From Syntrophorhabdales bacterium (lineage in GTDB: Bacteria; Desulfobacterota; Syntrophorhabdia; Syntrophorhabdales; WCHB1-27): a stretch of DNA of 53,679 bases. The position numbers and the translations under genes were made by a program. The stretch lies in assembly GCA_035541455.1 (NCBI GenBank), contig DATKNH010000085.1:1-53679 (forward strand), written 5' to 3'. A model generated the notes under the pieces. The model was not told where the DNA came from. It worked only from the letters and a program-made list of their open reading frames with translations, and ran no database searches. This document shows positions 1 through 53,679 of this stretch, piece after piece (within the stretch, counting starts at the first letter, position 1; the number at the start of each line of letters is the position of its first letter).

Positions 1-55
1 CCTCGATGTAGTAAACGCCAGGGTACTTTGTCTTATATCGGTTTATCGCTGGCAT
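1..55 (-). CDS. Tyrosine recombinase (integrase), N-terminal 18 residues only
   Basis: The minus strand opens at an ATG preceded by AGAGAGG at five bases spacing and reads MPAINRYKTKYPGVYYIE before leaving the window. The block RYKTKYPGVYY is typical of the start of phage- and island-type tyrosine recombinases, just ahead of the arm-binding domain. The neighbourhood agrees: TGTGGGGAAT direct repeats follow upstream and a truncated tRNA-Glu 3' end lies 300 bases away, as expected for an integrase beside its att site. Only 18 residues are visible and the catalytic domain is outside the window, so the family call rests on this motif plus context. Confidence 0.6.
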   Translation of the reverse strand, partial: MPAINRYKTKYPGVYYIE

Positions 56-93
56 AGGCACCTCTCTGTCTTAAGCCTTCTTTTGTGAAAACC

Positions 94-222
94 ATTCCCC
101 ACAGACGGTCGCCGATTTGAGCCGGTACCCTTCATTTCGGAAAATTCCCCACAAGAACCGTCCTCGGGTTTTATAGCCGGTACTCTCAATTCCTCAAACT
201 ATTCCCCACACTATTCCCCACA
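94..222 (-). repeat. Four direct repeats TGTGGGGAAT upstream of the integrase
   Basis: Perfect 10-base copies (plus-strand ATTCCCCACA) lie at 94-103, 144-153, 201-210 and 213-222. The second and third are each preceded by a related AGCCGGTAC block (about 120 and 176), so a longer degenerate unit of roughly 55 bases is repeated. The position between the integrase start and the att site suggests integrase arm-type sites or excisionase/regulator sites; that role is inferred. Confidence 0.6.
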
Positions 223-349
223 TCAAAAATAGAATCTCACGTACCTTCTGGTAAGTCAAGATAAGATTAATGTGTGTAGAAAGGCTTAAATACAGGCTTT
301 GGAAAGGGTAGGTATACAATGTGGTAAATTGAGGTAAGAATATCAAAAT

Positions 350-393
350 GGTCTTTCAAGCCGGCAACTCGGGTTCAAATCCCGATGGGGACG
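350..393 (+). other. tRNA-Glu(UUC) 3' fragment, probable attachment site
   Basis: The sequence matches the 3' half of a tRNA: anticodon loop CTTTCAA (anticodon TTC), 3' anticodon stem GCCGG, variable loop, T arm TCGGG-TTCAAAT-CCCGA, acceptor strand TGGGGAC and discriminator G. The 5' half (D arm and the GTCCCCA acceptor strand) is absent: the AT-rich DNA before it does not fold into it. This is the usual footprint of a tyrosine-recombinase element in a tRNA gene. The intact tRNA-Glu should lie at the far end of the element, left of the window. The fragment itself should not be functional. Confidence 0.8.
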
Positions 394-614
394 CTTTCTT
401 TATGTTGCAATTCAGTTAAGGACTTTTCCCAGTAACGGCAGACGAGATATTTGTCTGTACCCTTTCTCCTGCAGTATTGAATGTTGTCTCACACAATCAG
501 GTTCCAGCATCACACAGAGCGATAGGGGTTACGACGAGATCGAAACGAAAAAAATTGTTCTCCGAAGTATACAAACAGGCACGTACTTGGCATAAACATT
601 GCAGCTTGAGTCGG
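394..614. other. Intergenic stretch between att site and RiPP-like gene
   Basis: No gene is supported here. The downstream reading frame stays open back to an ATG at 477, but residues encoded between 477 and 614 do not resemble the PqqD-like family, so this part is more likely leader DNA. I see no convincing promoter or terminator. Confidence 0.4.
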
Positions 615-1307
615 ATGGAAAATACCACCATGAAGAAAGGTGGCAAACCCATCCGCAATCCTTACGTCGTGCTCCGCGAGGAGTTCGACGACTGGGCCAT
701 TCTTTTTCATCCCGATACCGGTCGCGGGTTTGGCCTGAACCCCACCGGCGTCTATGTGTGGAAGCTCCTCGACGGAGAACACTCAATTGATGGCATCATC
801 GGGGCCCTGTGTTGGGATGGCGAGAATATCCCGCAAGCAGTAGACGAGCACCTTGCAGTGTTCCTGGAGGAGCTTGTCCGCCATGGGCTCGCCGGACGTG
901 GACGGGCACGCGCTCACGACGAGGGAAGGATCGCGCCGCCGCCGTGTCCCACGCGTCCGCCCGAGGCGGGTCATGACGAACTGGAATTCACGTACGAACC
1001 TCCTAGGCTGGTCGATCTGAGGGTTGATGATTTTGCAGCCCGAGGGTCCGGGGAATGCTGTAACGGTTCAGTAGCCTCGGACTCCGGCTGCAGCAGCGGG
1101 GGTGCACCATACCAATGGGGTTGCTGGGATGGATCCTGCACTCAAGAGAGATGCCACAACGGAAACACCGCCCAGTACCAATGCAATTGCGGTTACAACC
1201 TGTACAACAACGGTTATACCTGCGGATACGGAGCCTGCGATAAAGTCAGCTGCTCAGGTACCGGCGTGAGCAGTCCCGGGCTGTGTTCAGTAGGATCCTC
1301 CCACTGA
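615..1307 (+). CDS. PqqD-like (ScmD-type) recognition domain fused to Cys-rich RiPP core-like tail
   Basis: Residues about 10-100 from the ATG at 615 resemble the PqqD-like ScmD family of SynChlorMet peptide-modification cassettes (motifs VVLREEFDDWAILF and FGLNPTGVYVWKLLDG), a fold that binds precursor peptides and hands them to radical SAM enzymes. After a Pro/Arg linker comes RLVDLRVDDFAARGSGE, which resembles a leader ending in a Gly-Ser junction, then a tail (residues about 148-230) with 12 cysteines among Gly, Asn and Ser in C-x-G/C-x-x-G spacing (CNG, CSSG, CWDG, CHNG). It reads as recognition element plus precursor in one chain. No maturase, peptidase or exporter is visible nearby. 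ATG at 630 is an alternative start; neither has a clear ribosome site, and 477 would add 46 unlikely residues. Function is inferred. Confidence 0.7.
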   Translation: MENTTMKKGGKPIRNPYVVLREEFDDWAILFHPDTGRGFGLNPTGVYVWKLLDGEHSIDGIIGALCWDGENIPQAVDEHLAVFLEELVRHGLAGRGRARAHDEGRIAPPPCPTRPPEAGHDELEFTYEPPRLVDLRVDDFAARGSGECCNGSVASDSGCSSGGAPYQWGCWDGSCTQERCHNGNTAQYQCNCGYNLYNNGYTCGYGACDKVSCSGTGVSSPGLCSVGSSH

Positions 1308-1353
1308 CTCCGGGGAAATCCAGAAGCTCAGAAACGTTACAAGATCTTTCGAA

Positions 1354-1836
1354 TCAGGTAGGAGTCGCTTCCACGCCCCACTCTTGCAGCCGTTTCAAAA
1401 CAGTCGTCACCAGCGCGTCGATACGGCTTTTCAGAACGTCTGTCATGTCGAGTCCAATATCGACGGAGCCCGGCTGAATGCCTACGAGACAGATCTCTGC
1501 AGGCAGTGTGTCGCTCATCCTCGCAGCAAAAAGCAAATCGGAGAGCCCCACGTGATGAGCCGACACCTGAGCAGTCAGAAATGAAGGGATAGAATCCTTT
1601 TCAAGGATCATGATCGAGCCGGGTGGTTCTCCGGTATCAACCGCATCAACAAAAAGCACCCTTCTGTAATCTTCGATCACGGGCAGCAGATCGAGGCCTG
1701 CAGTGCCGCCATCGATGAGATCGATCTGCGGCTTGAACCTGTATCTCTCCCTTATGGCTTCTAGTATGCGTACGCCGACGCCATCATCCTGCATGAGGAT
1801 ATTGCCCAGGCCGATAATGCAGATCTTATTCTTCAC
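1354..1836 (-). CDS. hyaD: [NiFe] hydrogenase maturation endopeptidase
   Basis: This 160-residue protein belongs to the HyaD/HybD/HoxM family, which removes the C-terminal extension of the hydrogenase large subunit once nickel is in place. The family start GLGNILMQDDGVGVR with its metal-binding Asp, the central DAVDTG and the AHHVG histidine motif are all present. It is last in the minus-strand operon and overlaps hyaC by 11 bases. Its probable substrate is the large subunit upstream, which still carries a cleavable tail. Length is normal. Confidence 0.93.
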   Translation of the reverse strand: MKNKICIIGLGNILMQDDGVGVRILEAIRERYRFKPQIDLIDGGTAGLDLLPVIEDYRRVLFVDAVDTGEPPGSIMILEKDSIPSFLTAQVSAHHVGLSDLLFAARMSDTLPAEICLVGIQPGSVDIGLDMTDVLKSRIDALVTTVLKRLQEWGVEATPT

Positions 1837-2521
1837 GGCATGTCTTGTGGCCGGAGAAGATGGAACTCATCACGCAGTTATCTTCCACCAGGTCCGTCGT
1901 CCACCCGATGTACATATGCACGATAGGAAAGACGATCAGAAACCACATGATGAAGTGATGAATCAGACGGATTTCCTGCACAGGAAAATAAGGAAGTATC
2001 CAACCACCCACGACCTTCCAGAAGAGACCCACGTGGCTCTGTGACATGAGGGCAAAACCTGTGAGTATGGAAACAAGATAGCCCAGGAAGAGCACCACGT
2101 ACGCCATTCCGGCGAGAATCGAATGACCAAGGACGAAGGGCGGACGGGGATCCAGCAAGAGATAAAACCGCAGATCGTGATAGAGCTCGTTAAGGCGCTC
2201 CTTCGTGTAGGGGATCATTGTGCTCCACCGTGCATACCTGTTGCCGATAAACCCCCAGTAAATACGCAGCAGCACGCCCATGGCAAAGACATATGCTGTC
2301 GAGAAATGTATCAGCCTCATCCAGCCCATGACGAACTGGTTGTGGGGGTTGGTGCCGTAGAATAGCGGGGATGTGCTGTCTATGTAAGGGTGACCGATGT
2401 AGTAACCGGTGAAGCTCAAGATGATCAGGCACGCTGCATTGACCCAGTGGGACAATCGGACCGGCGCTTCCCAGATATAGACATCAGTCAGCTTCAACGT
2501 GGAGCCAGTGTCACACTTCAT
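1826..2521 (-). CDS. hyaC: Hydrogenase b-type cytochrome subunit
   Basis: The 231-residue integral membrane protein matches the HyaC/HupC di-heme cytochrome b that anchors group 1 hydrogenases and passes electrons from the small subunit to the quinone pool. It has four hydrophobic segments and family histidine motifs (APVRLSHWVN near the N-terminus, RLIHFSTAY, and LIHHFIMWF with FPIVHMYIG near the C-terminus). The start at 2521 overlaps the hyaB stop as ATGA, implying translational coupling; an in-frame start further upstream would lie inside hyaB. Confidence 0.92.
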   Translation of the reverse strand: MKCDTGSTLKLTDVYIWEAPVRLSHWVNAACLIILSFTGYYIGHPYIDSTSPLFYGTNPHNQFVMGWMRLIHFSTAYVFAMGVLLRIYWGFIGNRYARWSTMIPYTKERLNELYHDLRFYLLLDPRPPFVLGHSILAGMAYVVLFLGYLVSILTGFALMSQSHVGLFWKVVGGWILPYFPVQEIRLIHHFIMWFLIVFPIVHMYIGWTTDLVEDNCVMSSIFSGHKTCREE

Positions 2522-4206
2522 TGCTTCTCCCTGGCGTGGACGACGTGAACTGCACATGCCATGCACGGATCAAATGAATGGACGGTCCTGAGTATTTCGA
2601 GGGGCTTGTCCGGGTCAGCCACGGGAGTGCCTATCAGCGAGGCCTCCACGGGTCCCCGTATTCCCTTTGCATCTCGTGGCGAGAGGTTCCAGGTGCTCGG
2701 AACCACGGCCTGGTAATTGGTGATCTTTCCGTTTCTGATCCGTACCCAGTGGCCGAGGGCACCGCGGGGCGCGTCGTGGAAGCCGTACCCTTTCGCCTCG
2801 TTCGGCCAGGTGCCGGGTTCCCACTTCTCCACCTGACAGATGCGGTAGTCACCCCTTTTGATGGTGCCGACGAGTTCGTCGATGAAGCCGGGTATCATCT
2901 CGGCTATGATCAGTGTTTCGATGCCGCGGGCGGCGACGCGGCCGAGCGTGGAGAAAAGCGCGTCGGGTCCGACTTTAAGCCTTTGCAGCACCATGTCAAC
3001 GGTTTCTTTAACCCCCTTATGGCCAGATGCATACGCCACGAGCACGCGTGCTAGAGGGCCTACTTCCATCGGCATTTCTTCGTAGCGCGGCGTCTTAAGC
3101 CAGCTGTATTTTGCCTCAGTGTTCAGATGCTCGTACGGGGGCTTCGGTCCTGTATACTTCGCGTTCGTCTCCCCCTCCCATGGATGTTTTCCCTTCTGAT
3201 CTCCTTCGCCGTACTCGTACCACGAGTGGGTCACATACTCGGCGATCTTCTTCTGGTCGACGGGCAGGATATTGGTCAAGTCTTTTCCAAGAATCATCCC
3301 TTTCGGCAGTTGAAGGTTATCAGTGTTGGTCCGGTTGTCTCCAGGAAATTCCCCATAGGTCATGTAATTCCCGACCCCGCTGCCGTAGGCGGCCCAATCC
3401 TTGTAATACGAAGCTATGGCCAGGAGGTCCGGTATATAGACCTTGCTGACAAAGTCAATAGCCTGTTGCGTCAGTTGAGACATGAGCGCAATAGCATCGG
3501 CATTGATGGCATTCTGGCTGGCGGGATCTACCGGCCGCGCTATCCCTCCCACGAGGTAGGTCTGCAGGTGCGGATTTTTTGCGCCGAGGAGAGCGTGTAT
3601 TTTCGCGATGCCTCTTTGCCACTCGAGGGCCTCCAGGTAGTGGGCCACTCCCAAAAGGTTCACCTCGGGTGGGAGTTTGTAAGCCGGGTGTCCCCAATAG
3701 CCGTTTGCAAAAGGGCCGAGTTGTCCCGTGTCGACGAGACCCTTGACGCGCTTTTGCACCATCGCGAAGAAGGCGGCACCGGAGTTCGGCCAGTCGGACA
3801 ATGACTGCGCAATTGATGCGGTCTTTGCGGGATCGGCCTTAAGCGCACTCACAATGTCAATCCAGTCGAGACCGTGAAGATGATAGAAGTGGATCACGTG
3901 GTCCTGCACGTATTGCACAGCCGCAATGATGTTCCGCATTATACGTGCATTGTCAGGGATCGTCATGCCCAGTGCGTCCTCCACTGCCCGGACAGAAGCG
4001 AGCGCATGCACCGTGGTGCAGACACCGCAGATTCTCTGGCAAAAAAGCCAGGCATCTCTGGGATCGCGGTCCTTGAGCACGATTTCGATACCTCTGAACA
4101 TTGTACTCGATGACCAGGCATCGACGACTTTTCCATTCTCGACCTGCGCCTCGATGCGCAGGTGGCCTTCCAGACGGGTTACTGGATCTATTACTATCCG
4201 TGCCAT
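2518..4206 (-). CDS. hyaB: [NiFe] hydrogenase large subunit
   Basis: This 562-residue protein carries the nickel-iron active site. Both cysteine pairs are intact: RICGVC (Cys60, Cys63) and DPCMAC (Cys548, Cys551). Eight residues follow His554, the usual cut site of the maturation protease, so the precursor should lose VVHAREKQ. The pattern fits group 1 membrane-bound uptake hydrogenases. The chosen ATG at 4206 starts MARIVIDPVTRLEGH, the normal family N-terminus, and overlaps the end of hyaA by 13 bases; the in-frame ATG at 4221 would add five residues. No hyp assembly genes are in the window. Confidence 0.95.
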   Translation of the reverse strand: MARIVIDPVTRLEGHLRIEAQVENGKVVDAWSSSTMFRGIEIVLKDRDPRDAWLFCQRICGVCTTVHALASVRAVEDALGMTIPDNARIMRNIIAAVQYVQDHVIHFYHLHGLDWIDIVSALKADPAKTASIAQSLSDWPNSGAAFFAMVQKRVKGLVDTGQLGPFANGYWGHPAYKLPPEVNLLGVAHYLEALEWQRGIAKIHALLGAKNPHLQTYLVGGIARPVDPASQNAINADAIALMSQLTQQAIDFVSKVYIPDLLAIASYYKDWAAYGSGVGNYMTYGEFPGDNRTNTDNLQLPKGMILGKDLTNILPVDQKKIAEYVTHSWYEYGEGDQKGKHPWEGETNAKYTGPKPPYEHLNTEAKYSWLKTPRYEEMPMEVGPLARVLVAYASGHKGVKETVDMVLQRLKVGPDALFSTLGRVAARGIETLIIAEMIPGFIDELVGTIKRGDYRICQVEKWEPGTWPNEAKGYGFHDAPRGALGHWVRIRNGKITNYQAVVPSTWNLSPRDAKGIRGPVEASLIGTPVADPDKPLEILRTVHSFDPCMACAVHVVHAREKQ

Positions 4207-5315
4207 GGTGGACCCTTCCATTCAGTTTTTGGCTGAGCTTTTAACTCCTCTTTGGGTTTTTTCTTTCGCTTTATCAGGCGCGCTATCACGTGGATGAGAA
4301 TACCTCCGACTGTCGCGGAGGTGACGGCGAGCCCGACTTTATCCGCTGTTGTTTCAACGGTGATGCCGAAGGGCTGCGGGAGCCTCCGGTAGAACGGGGT
4401 CATCTGATCCCAGAAATCAGGCGCAGCGCAGGCGATGCACCCGTGGCCTGACTGCACGGGCCAGCTGGTGCGCTCATTGTATTTGACCGTGGGGCAGTTC
4501 TGGTAAGCAGCAGGCCCCTTACACCCCATATAGTAAAGACACCAGCCGAGCCTATGCCCCTCATCGCCCCACTGTCTCACGTACTGACCCGCATCGAAAT
4601 GGGAGCGTCTCTCGCAATTGTCATGGATCCGTTTGCCGAAAGCGAAGAGCGGCCTTCCCAGGGCGTCGAGCGCAGGCAGCACGCCGAACGTAAGATAATG
4701 GACGATCGCTGCTGTTATATTTTCCGTATTGACAGGGCAGCCCGCGAGGTTGATGACTGTTGCCCCCGGTACTGCGTCGCGCACGCCCACCGCGCCTGTG
4801 GGATTCGGGTGCGCCTTAGGTATGCCTCCGAACGTGGCGCAAGTCCCCATCGCGAAGGTGGCAATAGCGCCCCCACAAACTTCGCGGACGATGTCCACGG
4901 CGCTGCGGCCTGCGATGCAGCAGTAAGCCCCATTCTCGCCGAGCGGGATGGAGCCCTCAACTGCGGCGAAGTATTTTCCTTTATGGTTTTTCAGTACGTC
5001 CGCGAGAGACTTCTCCGCTTGCTTGCCAGCCGGCGCCATGATGGTCTCGGTGTAGTCGAGGGAGAGTATGTCGAGAATCAGTTCGCTGGCGGTCGGCTTT
5101 GCGGCCCTGAGCAGCGCTTCGGTATCTCCCGTGCAACTCTGACACTCTATCCAGACGAGGATCGGTTTCTTCTTTGTCTCCAGTGCGTGTGCAATCCGGG
5201 GCACGTAGCTCTGAGAGAGCCCGAGTGCTGCGGCCATCGCCGAGCAGAACTTGAGAAAATCACGGCGGGTGATACCCCGTTCGAGCATCTCCGCGAGCAG
5301 ACTATCGGCTGCCAT
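4194..5315 (-). CDS. hyaA: [NiFe] hydrogenase small subunit, Tat-exported
   Basis: The 373-residue protein holds the iron-sulphur relay of the hydrogenase. A Tat signal is visible (TRRDFLKF at residues 16-23, then a hydrophobic segment), so the folded complex faces the periplasm. ECQSCTGDTEALLRA is the proximal cluster motif; GTCATFGGIPKAHPNPTGA, the CPVNTENI block and the late cysteine-rich region supply further ligands. A C-terminal hydrophobic helix followed by IKRKKK is the membrane anchor. ATG at 5315 has GGGGAGG at seven bases and begins directly before the Tat signal; the longer in-frame start would bury it. First gene of hyaABCD. Confidence 0.95.
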   Translation of the reverse strand: MAADSLLAEMLERGITRRDFLKFCSAMAAALGLSQSYVPRIAHALETKKKPILVWIECQSCTGDTEALLRAAKPTASELILDILSLDYTETIMAPAGKQAEKSLADVLKNHKGKYFAAVEGSIPLGENGAYCCIAGRSAVDIVREVCGGAIATFAMGTCATFGGIPKAHPNPTGAVGVRDAVPGATVINLAGCPVNTENITAAIVHYLTFGVLPALDALGRPLFAFGKRIHDNCERRSHFDAGQYVRQWGDEGHRLGWCLYYMGCKGPAAYQNCPTVKYNERTSWPVQSGHGCIACAAPDFWDQMTPFYRRLPQPFGITVETTADKVGLAVTSATVGGILIHVIARLIKRKKKPKEELKAQPKTEWKGPPWHG

Positions 5316-5434
5316 AAACCATCCTCCCCTTAGCGCTGAGTTCAAGCCCGACTGTTGAAAATATAGTGTCACCGGTGGCGGCGTGCAACGCCGTCCGGGA
5401 CGTACCGTGTGTTCATCATTCGGAGTTTACTTCC

Positions 5435-5779
5435 CTACAACAGCCCCAGGATGATGGCTACCCCGCAGAAAAAATAGAGCATGCGCACGTAGCGTCCCTG
5501 CCCGTGGAGATCTTGCCAGTCCGCAGTGCGGCGGACAAGTCCTATCATCCTTGCAAAGATGGGCAGCGTCAGAAGGGCAAGTAGAGAGAGCCACGAGAGC
5601 GGCCCGAACACTGACATGAGCAGAATTGAAAGGTATATGACTACCCAGAATGCCACCAGCGCAGCGAATGGGCGGCCGGCCCCCGCCATGATCCAGCCAA
5701 TTGCGATTGGGATGATTGTTGCCACGAAGAAGGGCGGCCTGCTTGCCTGTGTCCAGGCGTTTAGTTTGTCCCACGTCAT
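5435..5779 (-). pseudogene. UbiA/MenA-type prenyltransferase with internal deletion
   Basis: The frame encodes about 114 residues, against roughly 290 for the family. The N-terminal part (WTQASRPPFFVATIIPIAIGW) is a good MenA/UbiA start, and the C-terminal part (LSILLMSVFGPLSWLSLLALLTLP) matches the last helices. The middle, with the Asp-rich prenyl diphosphate and magnesium motifs, is missing, and the ends join near AALVAFWVVIYLSIL. It looks like an in-frame deletion of about 170 codons and should be inactive. A small membrane protein of other function is possible but less likely. No clear ribosome site. Confidence 0.6.
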
Positions 5780-5968
5780 GTTCTCAGTTCTCGTATCCCG
5801 ACGCTTCAATACGGGTGAGCGATAAATTGCCTGCGGTACCTGCTCTTTCGATCGCTGATTCTATCAGAACGTGTGTAGCCTTTCAATACAGCCGGGGTAT
5901 TGTGTGATCGCCTCAGCAATGTAGTTCTGCAGCGATGGGAACTGTCGAAAGATGTGCTCGTTTTTTTA

Positions 5969-5997
5969 TTGACATTCTCTCAGGGAGAGTCAATGAT
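5969..5997 (+). promoter_or_regulatory. Sigma-70-like promoter with operator-like palindrome before tctC
   Basis: TTGACA at 5969-5974 is followed after 17 bases by AATGAT at 5992-5997. The inverted repeat CTCTC-agg-GAGAG (5977-5989) fills the spacer, a plausible repressor site. The tctC start lies 52 bases downstream. Read from sequence only. Confidence 0.5.
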
Positions 5998-6049
5998 TGT
6001 GCTATTCGTAAGCATTTTTTCACATCGATTGTACAAGGAGAGCGATAAC

Positions 6050-7024
6050 ATGGTGAGAAGAAGACTGTTACCCTTTATTGTTGTCCTGGTTATGTGCGGG
6101 CCGGGTCAATTTTTCGGGCTCTGTCATGCCGCAGGGTACCCGGATCATAACATCCAATTGGTGGTTCCCTATCCTGCGGGTTCAGGGGCAGACATCACCG
6201 CCAGGATATTGATAGGGGAGCTGGAGAAAATACTCGGTGCGAAAATCATTCCGAACAATAAGCCGGGGGCGTCCAGTGTTCTCGGCACGGACGCGGTGGT
6301 CAGGGGGAAGAAGGACGGATATACGCTCCTCTACGGCAGTTCCGCGGGATTTGTCTATGCCCCTGTCGCCAACCCTGAGGTTCTCCACTATGACCCCCTC
6401 AAGGACGCCGAGCCTTTAGGTTTTCACTACTTCTTTCCCTCTGTCCTTGCCGTCAGGCCGGATGCGCCATGGAAAACCTTTCCCCAACTGGTTGAGTATG
6501 CGAAGAAAAACCCGAGCAAGATCCGTGTCAGTACTACGGGCGTAGGATCAGGACCCCACTTCGTGCTCGAGATACTTCAATCCGTTACGGGAACGACGAT
6601 GACGCATGTTCCCTTTGAGGGTGGTGAAGCGGTTCTCACCGCTCTGTTGGGAGGACACGTGGAGGCTACAGTTGATGCTTTTTCCAAGGTGAAGCCCCAC
6701 GCAGACGCGGGAAAGATGCGAATGCTTTTGACGACTAACAAACTGCCCGGGTACTCCGACGTTCCAACCATCAGTGAGCTGGGCTACAAACAAAGCCTGC
6801 CGGGAAGCTGGTTCGTGCTCTTCGCACCCACGGGCATTCCGGAAGAAGTGAGACGGGTACTGGTGCCCGCAGCCGAAAAGGCGATAAAGGCCACTAAGCC
6901 GAAGATCGATCAACTCGGTGGGATCTGCGAATACAAGTCTCCCGCCGAAGTGAAGAAGATGATAGAACAGGAGTACGCAGGAGCCCTTGAAGTTGCGATT
7001 AAGATCGGGCTGCGCAAGCCATAA
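6050..7024 (+). CDS. TctC/Bug family tricarboxylate-binding periplasmic protein (solitary)
   Basis: A 324-residue extracytoplasmic solute-binding protein of the tripartite tricarboxylate transporter (Bug) family, which captures carboxylates for TctAB permeases. After the signal peptide come the family blocks LVVPYPAGSGADITARIL, NKPGASSVLGTDAV, KKDGYTLLYG and THVPFEGGEAVLTALLGGHV. ATG at 6050 has AAGGAGAG at nine bases and directly precedes the signal peptide, so longer starts are rejected. No tctA or tctB adjoins it, so it must use a permease encoded elsewhere, as many Bug proteins do, or act as a sensor partner. It is the most divergent of the five TctC proteins here. Confidence 0.88.
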   Translation: MVRRRLLPFIVVLVMCGPGQFFGLCHAAGYPDHNIQLVVPYPAGSGADITARILIGELEKILGAKIIPNNKPGASSVLGTDAVVRGKKDGYTLLYGSSAGFVYAPVANPEVLHYDPLKDAEPLGFHYFFPSVLAVRPDAPWKTFPQLVEYAKKNPSKIRVSTTGVGSGPHFVLEILQSVTGTTMTHVPFEGGEAVLTALLGGHVEATVDAFSKVKPHADAGKMRMLLTTNKLPGYSDVPTISELGYKQSLPGSWFVLFAPTGIPEEVRRVLVPAAEKAIKATKPKIDQLGGICEYKSPAEVKKMIEQEYAGALEVAIKIGLRKP

Positions 7025-7057
7025 AAGACAGTTTCTCGATCTCGTTTCGGGCTCCGC

Positions 7058-7504
7058 TTACTGATACGTATCCGGGAATAGAGAAGAGAAACCCGCATCA
7101 GAAGAGTAGGCTAGGGGAATGGTCTGGCCTTCAGAGCGCTGTTGGGAAGTGCTGCTACCAAGATCCGCACACAGCATGCGCTCGTACACCCATCCGTTTT
7201 TGCCTGCATACTGACCGTCCAGTACGCGAATCCTTCTGACGCTCGAGAAGGTGAACGCGTCCTGCAGTTCGACTCTTGTTCCGCAGGTGACACGGAAGAC
7301 CTTACGCTGGGCAAGAAGGGCCATAAGTGATATCTCACCGCACTCCTGCGTGAGGGCACACTCGATGAGGCGCTCCATGGTTTCCCGCTCCTGGGAGATG
7401 AAGACCGCGTCCCCCGAAGGGCTCGCCAGGGTCAATTCGCCGCTATGGCTGCACGATAACAAAGAAGCAAGGGCCAGAGCAATAAGGAAGCATCCTGTTT
7501 TCAT
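7058..7504 (-). CDS. Putative lipoprotein of unknown function
   Basis: A 148-residue protein with a lipoprotein signal: Met-Lys start, hydrophobic core LIALALASLLSC and lipobox Cys near residue 18. The middle (VELQDAFTFSSVRRIRVLDG, then AGKNGWVYERML) resembles the end of a small SH3-like domain, where GxxGWV is common; I do not recognise a named family. ATG at 7504 has GGAGG at six bases; an upstream in-frame start lacks a signal peptide. It converges with the TctC gene 33 bases away and stands alone. No function can be assigned. Confidence 0.65.
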   Translation of the reverse strand: MKTGCFLIALALASLLSCSHSGELTLASPSGDAVFISQERETMERLIECALTQECGEISLMALLAQRKVFRVTCGTRVELQDAFTFSSVRRIRVLDGQYAGKNGWVYERMLCADLGSSTSQQRSEGQTIPLAYSSDAGFSSLFPDTYQ

Positions 7505-7760
7505 AGTGCCTCCCTGTGCCTTTAGCACACATGCAACGAGGACGTCTCAAATAGCTGCGGATAGTCTCTACGGGGTTAACCTGGAAGAAGAGCCTGCACG
7601 AGGAGAAGGGAGGAATCTTCATCGCCGCTCTCCGGACGCCACCTTTGCGCAGTGGTGGCGACGTCGGTTGCAACATAACTCTAACCAACTGTAGGTGATC
7701 CCAGGGGGATTGTCAAGCAGTCCCGTGCTGTGTCGATTATCGACATACCCCGTATGCGTT

Positions 7761-8128
7761 TCACTTCCTGCATTTCGGAAGTGGTGCTCCATTAAGAAAT
7801 GCGTTCATATCGACTATGCCATAGCGAAAACCGAATCTCCTCGTAGCAGGCCCGTTGTAAACAGGCTTAAAACTCCATGACGTGGGGTCGAACATCAGCC
7901 CCAATTTCAGCGATGACTGTAACCTGCCTTTCTTCGGAGGGAAGGTTCAAGTTGACCAGGTGTCGTCCGGGACTGACGAACACCTCTCTCTCGATCGTGT
8001 ATCGCACTCTTTGCCCGCCCTCAGGATCCAACTCACCTTTCGCATCGTACTGCGGGAGCACCTCGTCGTGGCCATCATATTTCCACTCGAACGTTTTGCA
8101 GTACGGCTGCTATGGAAGTGCTTTTCAT
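7761..8128 (-). pseudogene. Frameshifted secreted-protein gene remnant
   Basis: Three consecutive pieces in different frames look like one short gene. ATG at 8128 has a strong ribosome site (GGAGAAGGGCA) and encodes MKSTSIAAVLQ before running into a stop. A shift continues as KTFEWKYDGHDEV and RYTIEREVFVSPGRHLVNL to VMEF and TAA at 7867. A second shift at a run of Ts continues as KPVYNGPATRRFGFRYG to a stop at 7761. The joined product (about 125 residues) resembles small hypothetical secreted proteins that I recall from anaerobes but cannot name. Its ATG overlaps the stop of the czcA remnant (ATGA). Two frameshifts make it a probable pseudogene; sequencing error is the alternative. Confidence 0.5.
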
Positions 8129-8258
8129 TGCCCTTCTCCTGTGTTTGTTTTAATCCTTTTGTCCTTCACTTCGAACCACCCGTAGAGCGTCGGCAATACG
8201 AGAAGGGTCATGAGGGTTGAGGTGAAAAGCCCGCCCACGACCGCGGCAGCCAGAGGTG
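8125..8258 (-). pseudogene. C-terminal remnant of a CzcA/CusA-type RND efflux pump
   Basis: The last 44 codons of an RND heavy-metal pump remain: PLAAAVVGGLFTSTLMTLL, then VLPTLYGWFE and a basic tail. This is the end of the final membrane region of the family, normally about 1,000 residues long. It joins directly to a truncated CzcC in another frame, so the rest of czcA and all of czcB are gone. It cannot function. Confidence 0.75.
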
Positions 8259-8731
8259 AAATTCGAAAGCTCTTCTTGGAGATGCAGGTACTCTCGCGTG
8301 AGAGCCTCTCTTTCGCGAGAAAAGAGCACCTGAGCGAAGGCGTTTTTGATATCGGACTGAAGCAGGCGCGCGAGATCTTGTATTTCGAGTCTCGTCCGCT
8401 CCAGGCCGCTCGTCGCTGCGTCAATGCGCAGCCCGGGCTGACCCGCGATCTCGACGCTCTGCGACACGCTGACCTGGTTGTTCCTGAACGCGCCCCTGGG
8501 ATCGCCGGGGGGCCGACCCTGAGTCGACATGCCGCCACCTAATGTTGGATTCGAAAAAGGCGGCAGCTTCGCTTTCGCCAGCTGTCCTCTGGCCGTCTCC
8601 TCCTCAAACCTGAATGCTCTAAGCTCCGGATTATATTTGAGACCCGTTGCCACCGCCTCATCAACCGTGAGAGCATGGACGGTGTTGACACAACAGATCA
8701 CAAGAAGCATGGCTATGCCAGCACGAAGCAT
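8259..8731 (-). pseudogene. N-terminal remnant of a CzcC/TolC-like outer membrane efflux protein
   Basis: A signal peptide (MLRAGIAMLLVICCVNTVHA) is followed by the start of an outer membrane factor: LTVDEAVATGLKYNPELRAF, a Pro-rich loop and a helical stretch ending LHLQEELS. Homology stops near 8260, where czcA-derived DNA begins; the same frame runs to a stop at 8150 but encodes out-of-frame czcA sequence there. Only about 155 of some 400 residues survive. With the adjacent remnant this indicates one large deletion inside a czcCBA operon. Confidence 0.75.
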
Positions 8732-8779
8732 GAAAATCCTCGTGATGACAGAATTGGAAACGTTAAAGAAAATAAAAGG

Positions 8780-9244
8780 TCAGATCAGGAAGCGTTGCGG
8801 CTTGTAGATGGTGATGGCTACGCCTGAGAAGAGGCGCGGGAATTCTCGAAATGAACCATACTCAAACGAGATGAGTGTGGGCTCATGCATAGTGCTTACC
8901 ATGAGTGGACTGAGGCACGCAGGGCAAATGCACGACTGATACCCGTTGTCTGAACTTCCCTCGTCGCCCGCACGCACCTGCTGCGAAGAGGAATCGCATG
9001 AAGCAACGAACGTTCGGCTGCAATGCGAGCAGAAATATATGCCAGTGGCTGAAATGAAGGTGCAGGCCGTAAGCACGGCGACTGCCACTATGCCCGCTGC
9101 AGGAGATCTTGGAAACAACTTGATGGCATAAGTTTGGCAAAACGTGTTGCAGGGGGTCAAGACCGGCAAGTAAGCCGGAAATGCATTTCCCTTTTCAGCA
9201 CCCCTCTTGACAGGCAAGCAGAACCAAACTAGACGTCCTGCCAA
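8780..9244 (-). CDS. Hypothetical protein, probable first gene of the former czc operon
   Basis: The frame encodes up to 154 residues. A hydrophobic segment (AAGIVAVAVLTACTFISATG) resembles a signal or membrane helix; then comes a Cys/Ser-rich part (FCSHCSRTFVASC, CICPAC) and an end with EFPRLFSGVAITIYKPQRF. Short Cys- or His-rich secreted proteins with this type of ending often precede czcCBA in anaerobes, where they may bind metal. The start is uncertain: the TTG at 9244 gives a non-signal N-terminus and true initiation may lie near 9120. I cannot name a family; it may be decaying with its operon. Confidence 0.45.
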   Translation of the reverse strand: MAGRLVWFCLPVKRGAEKGNAFPAYLPVLTPCNTFCQTYAIKLFPRSPAAGIVAVAVLTACTFISATGIYFCSHCSRTFVASCDSSSQQVRAGDEGSSDNGYQSCICPACLSPLMVSTMHEPTLISFEYGSFREFPRLFSGVAITIYKPQRFLI

Positions 9245-9320
9245 TCAGGAATAGTTCCGAATTGACCAAAACAGCCAAAAAATGATACTACAAAGCCTGA
9301 GGTGAAGCAGGAGTGCCCTC

Positions 9321-10436
9321 GTGACCAACGGTATTCATTTGCTCAGGACGTTCTGGTCTTCGGAAATCATCGCGGAGAGCCTTTACGGATTTCTGGCGGC
9401 CGGCTACCTCGACCCGGACAGAAGAAAGCTGATCATGCAGCTGGGAGGCATGGAGCGCGGTCACGCACACGCCTGGAACAAGATTGCCACTGACGCACAC
9501 GGCGTGGCGTTCCATGTTTCTCTTCTCGTAAGATCAAAAATAGTGCTGCTTAAACTGCTCTCGCTTGTGCTGCCGCTCCCTATATTCATCCACTACATGG
9601 AGCATCGCGAGAAGCAAGCTATCCTTGACTACGCCGGACTGCTCGAGGCCTACAAAGATAATGAGAAGATCAGTAGTATCATCAGCAATATTGTCGTGCA
9701 GGAAATCAGCCATGAATGGCACATGATGGAACAGCTTGCGGACAAGCGATTATATATTGCGAAGGTCAAGGAAGCGATCCCGGGCATGACAGCAGGTACA
9801 ATAGAAACGCTGGGGCTTGTTATTGGCTTGCTTGCGGCCCATGCCAGGACCTTTATGATAGGCCTGACGGGCGTGATTGCCATGATCCGAGGCATGATTG
9901 CGGAGACATCAGTTTCCTATATCTCGTCCAAAGAGCATCATGATTTTAATGAAGGGAACAACAAAGAGCTCGACGTAAAAAAAGAACTCAACCCTGCGGT
10001 ACTACGGAGGGAACTCGAAAGGGACCTCCTAGAAAGGGGGGTCAGAAGTGAAACAGTGCAAGTCATCCTTGGAAGCGTCGGAGAGGACGCAGCTGTTCTG
10101 GCCAGCCTGGTGAGGACGATCAGGGCCGGTTCCGAGACTCTTCGGCCGGGCGAATCCATAAAGGCCACCGGTGTTTTCTTTGTCGTCGGGGCCCTGCCTG
10201 TCTTGATACCTTTCTTTGTGGGTACCCTGTTTGGTTCAAGCCCGTCGATTCCAGCAGTGATCGCCTTTGCCGTAGCGGTGGTCAGTATTTCCCTGGCCGG
10301 TCTTTTTACGGCCGTCCTTTCGGGCAAGAGAATTTCTACGAACATCCTGCACAACCTGTGCATAATCCTGGGAACCGCCGCGCTCACGTATCTCGTAGGT
10401 TCAGCAGCGCGCCTGTTCCTCGGGGTAACGCATTAG
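9321..10436 (+). CDS. Ferritin-like domain fused to VIT1/CCC1 transporter domain
   Basis: A 371-residue two-part protein. The first 150 residues form a rubrerythrin-like four-helix domain with iron-ligand motifs (AESLYGFLA, GGMERGHAHAW, EHREKQ, QEISHEWHMM). The rest is a VIT1/CCC1-type membrane domain that moves Fe2+ or Mn2+, with LGLVIGLLAAHA replacing the canonical first helix and hydrophobic helices to the end. The family detoxifies or stores metal. GTG at 9321 has CAGGAG at eight bases. It is followed 61 bases later by the methyltransferase operon, though a shared function is not obvious. Confidence 0.85.
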   Translation: MTNGIHLLRTFWSSEIIAESLYGFLAAGYLDPDRRKLIMQLGGMERGHAHAWNKIATDAHGVAFHVSLLVRSKIVLLKLLSLVLPLPIFIHYMEHREKQAILDYAGLLEAYKDNEKISSIISNIVVQEISHEWHMMEQLADKRLYIAKVKEAIPGMTAGTIETLGLVIGLLAAHARTFMIGLTGVIAMIRGMIAETSVSYISSKEHHDFNEGNNKELDVKKELNPAVLRRELERDLLERGVRSETVQVILGSVGEDAAVLASLVRTIRAGSETLRPGESIKATGVFFVVGALPVLIPFFVGTLFGSSPSIPAVIAFAVAVVSISLAGLFTAVLSGKRISTNILHNLCIILGTAALTYLVGSAARLFLGVTH

Positions 10437-10497
10437 AGGAGAAGCCGGCCGCTGTCGGGCCACAGTGCATGCGGTTTCTGAAGATAGTGGAGGCGCT

Positions 10498-11199
10498 TTG
10501 AGAGACTGGAGTGAGACAATCGTAGATACGCCGCACGGCCCTATACGAGAGTTCGGGCCGCGGGCCAGCCTTTCGGACCATGCTACCCGGTTCATGATAG
10601 AACATATCAGGGTGCCCGACGGAGCGAAAGCTGCGGAAGCAGGCTGCGGCACCGGAGTTCTTTCCATATACATGGCTATGGCAGGAGTGCGACACGCGGT
10701 GGGAACGGATATTGACGAGGGCTCCCTCGCAGCAGCACGTCACAATGCAATGGTTAATGATGTAACGGGCGTAGAGTTCATACAGGGAAGCCTGCTCGAT
10801 CCCGTACAGGGACCCCTCGACCTCGTCGTGGCTCTTCTCCCGCACAAACCGGCCCCGCGGCCCTTCAACAGAAGATACTATGGCGGTCCTGATGGCACCG
10901 ACCTTCTGCTTGCTCTCATCGAGCAAGCTGCCCACAAGGTTTTATCCGGCGGGCGACTCTACCTCTACCTCAACAGCATCGCGAACCCGTTTCGTGTGGT
11001 AGCGGCACTGGACGCGCGGTTCCTGGTTCACCTGACAGGGGAAAAGAAAAGATATTTCACGCGCAAGGAGTTCGATGATCTTACGCCGGGAATGTTCGAC
11101 TACCTCGGTGATCTGAGAAAAAAGGGCATGGCCGAATTCGATGAAGACGGGTCAGGGCCTTACTTCATGGCGCGAATCTACGAAGCGGTTCGACGGTGA
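10498..11199 (+). CDS. Class I SAM-dependent methyltransferase (PrmA-like)
   Basis: A 233-residue protein with a Rossmann methyltransferase core: AAEAGCGTGVLSIYMA binds SAM, VGTDIDEGSLAAARHNA is motif II, and LDLVVALLPHKP occupies the post-II catalytic position where PrmA-like enzymes have N/D-PP-Y/F. It resembles L11 methyltransferase but lacks its N-terminal domain, so the substrate is unknown. TTG at 10498 is preferred because GGAGG lies four bases upstream; GTG at 10465 is in frame without a ribosome site. Its end overlaps the deacetylase start (GTGA). As first gene of a four-gene set it may modify a small metabolite. Confidence 0.8.
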   Translation: MRDWSETIVDTPHGPIREFGPRASLSDHATRFMIEHIRVPDGAKAAEAGCGTGVLSIYMAMAGVRHAVGTDIDEGSLAAARHNAMVNDVTGVEFIQGSLLDPVQGPLDLVVALLPHKPAPRPFNRRYYGGPDGTDLLLALIEQAAHKVLSGGRLYLYLNSIANPFRVVAALDARFLVHLTGEKKRYFTRKEFDDLTPGMFDYLGDLRKKGMAEFDEDGSGPYFMARIYEAVRR

Positions 11200-11963
11200 G
11201 CGATAAGTACCTGATCATAAATGCAGACGACGGAGGCCTGTCGCCAGCGATAGATGAAGGGATTCTCGACACGATCCGTGCAGGTAGTATCACGTCGGTG
11301 AGTCTCCTCGTCAATCCTCCCTTTTCTCCTTGCATCAAGGCCTTCAAGGAATCGGGCGTGTCTATAGGCCTGCACCTGAACCTTACGTTAGGCAAACCTT
11401 GTACCCCTTCGCCACCTCCGCTGCTTGTGGATCAGGAAGGGCGTTTTCACGGATACGGGAGCAGTAATCATAGTGCGTTAGAGAGAGCCACAGTGAAAGT
11501 AGAGTTCTTACAGCAGCTTGACCGGTTCAGGGATCTTACGGGTACGGAGCCGACTCATCTCGATGTCCACAAGCACCTCCATCGAAGCAGTGCAGTCGTT
11601 CTCTCTGTGGTGCTGGAAATGGCAGTAATGCTGAATATTCCCTTGCGTTGCACCGACGACGCGGGGCGGAGCGCATGCAGGGCAGCGGAAATAATGGCAA
11701 CAGACCATTTTCTTGGCGATGTGAAGCCCAGCCCTTATTGGACCATCGAGCGCCTGAAAGAACAACTTGAGCGCGTCTCTCCAGGCATTACGGAACTAAT
11801 GTGTCATCCGGGCAGGAACGGGATGCCGATGGAAGGCATCACCTATATGGCGGAGCGGGATGAAGAACGAAGAACCTTCTGCTCATCCGAGGCAAGAGAG
11901 CTTCTTGCGTCACTCCGGCTTGTAAATTTCCGCACCGCGCCCTTTATAAGAAAGAACAGGTGA
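11196..11963 (+). CDS. YdjC/ChbG-family carbohydrate deacetylase
   Basis: A 255-residue protein of the YdjC/ChbG/HpnK family, metal-dependent N-deacetylases of acetylated amino sugars. Family motifs are present: LIINADDGGLSPAID (Asp pair for metal; usually DDFG), IGLHLNLT, THLDVHKHLHR with its histidines, and ELMCHPG near the C-terminus. It starts on GTG overlapping the methyltransferase stop by four bases and is followed after 22 bases by an ATP-grasp gene. In this setting it probably frees an amine on a sugar that the neighbours build on; this is inference. Confidence 0.88.
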   Translation: MSDKYLIINADDGGLSPAIDEGILDTIRAGSITSVSLLVNPPFSPCIKAFKESGVSIGLHLNLTLGKPCTPSPPPLLVDQEGRFHGYGSSNHSALERATVKVEFLQQLDRFRDLTGTEPTHLDVHKHLHRSSAVVLSVVLEMAVMLNIPLRCTDDAGRSACRAAEIMATDHFLGDVKPSPYWTIERLKEQLERVSPGITELMCHPGRNGMPMEGITYMAERDEERRTFCSSEARELLASLRLVNFRTAPFIRKNR

Positions 11964-11985
11964 GGAGCCAGCAGCGTGTGTCACC

Positions 11986-12822
11986 ATGAAGCTTGATATT
12001 CTTGACTACAGTGTGCATGGCAACGAAGCCGATACAGAGAGTGACGCGCTCCTGAAGGCAGCGTCGGAAGCCCTGGGTTACACAACGAGGATCGTTCTTC
12101 TGCAATCGGAGAAACATGTCCCGGAACTTCAAGAACGTGTCTGGTTGCGCTATGATCTGCGGTCCCGCAGGGAACTCGCGTGGATTGTCAGCGTGGCCGA
12201 GAACCTGGAGAAAAAGGGGCATCAGGTGTTTCCTTCGGCCCGCTCTATATTGTTGTCGGAAGATAAATGGGAAACGCATCTCGCTCTTCTCCACACAAGA
12301 CTGCCGTTGATAGAAACCCATGATCTCAGTGCGACCGATCCCGGTGGAGCCACAATTGTCCTCAAGCCGCGCGTTGGATGGGGCGGTATGGGCATGAAGC
12401 TTCTTGAAAATGGCGCGGACGTTCTTTCTCAACTCTTGGAAGAGAAGAAAGAGTATATATGGCAGCCGTTTATACCGCACCGGCAAACGTGGACCGTGGT
12501 CATGGCGGGAGAATCCCTTCTTAGCATTCTTGAGAAACGGGCGACCTCGAATGACTTCCGCACAAATTTTCACTTTGGCGAGGAGGCACTGGAAGCCTCA
12601 GATCCCGGAGGAGCCGGCGACAGAGCGGCCCTTGCGCTTGATGCTGTGGGACTGGTTGCCGGAGGCGTGGATCTCATCGAAGCCGACGGGCAGCTTAAAG
12701 TGCTTGAAGTTAATTCGGCCCCATGCCTATGGTATGATAATCTTCCGGCTCTCGATCTCGCCGGACCCATGGTGCATTGCGTCATGGAATGGATGGATAG
12801 ATTCAAGGAGGAATTTATCTAG
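11986..12822 (+). CDS. RimK-like ATP-grasp ligase
   Basis: A 278-residue ATP-grasp protein. Visible elements are LSEDKWETHLALL (entry to the ATP-grasp fold), IVLKPRVGWGGMGM (nucleotide-binding loop), YIWQPFIPHRQTWTVVMAG and the metal-binding end GVDLIEADGQLKVLEVNSAP. Such enzymes join a carboxylate to an amine or other nucleophile through an acyl phosphate. The substrate is unknown; beside a deacetylase that would produce a free amine, amide formation on an amino sugar is an attractive guess. The end overlaps an intergenic repeat unit whose flanking copy lies at 12791-12802. Confidence 0.85.
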   Translation: MKLDILDYSVHGNEADTESDALLKAASEALGYTTRIVLLQSEKHVPELQERVWLRYDLRSRRELAWIVSVAENLEKKGHQVFPSARSILLSEDKWETHLALLHTRLPLIETHDLSATDPGGATIVLKPRVGWGGMGMKLLENGADVLSQLLEEKKEYIWQPFIPHRQTWTVVMAGESLLSILEKRATSNDFRTNFHFGEEALEASDPGGAGDRAALALDAVGLVAGGVDLIEADGQLKVLEVNSAPCLWYDNLPALDLAGPMVHCVMEWMDRFKEEFI

Positions 12823-12918
12823 CGAGCACGGCAAGCGAGAAGGGCAGGCCGGGTACCCGCTTGCGGGTGCGCCTTTGCCGCTGGAGGGCGCCGACGTGAG
12901 TCCCAAGGATGGATAGAT
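12791..12918 (+). repeat. Intergenic hairpin repeat, copy 1, flanked by 12-base direct repeats
   Basis: The perfect repeat GGATGGATAGAT lies at 12791-12802 (inside the ATP-grasp gene) and 12907-12918 (just before the glycosyltransferase start). Between them, about 12831-12905 matches a second locus between nuoC and nuoD: shared blocks in order are AGCGAGCACGGC, CCGGGTACCCGC, CTTTGCC(G/A)CTGGAGG and CGACGTGAG. ACCCGC-tt-GCGGGT and GCGCC...GGCGC can form hairpins. It looks like a small REP- or MITE-like element, or a duplicated junction. Confidence 0.6.
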
Positions 12919-12919
12919 A

Positions 12920-13972
12920 GTGAGAATCCTTATCTGCATACCGCATGCACTGGAGACACCCAGGGGGAATAGTGTTGCTGCGCTGCGCCTCAGCGCAGGA
13001 TTTGAAAGGAGAGGCCACAGGGTATCGATCCTTGAGAACTGCGAGGGGCGGGGCCATAGCGAGGCCAGGGAGTGTGTCCGGAGCATTGGGCCTGACGTTG
13101 TGGTTGTGATGCATGCGTGGCGCTGTGCCACGGTATTCCACGCCGCGCGATCGACTGTGAACGGGCCCATGATCGTGTCGCTGCGCGGAACAGACAGCAA
13201 TGAAATGCTGGAGGATGAGGAGAGACGTGCTGTCATACGATCAGTGCTGGAGTCGTCCCACGCCATAGCAGTCTTATCGGAACCCATGCGTAAGAGGGTC
13301 GTCAGACATTTGCCTGCGTCGCAAGGCAGGATAGCGGTTATTCCCAACGGTCTCGAACTTCCGGCCTCGCAAGCAGACTACAGGCAGAGACTGGCGCCAG
13401 ACAGGAACACTTTTGTGATCGTGGGGCTGGCGGGTATCCGTGAGGAGAAAAGGATCCTGTGGCTCCTCAATGCGCTATCCGATGCGCGGACACAGAATCA
13501 GAACCTCGTCTATCTCCATGCAGGGCCGATCCTTGAAAAAAAGACGGGTGAGATGTTCAAGGAAATATGTGAGAAGGAAGCGTGGATACGGTACGAAGGA
13601 ATCGTACCTCGCGAGGAAGTAGCCTCCTTCCTCAGAGCGGGTGATCTCTTTGTGTCGGCCAGCCGTTCCGAGGGAATGCCTCATGCGGTCCGGGAAGCTA
13701 TGTTCGTGGGCCGTCCGTGTCTGCTCTCAGACATTGAAGGTCATCGCAATCTTGCCGAAGAAGGCGTTGAAGCAGTTTTTTTTAATGACAAGGAGAGTTT
13801 CTCCCGGAATCTGACCATGCTCATGCAGGACAGTGCGCTCAGAAGGCGCTTAGCGGAGAGCAGCCGTCATCGCGTAGAGAAGGAGCTTCTCCGGCAGGGC
13901 GAAATAGACGATTACCTCGCGCTCTTCACTACGATCGCGCAGAATCATGGCATGAGCGCGCATACAACCTAA
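12920..13972 (+). CDS. Glycosyltransferase, GT4-like (GT-B fold)
   Basis: A 350-residue retaining glycosyltransferase. The N-terminal Rossmann half starts with RILICIPHALETPRGN and carries GFERRGHRVSILE; the C-terminal nucleotide-sugar half has GLAGIREEKRI and ends in the GT4 signature SEGMPHAVREAMFVGRPCL (E-x7-E), followed by a helical tail. GTG at 12920 is used, with AAGGATGG upstream. It is the last gene of the plus-strand set and converges on the TRAP genes 26 bases away. Donor and acceptor are unknown. Confidence 0.85.
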   Translation: MRILICIPHALETPRGNSVAALRLSAGFERRGHRVSILENCEGRGHSEARECVRSIGPDVVVVMHAWRCATVFHAARSTVNGPMIVSLRGTDSNEMLEDEERRAVIRSVLESSHAIAVLSEPMRKRVVRHLPASQGRIAVIPNGLELPASQADYRQRLAPDRNTFVIVGLAGIREEKRILWLLNALSDARTQNQNLVYLHAGPILEKKTGEMFKEICEKEAWIRYEGIVPREEVASFLRAGDLFVSASRSEGMPHAVREAMFVGRPCLLSDIEGHRNLAEEGVEAVFFNDKESFSRNLTMLMQDSALRRRLAESSRHRVEKELLRQGEIDDYLALFTTIAQNHGMSAHTT

Positions 13973-13998
13973 CCGTTGCCCCATCCCGCATAACCAAG

Positions 13999-15303
13999 TT
14001 ATTTCCCCATCAGGGTTGCCGGAAGCCACGTGGCTATCTGCGGAAAGAAGAAGAGGAGTATCCCGCCGACAACCAGGCTTATCAGAAAAGGATAGACTCC
14101 CTGGTAAATCACCCCCATGGGTATTTTGGTAATCTGCTTCACGATAAAGACGCAGATAGCCACCGGGGGAATCACAACGCCTATCATGATCGTGATGGCA
14201 ATAATCATGCTGAACCATATGGGGTTGTACCCGAGTTTGACAATGGCAGGGAAGAAGATCGGTGTTGCCAGGATCATGAAGGCGAGATCATCGATAAACG
14301 AACCGCCGATGAGGTAGATGAGAGAAATCAGGATCACGATAATCACAGGAGAGAAAGGCAGCGACACGATCCAGTCGGCTGCCAGCATGGGGATCTTGGT
14401 CACAGCAATGAAATGGCCGAGTATGGTGGAACTCATAACCAGCAGCAGGACCATGCAGGCGGTCCTGACAGATTCGATGATCGATTTGATGTAGCCCTTG
14501 AAATCGAGATCTCTCTTGAACAGGGTGAGAAGTAGAACCAGACACGTACCCACGCTGCCCGCTTCTGTAGGAGTGAAGAACCCCTTCATAATCCCGCCTA
14601 CCATCAGCAGGAAGACCACCACCACCCAGCCGACTTCGGGAAGTACCTTGATACGGTCATGCCACGAGAACGTAGGACCTTTGGGACCCACTGCGGGATT
14701 GAGCTTGCACCATCCATAGATAACGATGACGAAGAATGAAGCGATAATGAGACCCGGAAAGACTCCGGCCAGAAAGAGCCTGCCGATCGACTGGTCGGAG
14801 ATAATGCCGAATATGATAAGGGTCACGCTCGGAGGGAGCAGGATGCCGAGTGTGCCCACCGTGGCCACGATGCCCGACGATAGCCTCCTGTCGTAGCCGT
14901 ACCGTTCCATTTCCGGAACCGCAACACTTGCAAAGGTGGCGGTGGTGGCAGGCGTAGAGCCGCATATGGCCTTGAAGGCTGTTGCACCAGCCACAGTAGA
15001 TATGGCAAGGCCTCCGGGGATGTGTCCCACGTATTTATAGGATGCATCGAAGAGTTTTTTCGCGATGCCTGAGTTGAAAGCAATCTGCCCCATGAGGATG
15101 AAGAGCGGCACCACCGTGAGACTGTAAGAGGTAAAGACATCGAAGAAATCTTTAGCCAGAAGGTTCAACGCTGCTTCCCACGACATGAGATAGCCGAATC
15201 CTACGAAGCCCACGGCGATCATGGCAAAAGACATCTCTATGCCCGTCATGAAGAGGGCCAGCACCACTCCCAGGCCTATAACGCCTATCGTCACCTCATT
15301 CAT
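13999..15303 (-). CDS. dctM: TRAP transporter large permease subunit
   Basis: A 434-residue DctM-family protein with about twelve membrane helices. Family landmarks are PLFILMGQIAFNSGIAKKL, GATAFKAICGSTPATTATFA, GILLPPSVTLIIFGI, FTPTEAGSVGT and PPVAICVFIVKQI. It forms the sodium- or proton-driven channel of a TRAP transporter and imports substrate delivered by DctP. The start overlaps the end of the small permease by eight bases. The substrate cannot be read from this subunit. Confidence 0.95.
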   Translation of the reverse strand: MNEVTIGVIGLGVVLALFMTGIEMSFAMIAVGFVGFGYLMSWEAALNLLAKDFFDVFTSYSLTVVPLFILMGQIAFNSGIAKKLFDASYKYVGHIPGGLAISTVAGATAFKAICGSTPATTATFASVAVPEMERYGYDRRLSSGIVATVGTLGILLPPSVTLIIFGIISDQSIGRLFLAGVFPGLIIASFFVIVIYGWCKLNPAVGPKGPTFSWHDRIKVLPEVGWVVVVFLLMVGGIMKGFFTPTEAGSVGTCLVLLLTLFKRDLDFKGYIKSIIESVRTACMVLLLVMSSTILGHFIAVTKIPMLAADWIVSLPFSPVIIVILISLIYLIGGSFIDDLAFMILATPIFFPAIVKLGYNPIWFSMIIAITIMIGVVIPPVAICVFIVKQITKIPMGVIYQGVYPFLISLVVGGILLFFFPQIATWLPATLMGK

Positions 15304-15778
15304 ACCTGCCTCCCGCGATCTTCAGGATGTCGCAGAGAAGCACCACGCACTGGACAAAGCAGCAGACCGCCAGTCCGTAGGCGACCGGATAGAAGGGCAG
15401 GTGCCGGGTGAGCGTCACCTCACCGGCCGTGTGAAGTTCATAGCCCAATTTGAGCAGGTTCCAGGCAATCAGCACGAAGAGGGTGATGCTGATGAGCCTT
15501 GTTATAACGTTGAACCCTATCTGCACCGGATTTGAAAGTTTGCGGTAAAACGTGTCCACAAAGATATGACCTCGCATCCATGACGTCATGGGAATGGCAA
15601 ACCCGAGCACGACCGCCCCACCGAGGCCGACAAGTTCATAGGTGCCTATGATGGGATGGCCGAAGGTCCGGCCTATGACGTCGATGGTCGTAAGTAGCAT
15701 CAGGCAGGTCAGGGCAACGCAGGAGACAGCCTGCATCCATTTGCTCACTTTTTCCACACATCCGAGTACTGCGTCCAT
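15296..15778 (-). CDS. dctQ: TRAP transporter small permease subunit
   Basis: A 160-residue protein with four hydrophobic helices typical of DctQ, which scaffolds the large permease. AVSCVALTCLMLLTTIDVIG with GRTF and the cytoplasmic RGHIFVDTFYRKL are characteristic. ATG at 15778 has GGAG at six bases. It lies between dctP and dctM in the expected P-Q-M order on the minus strand, with a 93-base gap to dctP and an overlap with dctM. Confidence 0.92.
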   Translation of the reverse strand: MDAVLGCVEKVSKWMQAVSCVALTCLMLLTTIDVIGRTFGHPIIGTYELVGLGGAVVLGFAIPMTSWMRGHIFVDTFYRKLSNPVQIGFNVITRLISITLFVLIAWNLLKLGYELHTAGEVTLTRHLPFYPVAYGLAVCCFVQCVVLLCDILKIAGGRYE

Positions 15779-15871
15779 GCGATCTCCTGTGAAAGCGCCG
15801 GCGAGGCAATGGGTCGTCCAAGTCCCATAGGGCCCATTACCTCAAGCCGACCGCTGCTAGCGTCTCTCTCG

Positions 15872-16894
15872 TTAGTGGCTCTTCACATAGTCCATGCAGA
15901 ACTTTACTGCCTCATTGCCAGGCAAGCCTTTGGAGTTCAACTCTTTTATGTACTCCTCAAACATGGGCTTGAGCGCGGCCTTCCATTTTTCCTGTTCCTG
16001 TGCAGGCAGCACGATTACCTTTCCACCCTTTGAGATCAACAGGTCAGCTCCTTCCTTGTCCGCGTCGTCCCAGTTCTTGCCTGCCTTTTCTATCCATTCG
16101 GCATTGACCTGCTCGATAATTTTCTGATCGCCTGCAGGAATTGAATTCCATTTGTTCTTGTTCATGAAAATATAGGCGGCATTGACATGCGAGGCGCCGT
16201 AGTTTGTCGCGAAGCTCAAGACTTCGGCGAGCTTCCATCCCTTCATGACTTCCGTGGGGCCGACCACACCATTCACCACGCCTCTGGCCAGCGCATCGTA
16301 CGCGTCGCCCATGGGCATGCCCACGGGAGCGCCGCCGAGGTACTCGACTATTTTTGCGCTCGTGCCTGTTGAGCGTATCTTCAATCCCTTCACTTCCTCC
16401 AGCTTTGTTACCTCCTTCTTCGTATCGAGGAATTGCGGCCCGGCAGTGTAGAAGAACATGATTTTCACATCGTCATATTCCTTGGGCTTGAACTTGTTAT
16501 AGAACTCGTTGGTGAGACGGGTGCCCATCATCGCGCTCTTGTAGCCGTACGGAAGGTCGATCGTCTCGATGAGGGGGAAGCGTCCCTTGGTGTACCCTGC
16601 AAAGGTGTCTCCCAGGTCTGCGATGCCTTTTCTCACACTGTCAAAGACCTGGGTCGTGGGTGCCAGGATGCCGCCCGGGAAGAAGTCGATCTTGACTCTG
16701 CCGTTTGTTCTCTTTTCCACCTCTTTGCACCAGTCAGCCATGAGCATGGCAAAACGGTGTGTGGCGGGAAAGGTCGACTCAGAGAACTTGAGCGTAATAA
16801 CTTTCTGCTCTGCGGCGTAAGTGGACGTACCCGTCAGACCCACCAGAAGGGCAACACCGATCACCAGACAGAGTGCTACTATGGTTTTACTCAT
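15872..16894 (-). CDS. dctP: TRAP transporter periplasmic substrate-binding subunit
   Basis: A 340-residue DctP-family protein with a signal peptide (LIGVALLVGLTGTSTYA) and TRAP signature segments: FPATHRFAMLMADWCKEVEKR, FFPGGILAPTTQVFDSVRKG, and LKIRSTGTSAKIVEYLGGAPVG, in which the arginine normally binds the ligand carboxylate. It should therefore bind an organic acid of unknown identity. ATG at 16894 has GGAGG at seven bases; the GTG codon just before it is less likely. It begins the dctPQM operon. Confidence 0.95.
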   Translation of the reverse strand: MSKTIVALCLVIGVALLVGLTGTSTYAAEQKVITLKFSESTFPATHRFAMLMADWCKEVEKRTNGRVKIDFFPGGILAPTTQVFDSVRKGIADLGDTFAGYTKGRFPLIETIDLPYGYKSAMMGTRLTNEFYNKFKPKEYDDVKIMFFYTAGPQFLDTKKEVTKLEEVKGLKIRSTGTSAKIVEYLGGAPVGMPMGDAYDALARGVVNGVVGPTEVMKGWKLAEVLSFATNYGASHVNAAYIFMNKNKWNSIPAGDQKIIEQVNAEWIEKAGKNWDDADKEGADLLISKGGKVIVLPAQEQEKWKAALKPMFEEYIKELNSKGLPGNEAVKFCMDYVKSH

Positions 16895-17100
16895 CACAAC
16901 ACCTCCGCTTGTTTGAATTTACAATCTTGCGTCATTACCTGCTCACTGCTTGTCAGCCGGAAGGATAAGACCGGAGAAGGGTCATTCTGTCCGTGAGCCT
17001 TCCCATAGATGTACCCCAGCGGACCCCGGCTGTCAAGAGCATTGTGGGTCTACAGGTTCAACGTCCGGCAGGATGCAACGGCGCGTGGCTCTGGCAGTGA

Positions 17101-18984
17101 TCAGCGATTGCCGTTGAAGGGCGGTGTAAAGCGGCTGATCGATTCCTCCTGGTCCGGCGGCGCAAAGTCATCATTGGGATAGAAGGTGAGTGCCTTCGAC
17201 ATGAAGTCGATCCATATGGGCAAAGCTGCGATGGCGCCCGATTCCCTTCCTGCCAGATGCGTTTCCTTGTCGTAGCCGACCCACACGGCGCACAGCAGGT
17301 TTGGCGAAAAGCCTATGAACCACGCATCCCTGAAGTCATTGGTGGTCCCGGTCTTCCCTGCCAGATAATACGGCATGCGCGATGCCTTGGCAGCGGTTCC
17401 CTGCTTGATAACACCTTTCATCATGTCGACCAGCGTGAATGCTTCTTCGGGATTTACCACGGGTTCCGGATCGGCAGGCTGGTCAGAGTATATTTCCTCG
17501 TTGTCGACAGTGGAGATCGATTGTATCACTTTCGGCGGCAGGTAGGTGCCACCGCGCGCCACAGTAGCGTACGCCAGAGCCAGCTCCAGCGGTATCACCT
17601 CTGTTGAACCTAAGGCCAGCGACAGGTTCGGTTCAAAATTGGAGGACAGGTGGAGCCTCTTTGCCAGTTCGATGACATTCTGTACACCGATCTTATCCAG
17701 AAGCCTCACCGTGGCCGTGTTGAGCGAGAGCTCCAGAGCCTTTCGCATGGGTACGTCGCCATGGTATTCGTTATTGTAATTGTGAGGAGACCAGACCTGT
17801 TTTGTCCATGGATTGGTGAAGGAGACAGGCGCATCTCTCAGCATATAGGTGGGTTTCAGGCCTTCTTCAAGCGCGGCGAGATAAATGATAGGTTTGAATG
17901 AGGACCCGGGCTGTCGCTTCGCTTGCGTCATCCTGTTGTAGGGTGACGTTGCAAAATCCTTCCCTCCGATGAGTACTTTCACTTCTCCGGTCTTCACCTC
18001 GATGGCAACGAGCGCCATCTCCGGAAGCTCAGAGACGCGCGGGTGCCGCTCCCTGTAGGCGAGAAGCCCTTTTTCGATGGCTGCATTGGCGAACTCGGTC
18101 ATCTGCAGGCTGAGACTTGTTTTAACATTGAGTCCCTGCGTGTAAATCTCATCTTTGCTGGAGATGTGCTCTTCCATGACCTGTTTCACGTAATCGATGA
18201 AAAATCCGTTCTTGCGTGCGTAAATCCTGAAGGGGGCAAGTGCAAGAGGGGCCATGGCCGCTCTCACCTGGTCGTCCCTGCTGATGAAGCCCGCCTCATA
18301 CATTTTTCTCAGAACCAGGTTCCGCCTTTCCATCGCCTTGGGAATATTCTTGAAAGGGGACGAGCGGGATGGCGATTTGGTGAGCGAGGCGAGGGTCGCA
18401 GCCTCCTGAAGATTGAGGTCGCGGGCCTTTTTGTGAAAATAGGTGTAACTTGCAGCCTCGACCCCGTAGGCGCCTTCACCAAGATAGATGAGGTTGAGAT
18501 ACATGCTGAGTATTTCATCTTTTGAGTACGTGCGCTCTATATTAACGGCCAGTATGGCCTCTTCTATCTTCCGCTTGAAGCTCTTGGTCGGCGAGAGGAA
18601 AAGATTTCGGGCAAGCTGCTGGGTGATGGTGGAGGCTCCCTCCGAGAAGCTCTGCCGCATCACGTTTCGGTATGCCGCGCGGAAGATACCCCTGAAGTCG
18701 ATCCCTACGTGGTTATAAAAGCGTACGTCTTCTATGGCAATGAAGGCAAGCCGCAATTGCTTCGGCATCTCGCTCGTCGGAATGGGAATCCTCTTTTCCA
18801 CGAAAAGCTCAGCATAGAGCGTTCCGTCGTCCGCGTAGAGACGCGTAGCCGACTTGGGCTTGAAGGTTTCAAGCTGCTTGATGTCGGGAAGTTCAAGGTA
18901 ATTGACGAGGCTGTAAGAGAAGCCTGTGCCCAGCGCTGCAGGGATAAAGAAGAGGAGTACGGCGAACTTTATAATCCTTGACAT
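17101..18984 (-). CDS. mrcA: Penicillin-binding protein 1A (bifunctional peptidoglycan synthase)
   Basis: A 627-residue class A PBP: membrane anchor (residues about 5-27), glycosyltransferase domain GT51 with AIEDVRFYNHVGID and EGASTITQQLARNLFL, and a transpeptidase domain with the SxxK serine in PGSSFKPIIYLAAL, SLNTAT (SxN) and LAGKTGTTNDFRDAWFIG (KTG). It polymerises and crosslinks peptidoglycan. Lacking a long OB insert, it is shorter than the second class A PBP here. It is divergent from miaA with only 26 bases between starts, so their promoters must overlap. Confidence 0.93.
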   Translation of the reverse strand: MSRIIKFAVLLFFIPAALGTGFSYSLVNYLELPDIKQLETFKPKSATRLYADDGTLYAELFVEKRIPIPTSEMPKQLRLAFIAIEDVRFYNHVGIDFRGIFRAAYRNVMRQSFSEGASTITQQLARNLFLSPTKSFKRKIEEAILAVNIERTYSKDEILSMYLNLIYLGEGAYGVEAASYTYFHKKARDLNLQEAATLASLTKSPSRSSPFKNIPKAMERRNLVLRKMYEAGFISRDDQVRAAMAPLALAPFRIYARKNGFFIDYVKQVMEEHISSKDEIYTQGLNVKTSLSLQMTEFANAAIEKGLLAYRERHPRVSELPEMALVAIEVKTGEVKVLIGGKDFATSPYNRMTQAKRQPGSSFKPIIYLAALEEGLKPTYMLRDAPVSFTNPWTKQVWSPHNYNNEYHGDVPMRKALELSLNTATVRLLDKIGVQNVIELAKRLHLSSNFEPNLSLALGSTEVIPLELALAYATVARGGTYLPPKVIQSISTVDNEEIYSDQPADPEPVVNPEEAFTLVDMMKGVIKQGTAAKASRMPYYLAGKTGTTNDFRDAWFIGFSPNLLCAVWVGYDKETHLAGRESGAIAALPIWIDFMSKALTFYPNDDFAPPDQEESISRFTPPFNGNR

Positions 18985-19010
18985 GAAGCGCCATAGTATA
19001 GCTTATATGG

Positions 19011-19940
19011 GTGGTGGAGGCAACAAAACAGAAGGTCATCACCGTTGCCGGCCCTACGTGCACGGGCAAGTCGGAATGTGGCGTGTGGCTTGCGAAAGAG
19101 TTTGACGGGGAGATAGTGAACGCCGATTCAATGCAGGTCTACAAGTACTTTGACATCGGCAGTGCCAAACCCCCATCGGCGGTGAAGAAGGAAATCACCC
19201 ACCATCTTGTTGATATGGTGGAGCCTGAGGAGGACTTTAACGGCGCACTCTTCAGGGAGGCTGCTGACCGGGCAATCAATGACATCGGGTCAAGAAAGAA
19301 GATACCGATCGTTGTGGGAGGAACCGGCCTCTACCTGCGTATACTGCTGCACGGTCTATTTGCCGTCAAAGGAGATGCGTCGGTCAGGGAGAATCTGAGA
19401 CTGCGCTACCAGAGAGAGCCGGAAGCAATGTACGAGGAGCTTGCGCAGATCGACCCGTCGTATGCTGCAAAGATAAGCCCGAATGACAGGATCAGGGTTA
19501 TACGGGCTATTGAGATCTATTACAGCTCCGGTGTGAGTGTGTCCGAATGGCAGGAACGCCACGGCTTCAGGGAGCAGCGCTACGATGCATACAACATAGG
19601 ACTCGAACGGGAACGGGCCGAACTCTACGATAGTATCAACAGCCGGGTTGACAGCATGCTGCAGGCAGGCTGGGTGGACGAAGTCAGGAGGTTGCTGGAT
19701 GCCGGCTACTCAAGAAATCTAAAGCCTTTCCTGAGCATAGGGTATCGGGATATTCTACTTTACCTGGACGGCGCTCTCGGTTATGCTGAGATGGTCACAA
19801 AAATTAAACAAGAGACGCGTCATTACGCCAAGAGACAGATGACGTGGTTCTTTCGTGACAAGGGAATAAGCTGGTTCCGATATCCTGAAGACAGGGAAAA
19901 AATAAAGGCGGAGGTGAGACAATTTCTACAACAGAACTGA
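19011..19940 (+). CDS. miaA: tRNA dimethylallyltransferase
   Basis: A 309-residue enzyme that adds dimethylallyl to A37 of tRNAs reading UNN codons. Walker A VAGPTCTGKSECG, IVNADSMQVYKYFDIGSAKP and VVGGTGLYLRILLHGL are diagnostic, as is the late TRHYAKRQMTWFFRD. It starts on one of two tandem GTG codons (19011 or 19014). Its end overlaps the proposed scpB start by 19 bases, so the two are probably translated together. Confidence 0.95.
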   Translation: MVEATKQKVITVAGPTCTGKSECGVWLAKEFDGEIVNADSMQVYKYFDIGSAKPPSAVKKEITHHLVDMVEPEEDFNGALFREAADRAINDIGSRKKIPIVVGGTGLYLRILLHGLFAVKGDASVRENLRLRYQREPEAMYEELAQIDPSYAAKISPNDRIRVIRAIEIYYSSGVSVSEWQERHGFREQRYDAYNIGLERERAELYDSINSRVDSMLQAGWVDEVRRLLDAGYSRNLKPFLSIGYRDILLYLDGALGYAEMVTKIKQETRHYAKRQMTWFFRDKGISWFRYPEDREKIKAEVRQFLQQN

Positions 19941-20449
19941 AAAACATATTGGAAGCGATTCTCTTTTCTTCGGCAAAGCCGGTCACCGCCACCAAACTCC
20001 ACAAAGGCCTGGAGGAATACAAGCCTGAAGAGATAGAGGGCATGATGAAAGAGCTGATGGCAGAGTACAGGGAATCGGATCGACCTGTGGAAATAATAGA
20101 AGTGGCGGGCGGTTACCAGATGCGTACGAAGCTTGCCTATCGCGAGCAGGTCAGGCGATTCGTGAAAGAGCGGGAAACAGGCCTGACAAAGCCCATGCTC
20201 GAGACCCTGGCGATAATAGCCTACCGACAGCCCGTGGCAAAAAGAGATATTGACGGGCTTAGAGGGGTCGATTCAGCAAGGACTGTCAGACAACTGCTCG
20301 ATCGAAAGCTGATCGAGATCGCCGGGAGAAACGAAGAACTAGGCAAACCGATCATTTTCAAGACCACTCCTCGATTTCTCGAACTTTTCGGGCTTAAAGA
20401 TATCAGAGATTTGCCGACAATAAGAGAGATAGAGTCGTTAGATAAATAG
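19922..20449 (+). CDS. scpB: Segregation and condensation protein B, probable ATT start
   Basis: The 175-residue winged-helix protein partners SMC and ScpA in chromosome condensation. LKNILEAILFSSAKPVT, GGYQMRTKLAYREQV, LTKPMLETLAIIAYRQPV and a final FGLKDIRDLP are family blocks. The family normally begins just before the LEAILF helix. In this frame no ATG, GTG or TTG lies upstream of a TTG at 19949, which would cut the helix and has no ribosome site, whereas ATT at 19922 sits seven bases after GGAGG. I therefore propose ATT initiation, a rare start best known in infC. The pilT gene follows after 10 bases. Confidence 0.88.
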   Translation: MSTTELKNILEAILFSSAKPVTATKLHKGLEEYKPEEIEGMMKELMAEYRESDRPVEIIEVAGGYQMRTKLAYREQVRRFVKERETGLTKPMLETLAIIAYRQPVAKRDIDGLRGVDSARTVRQLLDRKLIEIAGRNEELGKPIIFKTTPRFLELFGLKDIRDLPTIREIESLDK

Positions 20450-20459
20450 GAGGGTCTGT

Positions 20460-21500
20460 ATGGACATTTCTGAGCTTCTTATTTTCGCCGTTGAAAACAA
20501 GGCCTCCGACGTTCACTTGAGCGCAGGAGAGCCGCCGATGGTGAGGATACACGGCGAAATACGGAAGGTCGAGGTCCCCCCGCTGGATGAAGAGGCCGTC
20601 CACAGGATGATTTACGACATCCTGAATGACGAACAGCGTAAGATTTTTGAGGAATTCCTCGAACTCGATTTTTCCCTCGCCCTTGGCGATTACGGAAGAT
20701 TCAGGGTAAATGTCTTCAAGCAGAACAGGGGAGACGCTGCTTCCTTCAGGCCGGTGCCGAACAAAATCCCGGGGTTTGACGAGCTGGGTCTGCCGAAAAC
20801 ACTGGTGAACATCGCGCGCCTTGAAAAGGGTCTCGTGCTTGTTACGGGTCCTACCGGCAGCGGTAAATCGACCACGCTGGCTGCAATGATAGACTTCATC
20901 AACAGCGAAATGAAAGGCCATATTATCACCATCGAGGACCCGATAGAGTTCGTGTACCGGTCAAAGTTTTGCCTTGTGAATCAGAGGGAACTCGGGCCGC
21001 ACACGAAGAGTTTTGCCAACGCACTGAGGGCAGCGCTTCGCGAGGATCCGGACGTGATACTTGTCGGCGAAATGAGAGACCTGGAAACCATCTCTCTTGC
21101 CCTCACGGCCGCGGAAACGGGGCACCTGGTGTTTGCAACATTGCACACGAGCGGTGCGCCAAAAACGATCGACAGGGTCATCGACGTGTTCCCGGCGGGA
21201 CAGCAGAACCAGGTGAGGGCAATGCTGTCGGAATCGATCCAGGCCATTATTACGCAGGCCCTCTTCAAGCGTCGGGATAATAAGGGACGGGTGGCTGCCT
21301 TTGAAATTATGCTGGCAACGCCTGCGATACGAAACCTGATACGGGAAAACAAGATTGCCCAGATGCCTTCAATCATGCAGACCAGCAAGGCTATGGGCAT
21401 GATAACCATGGAGGCTGCCGTTAAAGAATTGATGGCGCGTAACCTCGTAACGGCCGAAGAGGTGGCCTTCTACCTGCCGGCCCCGCTTCCCGGGAGGTGA
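20460..21500 (+). CDS. pilT: Type IV pilus retraction ATPase PilT
   Basis: A 346-residue hexameric secretion-type ATPase. The N-terminal domain (ASDVHLSAGEPPMVRIHG) is followed by Walker A TGPTGSGKSTTLAAM, the Asp box GHIITIEDPIEFVY, Walker B DPDVILVGEMRDLETI, the His box GHLVFATLHTSGA and the PilT-typical AIITQALFKRRD. It powers pilus retraction for twitching and DNA uptake. AGGAGG lies six bases before the ATG. No pilin or assembly genes are in the window; it sits in a housekeeping operon with miaA and scpB. Confidence 0.93.
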   Translation: MDISELLIFAVENKASDVHLSAGEPPMVRIHGEIRKVEVPPLDEEAVHRMIYDILNDEQRKIFEEFLELDFSLALGDYGRFRVNVFKQNRGDAASFRPVPNKIPGFDELGLPKTLVNIARLEKGLVLVTGPTGSGKSTTLAAMIDFINSEMKGHIITIEDPIEFVYRSKFCLVNQRELGPHTKSFANALRAALREDPDVILVGEMRDLETISLALTAAETGHLVFATLHTSGAPKTIDRVIDVFPAGQQNQVRAMLSESIQAIITQALFKRRDNKGRVAAFEIMLATPAIRNLIRENKIAQMPSIMQTSKAMGMITMEAAVKELMARNLVTAEEVAFYLPAPLPGR

Positions 21501-21504
21501 TAGC

Positions 21505-22638
21505 ATGGTGCCGCTGAAGAAGCTTCTCAAGCACATGACCGAGACCAACGCCTCAGACATCTACCTGACCGTCGGGCTGCCTCCTATGTTCAGGGTGGAA
21601 GGTACTGTCGACCGGTATGAGGGTGCAGAGGCGCTGACGCCGGAAGACACGCAGGAAGTGGCGTACAGCATCATGAACGAGCGGCAGAAGAGAAGATTTG
21701 AGGAAGAGTTCGAGATGGGGCTAGCCTTGTTCTATCCCGATCTCGGAAGGTTCCGGGTGAGCATCTTCAGGCAGATGGGCCACGTCGGAGTGATCCTCCG
21801 GCAGATTAAGATACAGATAAAAACCGTCGACGATCTTGGGCTGCCGCAGATTCTGAAAAAGATAGTGATGACGAAAAGGGGTCTTATCCTTGTGGTCGGT
21901 GCTACCGGAACAGGCAAATCGACAACGCTTGCCGCAATGCTCGATTATCGGAATGAGCACGAGAAGGGGCACATCATCACTGTGGAAGACCCGATAGAGT
22001 TTGTTCATCACCACAAGAAAAGCGTCATCACCCAGAGGGAGATCGGCTTCGACACCCTTTCTTTTGCGAACGCGCTGAAGTACACGATGCGACAGGCGCC
22101 GGACGTGATCCTCATCGGCGAAATACGGGACACTGAGACGATGGAAGCTGCAATAGGTTTTGCCGAAACCGGCCATTTATGCCTGGGGACTCTCCATGCA
22201 AACAACGCCAACCAGGCGTTGGAAAGGGTCATGAATTTCTTTACCGCAGAACGGTACGCACAGATTTTTATGCAGCTCTCTCTCACGCTGCGAGCCATCA
22301 TTTCGCAGCGTCTCATCCCCACCAAGGATGGCAAGCGGATCGCGGCCGTCGAGATCCTGCTCGACACTCCCCGCGTCAAAGATTTGATTGCTCAGCAGCA
22401 GGTGGCACAGCTGAAAGAAGCCATGCTGCTCGGTTATCACGAGGGTATGCAGACATTCGATCAGTCGATTTTTGATCTGTATAAGGCAGGCAAAATCGAT
22501 TACAAGCATGCCATAGGCTATGCGGACAGCCAGAATGACCTGCGCCTTAAAATAAAGACGAGCGAGGTCAAGAAGGATAAGGTTACTGAGCGGGTCCAGG
22601 AGAAGGGCCTGAAACTGGAGTGGGACGGGAAGTACTGA
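21505..22638 (+). CDS. pilU: PilT-family pilus ATPase, PilU-like
   Basis: A 377-residue paralogue of the preceding PilT. It shares NASDIYLTVGLPPMFRVEG, Walker A VGATGTGKSTTLAAML, GHIITVEDPIEFVHHHKKS, APDVILIGEIRDTETM and GHLCLGTLHANNANQALER. HHHKKSVITQREIGFDT and the longer C-terminal tail, which ends in a Lys/Glu-rich segment, resemble PilU, an accessory motor that supports PilT under load. It starts four bases after the pilT stop. PilU is a best fit rather than proven. Confidence 0.85.
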   Translation: MVPLKKLLKHMTETNASDIYLTVGLPPMFRVEGTVDRYEGAEALTPEDTQEVAYSIMNERQKRRFEEEFEMGLALFYPDLGRFRVSIFRQMGHVGVILRQIKIQIKTVDDLGLPQILKKIVMTKRGLILVVGATGTGKSTTLAAMLDYRNEHEKGHIITVEDPIEFVHHHKKSVITQREIGFDTLSFANALKYTMRQAPDVILIGEIRDTETMEAAIGFAETGHLCLGTLHANNANQALERVMNFFTAERYAQIFMQLSLTLRAIISQRLIPTKDGKRIAAVEILLDTPRVKDLIAQQQVAQLKEAMLLGYHEGMQTFDQSIFDLYKAGKIDYKHAIGYADSQNDLRLKIKTSEVKKDKVTERVQEKGLKLEWDGKY

Positions 22639-22711
22639 CGGGCTAAAGGCTAAAGGATAAAGGCTGTAGACGAAGCTCTTCTTTGTGCCGTTTGCCTCGA
22701 GCCCGGAGCCG

Positions 22712-23071
22712 CTATTTTATTAGTGCGTTCCAGATACGCGTGGCCTTTCCGTTTGCGTCCGTTGTCTCATCAAAATAAATCGAAAACGTGTGATTGCCCG
22801 GAAGAAGATCGCACGTCATGTTGAGTACCTGCTGCCATTCGTTGTCCACCAACGCCTCCGCGCTCCAACTTTTTAACAGAGACTTGCTCGAAAACACGTA
22901 GGATCCATTGGCCTGCAATTCACCCGTCTTGTCTGCATCGTCATAGAGCTGCGCAGTCACCCTGACCGGGTATTTAGTCTGATTGTTATAGGTGTAGGTG
23001 AATGCGTGAGCGTCACCAATGGCCGCAAATAAGAGTACGGTCAGAGCTGCAAGAACAATTGTTCGTCTCAT
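22712..23071 (-). CDS. Small secreted protein of unknown function
   Basis: A 119-residue protein with a clear signal peptide (RRTIVLAALTVLLFAAIGDAHA). The mature part is predicted mostly beta: FTYTYNNQTKYPVRVTAQLYDDA, then FSSKSLLKSWSAEALV and GNHTFSIYFDETTDA. The look is of a small beta-sandwich, and I do not recognise a named family. It converges with pilU and is separated from the next operon by an AT-rich inverted repeat. It appears monocistronic. Confidence 0.7.
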   Translation of the reverse strand: MRRTIVLAALTVLLFAAIGDAHAFTYTYNNQTKYPVRVTAQLYDDADKTGELQANGSYVFSSKSLLKSWSAEALVDNEWQQVLNMTCDLLPGNHTFSIYFDETTDANGKATRIWNALIK

Positions 23072-23130
23072 AAGACTCCGCCCTTCTCTTAGGGACTTGA
23101 AGGGGTGCCCGTCTGCGGCATCCCGATGGA

Positions 23131-23275
23131 CTCAAATCCGAATATCGAATATCTAAATCCTAAACAAATCCAAATATCAAATGTTAGAAACTGGAAAAAG
23201 AAACTAAGCGGGTTCGGAGTTTTGGTCATTCGATATTGTTTGGATATTAGAGATTAGGATTTGGAATTTGTCCCT
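23131..23275. repeat. AT-rich imperfect inverted repeat
   Basis: The left arm, rich in AATATC and AAATCC (about 23132-23180), and the right arm starting TTCGATATTG (about 23228-23270) are approximately complementary and separated by a short purine-rich loop. The sequence is far more AT-rich than its neighbours. It resembles intergenic MITE-like or boundary sequences; no coding potential is seen. Confidence 0.4.
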
Positions 23276-23285
23276 GTGATAGCTT

Positions 23286-24806
23286 CTACTCTCCCTCATA
23301 TGTCTTGATCTTTTCTGCGCCAACTCTCCACCTGGCCACATATGACGAAACGATTTGAAAGCCGAGGAGTAACACGACGAATATCATGCAGACCAGAGAG
23401 ATGGGGCGTGAGAAGAAAACGCCGAAGCTTCCACCCGACAGGCTGAGCGACTGGCGGAAGCTAGATTCCAGGATCGGGCTGAGCACATATGCCATTGCCA
23501 TGGGAGCGGGCTCAAAATCCATTTTCTTCATCAGGTAGCCTGCCAGCCCGAATATCACCATCAGGTAAATGTCAAAGACAGAATTATTCACCGTGTAAAC
23601 ACCGATGGCGCAAAAGAAAAGAATCAGTGGAAAGAGAATAGGGTAGGGCACTCTGAGTATCCTGACCCAGAGACCGATCAACGGGAGATTGAGGGCGAGC
23701 AGCATCACGTTGCCCACATACATGCTCATCGAAAGTCCCCAGAAAATATCCGGATGGTCGCGAAGGAGAAAAGGACCCGGCTGTATGCCGTGGATCAATA
23801 GACCGCCGTAGAGCACTGCCATAACGACATTGGGAGGTATACCGAGGGAGAGCAGGGGAATGAGGCACGATTGAGCTGCTGCATTGTTTGCGGATTCAGG
23901 GGCTGCCACACCCTCGATAACACCGGTACCGAACTGCTCCGGGTGTCTGGAGAAACGTTTTTCCAGCGCGTAGGAAACGAATGAACTGAGAATGGCGCCC
24001 CCGCCCGGAAGGATTCCCAGGAAAAATCCGACGATCGTCCCCCGCAGGATAGCCCATTTCGCCGCGAACCAATCTTTCGATGACGAGAGAAGGCCGGTGA
24101 TTTCCGTTTTGTAAATATCCCGTTTGATCTTTGTCTCTACATTGAGAAGTACCTCGGAAATGCCGAAGAGGCCCATCGTCACGGGCACAATGCCCACGCC
24201 GTCCATCAGCTCCTTGAAGCCGAACGTAAACCTGGGTTTTGCTGTGAAAGGATCGAGTCCCACCAGGCCTACGAGTAACCCCAGAAGTGCCATCATCAGG
24301 GCTTTAAACATGGAGCCCTGCGTAAGAAATGTAAGGATCACGAGACCCACGCACATGAGGGAGAAGTACTCGGGAGGACCGAACTTGAGCGCCGCCTTTG
24401 CGAGGGGATAGGCCAGGAACACAAGGCCGAAAATGGTAATAGTTCCGGCGATAAAAGATCCGACAGCCGAAACTCCCAGCGCAAGACCCGCTTTTCCTTT
24501 TCGGGCCATCTGGTAACCATCGAGGCAGGTGGTGACCGAAGAAGCCTCGCCTGGAATGTTTGCAAGAATCGCCGTGGTTGAGCCGCCGTACTGCGCTCCG
24601 TAGTAGATACCCGCAAGCATGATGATTGCGCCGACAGGACTGATATGGAATGTGATCGGCAGAAGCAGAGACATGGTGCCGACAGGACCGATGCCCGGCA
24701 GAACGCCGATAAGCGTACCGGTGAAAACGCCCGCGAAACAGTAAAGGAGGTTTATCGGCTGGACCGCGACGCTGAGCCCGTAGAAAATATAGTGCCAGAT
24801 CCCCAC
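23286..24806 (-). CDS. tctA: Tripartite tricarboxylate transporter, large permease
   Basis: A 506-residue TctA-family membrane protein with about a dozen helices. The hallmark [69 protein letters not shown] and [34 protein letters not shown] are all present. With TctB it forms the secondary transporter loaded by a TctC protein. It starts on GTG one base after the tctB stop and ends the tctCBA operon. Confidence 0.95.
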
Positions 24807-24807
24807 G

Positions 24808-25278
24808 CTACTCTCCGAAGAAATACCAGAGCGAGCCCCTGGGGAGCGGCAGGTCGAACAGGGTTACGAAAAGAACGTAGGAGCACGCTACGGTCAGTAT
24901 AGAAACGGTAAGAGAGAGGCGTAATTTTTGACCTCCGGCAAACAGAAGGAGCGACATCATCAACATGAAGGTGGCCAGCGGGAACCCGAGGAAATTAAAG
25001 AGAGCTCCGTAAGCGCCAAGAAAGATAACGACCAGAAGCGCCTTCCCCCAGCCCGCCTGCTTAAATGCCTCTTTTTCCCGGTAGCCCTTGAGCGCCTGGG
25101 TCGCGCCGCGCAGGCAGAGGTACAAAGACATAAGCCCGAGCAAGGCGGCAACCGCAAAAGGGATAAAGCCAGGGCCCGGGCTTGCGCCGCTTCCCAGGCC
25201 GAGGCGAAATGCTTTGGTGCAGGCAACGGCGCTTACGATGACGAGGAAGACGCCGGAAAGAAGATTGTAGTTCCGCAT
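24808..25278 (-). CDS. tctB: Tripartite tricarboxylate transporter, small permease
   Basis: A 156-residue TctB-family protein with four hydrophobic helices. The early GSGASPGPGFIPFAVAALLG block is typical, as is the ending FDLPLPRGSLWYF. It is essential for the large permease in the family. It starts 15 bases after the tctC stop and abuts tctA, so all three are co-transcribed. Confidence 0.92.
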   Translation of the reverse strand: MRNYNLLSGVFLVIVSAVACTKAFRLGLGSGASPGPGFIPFAVAALLGLMSLYLCLRGATQALKGYREKEAFKQAGWGKALLVVIFLGAYGALFNFLGFPLATFMLMMSLLLFAGGQKLRLSLTVSILTVACSYVLFVTLFDLPLPRGSLWYFFGE

Positions 25279-25293
25279 ATCATTTTAGAGGGG

Positions 25294-26289
25294 CTATTTC
25301 TTTTCGCTTTTGTACATTCCCATCTCTTTAATCAATTCCTCGTACGTGGCGCTTGTCTTTTTGAGGTAATCAACAAAAGCCTTGCCCGTCATGGGCTGCA
25401 CAGCCAGTTCCTGATCCTCGGCCACCTTCTTGAAAACCTCGCTTTTCATCCCGTCCATGAAAGCCTTCTCTAACGTCTTTCTCACGTTCTCAGGCATTCC
25501 CTTTGGCGCCATGATCATAGCGAGGAGAGGCAGATCGAAATCATAGTGCACGTCCTTGAACGTGGTCAGTTGGCCGTGGCCTGCGGCGTAATTTATCTTC
25601 TGCCGCGAAAGTATGATCCGTATATTGTCAGCGAGAACGTGGCTTCGATATGGCGCAGCGGTTCCCCCTCCCAGCATCACGTGGCCACCCAGCACAGCCG
25701 TCATTGTCGGCGCATCACAGGGGTAAGGCACAGCCTTGAACGTGAAGCCTTCTTTTTTTGCTATCGCAACCATGCCGAAGTAAAACGATGAAGCCGTGCA
25801 GTGGCCGAAGGTGAGCTGGCCCGGGTTTTTCTTAGCCCAGGCGACAAGGTCTGTCCATTTCTTGAAGGGACTGTCTCCCTTGACTGTCCAGACTGTTTTC
25901 CATTCCCCGATAAGCATGAAATTGTCGATATCTTTAAAGGGATCATACTCCAGATCACTGATATGAGGAGCCCGTGTAATCACGCTGTCCGTGTTGATGA
26001 GGAGCGTGTAGCCGTCCGGTTTTTCATTCATGAGCAGAGAGGTTGCGACTGTGCCGCCTCCTCCCGGCTTGCTGACGACAATGATTTTCTGGCCAAGACT
26101 CTTTTCGGCTCCCTCCGCGAGAGCACGCGCGAGCACGTCCGCTGAGCCTCCTGGCGGCAGGCCCACCCAGAGCGTGACAGGCCTCGTCGGAAACTTGGCC
26201 TGCGCAGACGCAGTCGAATGAAGAATGGCGGCACATGCGACGAGCGTCACGACCATACACAAGAGATGTTTCAGGTGAAGCTTCTTCAT
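25294..26289 (-). CDS. tctC: TctC/Bug solute-binding protein of the tctCBA operon
   Basis: A 331-residue periplasmic binding protein with a signal peptide and Bug-family motifs: PVTLWVGLPPGGSADVLARALAE, KPGGGGTVATSLLMNEKPDGYTLL, FKAVPYPCDAPTMTAVLGGHV and the C-terminal AFVDYLKKTSATYEELIKEMG. ATG at 26289 is used because GGGGGA lies seven bases upstream; the ATG at 26295 is too close to it. As the first gene of tctCBA it should deliver an organic acid to TctAB. It is divergent from another tctC, sharing a 246-base regulatory gap. Confidence 0.93.
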   Translation of the reverse strand: MKKLHLKHLLCMVVTLVACAAILHSTASAQAKFPTRPVTLWVGLPPGGSADVLARALAEGAEKSLGQKIIVVSKPGGGGTVATSLLMNEKPDGYTLLINTDSVITRAPHISDLEYDPFKDIDNFMLIGEWKTVWTVKGDSPFKKWTDLVAWAKKNPGQLTFGHCTASSFYFGMVAIAKKEGFTFKAVPYPCDAPTMTAVLGGHVMLGGGTAAPYRSHVLADNIRIILSRQKINYAAGHGQLTTFKDVHYDFDLPLLAMIMAPKGMPENVRKTLEKAFMDGMKSEVFKKVAEDQELAVQPMTGKAFVDYLKKTSATYEELIKEMGMYKSEKK

Positions 26290-26436
26290 GGGCATTCCCC
26301 CTTAGTTTATTCTCACAGATTTGCAGGCGGGCCGCTCCGGCACGGTACGAGCGTAGCACAACAGGTTGTGATGGTCAACAACGGAAGAAGCAGAAGTACC
26401 GGGATAAAAAGGGCAAAAAATGGGCAATCCGGTGTC

Positions 26437-26517
26437 TTGACAAAGCATCCAAATGAAAGTAACGTTACGGGGAACAAGAGCAAGGGTAGGTAAGGGTAGG
26501 CCCCCGCGTCACGTGAC
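26437..26517 (+). promoter_or_regulatory. Promoter-like region with two GTMACGTKAC palindromes
   Basis: TTGACA at 26437-26442 is a good -35 element; the -10 around 26460 is weak. Two perfect 10-base palindromes follow: GTAACGTTAC (26459-26468), on the expected -10, and GTCACGTGAC (26508-26517), just before the ribosome site. They share the pattern GT-M-ACGT-K-AC with centres 49 bases apart, as expected for paired operators of one dimeric regulator. No regulator gene is in the window. Confidence 0.5.
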
Positions 26518-26535
26518 CGCGTAAAGGAGGAGGAC

Positions 26536-27525
26536 ATGGGAGTGCGGATACATAGCAGGATCCTTGTATATATCTTATTCATCGCCTTAGCTGCCATCGG
26601 GCTGAACTGTTCTCTTCTCTTTGCCGCTGGTTCTGACTATCCGAATAAACCGATCTCGATCGTGATCGGTGTTCCGCCGGGCGGTTCTACGGATATGGCC
26701 GTACGTGTTCTGGCGCAGTTCATGGAAAAACAACTGAAGCAGCCCGTACTCGTGGTGAACAAACCCGGCGGAGCAGGTACCATCGGTGGTTACGCTGTCG
26801 TTTCGGCAAAACCGGATGGCTATACGCTCGGCTACTTTCCAGGTGCCGGAAGTATGCCTGAGATTTACAGCTATTTTTATGCAGCCCCGTATTCAAGCGC
26901 AGACTTGAGGCCGATCTGCCGCGTTCACGTTCCTGTGATAACAATTGCGGTTAAGGCAGATGCACCGTGGAGCAATGTGAAAGAGCTCGTGGAGTACGCA
27001 AGAAAAAATCCGGGCATGAAATTCGGTCATATAGGAAAAAGCACTATCCAGTACATTGTCATGGCTACTATCGCGAGGGCTGAAAATTTGCGGATGGTTG
27101 ATGTACCTTTTGATGGTGATGGCACCCTTGTACCGGCGCTCCTTGGCGGCCATGTCCCGGTTGGAACGCCTGTGCTCTACGTCATACGATCGTTAGTGGA
27201 AGGAAAGAAGTTGAAAGTACTCGCGGTGTGTCTCCAGAAGAGAGCGCCGTCAGCACCTGATATACCGACCGTCGGGGAGGCCGGCTATAAACTGGCGTAC
27301 GTTCCTTTTTTCGGTCTGTATGCACCGAAGAAGACGCCGGATGAGGTTATCAGAAAGCTTGATGATGTGGTGCGCAGGATTGCAGAGGACAAGGAATTCC
27401 AGGAGAAGAATAAGAGCATGGATATGCCGGTTGAATATGAAGACACGGCAGCATTCGACAAGTATCTCGTGCGATACAAAGAAAACATACAGACCTTTTT
27501 CAAGAGCGAAGGGCTGGTGAAGTGA
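26536..27525 (+). CDS. TctC/Bug solute-binding protein, first of three paralogues
   Basis: A 329-residue protein with a signal peptide and Bug-family motifs: ISIVIGVPPGGSTDMAVRVL, MEKQLKQPVLVVNKPGGAGT, KPDGYTLGYFPGAG, VDVPFDGDGTLVPALLGGHV. It closely resembles the proteins starting at 29512 and 30590 (shared EKQLKQPV, YFYxAPYS, FGHxGK, VDVPFDGD), so they arose by duplication. AAGGAGG lies five bases before the ATG. It leads the plus-strand cluster, behind the palindromic regulatory region, and is followed by an IlvD-type dehydratase. It probably feeds the TctAB pair encoded 6 kb downstream. Confidence 0.92.
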   Translation: MGVRIHSRILVYILFIALAAIGLNCSLLFAAGSDYPNKPISIVIGVPPGGSTDMAVRVLAQFMEKQLKQPVLVVNKPGGAGTIGGYAVVSAKPDGYTLGYFPGAGSMPEIYSYFYAAPYSSADLRPICRVHVPVITIAVKADAPWSNVKELVEYARKNPGMKFGHIGKSTIQYIVMATIARAENLRMVDVPFDGDGTLVPALLGGHVPVGTPVLYVIRSLVEGKKLKVLAVCLQKRAPSAPDIPTVGEAGYKLAYVPFFGLYAPKKTPDEVIRKLDDVVRRIAEDKEFQEKNKSMDMPVEYEDTAAFDKYLVRYKENIQTFFKSEGLVK

Positions 27526-27600
27526 GACAGTGATTAGTAATTAGTGACTAGTGGCTAATGATAGATGACGAGACAGCGACGACTGACCAGTGGCCGGAAA
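27526..27600 (+). repeat. Degenerate AGTGA-rich intergenic tract
   Basis: Short imperfect repeats such as AGTGATTAGTAATTAGTGAC and GTGACTAGTGGCTAATGA fill the gap between tctC and the dehydratase. The same style recurs at 30499-30575 and 31580-31640, so it marks duplicated junctions in this cluster. Confidence 0.45.
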
Positions 27601-27610
27601 GAGAGGCAGA

Positions 27611-29362
27611 GTGAAGAGTAAGAAAAGTAAATCAACGCGCAGTGCTGAAATAAAGACGCTGGAGCAGTTTGAGCAGTTCCGGATGGAGTACGGCCACAAA
27701 TGTATTTTTAAGGCCATGGGCTTCACAAGCGAGGAGCTCTCCCTGCCAAGGATTGCTGTTGTCAATTCCTGGAGCGAACAGTCGCCGGGTCATATCCACC
27801 TGCGGGCTGTGGCAGAAGGTGTGAAAGCCGGCATCCGCATGGCAGGCGCAATGCCCTTTGAGATTAACGTGATCGGCCCATGCACCATGCTGGGCAGAAC
27901 GGTACTTGATGCGGCCCACTATGATCTGCCTCAGCGGGAAGCGATCCTCACGTCAATAGAGTCAGCTCTGCATGTAGGCTGGTGCGACGGATGGGTCGGT
28001 ATTGGAGCCTGCGATAAAATTATACCAGGCATGATGCTTGCGGCGCTGCGCCTGAACCGGCCATTTATTTTCATAGGAGGCGGACAGATGATCCCCTCCG
28101 AATACGAAGGAAAGAACATCGGCTACGTGGATGGTCAGGAGATTATTATCCGGGAGCTGCAGAAGTTGAAAGCTTCGCCCGAACTTATCGACGAGTTTGA
28201 GTGCAAGATGGAAGAGGTCACCAACTGCTGCGGTGCATCAGCGGGTGCCTGCGGTGAGATGTCCACAGGGAATACTCTTGCGCTACTTACCGAGGCGATG
28301 GGGTTTTCGCTGCCAGGCTCCAGTACCTCTCCGGGGGTTGCGGCCGAGAAGATATGGCAGGCGAAGGAGACAGGCAAGAGGATTGTAGACCTCGCGCAGA
28401 AGAATGTCACACCGCGGGACATCCTTTCTCTCAACGCGCTCAGGAACGGGATAGCCACAAATATGGCGATCTGCGGCGGAACGAATTCCCTCATCCACCT
28501 CCAGAGCTATGCGCACGAGGCGGGCATACCCTGCAATCTGGACACCTGGGATGCGGTAAGCAGGAAGGTTCCTGCGCTCTGCGGCGTTGTGCCCTCCGGG
28601 CCTTACACACTCTCGGATCTGCATAAGGCGGGTGGTGTGCCGATGGTGATGAAGCGGATCAGGCGATTTCTCGACGAGACATGCATCACCGTCACAGGGC
28701 AGAGCGTCGGTAAGAATCTGGCAGGAGTGGAGCTCAAGGATTCCGATGTTATCCGGCCTCTCGAGAACCCCATATGGCCGGAAGGCGCGCTGGCTATTCT
28801 GAAAGGAAACCTTGCGCCCAGGGGTGCGGTGACGCGGCATACCATTGTCGAAAACAAGGATCTGCTGCAGAAGACCTATACGGTGCGGGTGTTCAATTCG
28901 GTTAATGAGACGATAGAAGCATTGCTCTCGGGAAAGCCGACCCCAATAAAGGCGGGAGACGCCCTCGTCATCAGGTACATCGGACCAAGGGGTGGACCTG
29001 CAATGCCGTGTGGCCTGAGCGTGGTGAGGGCTCTAAAGCTCGCGCAGGTGAAGGATATCGTTATTATCACGGATGGTCGTTTTTCCGGCTTCACAAAAGG
29101 CTACCTTGCCATCGGCCATGTCTGTCCCGAGGCCCAGGTAGGGGGACCTCTTGCGCTACTGCAGGACGGCGACAGGATTCGCGTGGATATTCACAACCGG
29201 GGGCTCAACGTGGAATTGTCGGCAGCAGAACTGAAAAAGAGAAAGTCTCGCTGGACGCCGCCCGATCCGTCTCATCTGACAGGAGTGATTGCCATGTACG
29301 CGAGGACGGCCCTTCAGGCGGACCAGGGCGCAGGATGGCCCGTTCGGTGGGAAGATTTTTGA
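27611..29362 (+). CDS. IlvD/Edd-family dehydratase
   Basis: A 583-residue iron-sulphur dehydratase of the dihydroxy-acid/6-phosphogluconate/sugar-acid dehydratase family, which removes water from 2,3-dihydroxy or polyhydroxy acids to give 2-keto acids. Cluster-ligand segments are visible: INVIGPCTMLG, VGIGACDKIIPGMM and TNCCGASAGACGEMSTGNT; the C-terminal barrel carries IITDGRFSGFTKG and HVCPEA. GTG at 27611 is chosen because AGAGAGG lies four bases upstream; the GTG at 27590 lacks a ribosome site. Flanking TctC genes and aconitase X suggest catabolism of a hydroxy acid rather than branched-chain amino acid synthesis; no other ilv gene is nearby. Confidence 0.88.
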   Translation: MKSKKSKSTRSAEIKTLEQFEQFRMEYGHKCIFKAMGFTSEELSLPRIAVVNSWSEQSPGHIHLRAVAEGVKAGIRMAGAMPFEINVIGPCTMLGRTVLDAAHYDLPQREAILTSIESALHVGWCDGWVGIGACDKIIPGMMLAALRLNRPFIFIGGGQMIPSEYEGKNIGYVDGQEIIIRELQKLKASPELIDEFECKMEEVTNCCGASAGACGEMSTGNTLALLTEAMGFSLPGSSTSPGVAAEKIWQAKETGKRIVDLAQKNVTPRDILSLNALRNGIATNMAICGGTNSLIHLQSYAHEAGIPCNLDTWDAVSRKVPALCGVVPSGPYTLSDLHKAGGVPMVMKRIRRFLDETCITVTGQSVGKNLAGVELKDSDVIRPLENPIWPEGALAILKGNLAPRGAVTRHTIVENKDLLQKTYTVRVFNSVNETIEALLSGKPTPIKAGDALVIRYIGPRGGPAMPCGLSVVRALKLAQVKDIVIITDGRFSGFTKGYLAIGHVCPEAQVGGPLALLQDGDRIRVDIHNRGLNVELSAAELKKRKSRWTPPDPSHLTGVIAMYARTALQADQGAGWPVRWEDF

Positions 29363-29511
29363 ATAAACCCGGGTCAAGGGTCACGGGGCACCGGAGAGCC
29401 GAGGGACGACCGTCCGCGGCGGCGGACTTGGACGATGGACGATAGAGCAACAGGGTGGAGCCTTTTACTTGAACCCTTGAACCCTGACGGCTATGAGGAG
29501 GAAGGAGACAA

Positions 29512-30498
29512 GTGAGGTATGAGACATTAATCAAGGTATGCTTCATACTGGCAGGGCTGTTGCTGCTTGCGCCGAGTTTGAGCATTCTGCACGCTGCTGA
29601 AACAACGTATCCCACCAGAGCTATTACACTCATTAATCCGATGGCGCCAGGCGGCTTGACAGACGTGGCTGCGCGCTTGCTTGCCGAAGCCATGGAGAAG
29701 CAGTTGAAGCAGCCCGTGGTGGTCGTTAACAAGCCGGGTGGCGCTATGACGACAGGCGGCTATGCTGTGGCTTCGGCAAAGCCTGACGGGTACACGCTTG
29801 GTTTTTTCATGAATTCAGCAGCCTGTCCCGAAGTCTACACGTACTTCTATTCCGCGCCCTATTCGACCAATGACCTGAGGCCCATTTGCCGCTCGCATTT
29901 CTTTAACACTGCTGTAACAGTCAAGGGAGATTCACCCTGGAACAGTATGAAGGACTTCGTAGAGTACGCGCGAAAGAATCCCGGTACGAAATTCGGCCAC
30001 AATGGCAAAGGCGGTCTGCAATACGTCATCATGACGTCCATTGCCAAGGCTGAGGGACTGAAACTGGTGGATGTGCCTTTTGACGGTGATGGTGCTTCGA
30101 TGCCTGCAATCATGGGCGGCCACATTCCCGTTGCGTTGCCGGCGTACGCGGTAGTAAAACCCTTAGCCCAGGCAAAAAAGCTGAAAGTACTCGCCATAAG
30201 CAGTGACAAGAGAGTAGACATTGCGCCTGAATACCCGGCTCTGGGTGAACTGGGCTACAAGCTGCCGGTGTATGCTTCTTTCTTTGCGGTTTTTGCTCCC
30301 AAAAAGACACCCGACGACATTGTGAAGAAACTCGATGACACCATACATAAGATCATGCAGGACAGGGAATTCCAGGCGAGGAACAAGGCACTTGATCTGA
30401 CAATGAGTTATCAGGATGGCGCGGGTTTTGAAAAGTACATTGTTCAGTGGAAAGCAGACATGCAGGCGTTCTTCAAGGAACAGGGGATGGTGAAGTAA
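29512..30498 (+). CDS. TctC/Bug solute-binding protein, second paralogue
   Basis: A 328-residue Bug-family protein with a signal peptide ending near LHAAE. Motifs: TLINPMAPGGLTDVAARLL, MEKQLKQPVVVVNKPGGAMT, KPDGYTLGFFMNSAACPEV, VDVPFDGDGASMPAIMGGHI. The ligand-facing loop INPMAPGG differs from the GVPPGGST of its two sisters, so its substrate may differ. GTG at 29512 follows GAGGAGGAAGGAG. It lies between the dehydratase gene and the third paralogue. Confidence 0.9.
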   Translation: MRYETLIKVCFILAGLLLLAPSLSILHAAETTYPTRAITLINPMAPGGLTDVAARLLAEAMEKQLKQPVVVVNKPGGAMTTGGYAVASAKPDGYTLGFFMNSAACPEVYTYFYSAPYSTNDLRPICRSHFFNTAVTVKGDSPWNSMKDFVEYARKNPGTKFGHNGKGGLQYVIMTSIAKAEGLKLVDVPFDGDGASMPAIMGGHIPVALPAYAVVKPLAQAKKLKVLAISSDKRVDIAPEYPALGELGYKLPVYASFFAVFAPKKTPDDIVKKLDDTIHKIMQDREFQARNKALDLTMSYQDGAGFEKYIVQWKADMQAFFKEQGMVK

Positions 30499-30575
30499 GA
30501 AAGTGACGAGTGGAGAGTGAATAGTGACAAGTGAATAACGGCGAAATAAGAAGTGACGAGAGAAACGGCGACACG
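30499..30575 (+). repeat. Degenerate GTGACRAGTGA intergenic tract
   Basis: Repeated units such as GTGACGAGTGGAGAGTGA and GTGACAAGTGA separate the second and third tctC paralogues. The units match those at 27526-27600 and 31580-31640. No gene is seen. Confidence 0.45.
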
Positions 30576-30589
30576 TGAGAGGAGGAGGC

Positions 30590-31579
30590 ATGAGAATCGC
30601 TAGAAGGGTGGCATTGATATTCTGTCTTCTAGTACTGGCCAGTGTTGAAGCGGGATTGTTTGCTGCGTCGCTTTCTGCTGCGGGATCCGATTACCCGAAT
30701 AGAACGATTACAATAGTGCTCGGTGTTCCGCCGGGAGGCTCCACTGACATGGGCGCACGGCTTCTGGCGCAGTTTATGGAGAAACAGCTCAAACAACCCG
30801 TCGTGGTGGTAAACAAGACCGGCGGGGCTGGCACGGTTGGAGGCTATACGGTGGCTTCCGCCAAGCCTGACGGCTACACGCTCGGGTATTTCCCCGGTTC
30901 GGCTGCCGTGCCGGAAGTCTATACCTACTTTTATTCGGCGCCGTACTCCAGCGATGCGCTCCGGCCGGTCTCAAAAATTCACGCTCCTGTTGTGGCAATC
31001 GCTGTAAAAGCTGATGCGCCCTGGAACAGCATGAAGGAGTTTGTTGAGTATGCCCGTAAGAATCCCGGCACGAAATTCGGCCATATCGGAAAAAGCACCA
31101 CGCCGTATGTGACCATGATCAGTATAATTAAGGCGGAGAAGTTGAACATGGTGGACGTTCCGTTTGATGGTGACGCGACCGAGGTACCTGCGCTCCTCGG
31201 GGGGCACATTCCCGTGGGCAGTCCCATCCTTTATGTAATCAGGTCCCTCGTGGACGGTAAGAAACTGAGAGTGCTTGCGGTTGCTCTTCCGAAAAGAGCC
31301 CCTTCTGTGCCTGATGTCCCCACATTGCCTGAACTGGGATACAAACTGCCGTATGTCGCTTTCCTCGGTCTCTTCGCGCCAAAGAAAACTCCGGACGATG
31401 TCGTGAAAAAAATCGATGAGACCGTTCGTAAGATTCTCGATGACAAGGAGTTTCAGGAAAAGAATAAGGCCATGGATATGCCTGTGGATTATGATGACGC
31501 AGCCACGTTCGAAAAATATCTCGCACACTACAAGGTGACCGCGCAGGCATTCTTCAAAGAGCAGGGACTGGTGAAATGA
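30590..31579 (+). CDS. TctC/Bug solute-binding protein, third paralogue
   Basis: A 329-residue Bug-family protein nearly parallel to the one at 26536: ITIVLGVPPGGSTDMGARLL, MEKQLKQPVVVVNKTGGAGT, YFPGSAAVPEVYTYFYSAPYS, VDVPFDGDATEVPALLGGHI, ending FFKEQGLVK. A signal peptide covers the first 30 residues. ATG at 30590 directly follows GAGGAGG; a GTG 15 bases upstream is in frame but lies before the ribosome site. It precedes the aconitase X large subunit gene. Confidence 0.92.
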   Translation: MRIARRVALIFCLLVLASVEAGLFAASLSAAGSDYPNRTITIVLGVPPGGSTDMGARLLAQFMEKQLKQPVVVVNKTGGAGTVGGYTVASAKPDGYTLGYFPGSAAVPEVYTYFYSAPYSSDALRPVSKIHAPVVAIAVKADAPWNSMKEFVEYARKNPGTKFGHIGKSTTPYVTMISIIKAEKLNMVDVPFDGDATEVPALLGGHIPVGSPILYVIRSLVDGKKLRVLAVALPKRAPSVPDVPTLPELGYKLPYVAFLGLFAPKKTPDDVVKKIDETVRKILDDKEFQEKNKAMDMPVDYDDAATFEKYLAHYKVTAQAFFKEQGLVK

Positions 31580-31722
31580 GAAAGCAGTGGCTAGTGAATA
31601 GCGAGTAGTGACAAGTGACAGGAGGTAGAAAAGAAAGACAATTAGCCAGTGGCCCGCAATCGGCGAGACTGTGACAGGCTCAAGTTCCCGTTTTTTACTG
31701 CGAACGAAACATAAGAGTATAT
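31580..31722 (+). repeat. AGTGA-rich tract and leader of aconitase X gene
   Basis: GTGGCTAGTGAATAGCGAGTAGTGACAAGTGA-like units fill 31580-31620. The rest, up to the ATG at 31723, holds no gene. The aconitase X start has no strong ribosome site. Confidence 0.4.
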
Positions 31723-33006
31723 ATGAAGCTGAGTGACTACGAGAAGGCTATGCTCGACGGCGCAGAAGGCCCTGCCAGACAGAAGGCCATGGACCTTCTT
31801 GTGCGCTACGGCGAGGCATTGGGAGCAGAGCGGTTTATTGACACGAACAATGTCTGTGTCGCGATCGGGGCATCGGGCCCCTTTATACGCGACCTTGTGG
31901 ACAAGACGGGAAGCTTCGATGCGGTGTTTTCTGAATTTGCCCTTGATTCAAGCGAGGCCGTGGAAATCCCGGAGGTGAAGGCCTGCACGTATCATCTCAT
32001 TCAGGGTCTGGACCCGGATCACTGGGAGATCGAGGGAGTCAGCCGCAGTGTCTATGAGCTGCACATGAAGAGCCTTGCGTTTGCAAAACGCATCGGCGTG
32101 CAGCTCATGAACACCTGTACGCCGTACCTTGTCGGGAATGTACCGGTCAGGGGTGAGCACTGCGCGTGGATGGAATCGTCCGCGGTGATTTATGCGAATT
32201 CGGTCTTGGGTGCCCGTATGAACTGTGAAGGACGAGAAAGCAGCGCTGCCGCAAGCCTTACGGGCAAGATACCTTATTGGGGTTACCACCTTGACGAGAA
32301 TCGTCTCGGCACACATCTGGTGGAAGTTGAATATGATGTCGAGAGTGTGATGGACTGGAACCTGTTGGGCTATTATGTCGGCGAGGCCGTCCAGGAGAGG
32401 GTGCCTGTGTTGAGCGGTGTGCGCCGGACCCCTACGCTCTCGAGGCTGAAGCATTGCGGTGCAGCTGCGGCATCGTCCGGCGGAGTGGAAATGTATCATG
32501 TCGTTGGGATCACGCCTGAAGCACCGTCTCTGGATGCGGCGTTCGGAGGGAAGAAGCCGGAGACTACTCTTACATTTGGCACGAGGGAGAGGCAGCTGGC
32601 CTATGATAACCTGAATTCATCGGCCGGAGACAGAGGTATTGATTTTGTCATGCTGGGCTGTCCGCACTATTCAATTGATCAGGTGTGGGAGGTCTGCAAG
32701 ATGCTGAAGGGCAGGCGAGTGCACAAAGACACCAATCTCTGGATCTTCACTCCGCGGGCGCTGAAAGAGATTGCCGACCAGAACGGCTATACGAAGATTA
32801 TCACGGACGCAGGCGGGATCCTGATGACCGATACGTGCCCGGCGCTCGCGCACGTCATGCCCAAAGGCGCGAAGGTGGCTGCGACCGACTCGGGCAAGCA
32901 GGCGCACTACATGCCTTCCATACTGGGTCTCCAGACATGGTTCGGGACCACGCAGGACTGCATTGAAGCGGCAGTGAGCGGACAGTGGAGGGGTGAACTG
33001 AAATGA
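31723..33006 (+). CDS. Aconitase X, large (catalytic) subunit
   Basis: A 427-residue protein of the AcnX catalytic family (DUF521). Likely iron-sulphur ligand segments are MNTCTPYLVG, VMLGCPHYSIDQ and MTDTCPALAHV; MKLSDYEKAMLDGAEG is the usual family start. Known members are cis-3-hydroxy-L-proline dehydratase in bacteria and mevalonate 5-phosphate dehydratase in archaea; both eliminate water. Here the swivelling small subunit is encoded separately about 2.2 kb downstream, after tctB and tctA, so this is a split type. The neighbouring IlvD-type dehydratase, binding proteins and FAD oxidoreductase suggest breakdown of an imported hydroxy acid or hydroxyproline-like compound; the substrate is unknown. 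Confidence 0.9.
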   Translation: MKLSDYEKAMLDGAEGPARQKAMDLLVRYGEALGAERFIDTNNVCVAIGASGPFIRDLVDKTGSFDAVFSEFALDSSEAVEIPEVKACTYHLIQGLDPDHWEIEGVSRSVYELHMKSLAFAKRIGVQLMNTCTPYLVGNVPVRGEHCAWMESSAVIYANSVLGARMNCEGRESSAAASLTGKIPYWGYHLDENRLGTHLVEVEYDVESVMDWNLLGYYVGEAVQERVPVLSGVRRTPTLSRLKHCGAAAASSGGVEMYHVVGITPEAPSLDAAFGGKKPETTLTFGTRERQLAYDNLNSSAGDRGIDFVMLGCPHYSIDQVWEVCKMLKGRRVHKDTNLWIFTPRALKEIADQNGYTKIITDAGGILMTDTCPALAHVMPKGAKVAATDSGKQAHYMPSILGLQTWFGTTQDCIEAAVSGQWRGELK

Positions 33007-33137
33007 AGACAATCACCTTGCACCGCAGAAGAATGCTCGGAGGGTGCACTGAAGGTAAAGCGCTCATGGAATGGTCTAAATAGCAAGGAAGGCGTGAGAA
33101 GCGTCAGGGGCCAATCAGGCGGAGAGCAGGCACTACC

Positions 33138-33611
33138 ATGGTGGAGAAGGAGACAGGAACCGTTGAAGGAATTGTCTGGATCGGCATCGGCTTCGTCATA
33201 TGCCTGCTCGCGCTCCGGTTTGATCTCGGCTCATTCCATCAGCCGGGGCCGGGGTTTGTTGCACTGCTCACCGGCATTTTTGTTGCTGCGATGGGCTTGG
33301 CGATGGCCATTGCGCGGTCCGTACACATGCGCCGGCCGCAACAGTCGGTCAGTGCTGAACACTTCCAGATCGGTGCTTGGCCACGTCTCGTTTACACGCT
33401 GGTTCTTCTCCTTGCGTACATCATTCTTATCGAACCGGCCGGTTTTTTGCTGACCACCTTCCTGCTTATGTTCGGCCTTTTTTTTGACCTTGAGAAAAAG
33501 AACTATTTCTGGAGTCTCTTCTTTTCAGTTGTGACGGCTCTGGTAAGTTACCTCGTTTTTGAAGTGTGGCTCCACTGCCAGCTTCCCCGGGGAATTCTTC
33601 CATGGTGGTAG
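33138..33611 (+). CDS. tctB: Tripartite tricarboxylate transporter, small permease
   Basis: A 157-residue TctB-family protein with four hydrophobic helices, including GIVWIGIGFVICLLALRFDLG, a GPGFVALLTGIFVAAMGLAMA helix and the typical end VWLHCQLPRGILPWW. It lies inside the aconitase X cluster and is followed after seven bases by tctA. A 131-base gap without a gene separates it from the aconitase X large subunit. Confidence 0.9.
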   Translation: MVEKETGTVEGIVWIGIGFVICLLALRFDLGSFHQPGPGFVALLTGIFVAAMGLAMAIARSVHMRRPQQSVSAEHFQIGAWPRLVYTLVLLLAYIILIEPAGFLLTTFLLMFGLFFDLEKKNYFWSLFFSVVTALVSYLVFEVWLHCQLPRGILPWW

Positions 33612-33618
33612 TGAACCT

Positions 33619-35127
33619 ATGACGATACTGCATGACCTGTTCTATGGGTTTGGTATAGCGCTCCATCCTTGGAATCTGCTCTCCTGCTTTTTCGGCGTTT
33701 TTATCGGTACCCTTGTCGGCGTGCTGCCGGGCATAGGTCCGGTAGGGGCCATGTCTATTCTCCTGCCGATAACCTTCGGCATCTCGCCGGTCACGGGCAT
33801 TATTATGCTGGCCGGCATCTATTACGGCGCTATGTACGGCGGTTCGACAACGTCAATCCTGGTAAACATTCCCGGTGAAGCTGCCTCGGTAGTCACCTGT
33901 CTCGACGGACATCAGATGGCGATGAAAGGCCGGGCAGGGCCCGCTCTCGGTATCGCAGCTTTCGGTTCGTTCATCGCAGGGACACTTGGTCTCTTCGGTC
34001 TCATGTTCATGACCAACGCTTTAGCGGGAGTAGCCCTGATGTTCGGGCCTTCAGAGTATTTCTCTCTCATGTGTCTCGGTCTTTCTCTCATCACCTATCT
34101 TACTCAGGGCTCGGTGTTGAGAGGTCTTGTCATGGCAGGGCTCGGGCTTTTCTTGAGCCTTATCGGACAGGATGTGATCACCGGCCAGGCCCGCTTTTCC
34201 TTCGGGCTGATGGGGCTCATAGATGGTGTTGGGCTTGTTCCGCTCGTCATGGGGCTCTTCGGGATATCGGAGGTACTTCTCAATCTCGAAAAACTGGGCC
34301 AGAAGCGGGAAGTGCTCAAGACACGTTTCAAAGACCTTTTTCCGACAAAACAGGACTGGCGAAGATCGGCGAAGCCCATCGGCAGAGGCACCTTTATTGG
34401 TTTTCTATTAGGTATACTCCCGGGCGGCGGCGCGGTGATATCCTCCTTCGTCTCATACGCCACAGAGAAGAGGTTTTCAAAACATCCGGAGGAGTTCGGT
34501 AATGGGGCCATCGAGGGTGTTGCCGGTCCGGAGTCTGCCAACAATGCGGCATCCAGCAGCGGCTTCATCCCGCTCTTTTCTCTTGGCATTCCTGCCAATG
34601 TTATCATGGCGCTGCTCCTTGGGGCGCTCATGATACACGGGGTCAAGCCTGGTCCTTTGCTCATTACGGAGCATCCCGAGATCTTTTGGGGAACTGTGGC
34701 CAGCATGTACGTGGGTAATGCTATGCTCCTGGTGCTGAATCTGCCGCTGATAAGCGTCTGGGTCCAGATCCTGAAAGTTCCCTACAGGACGCTCTTCCCG
34801 TTGATATTGTTATTCTGTTTTATCGGGGCATACAGTATCAGTGCCAACGTCTTTGATCTCTACGTGATGTTCGTGTTCGGGATCCTGGGTTATGTCCTGA
34901 GGAAATTGAGTTATGAACCGGCGCCCCTGGTGCTGGCTTTTGTGCTGGGGCCGCTGCTCGAAAAGAACCTTCGGCAGGCATTGATTTTGTCGGATGGCAG
35001 CATAGGCATATTTGTGACAAGACCCCTGTCTGCTATATGTCTCCTTATAGCGGCAGCCCTCCTTCTCTCTGCCATTATTCCCTTCGTGCAGAAGAGGAGA
35101 AGCGAAGTGATTACCGAGGAGGATTAG
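33619..35127 (+). CDS. tctA: Tripartite tricarboxylate transporter, large permease
   Basis: A 502-residue TctA-family permease, clearly related to the one at 23286: [83 protein letters not shown]. The start is ATG at 33619 (MTILHDLFYG); a longer frame back to 33559 overlaps tctB and is not family-like. The three TctC paralogues upstream are the likely binding partners. It lies between the two aconitase X subunit genes. Confidence 0.94.
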   Translation: MTILHDLFYGFGIALHPWNLLSCFFGVFIGTLVGVLPGIGPVGAMSILLPITFGISPVTGIIMLAGIYYGAMYGGSTTSILVNIPGEAASVVTCLDGHQMAMKGRAGPALGIAAFGSFIAGTLGLFGLMFMTNALAGVALMFGPSEYFSLMCLGLSLITYLTQGSVLRGLVMAGLGLFLSLIGQDVITGQARFSFGLMGLIDGVGLVPLVMGLFGISEVLLNLEKLGQKREVLKTRFKDLFPTKQDWRRSAKPIGRGTFIGFLLGILPGGGAVISSFVSYATEKRFSKHPEEFGNGAIEGVAGPESANNAASSSGFIPLFSLGIPANVIMALLLGALMIHGVKPGPLLITEHPEIFWGTVASMYVGNAMLLVLNLPLISVWVQILKVPYRTLFPLILLFCFIGAYSISANVFDLYVMFVFGILGYVLRKLSYEPAPLVLAFVLGPLLEKNLRQALILSDGSIGIFVTRPLSAICLLIAAALLLSAIIPFVQKRRSEVITEED

Positions 35128-35174
35128 AAGCCGGAGGCGCAAGGATCAAGGTTAAAGGCACAGGGAGAGCGGAC

Positions 35175-35588
35175 GTGGACAAAATCGTGTTACATGGCAG
35201 GAAAGTGGTGGGAGGATGCGCAGAAGGCGAAGCCCTTGTGACGACGGAAACACTATCCGGCTGGGGAGGAATTGACCCCATGAAAGGAATTGTCATTGAC
35301 CGCAGGCATGAACTTTCCGGACAGAGCTTCGAGGGCAAAGTTCTGGTCTTTCCCGGTGCCAAGGGATCTTCGGGATGGTCAACGAGATTCCACGTGGCTC
35401 GTTCGGCAGGCATGGCGCCGGCGGCGCTGCTCTTTAATGAAATGACCACCAAGGTGGCGCTCGGTGCAGTGGTGATGCACGCACCGGCAATCACCGACCT
35501 TGATCAAGATCCCTTGAAAGTGATCGCAACGGGAGACTGGGTTCGGGTGGACGCGGACAATGGTATTGTCGAGATAACCAAAAAGTAA
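35175..35588 (+). CDS. Aconitase X, small (swivelling) subunit
   Basis: A 137-residue protein of the AcnX swivelling-domain family (DUF126). KIVLHGRKVVGGCAEGEALV, GIDPMKGIVIDRRHEL and the Ser-rich FPGAKGSSGWSTRFHV substrate loop are characteristic. It pairs with the large subunit at 31723. GTG at 35175 is chosen: GGGAGA lies six bases upstream and the protein then starts at its normal first strand. The frame is open further upstream into tctA, but that sequence is not conserved-looking. Confidence 0.88.
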   Translation: MDKIVLHGRKVVGGCAEGEALVTTETLSGWGGIDPMKGIVIDRRHELSGQSFEGKVLVFPGAKGSSGWSTRFHVARSAGMAPAALLFNEMTTKVALGAVVMHAPAITDLDQDPLKVIATGDWVRVDADNGIVEITKK

Positions 35589-35610
35589 AGAGTTCTAGAA
35601 GAGGGAGCGC

Positions 35611-36948
35611 ATGACAACTAAGAAGATACGTGAAGAGGCCCGCGAAACAGAGGTACTGGGGGAGTATGATGTGCTGGTAGTAGGCGGCGGCGGAGCCGGT
35701 ATAGCAGCGAGTATAGCTGCGGCAAAGTCTGGCGCCCGCACCCTTCTCGTGGAGCGGTATGGCTTCCTAGGAGGGATGGCCACTGCGGGCATGGTGGGAT
35801 CTTTCTGCGGTTTTTTCACCACAGGCTCAGAGAAGAAGCTGATCATCGGAGGGATCGCGACGAGTCTCCGCGAACGTCTCAGGGAACGAGGTTCTGTCAC
35901 GGAAAAAGGGGTTTCCAAAGTAGATCCGCGTATTGCTTCGTTGCGCTTCCATCCTGAAATATTCAAATTCGTGTCTGAAGAATTAGCGGTACAGAGCGGT
36001 GTGGAGCTCCTCTATCACAGTATTGTGACGGACGTGCTGTGGGAGAAAGAGAATAGCAGGCTTACAGGCGTGATCGTAGAGGGCAAATCGGGAAGGCGTG
36101 CTATTCTTGCAAGAATCATTATTGATGCGAGCGGCGACGGCGACGTGGCGTTCAGGGCGGCTGTTCCTTGTGAGATGGGAGACGAGAAGGGAAGGCTGCA
36201 GACGTTGACCACCATGTTCAGGATGATACATGTCGACATAGAGAAGATGCGCGACTTGACGACACCGAAGGTGAAAGAGAGGCTGGAGGACGCGGTCAAA
36301 ACAGGAGAGTACGGCTTTAAGCGGCCTGACGGAATACTCAACCCTGCGCTTCCCTCGGGGCTCGTGAGCGCCAACATTGTCAGCGTTCCGGATCTGATTG
36401 CCACAGATGCGCAGGATCTTACGAAGGCTGAGATGGAGGGCAGGAAGCAGGTGCTGGAATACATCAGGGCTTTCAGAAAGTACCTCCCGGGATTTGAGGA
36501 TGCGGAGCTCTCTTCCTTTGCGCCCCAGATAGGCATACGAGAGACACGGCGCGTTCAAGGGGAATACGTGCTGCAAGAGAAGGACGTGCTCAAGGGCATG
36601 AAATTTGACGACGGCATTGCGCTCGGTGCATGGCCCATGGAGACGCACGATCCTGAGACGCGAAGAATTGTTTGGAAGTTTATTGAAATAGAGGACGACT
36701 ACTACACGATACCTTTACGCTGTCTCATTGCAAAGGGCGTTGAAAACCTGCTGGTCGCGGGACGCTGCTTGTCTGCTACGCACGCAGCGCACGCCTCTGC
36801 GCGTGTGATAGGGCCGGCGTTCGCGATGGGAGAGGCCGCAGGTATTCTCGCTGCGCACTCTGCAGACTCTAAAATAATACCGAGAGAGATTTCACCTGAG
36901 ATTGTTCAGAAGCAGTTGAAGCAGCGCGGGGCAATCCTGGAAGTTTAG
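35611..36948 (+). CDS. FAD-dependent oxidoreductase (FAD_oxidored family)
   Basis: A 445-residue flavoprotein. VLVVGGGGAGIAASIAAAKSG is the dinucleotide-binding motif, followed by LVERYGFLGGMATAGMVG, a segment typical of this family; IIDASGDGDVAFRAA and the C-terminal LLVAGRCLSATHAAHASARV with GPAFAMGEAAG complete the FAD site. Substrate unknown. GGGAG lies six bases before the ATG, and the gene begins 22 bases after the aconitase X small subunit, so it probably acts in the same pathway, oxidising or reducing an intermediate. It converges with the next gene and their stop codons overlap. Confidence 0.85.
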   Translation: MTTKKIREEARETEVLGEYDVLVVGGGGAGIAASIAAAKSGARTLLVERYGFLGGMATAGMVGSFCGFFTTGSEKKLIIGGIATSLRERLRERGSVTEKGVSKVDPRIASLRFHPEIFKFVSEELAVQSGVELLYHSIVTDVLWEKENSRLTGVIVEGKSGRRAILARIIIDASGDGDVAFRAAVPCEMGDEKGRLQTLTTMFRMIHVDIEKMRDLTTPKVKERLEDAVKTGEYGFKRPDGILNPALPSGLVSANIVSVPDLIATDAQDLTKAEMEGRKQVLEYIRAFRKYLPGFEDAELSSFAPQIGIRETRRVQGEYVLQEKDVLKGMKFDDGIALGAWPMETHDPETRRIVWKFIEIEDDYYTIPLRCLIAKGVENLLVAGRCLSATHAAHASARVIGPAFAMGEAAGILAAHSADSKIIPREISPEIVQKQLKQRGAILEV

Positions 36949-38726
36949 ACCGCGTTACCCATCTCGCCTGATAGCATAGACAATAATGCTCGCGCTGCCT
37001 CTTCCGGTCCTGTTCTCTCCCGGCCGGGGATGCCGAGCCTTGTCCTGAGCTGCCCGACGAAGGTGTTGTTGTCAAAAAAGGCTTCAAAAAACTTCTTCGC
37101 TATCTGGTCGTGCAAAGGTTTGTACTGAACCGCTCCGAAGACGTTCACGAAATAGGTATGCACCAGCCCTGTCGACGTGGTGGTGCCCTTGCTCATGGCT
37201 GTCCCTTCGCGGAATACATGTAGGGCTGCGTCCGGGGAGGACAAACGCCCGATGATCGGGTGATCCTCGTCAACCTCTTCATAGTTGTTGGCGTACAGGA
37301 CCATATCCACAGGATAGCCTTTCACCACCTGCTCATAGGTGGTCACGGGCAGTACGATCCGCGCATTCACCTGGTTGGGATTCATGATGATCGATCGGTC
37401 GAGCTGGCCGAAGGCATAACCCGGCTGGAGATCATCCAATCGCACAAATGCGCCCACCTCTGTGCCGTAGCCCATGACCTTTTGGCGCTCATCTGTTTCG
37501 AGCGATCCCATGTCATCGGCAATGATGATGATTTCTTCAATAGCGGCCTCCCCGATGGTCCTGAAGGCTTCAAGGGTTTCCGATTTTCCTGCTCCTGTAT
37601 CGCCGATGATAAGCACAGTCCACGAGCCGCTGTTCTTTGTCACTATCCTCACCATGGCCCCATGGAAAGGCATTCTTCCCATTTTCATGATCTTGATGTT
37701 GTGGAGCGTCAATACCATCTTCTTAAGATATCCGAAATAAGCAAACTCATTATTATTCGGACAGGCTGCGGCAAGCAGGCCGTTCTCCACGTCATCGTAA
37801 AAGACGGTGGGCATGGGAGCAAGAGAATCGAGCGCATTTCCAGGAACGCCAAAAAGATAGACCGCATCTATTGGACGATCGAGGAAGTCATCTTCCGCCA
37901 CTTCAAACAGGTTGCACAGGGAAAGGCCGAGTTCGAAGAACTTTTCATGAATGTAGACAAGAATCAACAAGGGGCCTACCTTAGCAGGATAGCAAAGCCA
38001 CTCCACAGGGTTGATGTCCAGCAGGTCCAAAGGGTTGCCCGCGATCCGTTCGAACTTGCCTGTTCTCTTATTCATCGGCGGGTTGAGCAAGAGGGGCGGA
38101 TAAAGAAGAAGCTGTCGTATAAGCGGGATGGTGCGAAGTTTCTGGTAACTACCCTCAGGTAACGCAATCTGTTTCGGCAAGGCAATCACCGCAACTTCAG
38201 CGCCCGCGCTTACCTGGCGGTATACAGCCGGATGCTGGCCTGTAATATTCTCTTCCACATCCCGATACGTCTGGCGCACCAGATGAGTAAGGGACTCGAT
38301 TGTTGAATTGAAGGTCCGATACGGACGCTTGTCCAGGCGATCACCGGTTGAGTCACATATGATGAAGCGCTCGAACTGTCTCCAGTAATTGTACAGATTC
38401 TCAGCAAATGTCAGGAGGAGCGACGGATTCTTGATATAACGGTCTCCGTTTTTCACCAGCTTCGAAACCGCGTCAATGTTCAGCTTGTGAAGAACCTGAA
38501 ACACGTCAACAAGCTCCTGTACATCAGGCAGCTGGATGGATTGGGGCTCCTTCCCAAATATCTCGAGGAGAGGTGAGTGCTTCCGCTTGAGGTCATCGAT
38601 GAAACGCGTGAGCACCTGCAGAAACAATTCGCTTGCCAGCAGCTCTTCAGGGGTTTCGCAGACCCTGTCCCGCAAGAGCATGATCACCTTGTTGCCGACA
38701 AACCTGAATGTGCCAATACGTTCCAT
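36945..38726 (-). CDS. HPr-kinase/PEP-carboxykinase-like P-loop protein of unknown role
   Basis: A 593-residue protein. The C-terminal half has LIIGDTGAGKSETLEAF (near residue 374) and IIIIADDMGSLE, matching the P-loop and Asp pair of HPr kinase and PEP carboxykinase, where GKSE and ADD are typical of HPr kinase. DMVLYANNYEEVDEDHPII and GTTTSTGLVHTYFVNVFG extend the PEPCK-like region. The N-terminal 300 residues are mostly helical and unfamiliar. It is monocistronic and no PTS gene is near, so a normal HPr kinase role is doubtful. Alternatives are an atypical PEPCK or a protein kinase. Confidence 0.7.
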   Translation of the reverse strand: MERIGTFRFVGNKVIMLLRDRVCETPEELLASELFLQVLTRFIDDLKRKHSPLLEIFGKEPQSIQLPDVQELVDVFQVLHKLNIDAVSKLVKNGDRYIKNPSLLLTFAENLYNYWRQFERFIICDSTGDRLDKRPYRTFNSTIESLTHLVRQTYRDVEENITGQHPAVYRQVSAGAEVAVIALPKQIALPEGSYQKLRTIPLIRQLLLYPPLLLNPPMNKRTGKFERIAGNPLDLLDINPVEWLCYPAKVGPLLILVYIHEKFFELGLSLCNLFEVAEDDFLDRPIDAVYLFGVPGNALDSLAPMPTVFYDDVENGLLAAACPNNNEFAYFGYLKKMVLTLHNIKIMKMGRMPFHGAMVRIVTKNSGSWTVLIIGDTGAGKSETLEAFRTIGEAAIEEIIIIADDMGSLETDERQKVMGYGTEVGAFVRLDDLQPGYAFGQLDRSIIMNPNQVNARIVLPVTTYEQVVKGYPVDMVLYANNYEEVDEDHPIIGRLSSPDAALHVFREGTAMSKGTTTSTGLVHTYFVNVFGAVQYKPLHDQIAKKFFEAFFDNNTFVGQLRTRLGIPGRERTGPEEAARALLSMLSGEMGNAV

Positions 38727-38840
38727 CTATTCCTCACTTTCCTGTCTTAACCGCTGTCCGGTGAGTATCTGACTGCTCGAATATCGAGTTATCGAATGCT
38801 TGGTTATATTGTCAGTGGGAGCGCCGGCTCCAGCTTCAAG

Positions 38841-39329
38841 CTACCGGGCGCAGTCGGCCGTAGAGCCCTTTAATTTCTCCAGTGCGTGCGGCAGGGCCGG
38901 CTTGATAAATCCCAGACACTCGGTCGCTGCCCTCGGGCTTCCAGGCAGATTTATGATGATGCTTTCTTTTCGTATGCCGCAGACGGCTCTGGATATAATC
39001 GCGGTCGGTGTTATCTTGAAACTCTCTGTCCTCATGACTTCAGCGAAGCCCGGAAGGTCCTTCTCTATGACCATACGTGTTGCTTCTGGGGTTACATCCC
39101 TTTTGCTGAGACCTGTGCCGCCGTTCGTGACGACAAGATCTATGCCGAACTCATCCACCTGTTGCCTGATGGTGCTGGCAATAGTATCGACTTCATCCGG
39201 GATGATTATGATGTCGCCCACTTCAAAGTCACCCTTCAGCATGTCCCGCAGCCCCGGTCCGCTAGTATCTTCGCGCTGGCCGCATGATCCTTTATCGCTG
39301 ATCGTGATAACGACGGCTTTATACTTCAC
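38841..39329 (-). CDS. mog: Molybdopterin adenylyltransferase MogA/MoaB
   Basis: A 162-residue protein of the MogA/MoaB family, which adenylates molybdopterin before metal insertion. AVVITISDKGSCGQREDTSGP, LVVTNGGTGLSKRDVTPEAT and IINLPGSPRAATECL are the substrate-binding segments. It overlaps the upstream MOSC gene by four bases and is last in the minus-strand cofactor block. Confidence 0.93.
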   Translation of the reverse strand: MKYKAVVITISDKGSCGQREDTSGPGLRDMLKGDFEVGDIIIIPDEVDTIASTIRQQVDEFGIDLVVTNGGTGLSKRDVTPEATRMVIEKDLPGFAEVMRTESFKITPTAIISRAVCGIRKESIIINLPGSPRAATECLGFIKPALPHALEKLKGSTADCAR

Positions 39330-39763
39330 TGTACGACCTCTATCTCGTCGCCGACCTTTATCTCTCCACCGGTCAGAACCTCCGCAAAGATGCCTTCACG
39401 CGGCATAACGCAGTCACCTACCTGGTAGAAGATATTGCAGCGCGTATGACACTCCTTGCCGATCTGGGTTACTTTCATGATGATGTTCTCTCCCACTTTA
39501 AGCTTTGTGCCAACGGGCAGGGCAGGGAGATCTATACCTTCCGTAGTCAGGTTCTCGGCAAAGTCCCCTGCATGGACATCGAGACCTTTGTCTTTAATCT
39601 TCTTGATGCTCTCTGTTGCGAGCAGACTTACCTGGCGATGCCAAGGCCCGGCATGGGCATCTTCTGTCAGGCCGTGGCCTTCCTTGAGCATGCATTTATG
39701 TATGTTGTGTTTCTTTTCGCCTTTGTCGGCGCTGATATTAACCGAAATTATCTTTCCCTTCAT
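39326..39763 (-). CDS. MOSC domain protein
   Basis: A 145-residue stand-alone MOSC domain, the C-terminal fold of Moco sulphurases, thought to carry sulphur or molybdopterin. A conserved cysteine lies in IGKECHTRCNIFYQVGDC, before MPREGIFAEVLTGGEIKVGD; LATESIKKIKDKGLDVHAGDFAENLT is a family block. ATG at 39763 has GGAGG at five bases; longer starts lack support. In many anaerobes this domain is fused or adjacent to MogA, as here. Confidence 0.9.
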   Translation of the reverse strand: MKGKIISVNISADKGEKKHNIHKCMLKEGHGLTEDAHAGPWHRQVSLLATESIKKIKDKGLDVHAGDFAENLTTEGIDLPALPVGTKLKVGENIIMKVTQIGKECHTRCNIFYQVGDCVMPREGIFAEVLTGGEIKVGDEIEVVQ

Positions 39764-39981
39764 TCTGCCTCCAAGCGGCGGCGTAAAAAGTTCATCTGCT
39801 TTGTCGCCCTTCGCCGGGGGGATCGCAGGCATACTAGAGTACGTCGAAGATCCACGCGTCTCGGAACTTCGCGCATCTGAAGCTTTTTACTTGCCGCTCA
39901 TCTCACTTGCTTTCGCTTCATTTTGAATCGCTGTTTTTTGAACCCGTAACTCGCAACCCGCAACGTCTTTCCCTCTATCCC

Positions 39982-40464
39982 TTATCCTTTAGCCTTGCGC
40001 TTGTAAATGCCGCTTTTGCCCCCGCTCTTTTCCAGGAGATAAAAGGGGCCCAGTTCCACTCCCTTGTCTATTGCCTTACACATATCGTAAATAGTGAGGG
40101 CTGTTACCATCACGGCGGTGATGGCCTCCATCTCCACCCCGGTCGGCCCTTTGGTCCTGACCGTCGACGTGACGCCGATGGTCTGGTCGCTGTCTGCAAA
40201 ATCATAGACAACATCTACGAAAGTGATGGCAAGCGGATGACAGAGCGGCACTAATTCTGCTGTTTTCTTTGCACCCATGATACCTGCGACCTTGGCCACT
40301 GCAAAGACATCACCCTTGGGTCCGTGTCCTTTGCGCACAAGGTCGTAGGCTTCCCGCGACATCTTCACATGACCGCGGGCTATGGCTTGCCTCTCGGTGT
40401 CCGGCTTGCTGCCCACATCGACCATCTTGGCTTTACCATCTTTATCAACATGTGTGAGTCTCAT
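39982..40464 (-). CDS. moaC: Cyclic pyranopterin monophosphate synthase
   Basis: A 160-residue MoaC protein, which converts the MoaA product to cyclic pyranopterin monophosphate. LTHVDKDGKAKMVDVGSKPDT, FAVAKVAGIMGAKKTAELVPLCHP and GVEMEAITAVMVTALTIYDMCKA are diagnostic, and the active-site Lys/Glu region is intact. A 218-base gap without a gene separates it from the MOSC gene downstream; moaA lies 91 bases upstream. Confidence 0.96.
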   Translation of the reverse strand: MRLTHVDKDGKAKMVDVGSKPDTERQAIARGHVKMSREAYDLVRKGHGPKGDVFAVAKVAGIMGAKKTAELVPLCHPLAITFVDVVYDFADSDQTIGVTSTVRTKGPTGVEMEAITAVMVTALTIYDMCKAIDKGVELGPFYLLEKSGGKSGIYKRKAKG

Positions 40465-40555
40465 ACCGTCAGCCTCTGGTTCTTCACAGTATCAGTAATT
40501 CAATGCCCCTCAACTCATCACCCAAAACTCAGCACTCAAAACTCAAAACTGCCTT

Positions 40556-41530
40556 TCATCCTCCCGTGCCCCTCATGCTACGCTGGCACTTTCTTATGAC
40601 ACCCGATTCAAATTTTTTCTCGGGCTTTGCGTGGACAATTTTGACGAGTGACTCTGCTATCTCGTCATCCGTCCTGTTACCTCGGAGCAATACCTTGACA
40701 TCATATTCCGTGTCCGAAAAGAGACAGGGCTTTATTTTTCCGTCGGACGTAAGCCTCAGCCTGTTACAGTCGCTGCATATATGGGAGGACATGGGGCTGA
40801 TGAAGCCTATTTTGCCGTTCTGCCCCGGTATTTTGAACATGCGCGCCGGTCCTTTATGTGAGTTCATTGACGGCACCAGGTCGTGCGTCGTCTTGATAAA
40901 GGCTTCCAGTTCTGCAGAGGTGACTACTTTTGAACTGTCCCATAGGCCCGTGTCGCCGAAGGGCATGAATTCTATGAACCTCACCTCCACATTTTCGTGC
41001 TTTGCGAAGGCCACAAAGTCAAGGACTTCGTCATCGTTGAAGTCTTTGATGATGACCGTATTTATTTTCACCGGGCACAATCCCGCATTCTTTGCTTTTT
41101 GTATGCTGTCAAGCACCCTGTCGTGAGCATCCACGCCGGTGATGAATTTAAACTTGTCCCGCTTCAACGTGTCGAGGCTTATATTCAGCCTGCGCAATCC
41201 CGCTTCTTTCAGTTCCAGGACTTTTTCTCCCAGGCTGACGCCGTTCGTCGTCAGGCTGATATCGTCTATGCCCTCAGTGCTCACAATCTCTTCGAGGAGA
41301 AAGGGTAAATCCTTTCGGCGCAGCGGTTCCCCACCAGTGAGACGCACCTTTGTGACGCCCAGGCGGGCTGCTACGCGAACAAACCGTACAATCTCTTCGT
41401 ACCTCAGGATTTCATCGTGCGGTATAAAGGGAAAATCTTTCTCAACACAGTACTTGCAGTGCAGATCGCACCTGTCGGTGATCGATATTCTGAGGTAATT
41501 GATAACGCGGTTGAATCTATCCGTTAACAT
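40556..41530 (-). CDS. moaA: GTP 3',8-cyclase (radical SAM)
   Basis: A 324-residue radical SAM enzyme that starts molybdenum cofactor synthesis from GTP. The SAM cluster motif CDLHCKYC (Cys21, 25, 28), GGEPLRRKDLPFL and the second cluster CSDCNRLRLTSDGKIKPC are intact. The chain ends in Gly-Gly, the C-terminal tail that MoaA inserts into its own active site. It overlaps the end of the upstream moeA fusion by 14 bases. Confidence 0.97.
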   Translation of the reverse strand: MLTDRFNRVINYLRISITDRCDLHCKYCVEKDFPFIPHDEILRYEEIVRFVRVAARLGVTKVRLTGGEPLRRKDLPFLLEEIVSTEGIDDISLTTNGVSLGEKVLELKEAGLRRLNISLDTLKRDKFKFITGVDAHDRVLDSIQKAKNAGLCPVKINTVIIKDFNDDEVLDFVAFAKHENVEVRFIEFMPFGDTGLWDSSKVVTSAELEAFIKTTHDLVPSMNSHKGPARMFKIPGQNGKIGFISPMSSHICSDCNRLRLTSDGKIKPCLFSDTEYDVKVLLRGNRTDDEIAESLVKIVHAKPEKKFESGVIRKCQRSMRGTGG

Positions 41531-43427
41531 ATTTCGTCTTTCCTGTCTGGTCAGTGTTGTATCCGCCGAACTCGCCGAGCCTGCGGCTGAACTCAGCTGA
41601 GGTTATCGCGTCCATGAGGACTGAAAATCTTTTGTCTTCCGAGAACTGCTTTGTAACGAGAAGATCATATTCCTCTTCCACAAGGGGAATGAAATCAAGA
41701 CCGAAAAGGTGCGCTATCGGGTAAATAGCAAGCCCTACATCGGCTATCTTGTTTTTTACCAGTATCCCGACCGCAGCATGGGTGAATTCTTCCCGGTTGT
41801 AGCCGCGAATGTCGTCTCTGCTTATACCCTGCTCAGCGAGCACACTATCGAGGAGTATCCTCGTGCCGGAGCCCACCTGCCTGTTGATAAAGCGGACATC
41901 ACTGCGGGCAAGATCTGTTACAGCCTTAATACCTTTCGGATTTCCCTTTGGCAGCACCAGACCCTGGATGCGTTTCGCCACGTTGATGAGAAGCGCAGGC
42001 CTGCTGCCCAGATATTTTTTCACCGCAGGTATATTATAGACCTTTTCTTTCTCGTCGAGTATATGCGTGGTGCACAAGTCGACCACTCCCTTCTGCAGTG
42101 CTATGATACCGCTCAGGGAGCCTATATGCGTGGAGAGCAGATCCATGGAAGGGTTGCTCTTCTTGATGATATCGCGCATCACGTCCAGGGAGAAATCATG
42201 GCTGCCCAGAATATGGAGCCTTCCCTTGAGGTCTGCTTTGTCCCTCAGTAATTCGCACAACACTTGCTCCTCTTCAAGATAGCCCTCTACGTTCTGGGGA
42301 ATCCTGACGAGCCCGTCCGCCTGCGCCATGGAGGTAAACAGGCTTGCACCACGCGCGAGCGGATAGGCGTAAAAAAGCCCGTGCTTGTCTATTAAGCTCA
42401 CCCGGACCACTTCTTCAACGCCGATGGCCGAAGGGAGCTTGTAGGGCGTTACGCAGGTAACGCTTTTCTTGGTGAGCGCTGCCGAGACCAGCTTCTCATA
42501 GAGAGGCTCGACAAAGGTCTTGAAGGCGAGAACCGTGGATACAGGGTAGCCTGGTATCCCGAACACCGGCTTTGCCTGTACCAGGCCGAAAAGCGTGGGC
42601 TTGCCCGGCATCATGGCCACGCCGTGGAACAAGACAGTGCCTAGCTCGCTGATCACGCTCTCAGTGAAATCTTCAGTGCCGGCGCTTGAGCCAGCATTTA
42701 CAAGAATTACGTCATACTCATGAGATGCTTTGTCAAGTATGTGGTGTAACTCACCTTTATTACGCGCTATTTCTGCTTTTGCAGTGTCGAAACCGAGCTC
42801 CTCGGCCAGGGCCTTGAGTGTGTAGGAGTTGAAATCGATCAGCTGCCCTTCTTTTAGCGAACCGATTGATTGCTTTGTCACATCGAAGAGTTCGTGGCCC
42901 GTGGGTATAATAAGCAGCTTCGGGCGCTTTTTGACGTGTACCTCCCGGATACCCGCACCTATCAGGAGACCCACGTCCATGACCCTGATGTGATAACCGG
43001 TCGGGAAAAGTGCATCTCCTTCGACGATATCTTCTCCTACCATCCGCACATGCTGCCAGAGAGAGACCGGTTTGCGGATCAGGATGCTGCTTCCCTTGTC
43101 TTCCACATCTTCGATCATGATCACTGCGTTGGCTGCCACAGGAACAGGGTCCCCGGTATTGACACGGGTGGCATCCCTGTCTTTCGCAAGCGTGACCGGA
43201 TTGGTGAGGTCAGCAGGCAGCGTTTTTTCGAAATCGACCGCGTAGCCGTCCATGGCGGAGCACGTGAAGGGAGGGTTCGAAATTCGAGCCAGGACCTGCC
43301 GGGACGTTATTCTCCCGATAGACCTCTCTGAGAGAACAGGCTCTTCTCCCGTTAACGGGCTGACTGCATCCAGCACCCGTCTCACTGCCTCCTCTTTGCG
43401 TAGCGTATCGAGATAGCGTTTAGTCAA
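41517..43427 (-). CDS. MoeA molybdopterin molybdenumtransferase fused to PBP-like domain
   Basis: A 636-residue two-part protein. Residues 1-400 are MoeA-like (PPFTCSAMDGYAVDF, NTGDPVPVAANAVIM, LVNAGSSAGTEDFTESVI, MMPGKPTLFGLVQAKPVFGIPGYP) and insert metal into adenylated molybdopterin. The rest (from about LKGRLHILGSHDFSLDVM, with VRFINRQVGSGTRILLD) is a PBP-like domain related to molybdate-binding proteins but without a signal peptide, so it would sense or channel oxyanion in the cytoplasm. It overlaps the upstream moeA by eight bases. One of the two MoeA proteins may favour tungstate; that is inference. Confidence 0.92.
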   Translation of the reverse strand: MTKRYLDTLRKEEAVRRVLDAVSPLTGEEPVLSERSIGRITSRQVLARISNPPFTCSAMDGYAVDFEKTLPADLTNPVTLAKDRDATRVNTGDPVPVAANAVIMIEDVEDKGSSILIRKPVSLWQHVRMVGEDIVEGDALFPTGYHIRVMDVGLLIGAGIREVHVKKRPKLLIIPTGHELFDVTKQSIGSLKEGQLIDFNSYTLKALAEELGFDTAKAEIARNKGELHHILDKASHEYDVILVNAGSSAGTEDFTESVISELGTVLFHGVAMMPGKPTLFGLVQAKPVFGIPGYPVSTVLAFKTFVEPLYEKLVSAALTKKSVTCVTPYKLPSAIGVEEVVRVSLIDKHGLFYAYPLARGASLFTSMAQADGLVRIPQNVEGYLEEEQVLCELLRDKADLKGRLHILGSHDFSLDVMRDIIKKSNPSMDLLSTHIGSLSGIIALQKGVVDLCTTHILDEKEKVYNIPAVKKYLGSRPALLINVAKRIQGLVLPKGNPKGIKAVTDLARSDVRFINRQVGSGTRILLDSVLAEQGISRDDIRGYNREEFTHAAVGILVKNKIADVGLAIYPIAHLFGLDFIPLVEEEYDLLVTKQFSEDKRFSVLMDAITSAEFSRRLGEFGGYNTDQTGKTKYVNG

Positions 43428-44640
43428 GGATATGGACCTCCACTTCTTCCCCGGTCTCCAGGCCTTCCCGGCCTTCGGGCACGATAACGTAGCCGTCTGC
43501 CTTTGCCAGCATGGAGATCACCGATGATTTTGCGTAGATCGGTGTTACGGTGTATGTGCCGTCCGTGTGGGAGAGATTGACACGCACGTACTCCTCGATG
43601 CCATATGAAGAGGGCACGTTGGTGTCAAGCTTTGCCCGGACTGTGCACCGTATGGTCTCTGCTTCTCCCCTGAGTCTTTTTACAATGGGGAGTACAAACC
43701 GGAGGAGAATCACGGAGCAGGAGACGGGGTGACCGGGGAGTCCAAAGACCGGCTTGCCCCAGAGAGTCCCGAAAATAGTGGGCTTGCCAGGCCTCACATT
43801 AATGCCGTGAAACAGAATCTTTCCTCCAAGACTTTCAATGGCGGCGGTGACAAAATCGCTCTGCCCTTTGGAACTGCCGCCAGAGAGCAGCAGAATGTCG
43901 CAGTCATTGGCCCGTTCAAGCTTGCTGGTTACGTCTTTAAGGGTGTCTTTGGCGATGCCGCCGAAGCGGACAGAGCAGCCCGCGCGATAGAGCAGGTTCG
44001 ATATTGTGTAGCGGTTAATATCCCTCACTTTCCCGGGAGAGGGAAGGGCCTCCACGGGAACCAGTTCATCTCCTGACGAGATGAGTCCTGCGAACGGCAG
44101 TTCGTAGACTTGGATCTTATCTATACCAAGAGCAGCGAGCACGCCAATGTCAAAAGCCGATATGCGCTTTCCGGGAAGCATAACCGTGTTCCCCTTCCGG
44201 ATATCCTCGCCCTGGAAGCAGATGTTTTCTCCCTTATGCACTGCCTTGGTTACCTCGAGGTCGTGGATTGTCTGGCGTGTCTGTTCCTGCATTACGACGC
44301 CGTCCGTGCCTTCAGGCAGCATGGCGCCTGTCGCAACGTAGACCGCCTCACCCGGACCCACGCGCAGGCCTGTTTCTTCTCCGACCCTTACTTCGCCCTT
44401 GGTCACCAGAAGGGCCGGCGTGGTTTCCTTAGCTCCATAGACGTCCTGGACCCGCAAGGCAAAACCGTCAACGAGAGACCTGACAAAGGGGGGGATGTCC
44501 TCCAGCGCAACTACATCCTGCGCAAGAATCCTCCCCAGGGCATTGTCGATACTGATATTCTCCCTTTTCCTCGCCGGAAGGGGAAACGTTTCGATAATCC
44601 CGAGCGCGTCGCCGGGGCTCACTGCAGTTAAAAATTCCAT
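43420..44640 (-). CDS. moeA: Molybdopterin molybdenumtransferase
   Basis: A 406-residue MoeA. PPFVRSLVDGFALRV, VATGAMLPEGTDGVVMQE, ILLLSGGSSKGQSDFVTAAI and NVRPGKPTIFGTLWGKPVFGLPGHP are the family blocks; the last domain ends EGLETGEEVEVHILD. It is first in the molybdenum operon, directly behind a near-consensus promoter, and overlaps the next moeA fusion gene by eight bases. Confidence 0.94.
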   Translation of the reverse strand: MEFLTAVSPGDALGIIETFPLPARKRENISIDNALGRILAQDVVALEDIPPFVRSLVDGFALRVQDVYGAKETTPALLVTKGEVRVGEETGLRVGPGEAVYVATGAMLPEGTDGVVMQEQTRQTIHDLEVTKAVHKGENICFQGEDIRKGNTVMLPGKRISAFDIGVLAALGIDKIQVYELPFAGLISSGDELVPVEALPSPGKVRDINRYTISNLLYRAGCSVRFGGIAKDTLKDVTSKLERANDCDILLLSGGSSKGQSDFVTAAIESLGGKILFHGINVRPGKPTIFGTLWGKPVFGLPGHPVSCSVILLRFVLPIVKRLRGEAETIRCTVRAKLDTNVPSSYGIEEYVRVNLSHTDGTYTVTPIYAKSSVISMLAKADGYVIVPEGREGLETGEEVEVHILD

Positions 44641-44680
44641 GTGGTAATGACACCGAAAATGGTAGGTTAATCGCTAGAAA

Positions 44681-44709
44681 AATATACCAATTATGGAGGA
44701 AATTGTCAA
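44681..44709 (-). promoter_or_regulatory. Near-consensus sigma-70 promoter of the molybdenum operon
   Basis: On the minus strand TTGACA (44709-44704) is followed after exactly 17 bases by TATATT (44686-44681). The moeA start lies about 40 bases downstream, leaving a leader too short for a molybdenum-cofactor riboswitch. Confidence 0.75.
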
Positions 44710-45016
44710 TCAGGACAAGCGTGCGGAACTGGTTCGGATGCTGGCGAAACTGCCGTTTCAGTTATCTTCATTTCGGCATGATATGTTTTGATCAGAATCA
44801 TGGCTGGTGAATAACGAGCATCATACACCGTGATTATGCGTTAGCAACCGTATAATTTCTTTATCATTCATACTATATCATGTTATATCTACGAAACCTT
44901 TGATGTTAAGTATGCGTTTATGTTGCCACGGTGATCCTCCAGAGCTCATGTGGAGGAAGAAGGCTGTCCCCCGGTTGAATTCGGGAGGGCTTCTGTTCTA
45001 CTCTTAGAGGAAGCAT
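44710..45016 (+). promoter_or_regulatory. Gene-free region with two adjacent hairpins before PBP gene
   Basis: No gene is seen. An AT-rich part includes a perfect TATAAT at 44851-44856, without a good -35. Then follow two possible RNA hairpins: TCCTCCA (44935-44941) pairing with TGGAGGA (44951-44957), and GAAG (44959-44962) with CTTC (44990-44993) enclosing CCCG/CGGG. I do not recognise a riboswitch class. The arrangement suggests a structured leader for the genes that follow. Confidence 0.4.
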
Positions 45017-45082
45017 ATGGGCGAAATCAATACATCTTATAGCGTTTTTTCGGGCCGGAAGCACATGGGGTCAGGTCTTTGA
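45017..45082 (+). CDS. Possible 21-residue upstream peptide coupled to the PBP gene
   Basis: ATG at 45017 follows GAGGAAG at three bases and opens a 21-codon frame (MGEINTSYSVFSG...) whose TGA overlaps the TTG start of the PBP gene (TTGA). It could be a leader peptide coupling translation. Its last part contains TGGGGTCAGGTCTT, which I recall as a sequence often linked to REP-type palindromes in related bacteria, so the frame may be accidental. Confidence 0.3.
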   Translation: MGEINTSYSVFSGRKHMGSGL

Positions 45083-47244
45083 AAAAGAGACGCCAGCATT
45101 TTCTCGTCGCCCTGATACTTGTTTCATTTTTGCTTCTTGGTCTCGGGCTGTGTGTTTTTCTGGTCACCGAAGTCCCTTCTGTGGTGGCTTTGAAGAATCT
45201 CACCAACAAACCCACGAGTTCGATTTACGGCGCACACGACGAGCTTGTTTACGTGATAGTGCCTGACAATCGTGTTTTTGTTCCGTACGACAAGATTCCC
45301 CGATACGTGAGAGACGCATTCCTGGCTGCAGAGGATGCAGAATTTTTTAAGCATGGCGCAGTCAGCCCTCTGAGTATAGCAAGGGCGCTTTTCAAGAATG
45401 TAGTGCACGGCAGGGTTGTGCAGGGCGGGAGCACCATAACTCAGCAGGTTGTTAAATCGCTCATCCTCGGGCCGGAGCGCAGCATGCTTCGGAAAGTCAG
45501 GGAAGGAATACTTGCGTACCGTCTTGAACGAAACCTCACAAAACATGAAATACTCAATTTATACCTGAATAACATCTACATGGGGCAGGGGGTTTACGGT
45601 GTCGAGGCGGCGTCACAGGTCTACTTTGGCAAGCACATCTGGCAGATTTCCAGGGCAGAAGCCGCACTGCTTGCAGGTCTGGTTCAGAGCCCGGCTCGTT
45701 ACACACCCAAGAACCACCCCGGACTCGCGCGACTAAGGCAGGAGTATGTGATAGATCAGATGGAGAAAAAAGATTTTGTGAGCAAAAAAACGGCAATGTC
45801 AATGCTTAATGAAAAGATCTATATACGGGAAGATGACGGAGTTTTTGCAGACAGCTACTTCAAGAACACGGTGATGCGTTCGGTGGAGGAGAAGTTCGGT
45901 AAAGGTGTTTTTAACCGAAGGCAGCTCAAGGTTTACGCCACCGTGGACGGCTCTTTGCAAAAACAGGCCGAAGAATCCATCAAGAGGGGTCTCGCTAACT
46001 ATGATCAGCGCAAAGGCGCGCCCGTTGTGGTCGCGCGGCTTGAAAAGAAGCGCTGGGAGAGCTTCGGGACCGGCCAGGAGAAGGATATACACTTTGAGGG
46101 ACTCAAAGCGGGTAAGTCTTACACCGTGCTCATTACCGAGAAGATGGCCGACGGTTACGCAGTCGTGCTGGGAAAACAGAAGGGTCTGCTCAAGGCGTCG
46201 GACGCTGTTTTTCGTCCGGGTGACGTGGTGAGAGGAACCTACAGGGGGCTGGACAAAAAGAAGCTCCTGCAATTTGTCCCCTTAAAATCGTCGGGGGCAG
46301 AGGGGGCTCTGCTCTGCATGGATGTAAATACGGGCTACGTTCTGGCGCTGGTGGGAGGAAGAAGCGCGGAGAAGAGCCCTTATAACCGGGCGATACAGGC
46401 GAAAGTGCAGCCGGGAAGCGCCTTCAAGCCTTTCATTTACCTCGCTGCCCTGGAGAAAGGCTATTCCCCTGACTCGACTATACTCGATGAGCCGAAGGCA
46501 TACGCCGGCGCCGAAGGGAAGGCATGGACACCCCGGAACTATGATAATGTGTACATGGGCCCAATCAGCCTCAAGGATGCCATTGCCTACTCGAAGAATG
46601 CGGCAACCGTACGGCTCCTGGAAGACGTCGGCATCGACTCGGTCCGCCGCGCAATGGAAAGCCTAGGTATTTCCGCAGACATAGAGAGTGATCTCTCCAT
46701 AGCCCTCGGCACGTCGAATGTTACCCTCATGGACCTCGTGAAGGGTTTTTCGGCGTTCGCCAACGGTGGCTTCCGAGTACAGCCTCTTTTCATCCGGAGA
46801 ATAGAAGATGAAAAAGGGACGATCCTCGAGAGCAATGAGCCGAACAAAAGCCGCGCAATCTCGCCCGAGATAGCGTATCAGATGAATATGCTCTTGAAGG
46901 GCGTGACAACGTACGGCACTGCAAAAGAGGCGAGCCGGCTCGGGTACCCGGTTGCAGGCAAGACAGGCACCACCAGCAGTTTCTACGACGCGTTGTTTGT
47001 TGGGTATTCGCCTTTTATATGCACGGGAGTATGGGTCGGATTCGACACGAGGACCTCTCTTGGCAAGGCAGAGAGCGGCGGCAGGGTCTCCCTGCCTGTC
47101 TGGATGAATTTCATGGCGGGGGCGCTTCGGCGCTACCCGCCTGACGATTTTACAGCGCCTCCTCCGCCTGTACCAGCTGTACCCGTGCCAGGTGTGCCCG
47201 CAGAACCCGAGAACCCTATGCAGCCAGGTAGCCGGTGGTTTTGA
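45079..47244 (+). CDS. Class A penicillin-binding protein with OB-like insert
   Basis: A 721-residue bifunctional peptidoglycan synthase. A membrane anchor (residues about 8-28) is followed by GT51 with AAEDAEFFKHGAVSP, QGGSTITQQVVKSLIL and LNLYLNNIYMGQGVYGVEAA. An insert (about 290-390) with LKAGKSYTVLITEKMADGYA resembles the OB-like domain of PBP1A. The transpeptidase has PGSAFKPFIYLAALEKG (SxxK), YSKNAAT (SxN) and VAGKTGTTSSFYDALFVG. The tail is Pro-rich. TTG at 45079 is the only plausible start. It is a paralogue of the PBP at 17101, larger by the insert. Confidence 0.92.
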   Translation: MKKRRQHFLVALILVSFLLLGLGLCVFLVTEVPSVVALKNLTNKPTSSIYGAHDELVYVIVPDNRVFVPYDKIPRYVRDAFLAAEDAEFFKHGAVSPLSIARALFKNVVHGRVVQGGSTITQQVVKSLILGPERSMLRKVREGILAYRLERNLTKHEILNLYLNNIYMGQGVYGVEAASQVYFGKHIWQISRAEAALLAGLVQSPARYTPKNHPGLARLRQEYVIDQMEKKDFVSKKTAMSMLNEKIYIREDDGVFADSYFKNTVMRSVEEKFGKGVFNRRQLKVYATVDGSLQKQAEESIKRGLANYDQRKGAPVVVARLEKKRWESFGTGQEKDIHFEGLKAGKSYTVLITEKMADGYAVVLGKQKGLLKASDAVFRPGDVVRGTYRGLDKKKLLQFVPLKSSGAEGALLCMDVNTGYVLALVGGRSAEKSPYNRAIQAKVQPGSAFKPFIYLAALEKGYSPDSTILDEPKAYAGAEGKAWTPRNYDNVYMGPISLKDAIAYSKNAATVRLLEDVGIDSVRRAMESLGISADIESDLSIALGTSNVTLMDLVKGFSAFANGGFRVQPLFIRRIEDEKGTILESNEPNKSRAISPEIAYQMNMLLKGVTTYGTAKEASRLGYPVAGKTGTTSSFYDALFVGYSPFICTGVWVGFDTRTSLGKAESGGRVSLPVWMNFMAGALRRYPPDDFTAPPPPVPAVPVPGVPAEPENPMQPGSRWF

Positions 47245-47386
47245 TGCACGCATTTTGGATCTGCGGTCTTGACCCCTCGACCAAAGCGGTTTAACTTATA
47301 ATAAGTTTCTTCGGTCTTCAAGCGGAGAAGATATATTTCGTGTGGTTCAGCGCCAAGGCTGGAGGCGGTTCTTTGTTGAGAGTGTT

Positions 47387-47680
47387 GTGAAGGTTTACCT
47401 GGTAACGTACAATGCCGATCAGAATGATGCCGTGCTCTCAGCTTTCGAAAAAGCGCAGATTGATCTCTACCCTCTCCCGGAGAAGAACAAGGGACGCGGC
47501 CGTACTACTCGCGGCGGTCAGCATGACAAGCAGGTGTGGACGGGAACTAAGGCCATGGTAGCCCTTGCGGTAGGCCAGGAAAAGGAGAGCAGCCTTTTTA
47601 AAGCTCTTCAGGAGATCAACAAAAATTATAAAGAGGCCCAGATCAGGGCTTTCGCGTTCGAGGCGGAGGAACTCTTGTGA
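47387..47680 (+). CDS. PII-like small signalling protein
   Basis: A 97-residue protein resembling PII-like proteins: VKVYLVTYNADQNDAVLSAF is the first beta-alpha unit, a Gly/Arg-rich stretch ending QVWTGTKAMVALAV sits where the ligand-binding T-loop and next strand lie, and the chain ends with AFAFEAEELL. Such trimers sense nucleotides or other small metabolites and control transporters or enzymes. GTG at 47387 is used because it begins the first strand. It lies just before the nuo genes, with a promoter between, so a link to them is possible but unproven. Confidence 0.55.
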   Translation: MKVYLVTYNADQNDAVLSAFEKAQIDLYPLPEKNKGRGRTTRGGQHDKQVWTGTKAMVALAVGQEKESSLFKALQEINKNYKEAQIRAFAFEAEELL

Positions 47681-47725
47681 TTTTATTGATTTTATTCTTT
47701 GAGTGAACGGAATTGCATTTTGTTC

Positions 47726-47756
47726 TTGACATAAATTGACATAATTAGTTTAGTAT
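47726..47756 (+). promoter_or_regulatory. Candidate promoter of the nuo operon
   Basis: Two tandem TTGACATAA units (TTGACA at 47726-47731 and 47736-47741) precede the nuoA start by 70-85 bases. From the first, TTAGTA at 47750 (spacer 18) or TAGTAT at 47751 (spacer 19) could be the -10. The duplicated hexamer is clear; the exact -10 is not. Confidence 0.4.
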
Positions 47757-47810
47757 TGGTTATCCTCCACTCATTGAAATTTGTTGTGATCGGATAACAG
47801 ACAGGCAATC

Positions 47811-48164
47811 ATGCTTGAATATGTTTCAATCCTCATAATGATGCTTTTTGCCGGTTTCATTGCGGCCTTTATGGTGGGGGCTTCTTACATAATTGGGCCC
47901 CGAAGAGCCAGGAAGGTTAAGGCGGCTCCTTACGAGTGCGGCATGACAACCTCCGGACCCACGCGCCGCAGGATGACGATCAGGTATTACATAGTCGCCA
48001 TGCTCTTTCTGGTGTTCGATCTGGAGATTCTGTTTCTGTATCCATGGGCTGTTATTACGCGGAGATTGGGGCTGTTCGGCTTTGGTGAAATGCTTATTTT
48101 CGTTATCATACTTTTCATCGGCTATCTTTACGTTTGGAAGAGAGGGGCGTTGGAATGGGAGTAA
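47811..48164 (+). CDS. nuoA: NADH-quinone oxidoreductase subunit A
   Basis: A 117-residue membrane protein with three helices, the small proton-pumping-arm subunit of complex [23 protein letters not shown] contains the conserved loop with Glu-Cys-Gly, and [16 protein letters not shown] is the signature of its second helix. It opens the nuo gene set and overlaps nuoB by 10 bases. Confidence 0.96.
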
Positions 48165-48658
48165 CCGAGGTGAACAAGAACGTGGTCGTCACAACTGTCG
48201 ACTACTTTGTAAACTGGGCACGTAAGAACTCTGTGTGGCCCGTCACCTTTGGTCTTGCTTGCTGTGCCCTTGAGATGATGGTTGCCAGTTCTGCCACCTA
48301 TGATATTGCCAGATTTGGTGCCGAGGTCTTCAGACCCTCTCCGCGCCAGTCAGACCTGATGATTGTGGCAGGCACGGTGACTAAAAAAATGGCGCCCATA
48401 CTGAAGCGGATCTATGAGCAGATGCCTGAACCAAAGTGGGTGATCGCGCTCGGCTCCTGTGCAACTTGCGGCGGGATTTTCAGAACGTATAGCGTTGTGC
48501 AGGGAGTGGACCAGATCGTCCCTGTGGATGTATATGTGCCGGGCTGTCCACCGCGGCCGGAAAGCCTTTTGGCAGGACTGATCAAGCTTCAGGAAAAGAT
48601 TCAAAAAGAGACCATACTGGAAAGAGAACTGATTTCGCTGCCCAAAATGAGAGGTTGA
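48155..48658 (+). CDS. nuoB: NADH-quinone oxidoreductase subunit B
   Basis: A 167-residue subunit carrying cluster N2, which passes electrons to quinone. [11 protein letters not shown] (Cys-Cys), [10 protein letters not shown] and [13 protein letters not shown] supply the four cluster cysteines. ATG at 48155 has GAGAGGGG upstream; an earlier in-frame start lies deeper in nuoA. A 37-base gap leads to nuoC. Confidence 0.96.
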
Positions 48659-48695
48659 TAGGGTTTGTGGAATATGGTGAAGGGTAGAGTATAGA

Positions 48696-49214
48696 ATGGC
48701 AGATGAAACTAAAGATGTTCGAAAAGTAACGGGGAAGCTGATTCGACAGTTCGGCGACAGGATCGTCACCGTTGAAGAACGGACCGGCAGTGCTATCCCC
48801 AGTGTCATAGTCGATAAGACGAAGATTCTGGAAGTGCTTTTTTTCCTCAAGACAGATCCCGAGTGCGCCTTCGATATGCTGACGGACCTTTTTGGCGTGG
48901 ACAACAATAAAGAGAAACCACGTTTCGAGCTGATCTATTTTCTTAACTCGATCAAGCATAGGTACAGACTGGCGGTAAAAGTGGGCCTGGAAGACGGCGA
49001 GACGGTTCCCACTGCGTCAGGCATCTGGAAGGCGGCGGAGTGGTTCGAGCGAGAGATCTACGATATGTTCGGTATCCGTTTCGAGGGCCATCCGGACCTG
49101 AGGCGGATTCTTCTTGACGATGAGTTTGAGGGACATCCGCTGAGGAAGGATTACCCCTTGGAAGGCCCTGACTTCGACAAACCCTTCAATGTGGAATTGG
49201 GTGAGGAGAAATAG
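48696..49214 (+). CDS. nuoC: NADH-quinone oxidoreductase subunit C
   Basis: A 172-residue peripheral-arm subunit. FDMLTDLFGVDNN, VPTASGIWKAAEWFEREIYDMFGI and LRRILLDDEFEGHPLRKDYPLEG are the family signature. It ends FNVELGEEK; the same DNA (AATGTGGAATTGGG) recurs 143 bases later at the start of the nuoD frame, so this end has taken part in a duplication with the intergenic repeat. Confidence 0.95.
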   Translation: MADETKDVRKVTGKLIRQFGDRIVTVEERTGSAIPSVIVDKTKILEVLFFLKTDPECAFDMLTDLFGVDNNKEKPRFELIYFLNSIKHRYRLAVKVGLEDGETVPTASGIWKAAEWFEREIYDMFGIRFEGHPDLRRILLDDEFEGHPLRKDYPLEGPDFDKPFNVELGEEK

Positions 49215-49344
49215 TTTGCCGAACCCCAGCGAGCACGGCGACCGGGTACCCGCAGCCGCGGAGCGGTTGGAGGGTGGAGGGGAGGCTCCATGTGGCTTTG
49301 CCACTGGAGGGGGCGACGTGAGCCCCATTGAATGTGGAATTGGG
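49188..49344 (+). repeat. Intergenic hairpin repeat, copy 2, flanked by 14-base direct repeats
   Basis: AATGTGGAATTGGG occurs at 49188-49201 (end of nuoC) and 49331-49344 (head of nuoD). Between them, 49229-49324 matches the element at 12831-12905 in order (AGCGAGCACGGC, CCGGGTACCCGC, CTTTGCCACTGGAGG, CGACGTGAG). CTCCA-tg-TGGC-ttt-GCCA-c-TGGAG forms a good hairpin. Both copies sit between a stop codon and the next start inside an operon. Confidence 0.65.
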
Positions 49345-49357
49345 GGGACAAGTAGAC

Positions 49358-50530
49358 TTGGCTGAGACCAGGTTCATGACTATTAACATGGGACCGCAGC
49401 ACCCTGCAACACACGGGGTGCTGAGGATGGTACTGGAACTGGACGGCGAGATAGTCAAAAAGTCTGTGCCTTTCATCGGGTATCTGCACCGGGGCGTGGA
49501 GAAGCTTGCGGAGGCCAGGACGTACCATCAGGCACTGACCCTCACCGACAGGCTCGACTACACGAACGGGCTTTCCAACAACCTGGCTTACTGCCTCGCA
49601 TGCGAGAAGCTCATTGGACTGGAAATACCAAAGCGGGCCCAGTACCTGAGGGTCATTCTTTGCGAGCTGCAGAGACTCGCAGCGCATCTATTGTGGCTTG
49701 CGACACACGCTCTGGATATCGGTGCCATGACCGTTCTCTTCTATGCATTCAGGGAAAGAGAGACGATCCTGACCATCGTGGAGAACGTGACCGGAGCACG
49801 TCTCACGCCCAGCTATATCAGGATAGGCGGTCTGGCTCAAGATGTCCCGCCTGAGTTTGAGGGTATGGTAAAAGCCTTTATCGAGGAATTTCCCAAGAGA
49901 ATAGATGAATATGAGACGCTGCTTACCGAGAATATTATCTGGAAAAAAAGGACGCAGAACATCTCACCTCTCTCGGCTGAAGACGCCATAAACTACGGCG
50001 TCACCGGGCCTGTGCTCCGGGCCAGCGGCGTCAATTACGATGTGCGCAAAGCGTACCCGTATTCGTCGTACGATGAGTTCGATTTTATAGTGCCCCTCGG
50101 CGCGAAGGGTGACGTATACGACCGGTACGTGGTGAGATTACAGGAGATGAGACAATCGGTGAGGATCATCACGCAAGGCCTGGAGAAGCTTCCAGCCGGC
50201 TCTGTAAAAGCTGACGCGCTAGGCATTGTGGGTCCGGAAAAGGAAGACGTACAGAAGGACATGGCGGCGCTCATCCGCCATTTCAAAATTATGGAAGAAG
50301 GATTCAAGCCGCCTGCAGGTGAGGCGTACGGCGCTGTCGAGTCTCCAAAAGGCGAGCTCGGATTTTACCTGGTGAGCGACGGCTCCAATAAGCCCTTCCG
50401 CATGAGGATCAGACCGCCCTCATTTCTCAACCTCGGGGCGGTGCCCAAGATGATCGAGGGGCAGATGGTAGCTGACGTGGTCGCTGCCATCGGAAGCGTT
50501 GACATCGTTCTCGGCGAAATCGACAGGTGA
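49358..50530 (+). CDS. nuoD: NADH-quinone oxidoreductase subunit D
   Basis: A 390-residue subunit related to the hydrogenase large subunit that forms the quinone site with NuoB. MTINMGPQHPATHGVLRMVLELDGE, IGYLHRGVEKLAE, RLDYTNGLSNN and the final IVLGEIDR are diagnostic. The start is uncertain: TTG at 49358 (with GGGGGG about 10 bases upstream) is preferred; TTG at 49328 adds the duplicated NVELG stretch, and ATG at 49376 begins directly at the conserved block. It is followed after three bases by the NuoF-GltD fusion. Confidence 0.95.
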   Translation: MAETRFMTINMGPQHPATHGVLRMVLELDGEIVKKSVPFIGYLHRGVEKLAEARTYHQALTLTDRLDYTNGLSNNLAYCLACEKLIGLEIPKRAQYLRVILCELQRLAAHLLWLATHALDIGAMTVLFYAFRERETILTIVENVTGARLTPSYIRIGGLAQDVPPEFEGMVKAFIEEFPKRIDEYETLLTENIIWKKRTQNISPLSAEDAINYGVTGPVLRASGVNYDVRKAYPYSSYDEFDFIVPLGAKGDVYDRYVVRLQEMRQSVRIITQGLEKLPAGSVKADALGIVGPEKEDVQKDMAALIRHFKIMEEGFKPPAGEAYGAVESPKGELGFYLVSDGSNKPFRMRIRPPSFLNLGAVPKMIEGQMVADVVAAIGSVDIVLGEIDR

Positions 50531-50533
50531 TAC

Positions 50534-52480
50534 ATGGCAGGAGTACTCTTTAGCTACTGGCAGGGGGAGCTCGTTGATAATCGGGGGAAGAGCAGGGAAG
50601 AGTTCTCCGCTCCCAAGCGGCTCAGGCTTCCTGAAGAGTTTGCTGCCGGTGAACCGATAAAAGCCTTCATGGGCTGGGATGGTATCGCACTCTTCGATGA
50701 GAAGGTGGATATAGTCGACATGTGCGTCAAGTATGTCGAGGCAGTCCAGAAGGAATCGTGCGGCCGATGCCTGCCCTGCAGGATAGGAACGAAGGTAATT
50801 CTTGACAGGCTGAAAGCAATTTCTGCCGGGCAGGGTAGTAAGGAAGATCTCGGCTTCATCGAGTCCCTCTCGTCTGAAATCAGACAAGGCTCCAAGTGCC
50901 AGATCGGCCAGACAGGATTGGTACCACTGCTACACGCGATGGATCATTTTTCAGAAAGCTTCGAACGATGCATTGCAGGGCAGAAGGCAGTTGGCGGCAC
51001 CTACCGTGCTTCGGTCACAGCCCCCTGCTTCAGTGTGTGCCCGACCAAGCTGAAAATACCCCACTACGTTGAGGCGATTGCAGAAGGGAGATTCACCGAT
51101 TCCCTCAGTACAATCCGTGAGGATACGTGCCTCGCGGGCATCCTCGGCAGGGTTTGTGTGCGGCCCTGTGAGTCGAACTGCAGAAGAGCCAATATCGACG
51201 AAGCGATTTCGATCAAGTATCTGAAACGCTTCGTTGCAGATTTTGAACTGGAGAAAGAGAAACAGCCCGACATCAAGAGAGCGGCCGCTAATGCTAAAAA
51301 GGTCGCCGTGATCGGCGCAGGTCCCGCCGGACTCTCCGTTGCCTATTATCTGGGCCAGATGGGCTATAACGTTACAATCCTCGAGCGCCTTGGCGAGCCG
51401 GGCGGCATGGCAGCCGTCGGAATACCAGACTACCGCCTGCCTCGTCCGATAGTCGGTGGCGAAACCGACTTGCTATCAGGCCTCGGCGTGGAGATCAAGT
51501 ACGGCGTCAACGTGGGAAAGGATGTCACCATGGCCGAACTGCAGAAGGAATATGATGCGATCTTCATCGGTGTCGGCGCGCATGGAAGTTCTCCCATGGG
51601 CGTTGATGGTGAGGACAGAGGCTACAGGGGCTTCATACCCGGGGTCAAATATCTGCTCGACGTCAACAACGGAAAAGATCCGTATCCTGAAGGGAAGAAG
51701 GTGGTGGTGGTCGGTGGCGGCAACGTGGCCATGGACTGCGTGCGTTCGTCCTTTCGCGTGGGAAAGCCTGACGTAAATCTCGTCTACCGCAGGACCAAAG
51801 CGGAGATGCCTGCTGACCCGGTCGAGATCCACGATGCGGAAGAAGAGGGTGTAAAATTCCACTATCTTTGCAATCCCACACGCATCATCGAAAAAGATGG
51901 CAAGGTGGTGGCCGTGGAATTGATCCGCATGGAACTGGGCGAACCCGATGCAAGCGGCCGCAGAAGACCGGTTCCTGTGCCCAATTCTGAATTCATCATA
52001 GAGACTGATATCCTGATCCCTGCGATCGGGCAGGTGGTCGATTTCGGCTTTCTCGCAGGGATTGAAGGCTTGCAATTGACCAAGTGGAAGACCGTGCAAG
52101 TCAATCAGGAAACATTTGAGACCACGGCAAAGGGCATCTTCTCGGCCGGCGACTGCGAGACCGGGCCGGACGTGCTGGTCCGTGCCTGCGGCAACGGGAA
52201 ACGCGCTGCCTGGAAGATTGATCAGTACCTGCGCGGTGAGCAGGTTGCGCCCCGCGTCGAGGAACGCTTCAATACTTTATTTTCAACCGTGAAGGTCTAC
52301 CAGAAGGATGAGAACCTCGGCATTACCGGTGGAGACAAGAGACTCCATCTCAGGATGCTGGAACCTGAGACGAGGAAATGGAACTTCGATGAAGTAGAAG
52401 AAGGATACAAGGTAAACGAGGCCATGAAGGAGGCGAGCCGCTGTCTGCGCTGCTTCCGCATCGGCATGGTTGCGGTATAA
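50534..52480 (+). CDS. NuoF C-terminal iron-sulphur domain fused to GltD-like NAD(P)H oxidoreductase
   Basis: A 648-residue fusion. Residues about 45-150 match only the C-terminal cluster domain of NuoF (Cys76, 79, 82 in ESCGRCLPCRIGT and Cys122 in SKCQIG). Then a Fer4_20 domain (Cys165, 169, 199, 208, 212, 216), an FAD site VIGAGPAGLSVAYYLGQMG and an NAD(P) site VVVVGGGNVAMDCVRSS form a GltD/NfnB-like module, ending GIFSAGDCETGPDVLV and CLRC. NuoE and the FMN/NADH-binding half of NuoF are absent, so this module probably serves as electron entry, perhaps using NADPH. It starts three bases after the nuoD stop. Confidence 0.9.
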   Translation: MAGVLFSYWQGELVDNRGKSREEFSAPKRLRLPEEFAAGEPIKAFMGWDGIALFDEKVDIVDMCVKYVEAVQKESCGRCLPCRIGTKVILDRLKAISAGQGSKEDLGFIESLSSEIRQGSKCQIGQTGLVPLLHAMDHFSESFERCIAGQKAVGGTYRASVTAPCFSVCPTKLKIPHYVEAIAEGRFTDSLSTIREDTCLAGILGRVCVRPCESNCRRANIDEAISIKYLKRFVADFELEKEKQPDIKRAAANAKKVAVIGAGPAGLSVAYYLGQMGYNVTILERLGEPGGMAAVGIPDYRLPRPIVGGETDLLSGLGVEIKYGVNVGKDVTMAELQKEYDAIFIGVGAHGSSPMGVDGEDRGYRGFIPGVKYLLDVNNGKDPYPEGKKVVVVGGGNVAMDCVRSSFRVGKPDVNLVYRRTKAEMPADPVEIHDAEEEGVKFHYLCNPTRIIEKDGKVVAVELIRMELGEPDASGRRRPVPVPNSEFIIETDILIPAIGQVVDFGFLAGIEGLQLTKWKTVQVNQETFETTAKGIFSAGDCETGPDVLVRACGNGKRAAWKIDQYLRGEQVAPRVEERFNTLFSTVKVYQKDENLGITGGDKRLHLRMLEPETRKWNFDEVEEGYKVNEAMKEASRCLRCFRIGMVAV

Positions 52481-52498
52481 GAGCAGGGTCCAGGAAGA

Positions 52499-53679
52499 AT
52501 GATAAAGCTCACGATTAATGGCCGCGCAATAGAGACCGCTCCCGGGAAGACGATCCTGGAGGTTGCGCGAGAAAATAATATCTACATACCGACGCTCTGC
52601 TTCCATGAGAATCTTCTGCCCATAGGCTCGTGCCGGCTCTGCATCGTCGAAGTGGAGGGCTATGCCAATCCTGTCGCATCGTGTGTGACCACTGCGGTCG
52701 ATGGAATCTCTGTGATTACGCACTCTGACAGGCTTTTCAGGATGAGGCAGGATTACCTGAAATTTTTGCTTATCCATCATCCGCTGGAGTGTCCTATCTG
52801 TGACGCCGGCGGCGAGTGCCGGCTGCAGGACCTGGTCTTTGAACATCGGCTTGAAAAAGTAGACCTGCACGCAACACGCGAACCAAAGAAGCAGCTCTTC
52901 TTTTCCACGCCGCTGATCCGCTATTTTCAGGACAGGTGCGTACTCTGCCTGCGCTGCGTGCATGCGTGCAGAGAAGTGTCGGGCAGGGGCGTGCTCGATC
53001 TTGTGGACAATGGCATCGAAGCGAAGATGAAGGTTACGCGGCCGGAAGACTGCATCTCGTGCGGTGAATGCCTGGGTGTCTGCCCGGTCGGTTCGCTGAC
53101 GGAAAACCTGAGCCCCGTAAAATCAAGGTTCTGGCAGACAGAGAGAACGCGGACTACCTGCCCGCACTGCGGCTTCGGCTGCTCCTTTGACCTGGAAGTT
53201 TTTGAGAACCGGTACATTACCAATGTGGTCAGCGACACAGAGCACCTGCCCAATCGCGGTTCTCTCTGCGTTATGGGTCGCTTCGGTTACGATTTTGTTA
53301 ACCATGAAGCGAAGATGACCGCGGCATGCGTCAGGACAAACGGCACCTCGCGAGCCTGTACCTTTGACGATTCGGTCACCATTGCAGCCGAGAGTATGAA
53401 GCGCCTCGACGAAGCCGGAAAAGGCATAGGCTTTCTCGTCTCTTCCCGCGCAACAAACGAGGAAGTGTATCTCATCAAGGAAATAGCAGCGCTCCTCAGC
53501 AAGGGCTTCGTGGCGTCACCTGCGTACTACCATACGGGGAAGGTCTTCAATCTTTACAGAGATATGGGCCTTTCAAATCTCTACTCGTACGATGACCTGA
53601 AAAAATGCGATCTCATCATCATCGCCGGTGCAAACCTGCTCTCCAATAACCATCTATTGGCAAATAAGGTGCGCGAGGC
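52499..53679 (+). CDS. nuoG: NuoG/formate-dehydrogenase-like iron-sulphur subunit, partial
   Basis: The frame starts at ATG 52499 and runs off the right edge after 393 codons. It has a [2Fe-2S] domain (Cys34, 45, 48, 62), a His94/Cys98/Cys101/Cys107 cluster, two ferredoxin clusters (Cys147-157 and Cys185-195), then TCPHCGFGCSFDLEV with Cys221, 224, 228 and 257, the [4Fe-4S] site of molybdopterin oxidoreductases. NuoG of E. coli type carries a degenerate molybdopterin domain; here the cysteines match formate dehydrogenase well. It starts 18 bases after the fusion gene. Either NuoG or an FdhA-type subunit is possible; the active-site residue is outside the window. Confidence 0.9.
   Translation, partial: MIKLTINGRAIETAPGKTILEVARENNIYIPTLCFHENLLPIGSCRLCIVEVEGYANPVASCVTTAVDGISVITHSDRLFRMRQDYLKFLLIHHPLECPICDAGGECRLQDLVFEHRLEKVDLHATREPKKQLFFSTPLIRYFQDRCVLCLRCVHACREVSGRGVLDLVDNGIEAKMKVTRPEDCISCGECLGVCPVGSLTENLSPVKSRFWQTERTRTTCPHCGFGCSFDLEVFENRYITNVVSDTEHLPNRGSLCVMGRFGYDFVNHEAKMTAACVRTNGTSRACTFDDSVTIAAESMKRLDEAGKGIGFLVSSRATNEEVYLIKEIAALLSKGFVASPAYYHTGKVFNLYRDMGLSNLYSYDDLKKCDLIIIAGANLLSNNHLLANKVRE

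Follow-up and report, generated by a model that had tools for sequence, protein, structure and literature searches.

A probable self-presenting RiPP precursor joining an ScmD-type recognition domain to a leader and a Cys/Gly-rich core

One open reading frame of the window, by which we mean the whole stretch of 53,679 nucleotides that was analysed and which is the entire contig C85 of its genome (G000), very probably encodes a self-presenting RiPP precursor of the SynChlorMet (Scm) type, that is, a natural fusion of ScmD with an ScmA-type precursor whose maturases act in trans. The frame and its parts are the following:

615..1307, + strand: whole open reading frame 'ScmD-ScmA', a putative fused precursor (ScmD-type RRE, linker, leader and Cys-rich core)
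651..896, + strand: ScmD/PqqD-type recognition domain (TIGR04248, PF05402, AlphaFold, Foldseek)
897..986, + strand: Pro/Arg-rich linker, variable and predicted to be disordered (pLDDT about 58-59; paralogues show no conservation there)
987..1043, + strand: leader segment EFTYEPPRLVDLRVDDFAA with YxxPxL motif, common to all fused paralogues and to separate precursors elsewhere
993-1019, + strand: YxxPxL motif, Y127-L135, within the leader segment (from sequence comparison)
1056..1304, + strand: Cys/Gly-rich core of 83 residues with 12 Cys in C-x-x-G spacing, predicted to be disordered before modification

From the ATG at 615 to the stop at 1307 the frame encodes 230 aa; translation may actually begin at the in-frame ATG at 630, where the alignments of the homologues start. 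An earlier note on this DNA had described a recognition domain and a Cys-rich tail in one chain, and this is confirmed by the tail itself, which follows the RRE after a linker of ~30 residues and a leader, and by the Pfam PqqD model PF05402, which matches residues 29-92 with 43.4 bits (cut-off 23.4). Against the NCBIfam ScmD model TIGR04248, with a cut-off of 100 bits, the protein scores 98.8 bits, or 101.2 in the genome search, and its paralogues on contigs C135, C43 and C42 score 108.6, 98.6 and 92.9 bits, respectively. The domain is thus of the ScmD type, with a score at the cut-off of that model. Assignments to the PqqD of PQQ biosynthesis (TIGR03859, only 13.6 bits against a cut-off of 46) and to the lasso B1 RREs (NF033530, 19.6 against 70; NF033536, 14.8 against 80) were rejected.

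In the AlphaFold model, the pLDDT is 94-96 across most of the RRE domain, 58-59 in the linker, 80-82 in the leader block (residues 121-140) and below 50 in the core, and a short strand is formed in the leader at residues 132-134 (LVD). The best Foldseek matches of the RRE are to TbiB1 complexed with leader peptides (5v1u, 5v1v) and, lower down, to TfuB1 with its leader (6jx3), with TM-scores of 0.80-0.82 by target length. The recognition motif in lasso systems is YxxP, and a broad W/Y/LxxP group takes in PqqD-like RREs (PMC12710340).

The surroundings of the frame show some further features. Upstream, positions 354-396 resemble the 3' half of a tRNA (ggttcaaatcccgatggggacgc), and searches of this region with ARAGORN and Rfam gave no tRNA and nothing else. 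Directly downstream, on the - strand at 1354-5372, the translations indicate by inspection a set of hydrogenase genes, for the large and small subunits, a cytochrome b subunit and a maturation protease, which is unrelated to the fusion.

In the tail, the segment RLVDLRVDDF had previously been pointed out as leader-like; a leader element is indeed present, but its extent was drawn too narrowly, as the conserved core is Y127-E-P-P-R-L-V-D-L. The variants found in the fused tails are YEPPRL, YEQPRL, YAPPEL, YESPML, YEPPQL and YEPPKL. The count of 12 Cys within an 83-residue tail holds, and so does the repeated C-x-x-G spacing suggested for it: 7 of the 12 Cys have Gly at +3, a number reached by only one of 2000 composition-preserving shuffles. 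Over nine fused tails with 103 Cys, this spacing occurs at 56% of the Cys, compared to 21% expected, and none of 2000 shuffles reaches that value. C-x-x-G is the dominant spacing also in the separate precursors (78%), and in both sets Ala is enriched at +6 and Cys at +10.

The similarity extends over leader and core. A profile built from the first 48 residues of 48 separate cassette precursors, with the fused sequences excluded, scores the fused tails at 18.4-44.1 bits, while shuffled tails (200 per tail) reach a maximum of 4.1 bits, or 7.3 for the fused protein of a Nitrospirota locus (L061) discussed below. The window tail scores 34.4 bits and the best of its 200 shuffles 3.8, so that it carries both the YxxPxL leader and the C-x-x-G core of such precursors. 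Judged by its sequence, the fused tail is the precursor part of a putative RiPP, with a substrate leader and a Cys/Gly core. The NCBIfam ScmA model TIGR04252 (cut-off 35) matches no fused tail; of seven separate precursors, five have no match to it either and the other two stay under the cut-off, and in the three genomes searched it gave sub-threshold chance matches only, with nothing of note in G000.

We now turn to the maturases. The window was said to hold none, and it has in fact neither ScmE nor ScmF; the only radical SAM match of the ScmE search within it is the gene at 40556-41530 on the - strand, which adjoins a MoeA-like protein, looks like MoaA by inspection and was rejected as a RiPP maturase. 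Both enzymes are encoded elsewhere in the genome, on contig C160, where ScmE scores 622 and ScmF 613 bits (cut-offs 400), with both Pfam Radical_SAM and SPASM above cut-off. The objection that the genome might have no radical SAM/SPASM maturase thus fails. With regard to sactipeptides and ranthipeptides, in which the radical SAM enzyme installs Cys thioether crosslinks, ScmE is at best distantly similar to PapB (100 bits, cut-off 340) and WgkB (160 bits, cut-off 650). Neighbours of the ScmE and ScmF genes are a divergent ABC exporter, two S26-like open reading frames and another pair of radical SAM proteins; neither ScmD nor a precursor is encoded at this locus. The two additional radical SAM genes (L023, C160 6855-9345, - strand) have no SPASM match and no close family.

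ScmC (TIGR04249, cut-off 125) is found with 305 bits on contig C78, where it overlaps an S26-like gene. A second congeneric species (G044, GenBank isolate Chersky.21_67) encodes ScmC on contig C480 (312 bits), again together with an S26-like gene. Its ScmF, its ScmE and the beginning of its exporter are in synteny with G000 (75-81% DNA identity), here too without ScmD. In neither species do the genes form one cassette, ScmE/ScmF being encoded on other contigs than ScmC, and both on other contigs than the fused precursors. The link between enzymes and substrates rests therefore on their genome-wide co-occurrence in the two species.

No stand-alone ScmD was found in G000, which is about 97% complete. 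All parts of the Scm machinery are thus there, with ScmD confined to the N-terminal domains of the precursor chains. A separate precursor was not found in it either, using a profile of limited sensitivity that missed two of four known fused tails, and a whole-genome search with the narrow codon pattern YExPx[L][IV] gave Cys-rich open reading frames only with the leaders of the window and of C42. Weak profile or pattern matches at C123:37709, C33:1290 and C152:5107 are not Cys-rich precursors. With ScmE/ScmF, exporter, ScmC and peptidases all encoded, and neither a stand-alone ScmD nor a separate precursor found, the genome appears to have an Scm system in which RRE and precursor are fused and multiplied.

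The same genome probably holds a second, unrelated RiPP system, on the - strand of contig C153 (L026). It consists of a radical SAM/SPASM protein with an RRE-like N-terminus (8401-9771; best NCBIfam match StsB, 192 bits of a cut-off of 625) and, encoded with it at 9696-10202, a peptide of repeated CGxGxGCAGGGG units without Pfam or NCBIfam match.

Outside the genus, the situation is different. In the 84,980 species genomes scanned, 78 ScmD loci were found, and at about 75 of these, all outside the genus, ScmD is a stand-alone protein of about 95-110 aa without a Cys-rich tail. At the 75 loci, ScmE is a neighbour in 67 cases, ScmF in 62 and both in 60, most often arranged as D-E-F; an S26-type peptidase lies nearby in 46. 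Separate small open reading frames with a YxxPxL leader and a Cys/Gly core are present in at least 35 of the 75, a lower bound because the regular expression missed, for example, the precursor of L046. Within the phylum, ScmD was detected at E <= 1e-15 in 18 further genomes out of 395, with open frames of 92-142 aa except for one of 186 aa (G361). For one member of the same order with stand-alone ScmD and ScmE (G019), a simple leader pattern found no precursor near the cassette. One Desulfobacterales locus has, next to a stand-alone ScmD, an ScmE-type radical SAM protein that is preceded in the same chain by an ScmD-like domain (L079, 6823-8277). The earlier note was hence right that ScmD is normally separate from its peptide, and the notion that the tail might always be fused in homologues is false. 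As the domain is normally unfused outside the genus, the fusion is a lineage trait and not a rule.

This distribution is also an argument for a different explanation, namely that the fused proteins serve as ScmD chaperones in trans and that their tail is decorative or regulatory, the real substrate being another, undetected ScmA-type peptide. Almost everywhere else, ScmD is a chaperone in its own right; moreover, the profile used to look for separate precursors had limited sensitivity, and the genome is slightly incomplete. However, the narrow leader search returned no Cys-rich frames besides those of the fused copies, the tails contain a complete substrate leader, and nothing would require a chaperone to occur in multiple copies whose cores are hypervariable. 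We consider this explanation unlikely, although it is the best of the alternatives to a self-presenting precursor.

The fused copies themselves provide further evidence. In G000, four PqqD proteins exceed the family cut-off, on four contigs, and all have Cys/Gly-rich tails; three are intact, while the fourth (C42) has its reading frame broken inside the core. A fifth fused copy, on C159, is truncated where the contig ends. The sixth, on C149, is a relic (L140, 1415-1909) whose domain is incomplete and continues directly into part of an IS116/IS110 transposase (PF02371, 76.9 bits). The second species has at least six fused copies: contig C369 carries a tandem array of three, C451 carries two, of which one is truncated at the end of the contig, and C170 carries a single copy with its start cut. 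It had been asked whether the tail is conserved in homologues: every intact fused copy in the two species has the Cys/Gly tail and the same leader.

What differs among the paralogues is the length, the sequence and the Cys number of the tails, with irregular Cys spacing. This speaks against the tail being a metal-binding or disulfide-rich structural domain with no tie to RiPP maturation. The high Cys content would fit such a domain, and the lack of a predicted fold is compatible with metal binding after folding, but the tails share the substrate leader and match separate precursors far above their shuffles, which makes this explanation rather improbable, slightly more so than the chaperone one.

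In pairwise comparisons of the RRE, pN is well below pS (for example 0.17 vs 0.61), and it is lower also in leader and core (for example 0.29 vs 0.58 for two copies of the second species), with dS near saturation in most pairs. With pN below pS in both parts, the tail appears to be kept as coding sequence, yet to evolve faster than the RRE. An annotation or assembly artefact, with two adjacent genes joined through error or chance, can be dismissed almost entirely, as the broken frame of C42 and the transposase-joined relic on C149 might suggest it, but the same open frame, under purifying selection, recurs on independent contigs in two species with diverged DNA.

As to the origin of the fusions, a phylogeny of 84 domains places the eight fused domains from the genus in one clade (100/99). 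Its sister is a group of ten stand-alone domains, mostly from Syntrophaceae and other deltaproteobacteria (joint group 95/90), several of whose precursors carry 14-17 Cys. The Nitrospirota protein L061, which is also fused, is placed among stand-alone Nitrospirota domains (97/89), a position that marks it as a separate, independent fusion event. It has ScmE and ScmF directly downstream, and by inspection its domain is joined in frame to a short ScmA, with an AGGAG-like sequence and an ATG kept before the leader. The junction would fit the loss of a stop codon that once separated two neighbouring genes. Its AlphaFold model has the pattern of the window protein at lower confidence (leader 71-76; strand 113-115). 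We find it likely, if less firmly so than the reading of the window protein itself, that the RRE has become a covalent part of the precursor in a divergent, scattered family with a single maturase set, and that this arose at least twice, in the genus and in one Nitrospirota lineage.

For the self-presenting precursor, the following mechanism can be proposed. The chain would fold its own RRE, and the structural model predicts that the YEPPRLVDL leader docks on it in cis, adding a beta strand; alternatively, leader and RRE may pair in trans or by domain swapping. The leader-loaded RRE would then recruit ScmE and ScmF, the radical SAM/SPASM enzymes of which the genome has one set, on another contig. 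That these would modify Cys/Gly core positions in trans is suggested by the conserved gene order ScmD-ScmE-ScmF-ScmA elsewhere. Finally, an S26-type peptidase and the ABC exporter would release and export the core. In this manner, one maturase set could serve all the scattered precursors with their divergent cores.

It is important to note that the scattering of the precursor genes and the divergence of their cores are observed directly, while the explanation that they could duplicate and scatter because each brings its own RRE is inferred. The overall proposal of the earlier note, that RRE, leader and RiPP substrate form one chain with the maturase in trans, is thus supported by the conservation of the tail and by the presence of ScmE/ScmF. 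The thioether formation suggested there may be one option among several for the putative chemistry of these enzymes; we found no published chemistry for the pair in the open-access literature.

If the substrate carries its own recognition domain, the bimolecular step between leader and RRE is removed, which would explain how the precursor genes could leave their cluster. Such a fusion would also be a ready-made single-chain design for engineering, and the family supplies several new putative substrates of ScmE/ScmF. Genome mining for short precursors near maturases misses fused substrates of this kind.

In published accounts, RREs are either discrete proteins or domains within larger biosynthetic proteins (PMC7470986, PMC12710340). 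In the open-access literature, to which the search was confined, we came across no account of an RRE-precursor fusion. The closest relatives are the Scm cassettes (ScmA TIGR04252, ScmC TIGR04249, ScmD TIGR04248, ScmE TIGR04250, ScmF TIGR04251), with which G000 shares the ScmD-type RRE, ScmE, ScmF and ScmC at or above cut-off, and whose separate precursors have the YxxPxL leader and C-x-x-G core of the fused tails. In contrast to these cassettes, ScmD and precursor are here one chain, present in several copies and dispersed away from ScmE/ScmF. The lasso RREs TbiB1 and TfuB1 have the same fold and YxxP leader class, but RRE and precursor are separate there, and none of the proteins scanned matched the lasso cyclase models. 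In RRE-radical SAM fusions (StsB-like proteins, the ScmD-ScmE protein of L079, the radical SAM protein on C153), the RRE is in cis with the enzyme, whereas here it is in cis with the substrate. Borosins (OphMA and relatives) follow the same principle of a core covalently tethered to a maturation protein; there it is the catalytic methyltransferase that is tethered, while here it would be a non-catalytic recognition domain, with catalysis in trans (PMC8429565). The Scm machinery is thus of a known, if uncharacterised, kind, and what is new is the one-chain RRE-precursor architecture, multiplied and scattered over the genome.
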